Positions 1 through 42,415 of a DNA stretch of 42,415 nucleotides are shown in pieces. The notes beneath the pieces are model-generated. The model was not told the DNA's origin and did no database searches. It worked only from the letters and a program-made list of their open reading frames with translations. The stretch spans positions 1 through 42,415 of the forward strand of contig JAAYJI010000262.1 in NCBI GenBank assembly GCA_012523015.1, in the 5' to 3' direction. The position numbers and the translations under genes were made by a program. Numbering within the stretch: the stretch's first letter is position 1; each line of letters starts with the position of its first letter. The DNA is from Candidatus Hydrogenedentota bacterium (lineage in GTDB: Bacteria; Hydrogenedentota; Hydrogenedentia; Hydrogenedentales; CAITNO01).

Positions 1-584
1 ATATAGACCAATACGCCTAAATTATGGCGGCGGCAGGCAGGAATCATTTCGTATTCGGGCGCGCGGAAAAGAATGTTGTAGCCGATTTGGTTGGAGACGG
101 CTGATCCGTTTTTCATCCAATTCTTCAGGTTCTTCGGGCCAAAATTGGAGACACCGATCTCACGAATTTTACCTTCCTGTTGCAGCTTTTCTAAGACAGG
201 AATAATCTCTTCGTAGGGCGCTGCCGTGAAAGGCCAATGCACTTGGTACAAGTCCATGTGGTCAACGCCTAAACTGCGCAGGCTGTTTTCACAGGCAGTC
301 CGCAGTTTGTCCGGCGTGCAGCTGTCGGTCGATGCTTTTGATGCGATATAGACTTTATCGCGCCGACCACGGAGCGCTTTGCCCAAAATTTCTTCCGACT
401 GGCCGTCGCCGTATATTTCAGCCGTATCGAAAAGATTGATACCGGCATCTATGGCAGCGCCGACAACGCCGTCAACGTCAGTTTCGTTGTCATCGCCCCA
501 AAACTCGGGGTCGCCGATCTGCCAAGCGCCAAAAGAAATAATGGATACTTTAAGCGCGCTTTTACCTAGTGTCTTATAGTGCAT
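1..584 (-). CDS. Aldo/keto reductase, C-terminus cut off by the window edge
   Basis: About 194 residues are visible. They follow the aldo/keto reductase (beta/alpha)8 barrel: an N-terminal strand MHYKTLGKSALKVS, the cofactor and active-site segment NLFDTAEIYGDGQSEEILG with the catalytic Asp and Tyr, the catalytic-Lys strand KVYIASKAS, the HMDLYQVHWP segment containing the active-site His, and IREIGVSNFGPKNLK. The family reduces aldehydes or ketones with NAD(P)H in the cytoplasm; the substrate cannot be read from this part. The ATG at 584 follows an AGGAGT ribosome site on the minus strand (about 588-593). It lies 76 bases downstream of the Gfo/Idh gene on the same strand, so cotranscription is likely. 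The C-terminal third is outside the window, so whether the gene is intact is unknown. Confidence 0.9.
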   Translation of the reverse strand, partial: MHYKTLGKSALKVSIISFGAWQIGDPEFWGDDNETDVDGVVGAAIDAGINLFDTAEIYGDGQSEEILGKALRGRRDKVYIASKASTDSCTPDKLRTACENSLRSLGVDHMDLYQVHWPFTAAPYEEIIPVLEKLQQEGKIREIGVSNFGPKNLKNWMKNGSAVSNQIGYNILFRAPEYEMIPACRRHNLGVLVY

Positions 585-660
585 AATTACTCCTAAGGTC
601 GTATCAATTTCCTTCAAGGCAAGCAATTAAAGTTTCTGAACCGCTTGCTCGAAAGAAATA

Positions 661-1626
661 TTATAGTATGACAGGCAGTCCTGTTTGAATAGACTCACTG
701 GCGGCAAGGGTCACGCGCAAGGTCTTAAGCCCTTCCGCATAACTGCTGCGTATGCCCGTGCGTTTATTTTGTTTCAAGGCCTGAAGGAACAAGTCATTTT
801 CAATTTCATATTTGTTCTTCGCACTGAAATGTTTGATGATTTTATAGTCTTCCCGTATTTGCAGCCGATCGTCGGAGAGGGTCAGGCTAAATTGGGGCGT
901 ATCAATTTTCATGGACAGACTGCCGGGATGATTTAAGATGCAGGTCGTAGATATAGAGGCTACGGCGCCCGTTTTCAATCTGAGATTGATCACGCTGCTT
1001 TCTTCCACATCAAAATCTTTTATTTTCGACAGGCAGCCACGGGTACCCATGGCGTGCACTTCTGACACGGGCCCGCAAAGATAAAGCAGCAAATCGATGA
1101 TGTGTGAAGTTTCGTCCATGATCTGACCGCCGCCTTGATCTTTACGTTGAGACCATTTCGCTTCCGGCGGGTGGGTGTGCCAACTGCCCGTGATCAGAGA
1201 ATTGACCTCTCGGGAAAGAAGGCGCTTCGCTTGTTGGGTCAGATCACAATACCGATAACAATAACCCACCTTCGCCAGTATCTTGGATTTTCGGATGGCG
1301 GCGCTGATGGTACGTGCTGTCTTAATATCCAGTGCAATGGGCATTTCGATAAACAAATGGATGCCCCGTGTTGCTGCTTCTAGTTCATAGGCGCCGTGCG
1401 CAACGGGGGGTACCGCAATATAGACTGCCTGCGGTTTGCCCGTATCGTACATGGAAAGGGCATCTTTAAAAACAGGGACGTTGAAACGTGCTCCGAAAGA
1501 TTCTGCTTTTTCTTGATTGATATCAAAGCAGCCGACGAATTCCACATCGTTTCTTTGTGCAAGCAAATTACTATGGGTGGAGGCTATTGCGCCACAACCG
1601 ATGAACCCGATTCTGACAGGGTTCAT
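661..1626 (-). CDS. Gfo/Idh/MocA family NAD(P)-dependent oxidoreductase
   Basis: The 321-residue protein has an N-terminal Rossmann fold with the dinucleotide motif GFIGCGAIA (residues 7-15) and a C-terminal alpha/beta domain with GGGQIMDETSHIIDLLLYL, matching the family pattern of a conserved Asp and a catalytic His. These enzymes oxidise or reduce sugars, inositols or related polyols. The usual E-K-P motif at the end of the Rossmann domain reads E-M-P here (E94 M95 P96), so the lysine usually assigned to catalysis is absent. The start at 1626 is set by an AAGGAG site three bases upstream. No signal peptide is seen, so the protein should be cytoplasmic. It sits between a secreted sialidase-like protein and an aldo/keto reductase, which suits a sugar-catabolic role. 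The substrate is unknown. Confidence 0.9.
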   Translation of the reverse strand: MNPVRIGFIGCGAIASTHSNLLAQRNDVEFVGCFDINQEKAESFGARFNVPVFKDALSMYDTGKPQAVYIAVPPVAHGAYELEAATRGIHLFIEMPIALDIKTARTISAAIRKSKILAKVGYCYRYCDLTQQAKRLLSREVNSLITGSWHTHPPEAKWSQRKDQGGGQIMDETSHIIDLLLYLCGPVSEVHAMGTRGCLSKIKDFDVEESSVINLRLKTGAVASISTTCILNHPGSLSMKIDTPQFSLTLSDDRLQIREDYKIIKHFSAKNKYEIENDLFLQALKQNKRTGIRSSYAEGLKTLRVTLAASESIQTGLPVIL

Positions 1627-1814
1627 AGTCTCCTTCCTTTTCCCCGGTCATAAAAGATATTCGCTTTAGGTGCTGATATATTAAACATACGGGATACCGT
1701 GAGGGATATCAAGATCAATAGAACAGCGCCTTGCTGTTGCACATGATCTCCATGAGTCTATCATAACAAAAGCCGACACCGTAAAAAGTCACCGTCACGA
1801 AGCTTCACTATTAT

Positions 1815-4460
1815 TTAAGGAATGATCTTCACATGAAGATGCGTATAGGCGGCGTAACCGCTATCATTTTCCCGTTTCACCTTCACGATGTAGTCGCCCG
1901 GCTGCTCATAGTGGTGCTCCAGCATCGTGTAACCATCCGGTGCGTGGGGGTCGGGATTCTTGCCCGATTGAGTGTAAACGGGGGCGCTGCCATCACCAAA
2001 ATCCCATATTTCTGATCCATCTTTAAATCCGAAAGCCCGCACGGAAAAGGTAATACGATCTCCGGCTTTCAGATTAAAGGTAGGCGTGTATGCAACATGG
2101 AGCGAAGGCATATATCTTTCAGGATTCTCAGGATTAAGGACGTGTACGATGGCAAAATCATAATCGACCGCCCCGCGGCTATCGGTAATTTTTAATAGCT
2201 CTTCAAATTTACCGGGCTGCAAATACTGGCGTTCCACTTTTTCTCCCACGGCCGTTTCACCATCGGTAAACTGCCACTCATAAGAGTTAATGGCATCTGC
2301 TGCAGTCCAGCTGTGCGATCCGTCTAGGGTTATGGTGGCGCCGGGCATGATCAAATGACGTTGACGGGCGCAGGCTAAAATTTCAGGTTGGTATTGATTT
2401 ATATAGGCTTCTCGGATGAGTGCATGGGAAGGCAGCGTTCCCCAATCGCCGCTGGGTTGTCTGCATTTAATTTCAAAATGCAAATGAGACCAACCGCCGC
2501 TGGCGCCCTCTTTGCCGACTAGACCGAGAAAAGTTCCTTTTTTCACGTAGTCGCCTAATTGCACGCCTTCATCTATGTGGCTAAAATGGCTGTAGCGATA
2601 AAACCAGCCGCGCTCATCGTATAAATACAGCACATCAGCCCGTGACTTAATCGGCGTATCTTCCGTAAATCCCGACAAATTTTGACCCCGCGCAGAAACG
2701 ACCAAGCAGTCGCAGGCTGCTAAAACACGGGTTTGTCCTTCCACTGCGCCCAAATCAATGCCCGCATGATAGTAAACCGTTTTTGAAATACGTGCGCCGC
2801 CATCAACGGGTTCATTATCAAACCACGTATGGGAACTATGCCAAAGCTGGTCGATAGGGTAAAGAAAGGAATCAGGCTCCATAAGGGGGCTGTCTTTCGG
2901 CCACAGCCGCAGACGAATCTCCTTTCGCAATCCCCAATAATCTTCTGCGGCGCCTTTGTTATACCCCTGCGTGATGGGCGCGTCCACCAATACCCCGTCT
3001 ACCTCTACGGGTCGGTTATAAAGTCCGGCCGTCAAGGTTGTTTCGTCTTCTCCAACGCGCAGGGTCACGTCAGCGCGACGCACGGCATCGCGGATAGGAT
3101 CGCGAGTTTCATCCAATCCAAGTACCGCCAGATCGACTGTACTGCCGTCTTGCAAGGGAAGGGAAAGTTCCTCGCCTACATCAAGATCAACCAGCGTAAA
3201 AAGCGGGGACAGCGAAGGATAGGGGAAGCGCACCGCCAGATTGGGGCTTTCCCATTGGATCCGTGCGCAAAATAAGGCTCCCGTAGCGCCGCGCGTGCGC
3301 ATCTCATCATTCCAGATGCCTTCATTGACGGTGACCCACGACTCGCGCTCTGACACGTTGGCTGCGCCAAAATTACCTAAGGTAGCGCCACGCTCCGGAA
3401 TCAAAACACGCTCCGATGCCCGTAAGACACATAGATTATCCGTATCAACTTGGGCAATGAACAAGGGCGCGCGGTGGCGCATAATGTGGTCGTTGTCGGC
3501 GCCACGGCGTGTATAGACTAAAAATAGAGCGTCGGAATGGGTCACCCAATGCTGCTGCGTGTTATAGGAACCCAATTCTTGACCGTCATCAAAAAGCCAC
3601 GGAGTAATAGGGTCAAAATGTATCCCGTCTGTGCCGGACGTGACGTAGCCTCCGTTATCATTACGCAAGGTCAAATAGAAGCGATCATCAAGGCGGGCAA
3701 GGGAAGGTTCACATAATCCGCGCCCCCCTTCAAAGGTCATTTCCGTGCCATGCTCAAGGTAGGTGAGTTCTTCGCCGTCAAAGGCGCAGCGTGCCACCGT
3801 AACCGAATAATCCTTTTGTCCGTCAGTCCCATAATACAGGGGCAGCAAGAGATTGCCATTGGGCTCAATCAGCCATTGGGCGCAGGCGTTACGGGAAAAA
3901 TGGAACTTGGGCTCATCCGGCATCTCAAGGACTTTCCAGCCGGTCCAGGTATCGGTCTTCGGATCGTACAGGGCATAGGCGGTTTGATCGGAACGTGCTT
4001 CATCTTCATAAAGACTGCCGTCGGGCCGATAATAAAGTTGAGCGCCAATGGCGAGCACCTTTCCGGTTATAGGATGGTAGCCCGGCGTTACATCACACAC
4101 AGCGCGAATGGTGCCGCCCGGGCCATCCCGCCATACCAGTTCGGGGATTTCGGTAGGACCTGTCCACGTTTTTCCAAGATCATCTGTGCGCATGCTATAC
4201 AAGCCCGAGTAGAAATCGGAGACCTGCAAATGTTTTTGTACAGTCATAAGGATGGCAGGCTGTCCATCCCGCCCGCCTTGTGGAATAGCGGTGACGCGTG
4301 GATGAAACCATAAGAACTCACCATCATCATGTTCAACAGCAGTATCCAATTGAATGGTATATGCCGGCGCTTCCTGCGCCTCTGCAAAAGTAATTTGAAA
4401 AAGAAATGATACGGCAGCAATCAGCACAAAGGCATTAACGGTTATTCTTGTACGATTCAT
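1815..4460 (-). CDS. Secreted multidomain protein: sialidase-like propeller, M23 peptidase domain, two PKD domains
   Basis: The protein has 881 residues. Residues 1-28 form a signal peptide. Residues about 45-410 resemble the sialidase/BNR superfamily: there is an Asp-box-like RTDDLGKTW (91-99) and a CEPSLARLDDRFYLTLRND strand pair (about 250-268). Residues about 420-530 look like a beta-rich linker. Residues about 560-670 form an M23 (LytM-type) metallopeptidase domain with HAGID (565-569, the HxxxD zinc pair), YRYSHF and HLHFE (H659, H661). Two PKD-type domains follow, at about 691-777 and 785-879 (IWDFGDGS at 818-825). All M23 zinc ligands are present, so peptidoglycan or peptide hydrolysis is possible; whether the sialidase-like part is catalytic cannot be judged. 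The product is probably periplasmic or extracellular. The ATG follows an AAAGG-type site. No frameshift is seen across the domain joints. Confidence 0.85.
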   Translation of the reverse strand: MNRTRITVNAFVLIAAVSFLFQITFAEAQEAPAYTIQLDTAVEHDDGEFLWFHPRVTAIPQGGRDGQPAILMTVQKHLQVSDFYSGLYSMRTDDLGKTWTGPTEIPELVWRDGPGGTIRAVCDVTPGYHPITGKVLAIGAQLYYRPDGSLYEDEARSDQTAYALYDPKTDTWTGWKVLEMPDEPKFHFSRNACAQWLIEPNGNLLLPLYYGTDGQKDYSVTVARCAFDGEELTYLEHGTEMTFEGGRGLCEPSLARLDDRFYLTLRNDNGGYVTSGTDGIHFDPITPWLFDDGQELGSYNTQQHWVTHSDALFLVYTRRGADNDHIMRHRAPLFIAQVDTDNLCVLRASERVLIPERGATLGNFGAANVSERESWVTVNEGIWNDEMRTRGATGALFCARIQWESPNLAVRFPYPSLSPLFTLVDLDVGEELSLPLQDGSTVDLAVLGLDETRDPIRDAVRRADVTLRVGEDETTLTAGLYNRPVEVDGVLVDAPITQGYNKGAAEDYWGLRKEIRLRLWPKDSPLMEPDSFLYPIDQLWHSSHTWFDNEPVDGGARISKTVYYHAGIDLGAVEGQTRVLAACDCLVVSARGQNLSGFTEDTPIKSRADVLYLYDERGWFYRYSHFSHIDEGVQLGDYVKKGTFLGLVGKEGASGGWSHLHFEIKCRQPSGDWGTLPSHALIREAYINQYQPEILACARQRHLIMPGATITLDGSHSWTAADAINSYEWQFTDGETAVGEKVERQYLQPGKFEELLKITDSRGAVDYDFAIVHVLNPENPERYMPSLHVAYTPTFNLKAGDRITFSVRAFGFKDGSEIWDFGDGSAPVYTQSGKNPDPHAPDGYTMLEHHYEQPGDYIVKVKRENDSGYAAYTHLHVKIIP

Positions 4461-4520
4461 TGAAATGACCTTTCTTTAGGCGTGAGCATTCTCAGAAGCC
4501 CTTCCCGTTTACAGGTATTT

Positions 4521-4549
4521 TTGTAATTTTGTGGTGCCTTCGGTATTAT
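4521..4549 (+). promoter_or_regulatory. Sigma70-type promoter for the HAD hydrolase gene
   Basis: A TTGTAA -35 element (4521-4526) and a TATTAT -10 element (4544-4549) are separated by exactly 17 bases. This places the start point near 4556, about 100 bases before the HAD start. The leader contains a 7-base-pair inverted repeat (CAGCCGC at 4572-4578, GCGGCTG at 4615-4621). The call rests on sequence match only. Confidence 0.5.
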
Positions 4550-4655
4550 AGCCTCTTAAGCCCATGAAACACAGCCGCTGTTTGGGGACGCTTTAAAAAT
4601 GGTTGCGGCTGCGTTCCCAAGCCCGATTGATATTGAAGGAAAGAATGCTATATCC

Positions 4656-5366
4656 ATGACGATCCGAGCAATTACTTTTGATTTTTGGTTAACCTTGTTC
4701 AGAGACCTTAACGGTGAAAAACGGCATGATTTACGGATGGCAGCACTAAGAGAGGCCATTCCGATCAGTGAAGAAGAGGCGGACAAAACACTGCGGGAGG
4801 TCATGGACCATTTCATGCGTCAGCATATTGAAACACAAAATACGCTCACGCCCATGGACGCGGTGCAAATGGCCTGTGCGAAACATCAAACTTCGTTGAG
4901 TTCCTCTGAGGCGGCCAAAATGGCAGCAGCTTTTGCAGACGTTATTTTGCTGCATCCGCCGGAGCCCATTGAAGATGCTCTTGAAGCGGTGACGGCAGCG
5001 GCAGAGAAAGTACCGGTCGCCATCATATCGGATACGGGTATTAGTCCGGGCAAAAACTTAAGCATTTTACTGGAGCGGCAAGGCTTTCTTCCGCTGTTTC
5101 AATCGTTGGCTTTTTCCGATGAAATCGGCGCGGCAAAACCGCAGCGCATTATGTTTGAAACGACCGCGCAGCGCTTGGGCGTGAGAATTGATGAGCTTTT
5201 ACATATAGGCGATTTAGAGCCCACCGATATCGTGGGCGCACAACAGGTGAACAGTAAAGCCGCTTTGTTTACCGCTGTCAATGATCGATTTGCTGAGGGG
5301 ACCAAAGCGGATTATATTTTTCCGTCTTGGCGCCATTTTCTCGAACTCCTGCCCGACCTTATTTAA
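4656..5366 (+). CDS. HAD-superfamily hydrolase
   Basis: The 236-residue protein shows the four HAD motifs: motif I FDFWLTL with nucleophile D9, motif II IISDTG with S125, motif III K161 in GAAKPQ, and motif IV HIGDLEPTD with D186 and D191. A helical cap lies between about 20 and 110. The family usually hydrolyses phosphate esters through a phospho-aspartate. The second Asp of motif I (general acid/base) is replaced by Trp (D-F-W), which may lower phosphatase activity or change the reaction. The ATG at 4656 was chosen over an upstream in-frame ATG at 4599 because it begins directly at the conserved first strand and has a GAAGGA stretch about 13 bases upstream. Its neighbours do not reveal the substrate. 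Confidence 0.85.
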   Translation: MTIRAITFDFWLTLFRDLNGEKRHDLRMAALREAIPISEEEADKTLREVMDHFMRQHIETQNTLTPMDAVQMACAKHQTSLSSSEAAKMAAAFADVILLHPPEPIEDALEAVTAAAEKVPVAIISDTGISPGKNLSILLERQGFLPLFQSLAFSDEIGAAKPQRIMFETTAQRLGVRIDELLHIGDLEPTDIVGAQQVNSKAALFTAVNDRFAEGTKADYIFPSWRHFLELLPDLI

Positions 5367-5563
5367 ATACCGCCGTGCGTGCCGTCGTCAATGATTGCCC
5401 CCGGTTCGACCTGAGTGGAAGAGGTATTCTTGTCTATGAGCTCAACGAAGCATAGCTGTCCCTTAACACAGGCTTCTTAAATGCCCGTGCAACTTCACCC
5501 GACTGACTGCTTTAAACTGTGAAAATCGGATAGGATACCGTGTAAAAAAGGAGTATCCCAACC

Positions 5564-5592
5564 CTAAGGTCATGATATACTCATACCCTTAG
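5564..5592. promoter_or_regulatory. Interrupted palindrome centred on a -10-like box
   Basis: Two nested inverted repeats share one centre at 5578. The outer arms are CTAAGG (5564-5569) and CCTTAG (5587-5592); the inner arms are ATGA (5572-5575) and TCAT (5581-5584), each separated from the outer arm by two bases. The central TATAC plus the next T forms a TATACT -10-like element (5576-5581), about 46 bases before the start at 5628. No good -35 box is visible. The layout would suit a dimeric regulator covering the promoter; this is inference. Confidence 0.4.
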
Positions 5593-5627
5593 TACAGGCG
5601 ATTTTTCGAAGTGAAGCGTGCTGATTG

Positions 5628-6722
5628 ATGATTTTGCTAAAAAAACAGGAACAAAAATTAGGGAAAGTAAATATCAACACCATGATGATAGACAACCCTG
5701 AAAAAAGAATACTTTCTTATGTTGCTGCGCCTAGGACAAAGAACAGCAAATCTGAAAGAAAAAATATTTCTAAAACAGTGTTTTGCTTCCTTCGTCGAAA
5801 AGTTTTCGCAACTACGCTTTTATCAGCTGCCGTACTTATCCTTTTGCGGGCTTCTGTTGCTTATGCTGCTGAAGATCCCACGAAACCGGATTTTGAAATT
5901 CCCAAGACCCATATTGAAGTGCGCGTGCTGCCCGATCCGAAAAGTGTGGAACAAGATCCCGTACCCAAGGCGCTGTCTCAAAGTGAAGAAGAGAAGCGAG
6001 ACACGGTTCCTACTTTAGACTCTCTCCATCTCGAAATGCAGACCCTGCGCGATGAATTGCGTCTCTTACAATCAACGCTTGATTTGCTGATCAATCAAAT
6101 TATGGAAGATCAACGCAAAGAAAATGAATTTCTCCGACAAGAGATCTGGCGTTTAAATCAACAACGAGAAGAATGCGGATTACCCGATCAAACGCGAATA
6201 CCACGGCCCGGTATTGGGATTATTCGGGAAGTTTTAGACGGGCAAGATTTCTACGGTCAAGAAGATGAATTTGACGAACAAAAGCCGCTGATTGATTTTT
6301 CTCAAGGAGCAATACTGCTTCCCGAGGATTATAGCGATTCCGAAAAAGAAGAAGAAGAAGAGGTTCCGGGAAGCGGCAAAGCCAGTTCCTATACCATCCT
6401 CCAAGAATGGGGCCGTGACCCCGATATGGTCGCTGAAATAGGAGAGGGCGCCGCATCGTTAAAAGGGATGGTAGGTGTTGTGCCTGCCGGGAGTCCCCGC
6501 GCCGATGTGGAACAGCTCGGCCGTGAATTAAGAAAACAGTATGACGAATATGATAACATCAATATAGAATTATTCGATGATGAAGAGGCTGCCCAACACT
6601 ATGCACAAACACAGGTGGGCGATTCCGCGCACCGTGTTTTGAGCATTTCTAAACATGCAACCTCCGGGCGCGACATTATCCTATACATAAAAAAGGGGGA
6701 AGCCCAAGAGGTTGCGCCCTAG
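5628..6722 (+). CDS. Hypothetical membrane-anchored coiled-coil protein
   Basis: I do not recognise this 364-residue protein. It begins with about 55 polar, basic residues, followed by one hydrophobic segment (about 60-80, ending ASVAYA-AED) that could be a signal anchor or a late signal peptide. Residues about 125-180 are rich in Leu, Glu and Gln with heptad spacing and likely form a coiled coil. An acidic run (KEEEEE) sits near residue 242. The C-terminal 120 residues are mixed alpha/beta in appearance, with no catalytic motif that I can name. The start is uncertain: TTG 5625 and ATG 5628 are adjacent, ribosome-site support is weak, and a later ATG pair near 5682 is possible. If the N-terminal extension is real, the protein is probably anchored with the coiled coil outside the cytoplasm. 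Confidence 0.6.
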   Translation: MILLKKQEQKLGKVNINTMMIDNPEKRILSYVAAPRTKNSKSERKNISKTVFCFLRRKVFATTLLSAAVLILLRASVAYAAEDPTKPDFEIPKTHIEVRVLPDPKSVEQDPVPKALSQSEEEKRDTVPTLDSLHLEMQTLRDELRLLQSTLDLLINQIMEDQRKENEFLRQEIWRLNQQREECGLPDQTRIPRPGIGIIREVLDGQDFYGQEDEFDEQKPLIDFSQGAILLPEDYSDSEKEEEEEVPGSGKASSYTILQEWGRDPDMVAEIGEGAASLKGMVGVVPAGSPRADVEQLGRELRKQYDEYDNINIELFDDEEAAQHYAQTQVGDSAHRVLSISKHATSGRDIILYIKKGEAQEVAP

Positions 6723-6833
6723 GCTGAAAAGACGCTTAGCCAAGAACTTTTTGGCCTCAATGGATCGGGCAGCATTCCCCACGTTTACCTGTAAAACTAC
6801 CCATGAAACCTAGGTTACAAAATAAGGAGAAGA

Positions 6834-7334
6834 ATGATGAAAGATGCACTTGAAGTCTTACGTACCCGCAGAACTGTCCGCGAATATGACACAAGCCAAG
6901 GGATCGATAAAGAGGTCTGGGAAACCATTATTGATTGTGGTCGGCTCGCTTGCACCGCACGCAATGATCAACCCTGGGAATTTGTGGTCATTACCGATTC
7001 TAAAACGCGGCAACAAATCGCCGATTTGACAGAACACGGAAAACATATAGCCGATGCCGCCGCTTGCGTTGCTGTATTTTGTACGCGTACCGATTATTAT
7101 GTTGAAGACGGCGCGGCAGCCACACAAAACATGTTGAATGCGGCGTGGGCATTGGGTGTTGCAGGCTGTTGGGTAGACGGCGATAAAAAAGACTACGCTC
7201 CGGCAGTTGCTAAAATGCTGGGCGCTCCGGAAGACAAGAAACTTTTTAGCTTGGTTGCTTTAGGGCGACCTGCCGCTATCCCTGAAACGGAAAAACGCCC
7301 CTTAAATGAGGTGCTGCACTGGGAAAAATTTTAA
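6834..7334 (+). CDS. Small nitroreductase-family flavoprotein
   Basis: The 166-residue protein fits the FMN-dependent nitroreductase fold. It opens with the family pattern LEVLRTRRTVREYD, which binds FMN phosphate through the Arg residues. It continues with NDQPWEFVVITD (the usual Q/N-P-W segment), an AATQNMLNAAWALGVAGCW helix, and the closing VALGRP motif. Such enzymes use NAD(P)H to reduce nitro groups, quinones or other acceptors, usually as cytoplasmic dimers; the substrate is not predictable. An AGGAG site at 6825-6829 lies 4 bases before the ATG at 6834 and 7 before the next ATG at 6837, so the true start may be 6837. The stop overlaps that of the convergent methyltransferase gene by four bases. 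Confidence 0.9.
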   Translation: MMKDALEVLRTRRTVREYDTSQGIDKEVWETIIDCGRLACTARNDQPWEFVVITDSKTRQQIADLTEHGKHIADAAACVAVFCTRTDYYVEDGAAATQNMLNAAWALGVAGCWVDGDKKDYAPAVAKMLGAPEDKKLFSLVALGRPAAIPETEKRPLNEVLHWEKF

Positions 7335-7843
7335 TCCTGCCACCTCCAAGGCCCCGTGCCTTGTTCGAGGGTTAAGAAGCGTTTTTTCCAAGGCAGCCCA
7401 CATCCAAATCCGCCGAGTGCACCGCCGGCGGCAACAACGCGATGGCAAGGAATTAACAAGAGTATCGGATTTGCGCCCATGGCTGTGCCAATTGCACGGG
7501 CAGCCTTGGGCGAACCAATCTCTTCGGCTAAAGCGCCGTAGCTGCGGATTTGTCCGTAGCCGATTCTTTGTGCGGCGCGCCATGCCCGTTGCTGAAACGC
7601 CGTACCTTTCCGTAAATCGAGGGGGAAGGCGGATAAATCGATAGCCTTGCCGGCGAAGTAGTCGGTGAGCATTTTTGTCAATCGCCGTTGCTGAGCGCCG
7701 TCCGAGATTGCCGTAAGCGGCAGGGCAGGAGGCTGTGCATCTGCCGCATAAAGGGTCAGTCTTTGCAATCCTTGACCGGAGAGGTAACCGCACAGGGCGC
7801 CGCCGGCGAAATCAAAACGAAAGTTAATGTCTTGATCTGTCAC
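7331..7843 (-). CDS. ogt: Methylated-DNA--protein-cysteine S-methyltransferase
   Basis: This suicide repair protein moves alkyl groups from O6 of guanine to its own cysteine. The 170-residue protein has the active-site motif IPCHRVV with acceptor C133, the helix-turn-helix region GTAFQQRAWRAAQRIGYG with its recognition helix KAARAIGTAMGANP, and the closing GGFGCGLPWKKRFLTLEQ. The N-terminal domain is short, as in Ogt-type proteins. I chose the GTG at 7843 because a GGAG site lies six bases upstream on the minus strand. A longer reading frame extends upstream to 7939, but that part runs into the RNase P RNA and is not likely to be coding. No terminator separates it from rnpB, so some transcripts may continue from that gene. 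Confidence 0.93.
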   Translation of the reverse strand: MTDQDINFRFDFAGGALCGYLSGQGLQRLTLYAADAQPPALPLTAISDGAQQRRLTKMLTDYFAGKAIDLSAFPLDLRKGTAFQQRAWRAAQRIGYGQIRSYGALAEEIGSPKAARAIGTAMGANPILLLIPCHRVVAAGGALGGFGCGLPWKKRFLTLEQGTGPWRWQD

Positions 7844-7876
7844 GTGATTCTCCGCAATGCAGTGAGAGGAAACTAA

Positions 7877-8236
7877 GCAAGTGGGCCTATAAGCCGGGTT
7901 CTGTCCGGAGCGTCGAAACGCTCCTGAACGGTCATTCATCTAGGACCAACGTCACCGCAGGTCTCAAGCATCCTACCCGGAACCGGCGTGGGCAACGCCA
8001 TTGGTTCCCTATTTGGATTTGCTCCGGACGGGGTTTAGCGAGCCGTTGCGTCACCGCAAACGCTGGTGCGCTCTTACCGCACCTTTTCACCGTTACCTGC
8101 CGAAACAGGCTGTGTATTTTCTGTGCCACTTTCCGTCGGATCACTCCGCCTTCGTGTTACGAAGCGTCCTGCCCTGTGGAGCCCGGACTTTCCTCGATAC
8201 GGATAAAACCGCACCGCGACCGTTCAGCCCACTTGC
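7877..8236 (-). ncRNA. rnpB: RNase P RNA, bacterial class A
   Basis: This is the catalytic RNA that trims the 5' leader from precursor tRNAs. On the minus strand the canonical core is plain: GAGGAAAGTCCGGGCTCC near the 5' end, CACAGGGCAGG following it, AGATGAATGACCG toward the 3' side, and AGAACCCGGCTTATAGG at the end. The two ends pair perfectly: GCAAGTGGGC at 8227-8236 (minus sense) pairs with GCCCACTTGC at 7877-7886, giving a 10-base-pair P1 helix. The length of 360 bases is normal. A TATACT -10 box lies 7 bases upstream of the inferred 5' end. Exact ends are inferred from the P1 helix. Confidence 0.96.
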
Positions 8237-8242
8237 ATCATC

Positions 8243-8248
8243 AGTATA
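8243..8248 (-). promoter_or_regulatory. -10 element of the rnpB promoter
   Basis: TATACT on the minus strand lies 7 bases upstream of the 5' end predicted from the P1 helix, the spacing expected for a -10 box. A good -35 at 17 bases is not seen; TTGTGG lies 21 bases away. The agreement with the independently placed RNA end supports the call. Confidence 0.5.
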
Positions 8249-8334
8249 AGCCCCCATCCCGGGTTATTTCCACAAAGAGACCAAAAAAATATTTCGCCGT
8301 GTCTGGAACGCGAATAGAAATCTCCTTCCTAACT

Positions 8335-8363
8335 TTGAAATAATTAAAGAGTTGGGATACACT
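8335..8363 (+). promoter_or_regulatory. Sigma70-type promoter for the ChbG-like deacetylase gene
   Basis: TTGAAA (8335-8340) and TACACT (8358-8363) are separated by 17 bases. The predicted start near 8370 gives a leader of about 60 bases before the ATG at 8433. It points away from the rnpB promoter in the same intergenic region. Confidence 0.5.
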
Positions 8364-8432
8364 GTTATTTCCTTCCAAGCACTTTTGTTAAGTGTGCCCT
8401 ATTTTATTTTCAACAAGAAAAAGGACGTGATT

Positions 8433-9410
8433 ATGAATCGTTTTGTTGTGGTAGGTATGATCCTGTTATTTTCTGTATCTTTCGCCCCTGTTGATCTTCT
8501 TGCACAAGAAGGACCCACTTATGCAGAACGTCTTGGTTTTCCTGCTGATGCTCGTGTCGTGATTTTTCACAATGACGATGTCGGGCTTTGTCACGAGGCG
8601 AATGAAGCAAGTATGCGCGGCGTACAGGAAGGACTGATCACGTCGTGGAGTGTCATGTTCCCTTGCGCATGGGTTCCGGAGATCCGTGACTTTCTGAAAG
8701 AACATCCGGAGACCTGTTCCGGTGTGCATCTTACGCTCACTTCAGAATGGGATAAATACCGGTGGCGGCCCATTTCTTGTGTAGAAAGCTATCCCGGACT
8801 TGCGGATCCCGACGGCTATCTTTGGGACAATGTGCGCCTAGTCGCGGAGCACGCAACTGCCGACGAAATCGAGGCAGAGATTCGCGCGCAGATCGCAACG
8901 GCAGAAAAATTAGGTATGCCCATTACCCACTTGGACACCCACATGGGCACGGTCTTCGCCACCGATGAATATCTAATGCGCTATGTGTCCGTAGGTATTG
9001 AAAAACAAATTCCCGTACTCTTGCCCGGCGGTCACATGAGCTTGTTGTGCAAGGAAGACCCCGATATGAAGGAGAAAGTGGATGTCATTCGTGTGATCGC
9101 GGCATCGCTCTGGGAATCGGGCTTGCCCGTTATCGATGATGTTCACACCGACTCGTATGGGTGGAAGGATGCTGATAAGAGCGATAAATTTGTCGCATTG
9201 TTGCCCGATTTAAAACCGGGGATCACACAGGTGATTATTCATGCCACCGTGCCTTCCGACAATTTCGCGCAAATATCCGATTCGAACATAAAGCGGGGCG
9301 GTGACTACCACGCCATGATGAGTCCAAAATTAAAAGAAGCCATCGAAAAAGAAGGCATTATATTGACTTCTTGGCGTGAGTTGATCGAGCGCAGAAAAGC
9401 AGTGAAATAA
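8433..9410 (+). CDS. Secreted ChbG/HpnK (YdjC-like) carbohydrate deacetylase
   Basis: The 325-residue protein starts with a signal peptide (residues 1-25, ending DLLAQE). The metal-dependent deacetylase fold follows: HNDDVGLCHEANEAS (46-60) with the catalytic and metal-binding Asp residues and His, GVHLTLTSEW with another metal His, and ITHLDTHMGT with the third metal His. Known relatives remove acetyl groups from chitooligosaccharides (ChbG) or from N-acetylglucosaminyl hopanoids (HpnK); here the signal peptide suggests an exported substrate. The ATG at 8433 was preferred over 8352 because an AAGGACG site precedes it and the mature reading begins with a proper signal peptide. It is transcribed divergently from rnpB and ends 28 bases from the convergent deacetylase gene. 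Confidence 0.88.
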   Translation: MNRFVVVGMILLFSVSFAPVDLLAQEGPTYAERLGFPADARVVIFHNDDVGLCHEANEASMRGVQEGLITSWSVMFPCAWVPEIRDFLKEHPETCSGVHLTLTSEWDKYRWRPISCVESYPGLADPDGYLWDNVRLVAEHATADEIEAEIRAQIATAEKLGMPITHLDTHMGTVFATDEYLMRYVSVGIEKQIPVLLPGGHMSLLCKEDPDMKEKVDVIRVIAASLWESGLPVIDDVHTDSYGWKDADKSDKFVALLPDLKPGITQVIIHATVPSDNFAQISDSNIKRGGDYHAMMSPKLKEAIEKEGIILTSWRELIERRKAVK

Positions 9411-9433
9411 GCCGTCCGCCCAAGAAGCGGCTT
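9409..9433. terminator. Possible hairpin between convergent genes
   Basis: AAGCCG (9409-9414) and CGGCTT (9428-9433) form a 6-base-pair stem with a 13-base loop, just after the stop of the deacetylase gene and before the stop of the convergent HDAC gene. No clear T-run follows on either strand, so this is a weak terminator call. Confidence 0.3.
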
Positions 9434-9438
9434 CTAAA

Positions 9439-10350
9439 TTATTCCATTAATGCCGTGATATGCGCCGTCGCACTTTCAGCCAAAGCATCGAGATTATAGC
9501 CTCCTTCGAGAAAGGAAATTATCCGACCGTCGGCAAGGGGTTTCACCATCCGTGTGATCGTACCAAAATCTTCCGATTCAAGTAATTGGTTCGCCAAAGG
9601 ATCCATACGATGGGCATCGAAACCCGCCGACAGGAGGAGGAAATTCGGAGCAAAGGCGGTGAGCTGCGGTAAGGCAACTTCTTTAATAGTATCCAGCCAT
9701 TGGTCTGACGTGCCGCCGGGCGGCATCTGGATGTTTAGGTTCGTATCATTCTTGCCCCGTTCATAAGGGTAACCGCTGCCCGGAAATAAAGGATACTCGT
9801 GGATGCTGATGAATAGCACCGAATCGTCCTCGTAAAAGGCGTTTTGCGTTCCGTTCCCATGATGAACATCAAAGTCAAGGATGGCGAGTTTTTTCGCGTG
9901 TCCTTTTTCTTTGAGCCACCGTGCTGTGATAGCGATATTATTGAATAGACAAAAGCCCATGGCGCCTTCGTACTCGGCATGATGTCCGGGCGGACGCATG
10001 ATCACGAAAGCATTATCAATCTGACCATCAAGCACGGCTTCCGCCGCGGTAATGCCTGCGCCCGCAGCGAGGAGTGCCGCATCCCAGGAATCGGGGCCCA
10101 TCACCGTATCGGGATCGTCATAGGGAATGCCATTAAGGCAGGATGCCTGAATCGCTTCCAAGTGGTGCTTGGAATGGTTTCGCAGCAGATCCGCTTCTGT
10201 CGCTGCTTCCGGGCGCATAACGGGAACCGCTAAATGATTGGCTTCCACGGCACGCAAGATTGCCAAGGAGCGCAAGGGGGATTCCGGATGATGACTCCCG
10301 GTCAGGTGTTTTTCCGCTTCCTCACAATAGAATAAGGCAGTTTTTGCCAT
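9439..10350 (-). CDS. Histone-deacetylase-family (AcuC-like) zinc hydrolase
   Basis: The 303-residue protein carries the class II HDAC/AcuC signature in order: MRPPGHHAEYEGAMGFCLFN with the catalytic His pair (123-124), LDFDVHHGNGTQ with zinc ligands D161 and H163, LLSAGFDAHRMDP with the third zinc ligand, and SFLEGGYN with the tyrosine that polarises the acyl carbonyl. Bacterial members remove acetyl groups from lysine or from small molecules such as polyamines. The ATG at 10350 has a GGAGG site five bases upstream and begins at the conserved first strand; an in-frame start at 10371 is less likely. The ferredoxin gene lies 94 bases upstream on the same strand. The pdaD gene in this window makes a polyamine substrate worth considering, though this is only a guess. 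Confidence 0.9.
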   Translation of the reverse strand: MAKTALFYCEEAEKHLTGSHHPESPLRSLAILRAVEANHLAVPVMRPEAATEADLLRNHSKHHLEAIQASCLNGIPYDDPDTVMGPDSWDAALLAAGAGITAAEAVLDGQIDNAFVIMRPPGHHAEYEGAMGFCLFNNIAITARWLKEKGHAKKLAILDFDVHHGNGTQNAFYEDDSVLFISIHEYPLFPGSGYPYERGKNDTNLNIQMPPGGTSDQWLDTIKEVALPQLTAFAPNFLLLSAGFDAHRMDPLANQLLESEDFGTITRMVKPLADGRIISFLEGGYNLDALAESATAHITALME

Positions 10351-10444
10351 CGCGACCTCCAAACATCTCAATGGGTATTTTAGGGATCACTGTTGCAAGA
10401 TACGGCTGTCCATTCGCCGCTGCAAAGAAGTCCATGCCGTGTGA

Positions 10445-10699
10445 TCAAAATGTGGCTACAACGGTACCGGATTTAATAATCGCTTGGCAGGCGAGCCGCT
10501 GATCGTCGCTCAGATCCATATTTTCTTCTTCTTCCGTCTTGGGCTCCAGGTTTTCCATACCCTCAGTCACTGTAATGACACAGGTTCCGCAGATCCCTGC
10601 ACGGCATACAAACATGACTCCCAAATCTTCACAAGCGTCCATAATGGATGTGCCATCCGGTACTTCTCGTGTTTCTCCGTCAATAATAATAGTCGCCAT
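10445..10699 (-). CDS. 2Fe-2S ferredoxin
   Basis: The 84-residue electron carrier has the plant-type 2Fe-2S pattern: C32, C37 and C40 in CRAGICGTC, and the fourth ligand C71 in RLACQA, giving C-x4-C-x2-C-x30-C. The N-terminal strand pair MATIIIDGETREVPDGTS is typical of the beta-grasp fold. An acidic run (KTEEEENMDLSDD, 54-66) lies between the third and fourth ligands and may form the surface that docks with a reductase. The ATG at 10699 follows an AGGAGA site; an upstream in-frame extension to 10771 looks untranslated. It may be cotranscribed with the HDAC-family gene. The redox partner is not apparent. Confidence 0.92.
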   Translation of the reverse strand: MATIIIDGETREVPDGTSIMDACEDLGVMFVCRAGICGTCVITVTEGMENLEPKTEEEENMDLSDDQRLACQAIIKSGTVVATF

Positions 10700-10860
10700 A
10701 ACCGTCTCCTTAACTGAATTGTAAAATTCTAAAACGTATACAGGATAAATAGTAAGACAAGGGAATTTCAAGCAGACTTTGAAAAGACGAGGGCCGCTTT
10801 ATTTTTTCCGCTTGAGAAAAAAAATAGAATAGGGGATTAAAGTGTTCAAATGTCACGGGT

Positions 10861-11916
10861 TTAGGAAGCAATAATTGTTTTCAAGGCTTGTATAAGCTGA
10901 TCACATTCTTCATCAGTTCCGACGGTAATGCGCAAGGCATTATCCAGCCGAGGCTGATTGAAGTAGCGCACCAAAATATGATGATTGCGTAAAGTTTCAA
11001 ACAAGACAGCGGCTGAGGGTGTTCCATCCCATCGTGCCAATAAAAAATTACTCTTTGATTCAGGTACAGAGAAACCCAGATCAAGAAGCTGGCGGCGCAG
11101 TTGCGTGCGGCTTTTTCGGATTTGTTCGCTGCGCATCTCCATATACGCATTATCTTGTATGGCCGCCAATGCTGCTTTTTGGCTAAGATAATTCATGTTA
11201 TAGGAGTCTTTAATTTTTATAAACTCATTGATGAGTGCTGGCTGTGCAACAGCGACTCCTATACGCAATCCTGCCAGGGCATAGGATTTGGAAAAGGTAC
11301 GCGTAACGATGACATTATCATATTGTAGGGGTAAGTCCATGCAATTATCATCGGCAAAATCCACATAGGCTTCATCAATGAGAACGATGCCTTTAAAGGA
11401 TTTGCAAAAGTTTTCTATCTCTTCTTTGGGATAGGCGATTCCTGTCGGCGCGTTAGGCCGCGTGAGAAAACACAGAGTCCCTTGTTCATTAAAAAAATCA
11501 GGAGACAGTTGAAAGTCATCATCCAAAGGAATTGCGCGCAAGGAGCAGCCATGAAGTTGACAGAGTACGTCATAAAGCGTATAGGTCGGATACACGGTGA
11601 TAAGCTTATCTCCGGGATCAACAAAGGCGCGTATGGCGAGGGCAAGAATTTCATCCATCCCATTGCCGGCGATAATCCATTCTTCGCCGGGAACGCCATA
11701 GCGTTCTGCACAGGCGCGACGCAATGCACCTGCCACGGGATCGGGATACTTACGTAAATGTTCTGTTGATACCGATTGAAGGGCTTCGATGACTTTGGGT
11801 GACGGCGGATAGGGATTCTCGTTCGTGTTCAGCTTGATATAGATACCGTCGCGGGGCTGTTCTCCGGGGGTGTAGCCTTCCACATCCCTCAAAATATCTC
11901 GTCCGAATTTACTCAT
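10861..11916 (-). CDS. hisC: Histidinol-phosphate aminotransferase
   Basis: This PLP enzyme converts imidazole acetol phosphate to histidinol phosphate in histidine synthesis. The 351-residue protein has the family pattern LNTNENPYPPSP near residue 29, the cofactor-binding AGNGMDEIL, the PNAPTG substrate segment, VLIDEAYVDF with the pyridine-binding Asp, and RTFSKSYALAGLRIG with the Schiff-base lysine K210. The length is usual. Its ATG overlaps the TGA of hisD by four bases (ATGA), so the two are translationally coupled. It closes the murA-hisD-hisC gene group. No other his gene is seen in the window. A related aminotransferase function is possible but less likely beside hisD. Confidence 0.93.
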   Translation of the reverse strand: MSKFGRDILRDVEGYTPGEQPRDGIYIKLNTNENPYPPSPKVIEALQSVSTEHLRKYPDPVAGALRRACAERYGVPGEEWIIAGNGMDEILALAIRAFVDPGDKLITVYPTYTLYDVLCQLHGCSLRAIPLDDDFQLSPDFFNEQGTLCFLTRPNAPTGIAYPKEEIENFCKSFKGIVLIDEAYVDFADDNCMDLPLQYDNVIVTRTFSKSYALAGLRIGVAVAQPALINEFIKIKDSYNMNYLSQKAALAAIQDNAYMEMRSEQIRKSRTQLRRQLLDLGFSVPESKSNFLLARWDGTPSAAVLFETLRNHHILVRYFNQPRLDNALRITVGTDEECDQLIQALKTIIAS

Positions 11917-13232
11917 TGCCGTACATCTCTGATCCGTACAGTTACAGATTCTGCGTGTGCCTCAAGCCCTTCAAGGGTTGCCAGTTCTTCAATGTCGTGG
12001 GCATCGCGCATCAGTCTCTTTTTGGAATACTGCATAATGTTGGTTACTTTACGAAAGTCTTCGGCCGATAGGGGAGAGGCGTAGCGCGCACGACGCATGG
12101 TGGGCAGGATATGGTTGGGGCCTGCATAATAATCGCCTACCGCCACGGGCGTCATGGCGCCAAGCATGATGGCGCCGGCATTCATGATTTTAGCTGCTTC
12201 ACGGGGCGCATATTCTGTTTGAACACTCAAATGTTCCGGTGCCGTGAGATTGGTCAGCTCAATAGCGGTATCCATATCCGGCGTTACAACGACAGCGCCA
12301 AAATCGTTCAATGATTTCTCGATAATGGCGGCACGGGATTGAACTGCCATCCGTTCTTTGACACGTTCAATGACGGCTTCCGCTAAGGCTTTTGAGGGCG
12401 TAAATAAAAGGCACAACGCTTCTTCGTCGTGTTCGGCCTGCGCCAATAACTCAGCAGCAACATGATTGGGGTTTGCTGTTTTGTCGGCCAGTACAACCAC
12501 TTCAGAAGGGCCCGCTTCGCTGTCGATATCGACGGAACCGCGAACCAAAGCTTTTGCCATGGTCACATAGGCGTTGCCAGGGCCTGTGATCTTGACCACA
12601 GACGGAATCGTTTCTGTACCATAGGCCAAAGCGGCAACGGCTTGTACGCCGCCGACGCGAAATACACGGGTTGCTCCTGCTAAACGTGCGGCGGCAAGTA
12701 CTGCCGGATGGATAGAGCCTTCATAAGAGGGCGGAGAAACCATCACGATCGTTTGTACCTGTGCGACACGGGCAGGCACGATATTCATCAGAACAGAGGA
12801 AGGGTAGAAGGCCTTACCTCCGGGCACATAAACACCGGCCGTCTCAATGGGCGTAACACGCTGCCCATACATGGAACCGTCAGGCAGCGACTGTTCCCAA
12901 GATTCCCGTAAATTCTTGGCGTGGAAGGCGCGAATATGTTCATGGGCGCGTTCAAGGATAGCAATGATCCGTTTGGGTACCGTTGCAACTGCTTCCTCTA
13001 TTTCATCTTGGGTCAACTCTATTTGAGAGGTATCCAGTTTAATCCCATCAAAACGCTCGGTGTACTCCACCAAGGCGGCATCGCCCCGATTCCGCACATC
13101 CGCAATAATCGCTTCGATTGATTCTCGGCGCTCTTTTTTAGAGCTCGTATCGGTGCTGCGGTCAGCAGTGTCCAAAATAAACTGTTTTACTTCGGTTAAA
13201 TTGGCTTCAGAGCTTATTTCAAAATATTTCAT
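11913..13232 (-). CDS. hisD: Histidinol dehydrogenase
   Basis: This zinc enzyme carries out the last two oxidation steps of histidine synthesis, turning L-histidinol into L-histidine with NAD+. The 439-residue protein shows ETAGVYVPGGKAFYPSSVLMN, the signature ITGPGNAYVTMAKALV, the segment IDSEAGPSEVVVLAD, the zinc-site region LLAQAEHDEEA, and LTAPEHLSV with the catalytic Glu-His pair. Length and order match bacterial HisD. The ATG at 13232 begins 22 bases after the murA stop and has an AGGAAA site upstream; the open frame running into murA to 13283 is not needed. It is coupled to hisC by a four-base overlap. Confidence 0.95.
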   Translation of the reverse strand: MKYFEISSEANLTEVKQFILDTADRSTDTSSKKERRESIEAIIADVRNRGDAALVEYTERFDGIKLDTSQIELTQDEIEEAVATVPKRIIAILERAHEHIRAFHAKNLRESWEQSLPDGSMYGQRVTPIETAGVYVPGGKAFYPSSVLMNIVPARVAQVQTIVMVSPPSYEGSIHPAVLAAARLAGATRVFRVGGVQAVAALAYGTETIPSVVKITGPGNAYVTMAKALVRGSVDIDSEAGPSEVVVLADKTANPNHVAAELLAQAEHDEEALCLLFTPSKALAEAVIERVKERMAVQSRAAIIEKSLNDFGAVVVTPDMDTAIELTNLTAPEHLSVQTEYAPREAAKIMNAGAIMLGAMTPVAVGDYYAGPNHILPTMRRARYASPLSAEDFRKVTNIMQYSKKRLMRDAHDIEELATLEGLEAHAESVTVRIRDVRQ

Positions 13233-13254
13233 GGTTATTTCCTGTCCGTATGTC

Positions 13255-14508
13255 TTATTCTCGGACGCGTTGTATCGTTGCACCCAGCGCCGCCAGACGT
13301 TCTTCTATACGTTCGTAGCCACGGTCAATATGGTATACCCGTTGCACCTTCGTTTCTCCTTCGGGCGCAGAGAGTCCGGCGATGACCAAGGCGGCACTTG
13401 CGCGTAAATCACTTGCCATTACAGGGGCTCCTTTAAGAGCAGGGACACCTTGGATAATGGCGGTATTCCCGGCCAATTCAATGCTGGCGCCCATTCGGTT
13501 CAATTCCGAAGCTTGCATAAAACGGTTTTCAAAGACTGTTTCCTTGATGGTGCTGTTTCCCGGCGCACAGGCAAGCAGTGCCATCATTTGCGCTTGTAAA
13601 TCGGTAGGAAATCCGGGGAAAGGGCGTGTGATTAAATCGACGGCATGAATGCCGTTGGGGGCTGCAACACGGATGTTATTATTGCTTGTTTCCACCGTGG
13701 CGCCTGACTCATGCAATTTCTCAAGAAATCCGGTCAAATGCTTTTCTTCGGCCTGTAATACCGTCACATCCCCGTGCGTTGCGGCGCCGGCAATCAGAAA
13801 GGTACCCGCTTCAATGCGATCGGGAATAACCGTATGTTCAACGCCCTTAAGTTCCTCAACGCCTGTAATGGTGATGGTGTCTGTGCCCATGCCTTGGATT
13901 TGCGCGCCCATGGCATTTAGAAAAAGAGCAAGATCTTCTATTTCCGGTTCCCGAGCAACGTTAATGAGACGGGTCGTACCTTTTGCTTTTGACGCTGCCA
14001 TGATCAGCGTTTCTGTAGCGCCTACGCTCGGAAAGTCTAGGGCGTAGGTTGTGCCGTTCAGACGTCCCTCTGCCACCACATACCCTGCATCAAGGGTGAT
14101 AGTTGCGCCCATAGCTTCAAGACCTTTGAGATGGATGTCAACGGGGCGCGTGCCGATGGCGCAGCCGCCCGGCAGTGATACACGCGCTTTGTTAAAACGC
14201 GCTAATAAGGGACCGAGGACAAAGAAAGAGGCGCGCATTTTGCGAACTAGATCATAAGGCGCATTAGGCGTGACAATAGGGGTTGTGTCTATCGTCATGT
14301 ACCGCCCGGTAAATTCGATTGCTGTGCCCATATGGGTCAGCAGTTTGTCCATGGAAAAAATATCGTGCAGGCAGGGTACATTATGGAGAACACAGGGACT
14401 GTCAGCAAGGATGGAAGCCGCCATTAAAGGCAATGCGGCATTCTTTGCACCGCGCAGGTGTACTTGTCCGCATAATGCTTTACCACCTTGGATAAGAATT
14501 GAGTCCAT
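13255..14508 (-). CDS. murA: UDP-N-acetylglucosamine 1-carboxyvinyltransferase
   Basis: MurA moves enolpyruvate from PEP to UDP-GlcNAc, the first committed step of peptidoglycan synthesis, in the cytoplasm. The 417-residue protein has the N-terminal GAKNAALP with K22 and N23, and the PEP-loop motif LPGGCAIGTRPVD with C116, the cysteine that binds fosfomycin in sensitive enzymes. The C-terminal region contains PGFPTDLQAQMMALL with the catalytic-domain Asp, and DLRASAALVIAGL. Length is normal. The ATG lies only about 24 bases beyond a strong intrinsic terminator that follows secG, leaving little room for a promoter of its own. It heads the murA-hisD-hisC group. Confidence 0.96.
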   Translation of the reverse strand: MDSILIQGGKALCGQVHLRGAKNAALPLMAASILADSPCVLHNVPCLHDIFSMDKLLTHMGTAIEFTGRYMTIDTTPIVTPNAPYDLVRKMRASFFVLGPLLARFNKARVSLPGGCAIGTRPVDIHLKGLEAMGATITLDAGYVVAEGRLNGTTYALDFPSVGATETLIMAASKAKGTTRLINVAREPEIEDLALFLNAMGAQIQGMGTDTITITGVEELKGVEHTVIPDRIEAGTFLIAGAATHGDVTVLQAEEKHLTGFLEKLHESGATVETSNNNIRVAAPNGIHAVDLITRPFPGFPTDLQAQMMALLACAPGNSTIKETVFENRFMQASELNRMGASIELAGNTAIIQGVPALKGAPVMASDLRASAALVIAGLSAPEGETKVQRVYHIDRGYERIEERLAALGATIQRVRE

Positions 14509-14531
14509 GAGTCCTGACCTTAAAGGCTAAA

Positions 14532-14571
14532 GATTAAACAACAAAGCCCAAAGCGAAAAGCGCCTTGGGCT
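14532..14571 (-). terminator. Intrinsic terminator after secG
   Basis: On the minus strand an 11-base-pair stem with one G-U pair (arms at 14561-14571 and 14545-14555) closes a five-base CTTTT loop and is followed by a T-rich tail (14532-14544). It lies about 20 bases after the secG stop and 37 bases before the murA start, so it ends the tpiA-secG transcript or works as an attenuator for murA. Confidence 0.75.
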
Positions 14572-14590
14572 GAGAGTTTTACACATTGAA

Positions 14591-15268
14591 TTATTCTGCG
14601 GAAGCTTCTTCATCCGGCGCGACATCTTCGTCTGCGGCTGCTTCTTCAGCGGGCGCTTCTTCCGCTGCCGCGTCTTCAGCAACGGCTTCTTCAGCAACGG
14701 CTTCCTCAGCGGGCGCTTCTTCCGCTGCCGCTTCTTCAGAAACGGCTTCCTCAGCGACTGCCTCTTCTCCCACCGATTCAGTTACCGCCGGCGCTTCTTC
14801 TTCCACCGCTTCGTCTTCGGAAGCAACGGCTTCGTCAGCGTCATCAGCTACAGCTGCAGCGGCTTCTTCCGTATCTCCGATCGTGACGGCATTCACGTCT
14901 TCCGTTGTTGCCGTTTCGCCGGCAGCGGCGTCGTCTTCGCCCCAAAGTTCTTCCATGGAAATGGTAGGAGTTGCTTCCACCAGTTCGGGAGCTGCTTCTT
15001 TGCCCACTTTACCGGAAAGAATAGACATGACCAATGCAAGAATCATGAAAATACCGGCAGATGCATAGGTGATCTTTTGAGGGAGACTCTTTGAGGAGCG
15101 GGGACCGAATATGGTATCAATACCACCACCCATACCAAAGGCTCCTGCTAATCCCTGCCCTTTACCTTTTTGCAACAGTACGATAATAATTAACCCGAAA
15201 CAAGCGGGAATGTACAGCAAAAGAAAGAGCCACCACAGGGTGTTTAGACTGAAAATAATGTTTAACAT
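14591..15268 (-). CDS. secG: Preprotein translocase subunit SecG with a long acidic Ala/Glu tail
   Basis: SecG assists SecYE in protein export across the inner membrane. Residues 1-85 match SecG: a first membrane helix (about 12-32), the cytoplasmic loop with VLLQKGKGQGLAGAFGMGGG and the conserved region after it, then a second helix (about 64-84). Family members usually end near 75-130 residues. This one has 225 residues because about 120 residues of Ala, Glu, Val and Pro follow, arranged in units such as EEAVAEEAAAEEAPAEEA. The tail is low in complexity, very acidic and probably disordered. The ATG at 15268 has a GAGGG sequence one base upstream and an AAGGA further up; the longer frame to 15322 adds residues unlike SecG. 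It lies 67 bases after tpiA. Confidence 0.9.
   Translation of the reverse strand: MLNIIFSLNTLWWLFLLLYIPACFGLIIIVLLQKGKGQGLAGAFGMGGGIDTIFGPRSSKSLPQKITYASAGIFMILALVMSILSGKVGKEAAPELVEATPTISMEELWGEDDAAAGETATTEDVNAVTIGDTEEAAAAVADDADEAVASEDEAVEEEAPAVTESVGEEAVAEEAVSEEAAAEEAPAEEAVAEEAVAEDAAAEEAPAEEAAADEDVAPDEEASAE
14641..14760 (-). repeat. Two-copy 60-base tandem repeat inside secG
   Basis: Bases 14641-14700 and 14701-14760 are near copies with few mismatches. The 26 bases at 14646-14671 match 14706-14731 exactly. One unit encodes 20 residues of the acidic tail, so the repeats keep the reading frame. Shorter GCTTCTTC-like units flank the pair. Confidence 0.8.
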
Positions 15269-15335
15269 ACCCTCAAAATTCCTTTTTGTAGAAATGGTGC
15301 CGGTTACTTTCGGACAGCCCATTCATTGAGTGATC

Positions 15336-16097
15336 TTATAGACAGGCGTTGATAATTCCTGCGAAGCTTTCTGCTTGCAGCGCAGCGCCGCCAACGAGAA
15401 ATCCGTCGATATTCGGACATGCGATCAGATCCCGTGCATTGTCGGGTTTGACACTGCCGCCGTATTGAATGCGTAGTGCTTGAGCCGCTTCAGGGCCAAA
15501 AGATTTGTTGATGAGACTACGAACAAAGACATGAGTTTCTTCCGCCTGTTCAGGAGTGGCTGTTTCGCCGGTGCCAATAGCCCAGACAGGTTCATAAGCG
15601 ATAACCACACGCTCCAGGTCGGCAGCGGTTAAGCCTTTAAGTCCTTCGAGAACCTGACGTTCCAGAACTTTTTCCATGGAACCGCCTTTGCGTTCGTCTA
15701 AAGTCTCACCAATGCAAAACATAACATTAAGGTTGCTTGCCAAGGCAAATCGCAGTTTTTCATTTAAAAAACTATCCGATTCGCCCAGAATATGGCGCCG
15801 TTCACTATGGCCGATAATGGTCCAGGAGCATCCCACATCAATCAACATCTGCGGGGAGATTTCACCGGTAAAAGCGCCGCTTTCTTTGATGTACGCGTCC
15901 TGTGCTCCCAACTGTATCGTGGAGCCGGCAAGCGCTTTGCCAACGGCGTATAATGCCGTGTAGGTAGGACATACCGCCATATCAAGATCAGAGACCCGAC
16001 CTACTTGGGCTTTCAGGACTTCCGCCAATGCGACTGCCTCTTCAACCATTTTATTCATCTTCCAATTGCCGGCAATAAAAACTTTACGTGCAGCCAT
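15336..16097 (-). CDS. tpiA: Triosephosphate isomerase
   Basis: This enzyme interconverts dihydroxyacetone phosphate and glyceraldehyde 3-phosphate in glycolysis and gluconeogenesis. The 253-residue protein has N11 and K13 in AGNWKMN, the catalytic H97 in IIGHSERR, the catalytic base E169 in AYEPVWAIGTG (the signature at the start of the mobile loop), and the phosphate-binding IQYGGSVKPDN and GFLVGGAAL. All catalytic residues are present and length is usual. The start is the ATG at 16097, with an AGAGGT-type site upstream. It is the first gene of the tpiA-secG pair, with a candidate promoter at 16217-16246. Confidence 0.97.
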   Translation of the reverse strand: MAARKVFIAGNWKMNKMVEEAVALAEVLKAQVGRVSDLDMAVCPTYTALYAVGKALAGSTIQLGAQDAYIKESGAFTGEISPQMLIDVGCSWTIIGHSERRHILGESDSFLNEKLRFALASNLNVMFCIGETLDERKGGSMEKVLERQVLEGLKGLTAADLERVVIAYEPVWAIGTGETATPEQAEETHVFVRSLINKSFGPEAAQALRIQYGGSVKPDNARDLIACPNIDGFLVGGAALQAESFAGIINACL

Positions 16098-16216
16098 ACA
16101 CTACCTCTTTTCAATTTTTGAATGATCTGGATACAAAGACATGCGAAGTGCTCTTTTGAAGGGTTTATGGGACTCCATAGGAGATAGACCCGGAAATTAC
16201 GCACTCCTAGACACAA

Positions 16217-16246
16217 ATCCTATCATAGATAGAAGAAATAATGCAA
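16217..16246 (-). promoter_or_regulatory. Candidate promoter for tpiA-secG
   Basis: On the minus strand TTGCAT (16241-16246) and TAGGAT (16217-16222) are 18 bases apart, about 120 bases before tpiA. Both boxes are moderate matches to the sigma70 consensus. Confidence 0.3.
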
Positions 16247-16272
16247 ACCCTTATTGAGGCAGCTATTCGGGA

Positions 16273-17571
16273 TTAGTTCAAATACCCAAGAGAGCGCATC
16301 ATTTCCACGTCCTCTGTATTGAATTCTACTTCTGTAGCGTTGCCCTTAGGATGATGTGTATCCCACCGTTCCAGAAGTTCCTTCAGCTCGGAGGCGACAT
16401 CCCTTTTCTTCGCGTAAAGATTGCTTCGCTCTTGTGGATCATCAGGCAAAAAGTAAAGCAACATCGGCCCTTGTTGGGGGTGTATAAGCTTCCAGTTGTC
16501 TCGGATGACCGCCTGAAATATTGCGCTCGTTTGGGATAGAATCTTTTTTGCGCCCGGAAGTTTCGGAACTGCGCCTCCATAAGTTTCCATAAACCGGGGG
16601 CGATCCGCAGGCGGCTGCGCTTCTATCAGATTCATACCCAAGGCATAATCCAAGGGATGGAGTCCCGCCAGTCCCAACAAGGTAGGGCCAACATCCATGG
16701 TGGTTACCGCCAGGGAACAGCGCCCCGGCTGAACCTGCTCGGAACAGATCATGAAAGGGACGTGGAGCCCTTCTTGATAGAGATGACGGCCATGACCCAA
16801 ATATCCATGTTCATGCAGATTCTCGCCGTGATCAGCGACAAAGAGGATCCGGGTATCCTTGGGCAAGGCTGCCAACAATACGCCTATATGATGGTCTGTA
16901 TAGGCGACTTCAGAGGCGTATTTGATGCGCGTTTGTGTCTTGCGATCCACTTGGCGCAGGCGTCGCTCGCCGGGATTGAATGTACTATGGAAATGGTAGG
17001 GGGCGTGGGGATCACTATAATGAATCCACGCGAAAAAAGCCTTGTCTTTAGGACGATTCTCCAGCGCTTCAAGGGCGATACGGGTGACCTCTTCCGCTTC
17101 CCGTTCCCCGTTGAAAATACCCCAGCGCCGTTGTTCCAAACGGTCTTCGTAAAAATCAAAGCCGCGATTTAATCCTGATAACCGCGCCCGTAAAGTCCAG
17201 TTGCTTTGCACGGCAAAAGTGTAGTAGCCCGCTTTTTTGAAGGTTTCTGTGATGAGCGGCACCTTATCATCGACCCGCATACCATTGCGGATCACACCGG
17301 TCATTCGCGGATAGCGAGAGCTCAGCATAGCTGTAAAGGAGGGGGCAGTCAGCGGCATTTCACAGCAGGCATTTTCGAAGAGAAGCGCCTGTTTCGCCAA
17401 GGCGTCAATATGGGGCGACGTATTCCATTCACAGCCGTAACAGCCCAAAAAATCGGCACGTAAGGTGTCCACTGACAGCAGGAGTACATTAGGTTGAGCA
17501 ACAGCGCTCACCGCGGCGAAAACAAAGAGACTAACAAAAAAAAATACATTATGATTGGGGCGGATATTCAA
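16273..17571 (-). CDS. Secreted sulfatase-fold hydrolase lacking the formylglycine cysteine
   Basis: The 432-residue protein begins with a signal peptide (1-25) and continues with the sulfatase N-terminal domain: NVLLLSVDTLRADFLGCYG with metal-binding D35, SPHIDALAKQALLFENACC, then PLTAPSFTAMLSSRYP. Classic sulfatases have C/S-x-P-S-R here; this protein has T75-A-P-S-F, so it has neither the residue that becomes formylglycine nor the following Arg. DHGENLHEHGYLGHG supplies the second metal site. A threonine at this place is found in other alkaline-phosphatase-superfamily hydrolases, so a phosphoester or phosphonate substrate is possible. The gene overlaps the upstream lipoprotein gene by 23 bases, which points to coupled expression. 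Sulfate ester hydrolysis should not be assumed. Confidence 0.8.
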   Translation of the reverse strand: MNIRPNHNVFFFVSLFVFAAVSAVAQPNVLLLSVDTLRADFLGCYGCEWNTSPHIDALAKQALLFENACCEMPLTAPSFTAMLSSRYPRMTGVIRNGMRVDDKVPLITETFKKAGYYTFAVQSNWTLRARLSGLNRGFDFYEDRLEQRRWGIFNGEREAEEVTRIALEALENRPKDKAFFAWIHYSDPHAPYHFHSTFNPGERRLRQVDRKTQTRIKYASEVAYTDHHIGVLLAALPKDTRILFVADHGENLHEHGYLGHGRHLYQEGLHVPFMICSEQVQPGRCSLAVTTMDVGPTLLGLAGLHPLDYALGMNLIEAQPPADRPRFMETYGGAVPKLPGAKKILSQTSAIFQAVIRDNWKLIHPQQGPMLLYFLPDDPQERSNLYAKKRDVASELKELLERWDTHHPKGNATEVEFNTEDVEMMRSLGYLN

Positions 17572-17992
17572 TTTTAATTTGAAGTACCTGTTGCAGAGGA
17601 ATTACACGGCTGTGTTCATCACGAATGGAAATGGGGGCTCCGTGATCGTCGAAGGCGGTGAATTCCAGACGAAATTCTCCGGGCGGGGCTTGGAAAGGTA
17701 CGTCAACGCGCATGGACCAGACATTATCACCGGCTTTTTCATCGGGTGTTTGCCCGTCATCGCGGAGACGAAAGGTCAAACGCGGATCTTCCAGAACAAT
17801 ACCTTCAATGCGATGCACGATTTTGTGACGATCTTTCACCGTCAACGTAATCACTGCAGATTCCCCCGGGCTCAATAAAGAAGGCTCAATAGAGGCTCGG
17901 GTGATTTGGGGTTGTTTTGCCAAGGTGTTACATCCGGTAACAGTAACGGCCATCAACAGAAAAACCATCAAATAAACAAGTGGATTACGCAT
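17549..17992 (-). CDS. Small lipoprotein with a beta-sandwich-like domain
   Basis: The 147-residue protein has a lipoprotein signal peptide with a lipobox ending VTG-C21, so it should be lipid-anchored. The mature part looks like one immunoglobulin-like beta-sandwich: SPGESAVITLTVKD, LTFRLRDDGQTPDEKAGDNVWS and GEFRLEFTAFDDHG are alternating strand patterns seen in bacterial Ig-like domains. DDGQTPDEKAGDNVW resembles a calcium-loop-like turn found in choice-of-anchor and similar domains. No catalytic motif is seen. It overlaps the start of the sulfatase-fold gene, suggesting the two act together at the cell surface or in the periplasm. The specific role is unknown. Confidence 0.75.
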   Translation of the reverse strand: MRNPLVYLMVFLLMAVTVTGCNTLAKQPQITRASIEPSLLSPGESAVITLTVKDRHKIVHRIEGIVLEDPRLTFRLRDDGQTPDEKAGDNVWSMRVDVPFQAPPGEFRLEFTAFDDHGAPISIRDEHSRVIPLQQVLQIKIEYPPQS

Positions 17993-18139
17993 GGTTTTAC
18001 CTTTTAGAGAAGCATCGTTCCTATTGTCTTCGATAGATCCTCAATACACCTTTTCAAAGGGATTTTTGGGTCGGGGGCACAGGGCAGTCCTAAAGACAAA
18101 AAACACTATGAATTACCCGAATCATTGTAATAAGAGTAA

Positions 18140-18162
18140 TTGATTTTTACGTAACAAATCAA
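18140..18162. promoter_or_regulatory. Near-perfect palindrome, possible operator
   Basis: Arms TTGATTT (18140-18146) and AAATCAA (18156-18162) flank TTACGTAA (18147-18154), itself a perfect palindrome; one extra base breaks exact symmetry. It lies about 150 bases upstream of the lipoprotein-sulfatase pair, in AT-rich DNA. The regulator is unknown. Confidence 0.4.
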
Positions 18163-18197
18163 ACTTGACCCTCAATCTTGGTTTTATGGGCTGCCAT

Positions 18198-19142
18198 TCA
18201 AAGTCCGGCAGCACTGTAGTAGACGCCATCGGCATGAGGGATTTCTTCTATAAGCCCACGATCCACAAGGTGCTGCAAGAGTTTCGTTAGTTCGAGGGGA
18301 TGAATGCCCAAAGCGGCGGCAATTTCACGGGGTGGGCAGGGTCGCCGTTTTATCATGTTCAATACGGAAAGTTCGTCCGCCTCCGAGTCGGGCTGCTCGT
18401 CGCCGGAATGGAAAGGCGCGATAACTTCTGCCCTAGGCTCAAATAATTTGGCGAACGCATGTAATTGCTTAAACGGAACTGCTTTCGCCGAGGACTGGGC
18501 AGGGGGGCGTGCAATGGTATTCAACTGAATGCGGTCAGGTCGAATCCTCCGCGCGATTGCTGCTATTTCACGAAGCTGTTCTTCTGCCGTGTTTACGCCA
18601 TTGATAAGCATCACCTCGAGCCAGATGGTATTGATAAAACTTTCGCGGAAAACAATCAATCCGTCAACCATCTGATCAAAACTGATGCTCGGCGCCGGCC
18701 GATCAATTTTTTCAAAAAGAGCTGCATTGCCTGCGTCAAGCGAGGGCAGGACCAAATCAGCATGTTGTAAGGCAGCACGTACTTTTGCATCCCAAAGAAG
18801 CGAACCATTCGTAATGACGGCAACCGGGATAGAGGAGAGGGCTTTTATGGCATCTATAATTTGACCGATCCCTGTGTGGAGGGTAGGTTCTCCGGAGGCA
18901 GAGACGGTGATGAAATCCTGCGCAGGATGCGTTTCCAAAAAGTCTTTCATTTCCTGTACGAGTGCCTCCACAGGCACATAATTTTTCCGTTCACTTGTTT
19001 TTAGGGTCGTTCTGCCCTGTTCACAATACACACAATCGTAGGTGCACGTCTTAAAAGGCATAATATCCAGTCCGAGGGATCTGCCCAAGCGACGGGATAA
19101 TACGGGGCCAAAAATATAACGATAGCTTTTGGGTGGGCTCAT
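18198..19142 (-). CDS. Radical SAM protein with C-terminal winged-helix-like domain (COG0731-like)
   Basis: The 314-residue protein has the radical SAM cluster motif C33-x3-C37-x2-C40 in KTCTYDCVYCEQG, preceded by FGPVLSRRLGRSLGLDI, a pattern of the Fe-S oxidoreductase group known as COG0731. VSASGEPTLH supplies a SAM-binding strand and the barrel runs to about residue 225. Residues about 245-314 (LSVLNMIKRRPCPPREIAAALGIHPLELTKLLQHLVDRGLIEE) read as a winged helix, perhaps for nucleic-acid or protein contact. The reaction is unknown. The start is the ATG at 19142 with a GGAG site five bases upstream. It follows the arginine decarboxylase gene by 48 bases on the same strand, so the two are probably one operon. 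A link to polyamine chemistry is only a suggestion. Confidence 0.88.
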   Translation of the reverse strand: MSPPKSYRYIFGPVLSRRLGRSLGLDIMPFKTCTYDCVYCEQGRTTLKTSERKNYVPVEALVQEMKDFLETHPAQDFITVSASGEPTLHTGIGQIIDAIKALSSIPVAVITNGSLLWDAKVRAALQHADLVLPSLDAGNAALFEKIDRPAPSISFDQMVDGLIVFRESFINTIWLEVMLINGVNTAEEQLREIAAIARRIRPDRIQLNTIARPPAQSSAKAVPFKQLHAFAKLFEPRAEVIAPFHSGDEQPDSEADELSVLNMIKRRPCPPREIAAALGIHPLELTKLLQHLVDRGLIEEIPHADGVYYSAAGL

Positions 19143-19190
19143 GATTGCTCCATGATGGGCTGCGTAAAAAATCTGAACAGTCCAATTGTT

Positions 19191-19736
19191 TTAAGGTACC
19201 AGAACCGCCGCCGAGATGACCGTTGTCCAGCGTCCATCTTTGTCGCCCAGGGCGGCTTTGGTGATATTGGTTGTACGAATGATTTTGCCGCTAATGCTCC
19301 AAATGTCTCGTTTCTCATCCCAGCTTTTGTCCGGGTCAAATTCCAGGCCCAAAACCGTTGCGAGCATTTCCGCGGCAAGGTCTTCTGCATAATCGCCGGC
19401 TTTGTCGCCTGTTTCCCCGCAGCTATGGTGTTCAGAGAGATATCCGAATTGCTTTGGATCACGAGGCACTGCGACGCCTATGGAAGCGGCAATCAAACGG
19501 CGCGGTTCATTGGTCGCTGATTCGCTTAGTACGACATGCGTAATTTGTCCTGCTTTCATTTCCGCCAGACCCTTTTCCGGTTTGACCAATTTGCAGCCCG
19601 GCGGAAAAATACTGGAGACGCGAACCAGATTGAATTGGGCGATGCCGCAATCACGCAATGCCAGTTCGAAACTGGAAAGGCGTTCCCGATGACGTCCAAC
19701 ACCATGGGTTAAAAAAATGCGGGTGGGTACGTACAT
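19191..19736 (-). CDS. pdaD: Pyruvoyl-dependent arginine decarboxylase
   Basis: This enzyme makes agmatine from arginine, the first step of one polyamine pathway, without PLP. The 181-residue proenzyme has the self-cleavage site NLVRVSSIFPPGC: by analogy with the archaeal enzyme, the chain is cut between S41 and S42 and S42 becomes the pyruvoyl group. Other family features are GVGRHRERLSSFELALRD near the N-terminus, LVKPEKGLAEMKAGQITHVVLSE, and a C-terminal region with AEDLAAEMLATVLGLEFD. Length is usual. The ATG follows an AAGGAG-type site, and a candidate promoter is at 19810-19838. No agmatine-processing gene is visible nearby. Confidence 0.92.
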   Translation of the reverse strand: MYVPTRIFLTHGVGRHRERLSSFELALRDCGIAQFNLVRVSSIFPPGCKLVKPEKGLAEMKAGQITHVVLSESATNEPRRLIAASIGVAVPRDPKQFGYLSEHHSCGETGDKAGDYAEDLAAEMLATVLGLEFDPDKSWDEKRDIWSISGKIIRTTNITKAALGDKDGRWTTVISAAVLVP

Positions 19737-20091
19737 GGCTTATCTCCTTAGGGAAAAAGTGGAGAACCAATCTATTCCTGAATCTGCTTAAAAACCGCTA
19801 ACTTAAATCATTGTAAAACATTTTTTCTCTTCAAACAATAAACGCAAAAATAAAAGATTGTTTTTGCATCCTCTTTTGTGTGTTCTACAATTTTCAGAAA
19901 AACAGCGATTTACTTTTGGTGAAACATATGGAATTTTGAAAGAGTCAAAACAATAGCAAGCTTGTATGTTTTTAGATTCTGTTTTCCTAAAAGATCACGA
20001 ATCGGAATCAGTGGAATTTATAAAAGTAAAGCGCATGACGTATTTCATCGCAGCTCATGGAACAGATTAATCTTGATTGGAAGGAAGCATC
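19737..20091. other. Divergent intergenic region between pdaD and the prepilin-like gene
   Basis: The region is AT-rich and holds the candidate pdaD promoter. On the plus strand a TATAAA-like element at 20019-20024 could serve the prepilin-like gene, but no matching -35 box is visible. A GGAAGGAAG site sits just before the ATG at 20092. I see no RNA gene or coding frame here. Confidence 0.5.
19810..19838 (-). promoter_or_regulatory. Candidate sigma70 promoter for pdaD
   Basis: On the minus strand TTGTTT (19833-19838) and TACAAT (19810-19815) are separated by 17 bases. The predicted start lies about 65 bases before the pdaD ATG. Confidence 0.45.
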
Positions 20092-21069
20092 ATGATTTAC
20101 AGGAAAAAGGGATTTACGCTCATTGAGTTGCTGGTGGTAATAGCAATCATCAGTATATTAGCCTCCATCTTATTGCCGGCTCTTTCCCGTGCCCGTGAAG
20201 CGGCTCGCAGGAAAAGTTGTCAAAATAATTTAAAACAATGGGGCATTATTTTTAAGCTCTATGCCGACGAATCAAAAGGGCATAAATATCCGCCCATGCA
20301 ATTCCGCGCCCATTCCAATTTTTCCGCGGACATTGCCATCGGACCCATGGTCAGTTCTATTTATCCCGACTATTTCAACGATCCTGCCATCGCTGTTTGT
20401 CCTTCTGATGCTACCAGTTCCGTAGACGATTTTAAAGATGAAAATGGCGACTGGAATATTTATGACAAACCCGATCGGATCGACACGAGTTATGCGTATC
20501 TGGGCTTTTTGCTGGATAAATGCGGAGATAACATGCCGCCTGAAGCGTTTATTGCACTCAATGATCTCATGGGAATGATCCCGCAAGTGTCCAACCGTTT
20601 TATCTTGGATGATCCCCATGCTACCGGTCCCTACCAGTTCGTTTCTTTGTTATTGTCCACGGTTCAAGAAGTCTTGACCCGCCGCCTGGCCGGGGAAGAT
20701 CCCTATGTTGCTTCTTTTCAAGTGGTCGATACGGATAAAGAAGTTGATTCTCTTTCCACTTCAAGCGGGTTGATGCCCATGGGCAACGGCGGCAGTAAAA
20801 CGATTTATAGATTAAGTGAAGGAATCGAGCGATTTTTAATTACCGATATTAACAATCCGCAAAGCGGGGCTATCGCGCAAAGTCATGTATGGGTCATGTT
20901 TGACGCCCTGTCCACCAATGTGCGCTATTTCAACCATGTTCCCGGCGGCTGCAATGTCCTGTATATGGATGGTCATGTTGATTTCCTTTTGTACCCTTCC
21001 CGTGAAGCGCCGGTGAATAAGGGAATGGCGTTGTTCTTGGGTACTATGCTGGATCGCAGTCGGGGTTAA
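20092..21069 (+). CDS. Prepilin-like protein with type IV pilin methylation site and C-terminal DGHV motif
   Basis: The 325-residue protein starts [21 protein letters not shown], a class III prepilin signal: cleavage after Gly7, Phe at +1 and Glu at +5, followed by one hydrophobic helix. The basic segment [19 protein letters not shown] follows, as in the large pseudopilin family of Planctomycetes, Lentisphaerae and Hydrogenedentes. Near the C-terminus [12 protein letters not shown] matches the family H-x9-DG/DGHV signature. Such proteins are thought to be exported and processed by PilD-like peptidase, but their function is mostly unknown. The ATG at 20092 has a GGAAGGAAG site upstream. A small lipoprotein gene follows 28 bases later on the same strand. 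Confidence 0.88.
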
Positions 21070-21097
21070 TATGCCGAAGAATGAGGAGAACAGTATC

Positions 21098-21529
21098 ATG
21101 CTTAAGTATAAGCTCTTTGCGGGAGCGATGATTTTGCTCTTGGTTATGGTCTTGGTCGGTTGCGGTCCGTCAGAAGAGGAACGCAAAGCCATGCAAACCT
21201 TCAATGACCTCGATGAATTAATCGCTCACGGCGGTTATGTCAAAAAGTTTGAGCGTTTTGAATCACGGCCGGATAAAGTGTTTGTTATTGAGGCGGAAAT
21301 CGTTGATGCCGACGATGTGCCCTTGGGCCTCTTGCGTTCGGAGCGTGTCGAAGGTTTCGGCACTGCCCGGCCTCGCATTCAATGGTATAAAACACCCGGC
21401 GTACGTGAAGAATGGACTCCGCCGCGACGCGGCAACAGGCGCGGTCCCCGGGGCGAAGGCGGCCCGCCGAGACGAGAAGGTCAACGGGGAAGACGCGACG
21501 GCGCGGCGCCGAGAGAGGGCGAATCCTAA
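21098..21529 (+). CDS. Small lipoprotein with Arg/Gly/Pro-rich tail
   Basis: The 143-residue protein has a lipoprotein signal peptide with a lipobox ending LVG-C22. Residues about 30-105 form a compact acidic/basic region with no motif that I recognise. The last 36 residues are strongly basic and rich in Arg, Gly and Pro (for example RRGNRRGPRGEGGPPRREGQ), resembling RGG-type disordered tails. On a lipoprotein such a tail could bind anionic polymers such as LPS, teichoic-like polymers or nucleic acid; this is inference. A GAGGAG site precedes the ATG at 21098; the upstream in-frame ATG at 21071 lacks one. The gene directly follows the prepilin-like gene and is likely cotranscribed. Confidence 0.75.
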   Translation: MLKYKLFAGAMILLLVMVLVGCGPSEEERKAMQTFNDLDELIAHGGYVKKFERFESRPDKVFVIEAEIVDADDVPLGLLRSERVEGFGTARPRIQWYKTPGVREEWTPPRRGNRRGPRGEGGPPRREGQRGRRDGAAPREGES

Positions 21530-21546
21530 GCATACACAGGAATCGC

Positions 21547-22155
21547 TTATAAAAAACGTGCCTTTTCAGGGTTCATATAGTCGAAGAGGGTCATCCCTAA
21601 TTGGCGCATCAACGTATCCAGACGCACGATGGGCAATCCGAGCACATTGAGATAGCATCCTTCGTAGCGTGAGACCAGCAGACTGCCGGGACCATCCACT
21701 GTATACGCGCCGGCACGATCCAGGGGGGAGACTGCCTTCACAAAATGCTCAATCTCCGCCTCGTTCAAAAGCCGAAAACTAACAGCCGTTGTTTCAGAAC
21801 CTTGTACTTCCTGCCCTGTCGCAGTATCACAAAGTGCGACGCCCGTAATTACCTCGTGAGTTTTTCCCGACAACAGGCTTAGCATGCGCCGTGCATCGTC
21901 TAAATCTACAGGCTTAGACAATACTTCATTGCCTAAAAAAACGAGGGTGTCAGCAGCAATGACAAGGGTATCTGCTGCTGCTGTAGACGCCACTGCCGCA
22001 CATTTACGTTTGGCATTTGTTTTGACAATGTCCTCGGGACATTCACCCACGTCGTTTTCATCTATCATGGGAGCTTGAACCTGATAAGATAGGCCAAGAT
22101 CGTCTAGGAGCGCACGACGTCGGGGAGAGCCCGAAGCGAGGATAAGGGACTTCAT
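21547..22155 (-). CDS. maf: Maf-family nucleoside triphosphate pyrophosphatase
   Basis: Maf proteins hydrolyse non-canonical or canonical nucleoside triphosphates to the monophosphate and pyrophosphate, guarding nucleotide pools; some also affect septum formation. The 202-residue protein begins with the signature LILASGSPRRRALLDDLG. It continues with VIAADTLVFLGNEVLSKP containing the catalytic Asp, then LSGKTHEVITGVAL, and ends with the PLDRAGAYTVDG and VVGLP-like LNVLGLPIVRL segments. Length matches the family. The ATG at 22155 begins at the conserved strand; the open frame running on to 22278 is not supported by a ribosome site. It is transcribed divergently from the small membrane protein gene and converges on the lipoprotein gene. 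Confidence 0.92.
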   Translation of the reverse strand: MKSLILASGSPRRRALLDDLGLSYQVQAPMIDENDVGECPEDIVKTNAKRKCAAVASTAAADTLVIAADTLVFLGNEVLSKPVDLDDARRMLSLLSGKTHEVITGVALCDTATGQEVQGSETTAVSFRLLNEAEIEHFVKAVSPLDRAGAYTVDGPGSLLVSRYEGCYLNVLGLPIVRLDTLMRQLGMTLFDYMNPEKARFL

Positions 22156-22203
22156 AATAGTGATCCGTATTGAGGCTTTGTAACTTTTCCGTGTATCATA
22201 TGT

Positions 22204-22248
22204 ATTGTAATCAAAATATAGCTTTCTGCCTTTGAATAAAATTACAAT
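22204..22248. promoter_or_regulatory. Separated inverted repeat in a divergent intergenic region
   Basis: ATTGTAAT (22204-22211) and its reverse complement ATTACAAT (22241-22248) are 29 bases apart, between the divergent starts of maf and the small membrane protein. The same 8-mer also occurs at 18124-18131 and 35706-35713, both intergenic. Chance in AT-rich DNA is possible. Confidence 0.25.
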
Positions 22249-22267
22249 CTCCGAGGAGTTTAAAAAA

Positions 22268-22426
22268 ATGAAACACATTAAAACAACTACGCTACGTTCT
22301 GCTCACCCCAAACAGGCGATGAGCACTTCAACCATTTTGACCATCGTCGGTTCCGTGTTTACCGGTATCGGTTCAATCTTGCTGGCTGTCAGTGCTTCTA
22401 TCGATCCCAAAGTGTTTGAAGATTAA
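22268..22426 (+). CDS. Small single-pass membrane protein
   Basis: The 52-residue protein has a short basic, polar N-terminus (MKHIKTTTLRSAHPKQAM), one likely membrane helix (about residues 20-42, ILTIVGSVFTGIGSILLAV), and a short acidic end. I recognise no family. It is shorter than a usual gene, but a GAGGAG site (22253-22258) stands 9 bases before the ATG and the reading frame ends cleanly, 9 bases before the convergent fumC stop. An in-frame upstream ATG at 22232 is less likely. It could be a regulatory small membrane protein, but there is no evidence for a partner. Confidence 0.55.
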   Translation: MKHIKTTTLRSAHPKQAMSTSTILTIVGSVFTGIGSILLAVSASIDPKVFED

Positions 22427-22435
22427 GCGACCCCC

Positions 22436-23842
22436 CTATTGGTCCGTATCGATCGCTTTGGGGCTAATCATTTCTTCGGGGCGGACGAGTCTGTCAAATT
22501 CTTCCCCACCCAATAAACCCAAAGTCACTGCGGCGTCACGCAAACTTATGTTTTCCTCATAGGCGTGTCTGGCGATGGCGGCTGCCTTATCATATCCCAA
22601 TACACGGTTCAGTGCAGTGACCAGCATGCGCGAGCTGTCCAGATGTTTTTGAATACGCTCTTTGTTGGGTTCTATGCCATCGACACAGCGTATCCGAAGC
22701 GATTCCATGGCATCGGCAAGTAAGGTAATGGACTGCAATACGTTGTAAATGAGCACCGGCTTATAGACGTTTAATTCAAGGTTGCCTGATGCGCCGGCAA
22801 TGGTGACCGTCACATCGTTGCCCATGACTTGCGCCGCCGCCATGGTAAGTGCCTCGCATTGGGTAGGATTAACTTTGCCCGGCATGATCGAGGAGCCCGG
22901 TTCATTTTCCGGCAAACACAGTTCACCAATACCGCAGCGCGGACCGCTGGCAAGCCACTGAATGTCATTGGCGATTTTCAAGAGCGACACGGCTGTGGTT
23001 TTTAACGCGCCGTGTATCGTGACCAAGGCATCATGGGCGGCAAGGGCTTCAAACTTGTTGGGGGCAGGTATCAAGGGTAAAGCCAGTTCCTCAGCAAGTA
23101 CTTCAGCCATGCGCTGATCGAAACCTAAAGGTGCGTTTAATCCCGTTCCCACCGCGGTGCCGCCAATGGCAAGTTCGAATAAGGCGGGCAAACATGCCTT
23201 GCAACGCTCCCAATTGTTGGTCATTTGCTGTGCATATCCCGAAAATTCTTGACCCAAGGTCAATGGGGTTGCATCCATCAGGTGGGTTCGCCCGATTTTT
23301 ATAATCTTCTCAAATTCTTGGGCTTTTCCACGCAGGCTTTGACCCAGCAAGTCTAGCTGCGGGATGAATCTGTCCACCAACTGTTTGGCCGCAGCAAGGT
23401 GCATGGCTGTCGGGAAAACATCATTCGATGATTGGCTCATGTTTACATGGTCGTTGGGATGAACCGGTGTTTTACTCCCGAGCTCGCCGCCCAGCAATTC
23501 GATGGCACGGTTCGCGATGACCTCGTTTACGTTCATATTCGATTGCGTACCGCTGCCGGTCTGCCAAAGGGAGAGCGGGAAAGAGTCGTCCCACTTTCCT
23601 GATGATACTTCCCGAGCAGCGATGATGATCGCATTTGAAAGCAATGAAGGTAAAAGCCCCAATTCTTCGTTGACCGCTGCTGCTGTTGCTTTGATCAATG
23701 CCAACGCGTGAATAACCTCAAGGGGCATCCGTTCTTTGCCTATAGGGAAATTAACGAGAGCGCGCATGGTTTGTGCGCCAAAATATTGATCTGCAGGAAC
23801 CTGTATTTCTCCCAAGCTATCTTTTTCTACACGGTGTTTCAT
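22436..23842 (-). CDS. fumC: Class II fumarate hydratase
   Basis: FumC interconverts fumarate and L-malate in the citric acid cycle without an iron-sulfur cluster. The 468-residue protein has [56 protein letters not shown], and the signature [16 protein letters not shown], all typical of class II fumarases. Aspartate ammonia-lyase is a relative, but the [10 protein letters not shown] segment and the length favour fumarase. The ATG at 23842 has an AGGAG site eight bases upstream; the frame continuing to 23941 looks non-coding. It lies 115 bases downstream of the penicillin-binding protein gene on the same strand. Confidence 0.94.
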
Positions 23843-23957
23843 GTCGGATACTCCTGTATGCAGTGGGGTCATCACGACCATTCTCCACGAAAGCAGTCGG
23901 CGCCTGCGTCTTGGGAGATAAGACAAAAAGCATTGGATCAACAGTCGACCATGGCCG

Positions 23958-26135
23958 TCACCCTTCTATAGTGTCTGATTCTCCGGATGGGGGCGCTTCC
24001 TGGGCAGGCGCAGGCGGCGCAGGCGCATCGGCACCCGCTTCTTGGTTCGTGGGAGAAGGTGGGGGAGGGGGCACATAGGCAGGCGGTGCCGTGCCGGCAA
24101 TATACGCTTCGCGATAGCTGCCGCCTCGTCTGCCGGTTCTTCGGTCGATAGAGAAAAATTCAATGCCCGGCGGCACTTCAAAGTCTTCTACAGGCAGATC
24201 CTGTTCTGCCTCCAGCATAAAATCAACCCAAATGGGGCAAGCCAATCGTCCGCCTGTTACATCGGCACCGCTGCCTAAAGAGCGGTTGTCCCGGTAGCCA
24301 ACCCAAACCACGGTTGTATAGTCAGCGGTGAAACCACAAAACCAAGCATCGCGGCTCTCATTCGTCGTGCCTGTTTTACCGCCTACAGGACGTTCTAGAA
24401 CATGGGCGCGCCAGCCGGTAGGATAATAGCCTCCCGTGCGGCAGACTCCTTGCAACATGCTGTTGAGCACATAGGCGACCTTCGGATCCATGGCTTGTTC
24501 CGAGCGTGCAAAATCTCGGTAATTATAGCGCTGTATACCATCGGCATCTTGGATGTCGGTCACCAAAATAGGATCGTAACGCATGCCGCCATTAGCAAAG
24601 ACAGAATAGGCTACACATTGAGTCAGGGGTGTGACCTCACCTGATCCCAAGGCTATCGTAAGTCCCTCAACGTCTGTGGGTACGCCGCAGCGTTGTAAAT
24701 AGGAGCGGACCATCGATGTGCCCACTTGATCTGCAATCTTCACCGATACAATGTTGATCGATTTTTCTAAGGAGTAGCGTATGGGGACGGCGCCGCTGAA
24801 TGATCCGCCGAAATTTTTGGGTGTCCACCAGACCCCTGCCGGTGTTCGCCGAGAAAAGGGAGCGTCCACAACGATGGTGGATGGGGTCATTCCTGAAGCG
24901 ATGCCTGCCGCCCACACGAAAGGTTTCACGCTTGATCCCGGCTGGCGACGTGCCTGCGTGGCGGTATTATATTTTTCAAGTAAAAAATCGCGGCCGCCTA
25001 CCATGGCGCGTACTTGACCGCGATAGGGAGGCCGGTTATCAATACAGACCAAGGCGCCGGAAACGGGCATGGAATTACCGTCTTTATCTTTGCGGTTTTT
25101 ACCAAAGCGCATGTCGAAGCTTTCCAGCGCATCCAACATGACACGCTCCGCAATTTCCTGAAGACGCATATCAACCGTGGTATATACTTCAAGTCCGTCA
25201 CCAAAAACTTGTTCCGATTTATATTGGCTTAAGATGAAACGGCGTACTTCTTCCACGAAGTAGGGAGCTCGGAAACGACCGCGGACGGAATAGTCAATTA
25301 ATGCACTATCCGGTTCACGCCGTCGTACCGACGCGAGCATATCTTCCTGCAGCGCTTCTTCATATTCGGCTTGGGTGATAAATTTATTTTCCAACATCTG
25401 ACCCCACACGGTATTGCGACGACTCAACGCGATCTTTGGGTTGTTTTTGGGATTATTGGAATTGGGCCAGCGGCTCACTCCTGCCAAGGTGGCGGCATCG
25501 CTCAAGCTTAATTCATAGCAATGTTTTCCGAAATACTGCTGCGCTCCCGTTTCCACGCCATAGGCACTGATCCCAAGGAAAACTTGGTTGAGATAGAGCT
25601 CTAAAATCTCATCCTTTGTAAAATCACGTTCCACTTGCAGGGATACCAAAGCCTCACGCAATTTACGCGCATACGTTCGCTCCTGGCCAACTTGCAGATC
25701 TTCCACATTGCGAACCACCTGCTGCGTAATGGTACTGCCGCCGCGCATTTTCCCCGTCTGAACCATATATAAAATGGAATTTAAAATGGCATCGGGCCGC
25801 ACGCCTTTATGCTCGTAGAATAAGCCGTCTTCTGTGGCGATAAAGGCTTTTTGCACAAAGAGAGGAATATCATTCAGGCGTACCAGATGCCGTTCTTCCA
25901 TTGAGAATTCGCCGATTAATTGACCGTCGCTGCTATAAATTCGAGTGCCCACTTTAGGCCGAAAGTCGGCCAATACCTGGGAAACATTATGGCGTGTATC
26001 ATTAATCAGCCAGACAAACCAGCCCAGTCCAATGCCCCACAAGGCGGCAACGACGAGCATAATCGTCATGAATATACCAAGACAGCCCCGGCGCTTTACT
26101 TCGGGTACAGATTCTGTAGAAATTTCTTTATTCAT
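23958..26135 (-). CDS. Class A penicillin-binding protein (PBP1A-type transglycosylase/transpeptidase)
   Basis: This bifunctional enzyme polymerises lipid II and cross-links peptidoglycan at the inner membrane. The 725-residue protein has a membrane anchor (about 19-44), a GT51 domain with [12 protein letters not shown] (catalytic E102) and [13 protein letters not shown] (131-143), and a transpeptidase domain with S401-x-x-K404 in QPGSSVKPF, the S459-I-N461 motif and [12 protein letters not shown]. The C-terminal 50 residues are rich in Pro, Ala and Glu ([12 protein letters not shown] and following), a disordered tail. Length is typical. All three transpeptidase motifs and the GT51 glutamate are present, so both activities should work. 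The start is the ATG at 26135. Confidence 0.95.
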
Positions 26136-26995
26136 TGGCTTAGCTTATCATGCAATCCTTTGAATTGACAAATAATTGAAGGTTAAAAAGGTAGTATGAC
26201 AATCAAAAAAATGTTGCCCGCAGTCGTGTGTGCATGACTTGTTTGCCCACGCTTCTCTATAGTCTAAAAATATTGAGCAAGGCGCCAACCCTTACGCCAA
26301 GATAAGTCCATAAGAGCATATAATATGCTGTCATGGTAAGGCAAAGAAGAACAAGAATCGCAGATCAAGCGTGGCGGCGTATGAGGGATGATTCATCGAC
26401 CCGGAAGCGGTTCCATCAGAAAAAAAGAACCGTAGTCATTTGGAAATCTTGGCGCTTTTGGGATCATTATTATCGAGAAGAATCATTGAGTCGTGACATC
26501 TAAGTCGCCTTCCTTGCTTGACCAAAGAATCATCACGTTCCGAGTCGCTTTAGTCATGAACTCAGGCTGGCGCGTTATTGTTCATAAAAAAACTGCCTTT
26601 CAACGCATAATTCGAAGACGACTATATCCTATTTCCCATCCGATATTCATCATTTTTAGCTCAGCGAAGAATTGAATGTCAAGACTTCAGTCCACCTCCA
26701 AAAGCGTGTGTCATAGGGATCTTACCGGAGATTCCATGAAAGCTCTGGCGACCTTTCCATTTCTAACACCTACGCCTAAAAGGCTTTCTGTGACCTACGC
26801 AAAGGTTCGTTATTGAATAGACTCGTTGTAAAAAATGACAGAAAGGGTTATATTATGATCTGTGGTGTAGATGAAGAACTGTTTTAAAATCTTATTATGA
26901 CTTGCGGAATTAAGTCAGAAGAAGATACACTTGATCACGCAATGAATGGGTTTCGATAAAGACAAGTGTTAACACAATAATGGAAGGAGTAGCGT
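26136..26995. other. 860-base intergenic region without a convincing gene
   Basis: The region separates the PBP gene from the acyl-CoA synthetase gene. It holds a candidate plus-strand promoter at 26826-26854. A 56-codon plus-strand frame at 26333-26503 encodes a very basic peptide (MVRQRRTRIADQAWRRMRDD and following), but lacks a ribosome site. A 60-codon frame at 26493-26675 starts with GTG and shows no domain. No RNA gene, repeat or mobile-element remnant is evident. Confidence 0.5.
26826..26854 (+). promoter_or_regulatory. Candidate sigma70 promoter for the acyl-CoA synthetase gene
   Basis: TTGTAA (26826-26831) and TATATT (26849-26854) are 17 bases apart. The predicted start leaves a leader of about 135 bases before the ATG at 26996. 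Confidence 0.4.
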
Positions 26996-28544
26996 ATGTT
27001 GAATCTTGCCCACTATCTTGATGTCGTTGCCAATCGTTATCCCAACAATACAGGCGTCATTTTGGATGACGTCCGTTTATCGTGGCACGATTTGGCTGAG
27101 TTTGCCCGTCGTGTCGCAAATGTATTGCAGTCCAAAGGGATCCGTCGCGGGGATACGGTGGCGATGATGATTCCTAATACGCCCCACTTTCCTGCCATCT
27201 ATTACGGAATCCTCCATGCAGGCGCGGCGGTTGTTCCTGTTAATGTTTTGTACCAGCATCAGGAAATTGAACACTACCTAACTGATTCCGGCGCGAAAGC
27301 CTTTTTCGCTTTTGAGATGTTTGAAGAGGAAGCGCGTAAAGCTTTTCTGGGCGCGGAATCTTGCAAAGATTTTTTCGTCGTATCAGCGCCCCATGAACTG
27401 GGGGATCCTGTGGTGGGAGAAAATTTTACCAAGGCAGTGATGCAGGCAGCGCCTACCTTTGATACAGTCCAAACCATGCCTGATGATACGGCTGTTATCC
27501 TCATATACGTCGGGAACAACAGGCGCGCCTAAAGGCTCAGAATTGACTCACTTCAATATGTTTTTAAACGCCTACTATGCCTGTCACCAGATTATGAAGA
27601 TGAGCGTTTCTGACATCGTTTTGGTCACCTTACCTTTATTTCATTCTTTTGGTCAGACATGCTTAATGAACGCCTCCGTATTGGGCGGCGCGACCATGAC
27701 CATGGTACCGCGCTTTGAAACACAAAAAGTCTTGCAGGTGATTGCCCGTGATAAGGTGACGATTATCACCATGGTACCCACCATGTATTTCTTCTTGTTG
27801 AATACCAATGACGGCGCAACACAAAATTTTGAACAGGTGCGGCTTGCCGTATCCGGTGGCTCCGCCTTGCCGGAAGATACCCACCGGCGCTTTCAAGAAC
27901 GTTATGGCATCACGATTTTGGAAGGATACGGATTGTCAGAGACTAGCCCCGTAGCGTCCTTTACACAGGAAGGAGAGGACGTACGTGTTGGCTCCATAGG
28001 CAAGCCCATTTGGGGCGTGGAAATGCGTATCAAACGCGATGATGGTTCCTTCGGGAATGTTAATGATGTGGGAGAAATTATTATACGGGGTCACAATGTT
28101 ATGAAACAGTATTTGAACCGCCCCCAAGCGACGCGGGATGCCATAATAGCGGGCTGGTTTCACACAGGCGATGTCGGATACTTCGACGAAGACGGCTTCT
28201 TTTATATTGTAGACCGCAAAAAAGATATTATTATCCGAGGAGGCATGAACATTTATCCTCGTGAAATTGAGGAAGTTTTGTACGCCCATCCCAAAGTACT
28301 CGAAACTTCTGTGGTTGGTGTTCCCGATCCCGCACGCGGTGAAGAGGTGATGGCTTTCGTTTCCCCTATCGACGGGGAGACGATTATCCCCGAAGAGCTC
28401 GTAGAATATCTTCAACAGCGCATTGCAAAATATAAGCTGCCCAAAAAAATTGAGATTATGAAGGAGCTGCCTAAAGGGCCTACCGGAAAAATACTGAAAC
28501 GGGAATTAAAAGTCATTGCTGCCGGAAAGAAAACGAATCCTTGA
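26996..28544 (+). pseudogene. AMP-forming acyl-CoA synthetase with a one-base frameshift
   Basis: Restored, this would be a 515-residue acyl-CoA synthetase that activates fatty acids as acyl-AMP and then acyl-CoA. The first part (26996-27502) holds the N-terminal subdomain. The second part (27504-28544) holds the YTSGTTGAPKG phosphate-binding motif, LEGYGLSETSP, the hinge motif GWFHTGDVGYFDEDGFFYIVDRKKD, and PTGKILKRELK with the catalytic lysine. An extra A at about 27503 puts the first part out of frame within the phosphate-binding motif, giving a 178-residue product that ends at 27532. The rest of the gene is well preserved with no other stop, so this is either a recent mutation or an assembly error. 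An AAGGAG site precedes the ATG. Confidence 0.85.
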
Positions 28545-28575
28545 CTTTTATACGAATCCGATTTTCTATGCAAAA

Positions 28576-28622
28576 CTGCCGGTGAACAACGGGACTTGTT
28601 ATTCACCGGCAGCCGTATTTTT
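28576..28622. terminator. Hairpin terminator between convergent genes
   Basis: An 11-base-pair perfect stem (CTGCCGGTGAA 28576-28586, TTCACCGGCAG 28602-28612) with a 15-base loop is followed on the plus strand by CCGTATTTTT. It lies 31 bases after the acyl-CoA synthetase stop and 29 before the stop of the opposite gene, so it may end both transcripts. Confidence 0.7.
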
Positions 28623-28640
28623 CAGCAGATACTGTCTAGA

Positions 28641-30104
28641 TTACATGACTTCTTCAATAATTGAGGCGATACCATTAAATCCGGCAGGGGTGGATAACAT
28701 GATCTCACGCCATGAGCCGTCAATACCCAACGTGAGATTCAGTTGCACTTTAGACAAGTCAAAATTGGCAGGGATTAAATCAGCCAAGGAATCGCTTGCT
28801 TTGGAACCGTCAATCGTGAGGAATCCATAGACTCCTTGATTGAGGACTTCTGCATTTATGCCGGATTCGCCTGCTCCCGCATCAACGCGGCCCATGGCGG
28901 TTTCAAGTATATTTTTGTCGGGCGTCACAATAAGTGTCTTATCGGCTAAGCCAAGATGCAAGTCGGTATCATCGCTAACGTTGGCATAAACATAGACGTC
29001 ATTGTCGCCAAATTTATAACTGGGCTCCTCGATTTTCGCCAACATTTTCAAGAGGTTAGGAATGCCTTCACTATTCTTGGCGTTGACCGCAATAATGGCT
29101 TCGGGGATCTTTTTGTTTTTCATGCCAGAAAAACTAATCGCCAATTCGTCGTCCAACATGCCGGAAGCGATACGAAGATAGCCGCCTGCTTGCCGGAAAT
29201 CTTCATTTTTCATCAAGGTCATGGAGATGACATTGATAAGCTCGGGAGTCAGACGTAAGTTTAAGGCTACCGGCGCTTGAGGATCCAAAAATTCATTCAA
29301 TTTTAAAGGTGCCGGTGCGGTCAAAGGCGCATCGCTCATATCGTGGGCTGCCAAGCGGACATAGGCTTTGCCCGCCTTTTCTCCAATGGCAACTAACACT
29401 TCATCGGAGAATTCTTTTAACGTATCCATCAGGGGCTGGAACATTCCCAAAGCGGCGATATCGGTTAGCAGACCGCTTTCTTCGATAATGTCAAATCGGG
29501 TCAAAGCGACCACTTCGTCTTTGTTGCCTTCTTTACCATACTTGACCACGGCGGGATTACTGGTGCGCGTTGCCAATTGTTCAACCAGCTCTTTGTTGGA
29601 GGCAAGGAAAAATTTGTTGTCCCGTAAAAAGAAACTAATTTTTTGATCGGGACTGTAGTGCCCGCTAATGTCGTTGGGCAAGGCGATTTCTTCGCCCATG
29701 CCGCCAAGAAGGAAAGACAAGGTTTCATTGAGCGCATCGGCATCATCAATGGTCAAGACCACAGCACCTGCTACATCGTCATCGTTTTTATAGTGCAGAA
29801 AAGCGACGGCGGGGGCGTTGACATTCACACCGCATTTGGCAAGTCCTTCAGATAAAGTATCACTGCCGAGCATAGTGGCGACGGTCGAAACACGCTCAAC
29901 ATAGGGCAGAGGAAGATCAAGAATCGGACTTGCATTTTTTTCCACGTCAGCAATGCTTGGAAAGCCTAAAGCCAATTGCGTTCCGGCAGGTTGGAAGGCT
30001 AATAATTCATTAATGGTGACGGCTTGGGCAGTAACTGCGCCTGCCACGATCATAAGCCCTAAAAGCCAAACAACGTGCTTTCGATTATTCAAGATTTTTC
30101 CCAT
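28641..30104 (-). CDS. Secreted protein of unknown function
   Basis: I do not recognise this 487-residue protein. It has a clear signal peptide (about 1-28, ending TAQAVTIN). The mature part opens with LLAFQPAGTQLALGFPSIADVEKN and contains two similar-looking halves, each with strands of the type VALNLRLTPELI or VVALTRFDI, resembling secreted proteins that test a per-item score or bind a ligand in a repeated alpha/beta fold. No catalytic motif, cysteine pair or lipobox is visible. A GGAG site lies just before the ATG at 30104. It lies between two acyl-CoA synthetase genes but in opposite orientation to the first, so a functional link is uncertain. Confidence 0.65.
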   Translation of the reverse strand: MGKILNNRKHVVWLLGLMIVAGAVTAQAVTINELLAFQPAGTQLALGFPSIADVEKNASPILDLPLPYVERVSTVATMLGSDTLSEGLAKCGVNVNAPAVAFLHYKNDDDVAGAVVLTIDDADALNETLSFLLGGMGEEIALPNDISGHYSPDQKISFFLRDNKFFLASNKELVEQLATRTSNPAVVKYGKEGNKDEVVALTRFDIIEESGLLTDIAALGMFQPLMDTLKEFSDEVLVAIGEKAGKAYVRLAAHDMSDAPLTAPAPLKLNEFLDPQAPVALNLRLTPELINVISMTLMKNEDFRQAGGYLRIASGMLDDELAISFSGMKNKKIPEAIIAVNAKNSEGIPNLLKMLAKIEEPSYKFGDNDVYVYANVSDDTDLHLGLADKTLIVTPDKNILETAMGRVDAGAGESGINAEVLNQGVYGFLTIDGSKASDSLADLIPANFDLSKVQLNLTLGIDGSWREIMLSTPAGFNGIASIIEEVM

Positions 30105-30442
30105 GTTGTTTTCTCCAATTGGTTGTTTTGTTTGTGCTGTGGTTGGGGACAGGGTCCCTTTTTCCCACCGACGGTTTCACAGTAAATGAAAGGGAATCTC
30201 CGGTCGAAATCCCCAATGACTGTATATAAGACGCTTTGTAATCCTTTTCGGTGTCATTATTTTACGCCAAGATTTATGATCGCTAAAGACGATATGAAAT
30301 GTCGACCCGAAAATTATTCTTGAAGTATAAAACCCATTCACGGCTGGCTTTTTTTTATACCGAGACCTGCCGAAGGTTGCTTTGCTTGTTGCCTGTTACG
30401 CTAGGAAGAAGCTCCAAAATCAACGGATGACCTATTCAATTC
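30105..30442. other. 338-base intergenic region
   Basis: This separates the secreted unknown gene from the stop of the second acyl-CoA synthetase gene, both minus strand. A TATATA-like element near 30220 could be a -10 box for the former, without a good -35. The sequence near 30340-30360 has an A-run and T-run but no clear hairpin. No coding frame or RNA is supported. Confidence 0.45.
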
Positions 30443-31975
30443 TTATTTGCGGCGTTTGATCGCAATGTCATTAAATTGTTCTGCCAATTCGTGTTTGCGC
30501 ACCTTACCGATGGCTGTTTTGGGCAAAATGTCAAGGAAACGTACAAAGCGCGGGCATTTGTAGGCGGCAAGTCGTTGCTTACAATAGGAAATAACTTCTT
30601 TTTCTTCCAAATTGTGGTCGGGGTTGAGTTGAATCACGGCAAGCACTTCCTGACCCCAAGTGGGTTCATCCACGCCGATGACAGCAACGTCTGCCACTTG
30701 CGGCATCGCGGCGATGATTTGTTCGACCTGTGCCGAATAGATGTTCATGCCGCCGCGAATGATCATGTCTTTCACACGATCCACAATATAGAGGTAGCCT
30801 TCGCTGTCGAAACGTCCCAGATCACCGGTTTTCAGCCAGCCATCTTTGAGCACTTCCGCCGTTGCTTCCGGATTCTTGTAATAGCCTTTCATGACCGTTG
30901 GCCCGGAAATTAAAATTTCGCCTACTTCTCCCGTGGGTACATCTTTCCCTTCTTTATCCACGATTCGTATGGTCGTATAGCGCAGCGCCGGTCCGCAAGA
31001 ATTCCAGCGTATGGGATCTTCGTGGTCGGCAACAGCGCTGGCGCAGGTAGCCTCACTTAATCCATATCCCATAGTCAACGGTTTATTAAATACGCGCATC
31101 ACTTCATCATAGATGGCTTTGGTCATCGGAGCGGCGCCGGACACCCAGAAGCGGATAGACTTTACATCTTCTGCGCAGGCTTTAGGCAGACGCGTCAATA
31201 TTCCATAAACAGTGGGTACAGCGCTCATGGTTGTGATGCCATGCTCTTTGATTTGGTGGAGAATTCCGAAAGGATTAAAGGCTCCGCCAACCAAAACGAT
31301 AGACGCTGGGATCAGCATGGGCGTCAGGATAGAGACAACTTGTGCGTTGACATGAAAGAGGGGGAGGAGACACAAAAATTTGTCTGCATTCGAAAGGCGA
31401 TTCGACCGAGAAATGGCGCGAGCATCCCAGAGGTAATTGCCATGGGTTAAGATGACACCCTTAGGTTTGCCTGTCGTACCCGACGTATAGATCAACGCAG
31501 CATCGCTCTGTTCATCTACCACAATCGCCGGTATTTCTTTTTCTTGCAACAAAGAATCGAAAGGAAGGGTGTTTGCGTCTTCAGAGTCACCTACCACATA
31601 GATGAATTCGATCTGTGGGATTTTGCTTTTCACATCGCCCATTTGAGCAAGTGTTTCGGCCCGTACCACAAGAGCCCGTGCTTCAGAATGGCCAATGACA
31701 TAGCTATATTCTTCTTGGGTTAATGCGGGATTAATCGGCACCATGATCGCGCCGATACGCCCAAAGCCAAGAAAACAATAAAGATATTCCAAACAGTTAT
31801 CCATCATAATGGCGATTTTATCGCCTTCGCGGATACCTGCGGCTTTCAAATTGGCTGCTACACTACCGGCCCGTTCATACATAGACTGGTAGGTAATTTC
31901 TTCAGCACCATAAATAATCATGACCCGGTCAGGTGCCTGCCGGGCCTGTTCCTCCAATAACAAAGGTATTGTCAT
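30443..31975 (-). CDS. AMP-forming acyl-CoA synthetase (intact)
   Basis: This enzyme activates a carboxylic acid, probably a fatty acid, to its CoA thioester at the expense of ATP. The 510-residue protein has the phosphate-binding motif IYTSGTTGKPKGVILTH, the TMGYGLSEATCA motif, the hinge region GWLKTGDLGRFDSEGYLYIVDRVKDMIIRGGMNIY, and the C-terminal IGKVRKHELAEQ with the catalytic lysine. The ATG at 31975 is preceded by an AGGAAAAA sequence; the longer frame to 32029 is not supported. No frameshift is seen, unlike the related gene at 26996. The acyl specificity cannot be inferred. Downstream there is no clear terminator. Confidence 0.92.
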   Translation of the reverse strand: MTIPLLLEEQARQAPDRVMIIYGAEEITYQSMYERAGSVAANLKAAGIREGDKIAIMMDNCLEYLYCFLGFGRIGAIMVPINPALTQEEYSYVIGHSEARALVVRAETLAQMGDVKSKIPQIEFIYVVGDSEDANTLPFDSLLQEKEIPAIVVDEQSDAALIYTSGTTGKPKGVILTHGNYLWDARAISRSNRLSNADKFLCLLPLFHVNAQVVSILTPMLIPASIVLVGGAFNPFGILHQIKEHGITTMSAVPTVYGILTRLPKACAEDVKSIRFWVSGAAPMTKAIYDEVMRVFNKPLTMGYGLSEATCASAVADHEDPIRWNSCGPALRYTTIRIVDKEGKDVPTGEVGEILISGPTVMKGYYKNPEATAEVLKDGWLKTGDLGRFDSEGYLYIVDRVKDMIIRGGMNIYSAQVEQIIAAMPQVADVAVIGVDEPTWGQEVLAVIQLNPDHNLEEKEVISYCKQRLAAYKCPRFVRFLDILPKTAIGKVRKHELAEQFNDIAIKRRK

Positions 31976-32113
31976 AATATTTTTCCTGCTCGAACGAACA
32001 AGGGAAGCTTCCTGCCTTATGGCATACATTTTAAAGTATATCCTACTATAACCGAGTTCTTCAAGATAAGTTTATTCACCAGGATGGCTAAGGTAACCGA
32101 TTCCTCTAAATAC

Positions 32114-33913
32114 TTAACGGGCACTGAATTTCAATTGACCCAGTGCGCCAAAGTCGGCGTGATACAGACCTGCCCGGGCCTTGTTAATTTTTCCGAGCGC
32201 GCCATTAGAGATGATCTGCCCTGCTTCAATAACATAGGATTGGGCAATCAAATGGTTCACCGTTTTCAGCAAGGTGAGCCATTGCCCGTGGGCGGTCATG
32301 TCGCCTCGCGCCTCATTAATCACAGAGGAATCCAAGCTGAGCTGAATCGCTACGGCATCAGGATCAATGGTGTTGGGATCATGTTTCGGCCCTACAAGCA
32401 TGGTTTTTCCGTTTATGTTCCAAGCCACGAGGTCAATTTCTGTCGTTGGCCCATAGGTTTCCACCGCTGCTCCCGGCAATTCAATGACAGCGGAGATAGC
32501 CGACACATAATCGCGCAGCTTGTCGACAGAATCAACGGTTTCACGAATGGTTTTGCCAAAATGATATCCGATTTCTGTTTCGATGTGGCGCGGCGCTCCG
32601 TCTTCCAAATCCAACACAAATTCCCGTGTGGGATCATAGTCCACTGCATCGGGTATAACGGCAACAAGCGGGTGGAGGTCATCGTCTGCCGACACGCCTG
32701 CCGCTTTGTAACCGGCAAGCTTTTCAAGACCGCAAAGTCTTTCGACAAAAAGACGTTGAATGGCGTAGGCATCGTCCCAGCCTGCTTCGGGATGTACCGC
32801 GCTCAAGGGCGGCATGGGATGATTGCGTTTCCACGCGTCCGTCAGTTGTGCGGCAAAGACGCGATTTCGCAAAGTGGTTGCATCGTTAGTTTTTGCGTCA
32901 AACCATGCCGCGTCTTTGATCGGTACACCGTCGCTGTTCGCGGCGATAGGCAGATGGGCATCACGCAATTCGTTGACTTGTTCACGGCTGCGGAGCCGAT
33001 ACTCCCGGAGCATTTCGATGTTATGACGCCTGCACAGGTCACGAACACGGATGCCTGGTTGAAGCGCCCGAAGCATGTACCAGCCTTCAGGATGCCAGTC
33101 TCGTTCCATGGTTATTTCTTGAGGATAACGCTCCAGCAGTGCCGCCACCTTATCCCGATTATAATCCTTATGAACTAGGCTGCGGTCAAGATCTAAGGTG
33201 GCGATATTTAGCTTGTCCAAAGGAACTGTATCCGGGGGAATAGGCTCCCCTGTCATATCGTAAAAATCGCCGTCGCCTACGGACACGACGTAGTAAGCGT
33301 GAATGCCTGCATAGGCGCTCAGGGGAAAGCCTCCGCCGAAGGCGCTGGGCCAAAATACGATTTCCGCGCCTTTGTTCGAAGCTTCCAGCCACAATTCCGG
33401 AAAATTAAGGTCGAAACAATTTAACAGGGCGATACGCCCAAAATCCGTATCGAAATAGGGAACCCGCGCTTCGCCGCTATAGGCATTTTCAGTCCATACC
33501 ACGAATATTTTTCGGTATTGCCCCGCAATGTCGCCTTGACGATCAATCAACACAGCTGTGTTGTAATGGCTTTGCTCGTGTACTTCAAGGAGCGGACAGA
33601 TCACATACATACCGTATTCTTTTGCCAAAGCGGCGACGACCTCCGTCGTCGGTCCGGGGATGGTTTCGGGAGCGCCTCCGCTAAACTCTTCGGGCAAACA
33701 AACAATATCTGCGCCTGCCTTGCCTGCAGCATGGAGGTACTGCGTTGCCATTTCCATCTTTTCCGTGTAAGCGCCGTGATACCCAATCGCGGCGGCGGCG
33801 ACCTTTACGGGACGGCCAATCAGTGCCTCTTCCCCTGAAGCAAAGGCGGCAGCTGAAAGAAAGTGTACCGTCATGATGAAGAGCAATAGTTTTGAACAAT
33901 GAAAGAGCTTCAT
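32114..33913 (-). CDS. Secreted nitrilase-domain / 2-keto-4-pentenoate-hydratase-domain fusion
   Basis: The 599-residue protein has a signal peptide (1-26, ending AAAFASGEE). Residues about 35-240 form a carbon-nitrogen hydrolase (nitrilase superfamily) domain with the full Glu-Lys-Cys set: E75 in CLPEEFSGG, K135 in YRKIF and C166 in LLNCFDLNFPE. Residues about 345-599 match the MhpD/fumarylacetoacetate-hydrolase-like fold of 2-keto-4-pentenoate hydratases: DDAYAIQRLFVERL, LAGYKAAGVS, and the metal-binding pattern IETEIGYHFGK with the Glu pair. Both halves look intact, but I know of no reaction that needs both, and the export signal is unusual for these cytoplasmic families. The ATG at 33913 gives the best signal peptide; in-frame GTG 33967 and ATG 33919 are alternatives. 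A strong promoter lies upstream. Confidence 0.8.
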   Translation of the reverse strand: MKLFHCSKLLLFIMTVHFLSAAAFASGEEALIGRPVKVAAAAIGYHGAYTEKMEMATQYLHAAGKAGADIVCLPEEFSGGAPETIPGPTTEVVAALAKEYGMYVICPLLEVHEQSHYNTAVLIDRQGDIAGQYRKIFVVWTENAYSGEARVPYFDTDFGRIALLNCFDLNFPELWLEASNKGAEIVFWPSAFGGGFPLSAYAGIHAYYVVSVGDGDFYDMTGEPIPPDTVPLDKLNIATLDLDRSLVHKDYNRDKVAALLERYPQEITMERDWHPEGWYMLRALQPGIRVRDLCRRHNIEMLREYRLRSREQVNELRDAHLPIAANSDGVPIKDAAWFDAKTNDATTLRNRVFAAQLTDAWKRNHPMPPLSAVHPEAGWDDAYAIQRLFVERLCGLEKLAGYKAAGVSADDDLHPLVAVIPDAVDYDPTREFVLDLEDGAPRHIETEIGYHFGKTIRETVDSVDKLRDYVSAISAVIELPGAAVETYGPTTEIDLVAWNINGKTMLVGPKHDPNTIDPDAVAIQLSLDSSVINEARGDMTAHGQWLTLLKTVNHLIAQSYVIEAGQIISNGALGKINKARAGLYHADFGALGQLKFSAR

Positions 33914-34068
33914 ATACATTCCAATCTTAATGATTTGCTTGAATGGCTTATTACGCGTTTTATCCACTGCAAGACCAAGAAATGCGGAACTAGGGTATTG
34001 CCGCCATACGTTGAAACAGCCCTTGTGTACACAAACTTAATTAGCGAGGCGGACAATGTGTGAATAAA

Positions 34069-34097
34069 ATACTAGCGTATTTTTAAAATACAGTCAA
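34069..34097 (-). promoter_or_regulatory. Strong sigma70-type promoter with an operator-like spacer
   Basis: On the minus strand TTGACT (34092-34097) and TAGTAT (34069-34074) are separated by exactly 17 bases. The spacer contains a perfect palindrome of two 7-base arms, GTATTTT and AAAATAC, around one base (34077-34091), placed where a repressor would block polymerase. The transcript would start near 34062 and lead to the fusion gene at 33913. Confidence 0.6.
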
Positions 34098-34168
34098 GAC
34101 CTTATAGAAGAGATTCGCTTCTATTTTTCGGAATTTCTCTCTTTAGTCTGCGCAAAAATTTTACATGC

Positions 34169-34214
34169 AAAAGAAGTGAACCGGCGGAAGCATTTTCGAC
34201 TTCAACCGGTTCAC
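34169..34214 (-). terminator. Intrinsic terminator after the alkaline-phosphatase-superfamily gene
   Basis: A 9-base-pair stem (arms GTGAACCGG and CCGGTTCAC, 34176-34184 and 34206-34214) is extended by GAAG/CTTC after a two-base bulge. On the minus strand it is followed by TTCTTTT. It lies 45 bases beyond the stop at 34259. Confidence 0.6.
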
Positions 34215-34258
34215 CTATTGTTAAACAAAAGAAATAACTTTAAAGGGGAGGACTAGAG

Positions 34259-35374
34259 TTATTTGATCCCGATGACGTCTTCAATGGCTTTGCCTGCTTG
34301 CGGTACATCAGCGCAATAGTCTTCTCCCAAAAGTGCGGCCAATGTGGCGGCAATGCGATTTAATGAAACGGGGTCACAATCTGTGCGTTCGCCCAAAGCT
34401 TCGGTATCAGGTCCCATGAAGGCCAAGAAAATATCTTCAGAACCTCGGATATCTTCTCCATGGCTGCGCCATTCAATGCGGCCATTGCCGCGCCCATGAT
34501 CACAGCAAAAAATAAGGGTGGTCTTGTCTTTGTATTGGGGCAAGGATTGGGCTGTTTCCCAAATAATTTTTAACGCGTTATCAGCGTGCAGAGCGGCTTC
34601 AAGATACAGATCATAACGATCGGCGTGACCCCACTCATCGGTTTCGCCAAAGGAGAGATAGAACACTTTGGGTTGGTGTACTTTAAAGTATTCGTAGGCG
34701 GTTTCGAAGGTCAAAACATCGAAGGGTTCACCTTGCCACCGACGAATCACCTCGTTTTTCATACGATTGAGTGATTCTAAGACGGGCGTCAAGGGTACTT
34801 CTGTAAGCGGTTCATAGCCGGCGTTCACGAGGAGACCGCTGCGGTCGCGGTTTAATATATAAGGGAAGAGATCCCATGCCGCAAAGGCGGCTACTTTGCC
34901 GTGATAGGCCTCTTTGTTGTGCAGCCATTCCAGAACATTAATATTTGGATTGGGGATCTTAGCATTGCTGTTAATCTTGGGATCAACAAATCCGCTGAAG
35001 AGCTCCGAATAACAAGGACACGAAAAGTTAAGTCCATTGGTCAGCTGTGCGATGCTGCCCTTATCTTTGTTCCCGAAGAGTTGGCCCTCTTTCACAATAA
35101 CTTGCCATAAAAAGGGCATGAGCGCTTCACGTCTGGCTTCCGGTGTTGGGCGCCAATAGGCTTGACGGAGACGGTCATTTGCGTCCAACTTGCCTCTCGG
35201 ATCTAAGAGGGCTTCTTCCGCACCGGTAAAGACCTCTTGCCACCGCAGTCCATCTACCATCACAAAAATAATGTTTTCTGTTTTGAGCTCTACTTGATCC
35301 GCCGCCCAAGAGACGCCTTGTACAAGCAGCGCCAGCGCCATCATTACCACGAATAGTTTCGGAATTTTAGACAT
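34259..35374 (-). CDS. Secreted alkaline-phosphatase-superfamily hydrolase
   Basis: The 371-residue protein starts with a signal peptide (1-24, ending VSWAADQ). It has the superfamily metal-site strand IIFVMVDGLRWQEVF with D41, the segment LNFSCPCYSELFSGF that should hold the nucleophile (probably S118), the metal-binding FGETDEWGHADRYDLY, and CCDHGRGNGR with the second Asp-His pair. This layout resembles phosphodiesterase or phosphatase members that lack formylglycine rather than classic sulfatases. The substrate is unknown; sugar phosphates or phosphonates are possible. The ATG at 35374 has an AAAGGAACG sequence upstream. A terminator follows it at 34169-34214, separating it from the fusion gene. 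Confidence 0.82.
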   Translation of the reverse strand: MSKIPKLFVVMMALALLVQGVSWAADQVELKTENIIFVMVDGLRWQEVFTGAEEALLDPRGKLDANDRLRQAYWRPTPEARREALMPFLWQVIVKEGQLFGNKDKGSIAQLTNGLNFSCPCYSELFSGFVDPKINSNAKIPNPNINVLEWLHNKEAYHGKVAAFAAWDLFPYILNRDRSGLLVNAGYEPLTEVPLTPVLESLNRMKNEVIRRWQGEPFDVLTFETAYEYFKVHQPKVFYLSFGETDEWGHADRYDLYLEAALHADNALKIIWETAQSLPQYKDKTTLIFCCDHGRGNGRIEWRSHGEDIRGSEDIFLAFMGPDTEALGERTDCDPVSLNRIAATLAALLGEDYCADVPQAGKAIEDVIGIK

Positions 35375-35503
35375 GGTTGTACGTTCCTTTCATTTGGTTG
35401 GGTGCAATCTAATGCCGCCCTTTTCTAACATCGGCATTAAAATAATCTAGATTTTCATTGTTTCAAATTTTGTCGGTCTATTTCCACCATTAAAATGTTT
35501 GCA

Positions 35504-35531
35504 TAAAAAATGAAGCCTCTACAGGCTTCAT
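35504..35531 (-). terminator. Orphan intrinsic terminator
   Basis: On the minus strand a perfect 9-base-pair stem (ATGAAGCCT at 35510-35518, AGGCTTCAT at 35523-35531) closes a four-base loop and is followed directly by a T-run (35505-35510). No coding gene lies upstream within reach: the nearest gene upstream is oriented the opposite way from 35733. Confidence 0.75.
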
Positions 35532-35652
35532 AATGCGCCGCTGGGGGCGGCAAACCCAGTAAGACCGCGCTCCCAATTAATCTTCTTGTAATGGTTGCAA
35601 AGAATGGATCACCTTTGATAGGTTTAACGTATCCATATAGGCTTTCGATCAC
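35504..35652 (-). ncRNA. Candidate small RNA ending at the orphan terminator
   Basis: The terminator at 35504-35531 implies a minus-strand transcript starting between about 35532 and 35700. This stretch can form several small stem-loops: GCCGC/GCGGC at 35536-35550, and nested ATGGAT/ATCCAT and ACCT/AGGT arms at about 35607-35639. No promoter could be placed and the 5' end is a guess. No known RNA family was recognised. Confidence 0.22.
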
Positions 35653-35732
35653 CGTTTTTCTAGAAAGAAAAAAGACGTAGCGATCTCAATAAAAAGAATA
35701 TGTTAATTACAATTCATTTGGAGGAAAAGGCG

Positions 35733-37217
35733 ATGAAACTCAAGGCGTCTCAAAAAGAGTATTCTAATCCGTTGAAAGGGCAAGTGCATCACTTGTGTCG
35801 AATGATCTTTCCTGTCTTGTTGGTCGGTATCGTTGTTGTTGCCTCGGGAACACACATGGCGCTAGCGGATGTTGATGCACCCTTAAAACCTTGGGTAGAA
35901 AACCCCTTTTACTGGAGCTGGAACGATAAACCCATTTTGTTGTTGGGAGGCAGCGATGATGACAATCTGTTTCAGTGGCCCGAAGCAAAACTCATCCCTC
36001 AATTAGATCGACTGGCCGAAGCGGGCGGTAACGTGATCCGTAATACCATGAGCGATCGAAAAGACGGGGAATGGGAAATTTACGCCTACAAACAATTGGA
36101 GAATGGCAGCTATGATTTGATGCAGTGGAACGATGCCTATTGGGATCGCTTCGAGTGCATGCTTCGCGAAACGGCCGCGCGCTCCATTTTTGTACAGATT
36201 GAAGTCTGGGACCGCTTTGACTTTACCGATAGCGGCAACAGCAACCGCTGGAAAATTCATCCCTACAATCCGACCAACAATATTAACTATACCGGTGAAG
36301 AATCGGGACTGGACGACCACTATCCCGATCATCCCGGCCGAAACAGACAGCCCTTTTTCTTTACCACCCCTGAGCAGCAAAACAATACCGTATTGCTTCC
36401 TTATCAACAACGTTTTGTCGAAAAAATGTTGGAGCATTCGTTGAAATATGATCATGTCCTCTACTGCATGGATAATGAGACCAACGGCGACGAAGCATGG
36501 GGTCAGTACTGGGCAAAATTCATAAGAGAACGTGCAGAAAAAGCGGGGAAACGGGTTTATCTCACCGAAATGTGGGACAAATGGGATTTGACATCCTCCA
36601 TGCACAAACGCACTTTCGACCACCCAGAATTATATGATTTTGTTGATGTCTCCCAGAACAACCATAAAACGGGACAGGAACATTGGGATAATTTTTTGCA
36701 TGTCCGTGAATACTTATCGTCCCTGCCGCGTCCCATGAATACGACCAAAACCTACGGCGCTGACGGCAATAAATTCGGGCATACAGACCAAGACGGTATT
36801 GAGCGGTTTTGGAGGCACCTATTGGCAGGCGCTGCGTCTATGCGCTTCCACCGTCCTGACGCGGGGATCGGCTTAAACGATAAAGCAGTGGCCGCGATTC
36901 GCGCCGCACGGATGCTCGAATCAAAAATACCCTTATGGACGTTGAAACCTGCCAATGCGTTATTGTCAGACCGCGACGATAACGAAGCCTATGCCGCCGC
37001 AGATCCGGGCCGGGCTTATGCCTTGTATTTTCCCGCAGGCGGCGCCGCTGTGAGCTTAGATCTTTCTGCTGCCAAAGGCAAGTTCACCCTGTATTGGATT
37101 AATATTGATACGGGCGCTTGGGGCGCAGAACAAAAAGTGAAAGGCGGCAAAAGCATAGCCTTAAATGCGCCTGATGACGGGAACTGGGCGATTGCTTGTG
37201 TATCACGCAAAAAATAG
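35733..37217 (+). CDS. Secreted glycoside-hydrolase-like protein (DUF4038/GH140-like) with C-terminal beta domain
   Basis: The 494-residue protein has a long N-region with a hydrophobic segment (about 24-45) that ends ALADVDAP, probably a late signal peptide. Residues about 50-400 look like a TIM-barrel glycosidase of the DUF4038/GH140 kind: FYWSWNDKPILLLGGSDDDN at the start, GGNVIRNTMSDR, and YCMDNETNGDEAWG with N248-E249, the expected acid/base pair. Residues about 425-492 resemble the putative collagen-binding beta domain at the end of many such proteins (AYALYFPAGGAAVSLDLS, NWAIACVSRK). The nucleophile position is uncertain: the corresponding strand reads PRPMNTTKTYGADG with no Glu. A GGAGG site precedes the ATG at 35733; the in-frame frame from 35700 is less likely. 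Confidence 0.75.
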   Translation: MKLKASQKEYSNPLKGQVHHLCRMIFPVLLVGIVVVASGTHMALADVDAPLKPWVENPFYWSWNDKPILLLGGSDDDNLFQWPEAKLIPQLDRLAEAGGNVIRNTMSDRKDGEWEIYAYKQLENGSYDLMQWNDAYWDRFECMLRETAARSIFVQIEVWDRFDFTDSGNSNRWKIHPYNPTNNINYTGEESGLDDHYPDHPGRNRQPFFFTTPEQQNNTVLLPYQQRFVEKMLEHSLKYDHVLYCMDNETNGDEAWGQYWAKFIRERAEKAGKRVYLTEMWDKWDLTSSMHKRTFDHPELYDFVDVSQNNHKTGQEHWDNFLHVREYLSSLPRPMNTTKTYGADGNKFGHTDQDGIERFWRHLLAGAASMRFHRPDAGIGLNDKAVAAIRAARMLESKIPLWTLKPANALLSDRDDNEAYAAADPGRAYALYFPAGGAAVSLDLSAAKGKFTLYWINIDTGAWGAEQKVKGGKSIALNAPDDGNWAIACVSRKK

Positions 37218-37323
37218 CTGCCACCCTTCACAGCTTCTTGTCGATCTCTACAATAATTTGGAGAAGTGGAATCGATCCTTCTTCTTTCACCCTTCCTCGT
37301 TATAAGGGAAATGGAGACAGAGC

Positions 37324-37734
37324 ATGCAAATCAATATGAAATACCTAATTTTCTTTTCTACGCTCGTGATTTTTCTTCTTGTTTTTCAAGGTGCGATACG
37401 TGCAATACAGACAGAAGAGCTTCCCGCCCAAGTATTGCGTCACGTCGTGTTGTTGAAGTTTAAGGATGACGTGACGGCGGAGCAAGTGCGCTCCATAGAA
37501 ACGACTTTTTGCCGATTACCCGACGCAACAGGACTCATCCGCGACTTTGAATGGGGAACCAATGTGAGCCCTGAAAATTTGGATCAGGGCTACACCCATT
37601 TATTCTTTATGACATTCAATTCCGAGACTGATCGCGACGATTATTTACCGCATCCTGCACATCAAGAATTCGGGCAGTTGCTGACGCCCGTTATAGACAA
37701 AGTCGCTGTTTTTGATTATTGGACAAAACCCTGA
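37324..37734 (+). CDS. Secreted Dabb (stress-responsive A/B barrel) domain protein
   Basis: The 136-residue protein has an N-terminal signal peptide or anchor (about 1-27, through QGAIRAIQT) and one Dabb domain (about 37-134): LRHVVLLKFKDDVTAEQV at the first strand, TGLIRDFEWGTNVSPENLDQGYTHLFFMTF in the middle, and the HPAHQEFGQLLTPVIDKVAVFDY end typical of the family. Dabb proteins are small dimeric alpha+beta barrels; some bind or convert small hydrophobic molecules, but this one has no known substrate. The ATG at 37324 is preceded by GGAGAC. It follows the glycoside-hydrolase-like gene on the same strand by 106 bases, so they may be cotranscribed. Confidence 0.87.
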   Translation: MQINMKYLIFFSTLVIFLLVFQGAIRAIQTEELPAQVLRHVVLLKFKDDVTAEQVRSIETTFCRLPDATGLIRDFEWGTNVSPENLDQGYTHLFFMTFNSETDRDDYLPHPAHQEFGQLLTPVIDKVAVFDYWTKP

Positions 37735-37753
37735 CCGAAGGCTTCAACGGAGA

Positions 37754-37773
37754 GCGCGCACAGCCTTGCGCGC
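37754..37773. terminator. GC-rich hairpin between convergent genes
   Basis: Arms GCGCGCA (37754-37760) and TGCGCGC (37767-37773) form a perfect 7-base-pair stem with a six-base loop, 20 bases after the Dabb stop and 27 before the opposite stop. No T-run follows on either strand, so it may not terminate by itself. Confidence 0.35.
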
Positions 37774-37799
37774 GGCCGCTGCGCCGTCATCACCAATCC

Positions 37800-38768
37800 T
37801 TATACATCTTGGTGTAAACGGTGTTTGGTGTCTTCGATCACCTTATCGATAATGGTATCCAACGATGTGGTGGCTTTGTAGCCGATGGCGTCGTGAATCT
37901 TTTTCAGGCTCGGTTCGCGATAGCGCATATCCTCATAACCGGGGCCATAAGCCTGCTCATAGGGCACATAACGTATATCAGATTTGCTGCCCGTATGCTC
38001 AATGATTTTTACTGCCAATTCCTCCATAGTGATGGATTGGTTGTTGCCGATATTAAAGACTTCGCCGCGAATATCCGTGCGTTCCATAAGGGTGATGAGG
38101 GCGGGAACCACATCGCCCACATAGGCAAAACAGCGCGATTGTTTGCCATCGCCAAACACTGTTAAAGATTCATTCAGCAAGGCTTGCCGGATGAAAGATG
38201 GAATGACCATGCCGTAGCGGCCTGTTTGCCGGGGTCCGACGGTGTTGAATAGACGGGCAATGACAACCGGGTGTCGTTTTTCGCGCCAGTACGCCAGCGC
38301 CAAAAATTCATCCAGTGCCTTGGAAGCAGCATAGCACCAGCGGTGGAGATGTGTCGCGCCGATGACACGATCATCATTTTCATGAAAGACCTCCCGCGAG
38401 CCTTTACCGTACACTTCACTCGTTGAGGTGATGAGCAGGCGTCTGCGGTAGCGACTTGTTTCCTCCAATACAATTTCCGTGCCTTGGATATTGTTGACGA
38501 TGGTGCGGATGGGATGGTTCACGACCAGTTGGACGCCCACCGTAGCAGCGAGATGAAAGACCACATCCACTTCCCTGACGAGATCGCGGACAATGTCTTG
38601 GTTCAATGTGGAATCAATGACACAGGTGAGATCAGGCAAGGCTTCAATATTTTCGAAACGGCCTGTGCTCAAGTCATCCAGAACAAAAACTTTGTGCCCT
38701 TGAGCGTTTAGAGCTTCACACAAATGGGAACCAATGAATCCCGCGCCGCCGGTAACCAATATACGCAT
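37800..38768 (-). CDS. NAD-dependent extended SDR sugar epimerase/decarboxylase
   Basis: The 322-residue protein has the Rossmann motif ILVTGGAGFIGSHL at the N-terminus, the segment VVFHLAATVGVQLV, the catalytic S/T region STSEVYG, and the Y146-x3-K150 pair in RWCYAASKALDEFLA. The C-terminal part with VIARLFNTVGPRQ, SRCFAYVGDVV and GEVFNIGNNQSITMEELA matches UDP-sugar epimerase/decarboxylases such as UDP-glucuronate decarboxylase or UDP-glucose 4-epimerase. The protein probably makes nucleotide sugars for surface polysaccharides in the cytoplasm; the exact reaction is not predictable. An AGGAGA site precedes the ATG at 38768; the frame to 38861 is not supported. It is transcribed divergently from the GH2-type gene. 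Confidence 0.9.
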   Translation of the reverse strand: MRILVTGGAGFIGSHLCEALNAQGHKVFVLDDLSTGRFENIEALPDLTCVIDSTLNQDIVRDLVREVDVVFHLAATVGVQLVVNHPIRTIVNNIQGTEIVLEETSRYRRRLLITSTSEVYGKGSREVFHENDDRVIGATHLHRWCYAASKALDEFLALAYWREKRHPVVIARLFNTVGPRQTGRYGMVIPSFIRQALLNESLTVFGDGKQSRCFAYVGDVVPALITLMERTDIRGEVFNIGNNQSITMEELAVKIIEHTGSKSDIRYVPYEQAYGPGYEDMRYREPSLKKIHDAIGYKATTSLDTIIDKVIEDTKHRLHQDV

Positions 38769-38955
38769 AAAAATCTCCTGAACCCTTCTTTCCATAAGAA
38801 CGGTATGTTTGGGCACAATAATACCTGTTGTAGAATGGTCACGGCAACACCGCGCCGCCAATGTCCGATGAAACCGCCTTTTAAAACCATTAGTCCACTC
38901 ATGGGAATGTTATATCACGTAAAATAACCGCCAATCTATGGAAGGGTGCTGTATT

Positions 38956-41616
38956 ATGCACAAGCCTTTTTTGATCTTGAGTTGTCTGTTACTGTCTTTT
39001 TGTGCCGCCGCCATCGAAAGTGAAAGCCTCTTCCTTGATCAAGGCTGGCGGCTTCAATCAGGCGCGAAGATTGATGAGACAGGTGAAACACTGTCGCTGC
39101 CGCATATGGATGTCAACGATTGGTATTCAACGGATATACCGAAAACAGTTCTTGCCGCGCTCGTGGATAAGGGCGTTTATCCTGATCCCTACTTCGGTCA
39201 AAATATGAAATCTATCCCCGGCTATCAGGACGGCAGTTGGCTGGTGCAGCGCGAGGACAGCCCCTTCAAATCTTCGTGGTGGTATCGTTGTGAATTTGAT
39301 TTGCCCGCCGCTCAAGACGCGGAATATTATACGCTCCATTTTGACGGCATCAATTATAAGGCTGTTATTTGGCTCAACGGCAGGAAGATCGCCGATAAAG
39401 ATGAAGTTGTCGGCATGTTCCGGAGATTCCAGTTCCCCGTAACGGATCAGTTGGTACGGGGCGGCAAAAATGTGCTCGCCGTCGAAATAATCCCGCCCGG
39501 CTTGTTGGAAGGGAAGCAGCCGCGAACCAAACAAATTGAAGCGACCACAGGCTGGGATGATCACAACCCGCAGCCGCCTGATATGAATATGGGTATCTGG
39601 CAGCCTGTCTATCTGCGGCGGCAAGGACCGGTCACGCTCCAACATCCTTATGTGGAGAGCGATTTGATCCTGCCCGCCCTCCAACAAGCCTCCCTGATCG
39701 TGTCGGCTTGGTTATTAAACAACAGTGATGAAGCAATTGCATGTACCGTATCAGGGCGTATTGAAGGCCGAGAGTTTGTCCAGGAAACTGCCCTGGCGCC
39801 GTCTGAGAAGAAAGAGCTTATTTTTAGTCCTGCCGATTTCTCCGTCTTGGTCGTAGAAAATCCCCGTGTTTGGTGGCCCCATCCTGCGGGAAATCAGGAA
39901 CTCTACCAACTTGAGCTTGAAGTCTCCGTTAAAGGAGAACAGTCTGACGCCCTAAAAACTACCTTTGGCATACGAGATTGCAGTACCCACGTCACGGCAG
40001 AGGATTGGCGCAAATATCAACTGAATGGAAAGGATATCCTGATTCGGGGCGGTGCTTGGATGACCCAAGACATGCTGCTTAATCTGGATGCGTCGCGCTA
40101 CGAAGCACTTGTCCGCTACGCTCGAGAAGCTAATTTGAATATGCTCCGTTCCGAGGGTTTTTCTATTCGCGAAACAGAGACCTTTTATGATTTGTGCGAT
40201 CGTTCCGGTGTCATGGTCACACAACAACTTTTTGGCCGCAATCTTCCCGATGAAGCCTTGGCGATTGCTTGTATCGAAGACACCTTATTGCGCATACGAA
40301 ACCATCCGAGCCTTGTGCATCTTTTGGGACATGATGAAACTTTCCCGACAGAAAGCTTGGATCGCGCATATAGAGAACTTATAGAAAAGCATCGGATACG
40401 GCGCAGTTATCAGCCCCATTCCGGCACCTTCAATATTGGTACACGCGCTAAGACAGGGGGGACTCGGACAGGTACCCGTGAACTGTGGACCTATACCGGC
40501 CCATCCCATTACTATTGGATTCAAAAACGCAAGTTTGATTCTGCTTGGGGATTCGCCCAGTCGGGAGGTATCGGCGGCGTGCTCGCGGCGCGGGACAGCA
40601 TACGGCAGATGCTGCCGGCAAATGACCTCTGGCCTGCAGAAAAGAATGAGAGCTGGTCTTTCCACACGGTAACGCAAGGCATCTCGTATTTTGACGCTGT
40701 ATTCCGAGCTATGGACCGCGGCTATGGAGCGCCCAAGTCTTTTGATGACTTCTGCAATAAGTTGTATGCCATGAATTATAACAGCGCCCGCGGCATGTTC
40801 GAAGCCTACAGCCGCCACAAATACGATGCCTTGGGCATAACAACGTGGAAATATAATGCGGCTTGGCCCGCCGCACTGACATGGCAATATGTGGATTGGT
40901 ACAAGCGTCCGACTGCCGCTTATTATGGCGCTAAGAAAGCCTGCACGCCCGTGCACGCCCTCTATGCCCACGATGATCAAGGGCTCTATGTTGTCAATAG
41001 TCTCTATGATGCGCAACCAAATTTGCCCCTGCACCATGCTTTATATGGTCTCCATGGAAAGAAAGTTACAGAGCGAAGAGATACGGTGTCAGTCGGTGAA
41101 GATGGGCGCGTCCGCGCCGCTGTATTGGATTTTCCTGAAGAGGTGGGCGAAACGTTCTTTTTACACCTTCAATTAGAAGATGACCACGGCGCGCCTTTGT
41201 CCAACAATTGCTATTGGCTCTCACGAACGCCGGATATACCGGGTAAATCAGGCAGTGGAAAAGACGGTATTTTTTACACAGAACCCAAATCAACGGCAGA
41301 TTTTACTGCCCTCCAATCCTTGCCCGAAGTAGAGTTAGATACCCGTGTATCCTGTGCGGACGATCAGCTGCGCGTGGAGGTGCAGAATCCTTCGGAGCAC
41401 ATTGCTTTCTTGGCGATTTTCGCAGTGGTGGATCCGGAAACAGCGCTGGAAGCTGCACCCGTATACTGGAGCGATAACTACATTACCTTAATGCCTGGGG
41501 AATCACGTGTTCTTCAGGCAGAAACGAAAGGGATGAAGGAGGGAGCCTTCCTGCGTGTGGAGGGCTTCAATATTTCTTCCCAAGAAGTACCTTTGATAAA
41601 AGAAGCGGGTGTGTAA
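38956..41616 (+). CDS. Secreted glycoside hydrolase family 2-type protein (exo-beta-glucosaminidase-like)
   Basis: The 886-residue protein has a signal peptide (about 1-19). A GH2 sugar-binding jelly-roll (about 30-225) includes WWYRCEFDLPA, LHFDGINYKAVIWLNGRKI and NMGIWQPVYLRRQGP. An Ig-like domain (about 230-345) and a TIM barrel (about 350-660) follow, and beta domains fill the C-terminus. The barrel resembles exo-beta-D-glucosaminidase/CsxA-type enzymes: ILIRGGAWMTQDMLL, NMLRSEGFS, and LVHLLGHDETFP, where D460 fits the acid/base position. The region expected to hold the nucleophile reads WGFAQSGGIGG (531-541), with no Glu in the usual place, so activity is uncertain. A GAAGGG stretch precedes the ATG at 38956. 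The gene is divergent from the epimerase gene. Confidence 0.8.
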   Translation: MHKPFLILSCLLLSFCAAAIESESLFLDQGWRLQSGAKIDETGETLSLPHMDVNDWYSTDIPKTVLAALVDKGVYPDPYFGQNMKSIPGYQDGSWLVQREDSPFKSSWWYRCEFDLPAAQDAEYYTLHFDGINYKAVIWLNGRKIADKDEVVGMFRRFQFPVTDQLVRGGKNVLAVEIIPPGLLEGKQPRTKQIEATTGWDDHNPQPPDMNMGIWQPVYLRRQGPVTLQHPYVESDLILPALQQASLIVSAWLLNNSDEAIACTVSGRIEGREFVQETALAPSEKKELIFSPADFSVLVVENPRVWWPHPAGNQELYQLELEVSVKGEQSDALKTTFGIRDCSTHVTAEDWRKYQLNGKDILIRGGAWMTQDMLLNLDASRYEALVRYAREANLNMLRSEGFSIRETETFYDLCDRSGVMVTQQLFGRNLPDEALAIACIEDTLLRIRNHPSLVHLLGHDETFPTESLDRAYRELIEKHRIRRSYQPHSGTFNIGTRAKTGGTRTGTRELWTYTGPSHYYWIQKRKFDSAWGFAQSGGIGGVLAARDSIRQMLPANDLWPAEKNESWSFHTVTQGISYFDAVFRAMDRGYGAPKSFDDFCNKLYAMNYNSARGMFEAYSRHKYDALGITTWKYNAAWPAALTWQYVDWYKRPTAAYYGAKKACTPVHALYAHDDQGLYVVNSLYDAQPNLPLHHALYGLHGKKVTERRDTVSVGEDGRVRAAVLDFPEEVGETFFLHLQLEDDHGAPLSNNCYWLSRTPDIPGKSGSGKDGIFYTEPKSTADFTALQSLPEVELDTRVSCADDQLRVEVQNPSEHIAFLAIFAVVDPETALEAAPVYWSDNYITLMPGESRVLQAETKGMKEGAFLRVEGFNISSQEVPLIKEAGV

Positions 41617-41996
41617 ACAGGGGGAGACCGGTTCGCATATTTTGAAAAATCCGAGGTGCCGTGATACAGTAACGACATGAATTCGCTGTGGAGAGGCGTT
41701 GCTGTGTGTCACGTTTCCCTTGTGTTTTGACCTTCTGAGTGGATACTGTCCCAAGTATCTTCACGCCATGTCAGACCTTCACGATGGGGCACACTGCATC
41801 GAGTCCGGGTTTGGAAAGTCCCAATTACATTTCTTTGAGATGAAGCGTGTTTTTTTGTATCTCCACGGTGTGGAATCGGACACTTCGCAACAGCGATAAT
41901 CAAGGACAGAGAATTTTTAAAATCCCCGGCTAAATCAGTCGGAAAAACAAAAGCTATACTACACAATTACACTCCGATGAGAGGAAAGGTTTGATT
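41617..41996. other. 380-base intergenic region
   Basis: Between the GH2-type gene and the aminotransferase gene, a promoter-like pair TTGAAA (41642-41647) and TACAGT (41665-41670), 17 bases apart, lies early in the region and would leave a leader of about 320 bases. A TATACT element at 41955-41960 is nearer to the aminotransferase start but lacks a good -35. Two short frames (41699-41899 plus, 41709-41966 minus) show no domain and are rejected. Confidence 0.45.
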
Positions 41997-42415
41997 ATGA
42001 ATTATTTGGCAGAACGAATGAACGCTATTGATGCCAGTGGTATCCGCAAAATATTTGCACTCGCCGCGAAAATGGAAAACCCCGTCAATCTCAGTATTGG
42101 ACAGCCTGATTATGATGTGGATCAACTCTGCAAAGATGAGGCATGCCGACAGATCCAAGGCGGCTTTAATTCCTACACGCAGACCTGGGGAATTGATGAG
42201 TTGCGTGAGGGAGTATCCGAATATTATGATGCCAGATTTGGCACACCTCTCAAAAATGTCATGATTACCGGCGGCGTTTCCGGCGGACTTTTCCTCGCAT
42301 TATTGGCGACGATCAATCCCGGCGACGAAGTTATTTTCGCCGACCCTTATTTTGTCATGTATAAGCATTTAGTCAATCTGCTGGGCGGCGTAACCGTTCC
42401 TGTCAACACCTATCC
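41997..42415 (+). CDS. Class I/II PLP-dependent aminotransferase, N-terminal part
   Basis: About 139 residues are visible before the window ends. They match the N-terminal half of aspartate/aromatic-type aminotransferases: the segment NPVNLSIGQPDYDV, the FNSYTQTWGIDELREGVSEYY region, the cofactor-phosphate loop NVMITGGVSGGLFLALLATI, and NPGDEVIFADPYFVMYKHLV. The catalytic lysine lies beyond the window, so the specific activity cannot be judged; it is probably a cytoplasmic aminotransferase of amino acid metabolism. The ATG at 41997 follows a GAGGAAAGG site. Confidence 0.88.
   Translation, partial: MNYLAERMNAIDASGIRKIFALAAKMENPVNLSIGQPDYDVDQLCKDEACRQIQGGFNSYTQTWGIDELREGVSEYYDARFGTPLKNVMITGGVSGGLFLALLATINPGDEVIFADPYFVMYKHLVNLLGGVTVPVNTY

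Follow-up and report, generated by a model that had tools for sequence, protein, structure and literature searches.

The gene at 1815-4460 of the DNA analysed here (the window, a stretch of 42,415 nucleotides from a Candidatus Hydrogenedentota bacterium) encodes a protein that combines a predicted sialidase-type β-propeller with an M23 peptidase domain and two PKD domains, and the same fusion recurs in other genomes. We regard it as an even call that this is a secreted protein with two catalysts, in which a propeller processing acidic sugars is fused to an M23 peptidase that cuts peptide in the same polymer. The reading frame is real as originally predicted and lies on the minus strand, a point that had been left unsaid. 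It starts with ATG and encodes 881 residues without internal stop codons.

All features of the protein are given with their minus-strand positions. By its sequence, the N-terminus is a predicted Sec-type signal peptide (residues 1-28, MNRTRITVNAFVLIAAVSFLFQITFAEA; 4377..4460) with a positive charge at the start, a hydrophobic core, and small residues ahead of the likely cut. The propeller comprises residues 32-405 (3246..4367), modelled with a pLDDT of about 90, and is followed by a linker with the fusion joint (residues 406-420; 3201..3245), which was placed by the ends and starts of the stand-alone halves. A β-rich domain without a Pfam name (residues 421-556; 2793..3200) appears as strands in the model and is conserved in the M23-PKD relatives. 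Next come the M23 domain (residues 562-670; 2451..2777), assigned through Pfam (PF01551), Foldseek, and its invariant residues, and the two PKD domains at about residues 695-775 (2136..2378; PF18911) and about residues 784-879 (1824..2111; PF00801 at 788-871). In Pfam, Peptidase_M23 matches residues 564-665 with 46.9 bits (cut-off 28.7), and PKD_4 (68.7 bits, cut-off 27) and PKD (47.1 bits, cut-off 23.5) match two stretches each. Every score exceeds its cut-off, and a chance match of the M23 and PKD domains is thus ruled out. The first 560 residues, including the propeller region, have no Pfam match at all. The original prediction of a propeller, an M23 domain, and two PKD domains therefore holds, but it left out the β-rich domain (here about residues 416-555), which precedes this M23 domain in all M23-PKD relatives.

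In the AlphaFold2 model of residues 31-410 the block has pLDDT values of mostly 80-97, and Foldseek matches the model to sialidases (1eus with E 7e-11 and a TM-score of 0.73 by target length, 7lbu with E 5e-12, and 1eut). Based on the model confidence and these GH33 matches, residues of about 30-410 are assigned to a sialidase-type propeller. Region 45-410, whose failure to fold in this way had been named as a reason to give up the prediction, is folded as a propeller in the model. BNR_2 (PF13088) is matched by 24 of 29 relatives (best E 2.8e-8) but not by the 881-residue protein itself, and the scores listed for relatives (28.7-28.9 bits for L038 and L110) are below the cut-off of 31.4 bits. 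The propeller keeps 44-76% identity among relatives in three phyla, which excludes chance. Aligning its profile to the other BNR proteins of the same genome with hhalign gave only a spurious, blade-shifted match. This genome (G000) contains a second propeller of the same family (C298) and about ten more BNR_2 genes in 3.7 Mb. The propeller shares its fold with the GH33 sialidases (1eus/1eut of M. viridifaciens, 7lbu of P. acnes, NanH of T. forsythia, and the pneumococcal NanA and NanC). It differs from them in having its own conserved motifs (EPS...TLRND, ELGSYNTQQH, RHRAPLF, and TLGNF), and the sequence likeness of the 881-residue protein is too low for detection by BNR_2. While GH33 sialidases carry several Asp-boxes, only one strict Asp-box is present here, TDDLGKTW at residue 92, and FHPR is found at 52-55 where FRIP is expected.

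Five residues of the propeller, R55, D82, E251, R266, and R330, are identical in all 40 relatives, and Y299, N300, Q302, H304, Y316, R318, N363, and E380 are likewise invariant (40/40). In the PDB profile alignment, D82 is opposite a residue in the SSDWGDIG motif of NanA, which we take to be Asp372, counting the NanA construct from residue 317. Asp372 is the acid/base of pneumococcal NanA (PMC6377674). The spacing in the propeller, R55-(27)-D82 and E251-(15)-R266-(64)-R330, matches the active-site sets of T. forsythia NanH, R212-(25)-D237 and E407-(16)-R423-(64)-R487 (PMC9472817), and of NanC, R290/D315/E584/R600/R662 (PMC4646021). From this spacing R55, R266, and R330 look like the counterparts of the sialidase arginine triad. 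Similarly, D82 looks like the acid/base aspartate, judged by the local alignment, and E251 like its partner glutamate, judged by the spacing. The covalent nucleophile of GH33 enzymes is a tyrosine (Y518 in NanH, Y695 in NanC), expected 31-33 residues past the third arginine. Residues 361-364 here are L361-G362-N363-F364, of which G362 and N363 are invariant and position 364 is F, S, or N (40/40). None of the 40 relatives has a tyrosine at this place, and in the 881-residue protein there is none between residues 316 and 414. On this ground the propeller does not belong to the standard GH33 sialidases, and the sialidase activity that had been suggested for it is unsupported. By its conserved residues, the family looks as if it keeps an apparent carboxylate-binding pocket with an acid/base but without the covalent GH33 mechanism.

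Because the tyrosine is missing, the propeller may be only a binding domain. The main rival to two catalysts is that the propeller has no catalytic activity and only targets the protein in the manner of a lectin, leaving the M23 half as the sole enzyme. The missing tyrosine speaks for this, as does the finding that swapping the tyrosine of NanH for a range of residues resulted in inactive enzyme (PMC9472817). However, the thirteen invariant residues (the R55 to E380 set) form the pattern of an active site and not that of a drifting lectin, and the propeller also occurs alone, often in multiple copies per genome. In addition, a change of the tyrosine in the M. viridifaciens enzyme gave an inverting sialidase and not a dead enzyme (Watson 2003, as cited in PMC9472817), so that loss of the tyrosine need not mean loss of activity. 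We consider a dead propeller rather unlikely. If instead both halves are catalysts, two secreted proteins of Hydrogenedentota and Planctomycetota, a propeller of the sialidase superfamily and a zinc endopeptidase composed of the N-terminal β domain, M23, and two PKD domains, would have been fused. The propeller would bind and process an acidic, carboxylate-bearing sugar by means of the arginine triad, the aspartate, and the glutamate. In place of the GH33 tyrosine, water could attack directly (an inverting mechanism) or another residue could act. The M23 domain would cut short peptide links of the same cell-envelope or glycoprotein polymer, the PKD domains might provide spacing or contact to an insoluble substrate, and the fusion would keep two secreted activities that cooperate on one chain. 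What we observe are the domains, the fold predictions, the invariant M23 catalytic set, and the recurring fusion. What we infer is that either half is active, that the sugar is acidic, and that the halves cooperate. The coupling of glycan and peptide processing that was originally proposed is plausible. The further-reaching idea is that the propeller founds a sialidase-clan family of its own, of glycosidases or lyases that act on an acidic sugar without the tyrosine, and that M23-PKD is its dedicated partner protease. This idea is a tentative one and somewhat doubtful.

The M23 half has a complete catalytic set. H565, D569, and H625 are conserved in all 30 relatives, and H659 and H661 in all 29 rows that have a letter at these positions. 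H565, D569, and H661 are the metal ligands, and H625 and H659 the catalytic histidines. The positions H565/D569 and H659/H661 had been given exactly as zinc-ligand positions, and H625 can now be added. Together with the Pfam scores, the invariance agrees with the expectation of an active-looking M23 domain followed by two PKD domains. The M23-PKD half was modelled from alignment A3 with a pLDDT of 82.9 and a pTM of 0.82. This model was used for the M23 half because the first model, from alignment A1, had pLDDT values below 50 over residues 526-692. The poor M23 part of the first model probably resulted from alignment A1, which had set M23-only rows over propeller columns. With the M23-PKD model Foldseek found StM23 (9gy1), lysostaphin, Csd1/2/3, the LytM domain of EnvC, and collagenase PKD domains. 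Fold, metal ligands, and catalytic histidines are in common with the M23 endopeptidases lysostaphin, StM23, Csd1/2/3, and MepM. In contrast to these, the domain here has a long insertion between HxxxD and the histidine of YRYSH, its own N-terminal β domain, and two C-terminal PKD domains, and is without LysM or SH3 domains. The PKD domains of the clostridial collagenases ColG and ColH are alike in fold and sequence, but there they are part of a collagenase while here they follow an M23 peptidase.

Outside the Hydrogenedentota, the M23-PKD profile has matches in 23 of 392 Planctomycetota genomes (full-length in about 20) and in 2 of 195 genomes in the phylum of the Lentisphaerae record. On sequence grounds, the N-terminal β domain, M23, and two PKD domains constitute an unnamed, apparently secreted family of the Hydrogenedentota, the Planctomycetota, and, rarely, the Lentisphaerae phylum. 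Comparison of the family with NCBIfam reached no equivalog. Its members (L065, L070-L088, L119, L120) share about 460 conserved residues with swappable fusion partners, and usually M23-PKD is a separate gene of about 500 residues. The stand-alone Planctomycetota proteins (L070-L088) agree in domain order along all 460 residues (profile E-values down to 5e-219). Unlike the protein of the window, Planctomycetota proteins of this type are encoded by their own gene with their own signal peptide or have other fusion partners in place of this propeller. Within the family, L102 has a C-terminal α/β hydrolase of the BD-FAE type, L099 has an N-terminal domain weakly resembling neutral ceramidase (E 3e-4), and L107 and L120 have C-terminal TIM-barrel-like domains (weak). 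In one planctomycete clade (L092-L098), M23-PKD belongs to a conserved gene block that also encodes GH88-type, Ceramidase_alk-type, and PDZ proteins. In the planctomycete L090, M23-PKD is immediately preceded by the gene of a different BNR_2 propeller in the same orientation.

The propeller family of the window is found in 39 of the 392 Planctomycetota genomes, none of which has it fused to M23-PKD. It is present in 17 of the 23 genomes with M23-PKD (hypergeometric p-value 1.5e-14, ignoring kinship between the genomes). After collapsing one apparent clade, chosen by the likeness of the matches, it is present in 9 of 15 (p 1.6e-7). As a control, strong GH88 matches were shared with none of the 23 M23-PKD genomes. 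In most genomes that have both, the propeller and M23-PKD genes are not adjacent. The propeller also has other partners. It is combined with one or two SGNH/GDSL domains, N- and C-terminal, in L038:10575-12677, L039:10553-12715, L112, L113, and L004:5293-8292, and such fusions occur in Hydrogenedentota and Planctomycetota. A planctomycete propeller (L110:1504-4134) has about 500 extra N-terminal residues without Pfam match. The predicted pairing is a real fusion, but the wider stand-alone M23-PKD family and the SGNH/GDSL partners of the propeller had been missed. Among the papers searched, none joins peptidase M23, sialidase, and PKD domain, none deals with M23 and PKD in Planctomycetes, and none with a sialidase-M23 fusion protein.

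It could also be imagined that the M23 half is the producer's own envelope-remodelling endopeptidase and that being joined to a scavenging propeller makes no functional difference. In fold it neighbours M23 enzymes of the cell wall (Csd1/2/3, StM23, EnvC LytM), a class A penicillin-binding protein is encoded in the window (23961-26135) so that a cell wall to remodel should be available, and the numerous unrelated fusion partners suggest a loose constraint. However, the patchy occurrence of M23-PKD, in 10 of the 68 Hydrogenedentota genomes sampled and in the 23 of 392 Planctomycetota genomes, is unlike that of a housekeeping enzyme, and those partners that can be recognised are mostly hydrolase-like and thus not random. 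Such a neutral fusion seems improbable.

Of the 68 Hydrogenedentota genomes, four have the complete fusion. Besides the genome of the window these are G007, from the same genus, and two members of another genus in the family, G018 (record SLFT01000334.1) and G019. The three other proteins are 64-71% identical to the protein of the window over the full length, with the identical join point, and among the genomes searched the fusion is seen in a single bacterial family. In six further genomes (G014, G059, G036, G037, G035, and G065) M23-PKD and the propeller are separate genes at different places, and every readable M23-PKD start encodes a signal peptide. An artefact of assembly or binning that joined two neighbouring genes, for which the existence of homologues as separate genes might speak, as had been anticipated, has next to no probability given that the same join recurs in different assemblies and that the unfused Hydrogenedentota genomes have the two genes on different contigs and not side by side. 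Stand-alone propellers end at about residue 404-418 of the query, and stand-alone M23-PKD proteins, once past a signal peptide of their own, align from about 406-421 onwards. Because these ends and starts coincide, the joint is a domain boundary. In G008 and G009, which belong to the same genus, the syntenic gene encodes only a propeller ending at the joint and there is no M23-PKD match, so the two halves are not obligate partners. In G012 and G013, from another genus, the propeller next to the orthologous HAD gene runs on into an SGNH/GDSL hydrolase domain. In the M23 tree the fused halves share one side, weakly supported (66/53), and the propeller tree, in which rows L041-L045 were disregarded as an alignment artefact (M23-only rows over propeller columns), does not show the two fused pairs as one clade. 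Judging from both trees, the fusion may have arisen once or twice.

The neighbouring genes are conserved as well. The next gene downstream encodes a Gfo/Idh/MocA oxidoreductase (661..1626, minus strand), a conserved neighbour of this propeller within the genus, which has 52-66% identical orthologues by the propeller in L047, L048, and L049 (the one in L048 matches PF01408). It is followed by an aldo/keto reductase cut by the contig end (3..626, minus strand), whose orthologues in the corresponding position of these three loci are 71-77% identical (PF00248 in L048). The divergent upstream neighbour is a HAD-family hydrolase (4599..5366, plus strand) with 53-70% identical orthologues in L047, L048, L049, L038, and L039 (PF00702 in L048). 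In G008 and G009 the gene order is HAD hydrolase, propeller, Gfo/Idh/MocA, and aldo/keto reductase, and a few genes further G008 has a sodium:solute symporter, matched in G007 by a similar protein in this position. The oxidoreductase, reductase, and symporter neighbours would fit sugar scavenging. A protein without Pfam match (5625-6719, plus strand) is conserved with 46-60% identity at the same locus in L047, L038, and L039. Further along, the window encodes a YdjC/ChbG-type carbohydrate deacetylase (8352-9407, plus strand) whose start resembles a signal peptide, apparently an uncommon feature among deacetylases of this type. A GH2 exo-β-D-glucosaminidase-like protein with an Ig_GlcNase domain (38938-41613, plus strand) on the same contig points to the use of amino-sugar polymers.

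Taken singly, sialidase folds, M23 peptidases, and PKD domains are familiar, and each half of the protein has several partners. Of interest are the active site that lacks the tyrosine yet is otherwise invariant and the re-used M23-PKD cassette, and with them two uncharacterised families are marked out. With a propeller predicted to process glycans and a peptidase in a single chain, the protein is a concrete, conserved, and testable example of such a combination, and the natural series at related loci (fused, separate, propeller alone, and propeller with SGNH) allows testing the contribution of each half. A sialidase-clan enzyme with the arginine triad but without the tyrosine would bear on the need for a covalent intermediate. 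Should the further-reaching idea of a new propeller family with a dedicated partner protease be true, a single chain would dismantle both the glycan and the peptide of glycopolymers in the envelope or outside the cell, and three phyla would pair the same M23-PKD cassette with different hydrolases.
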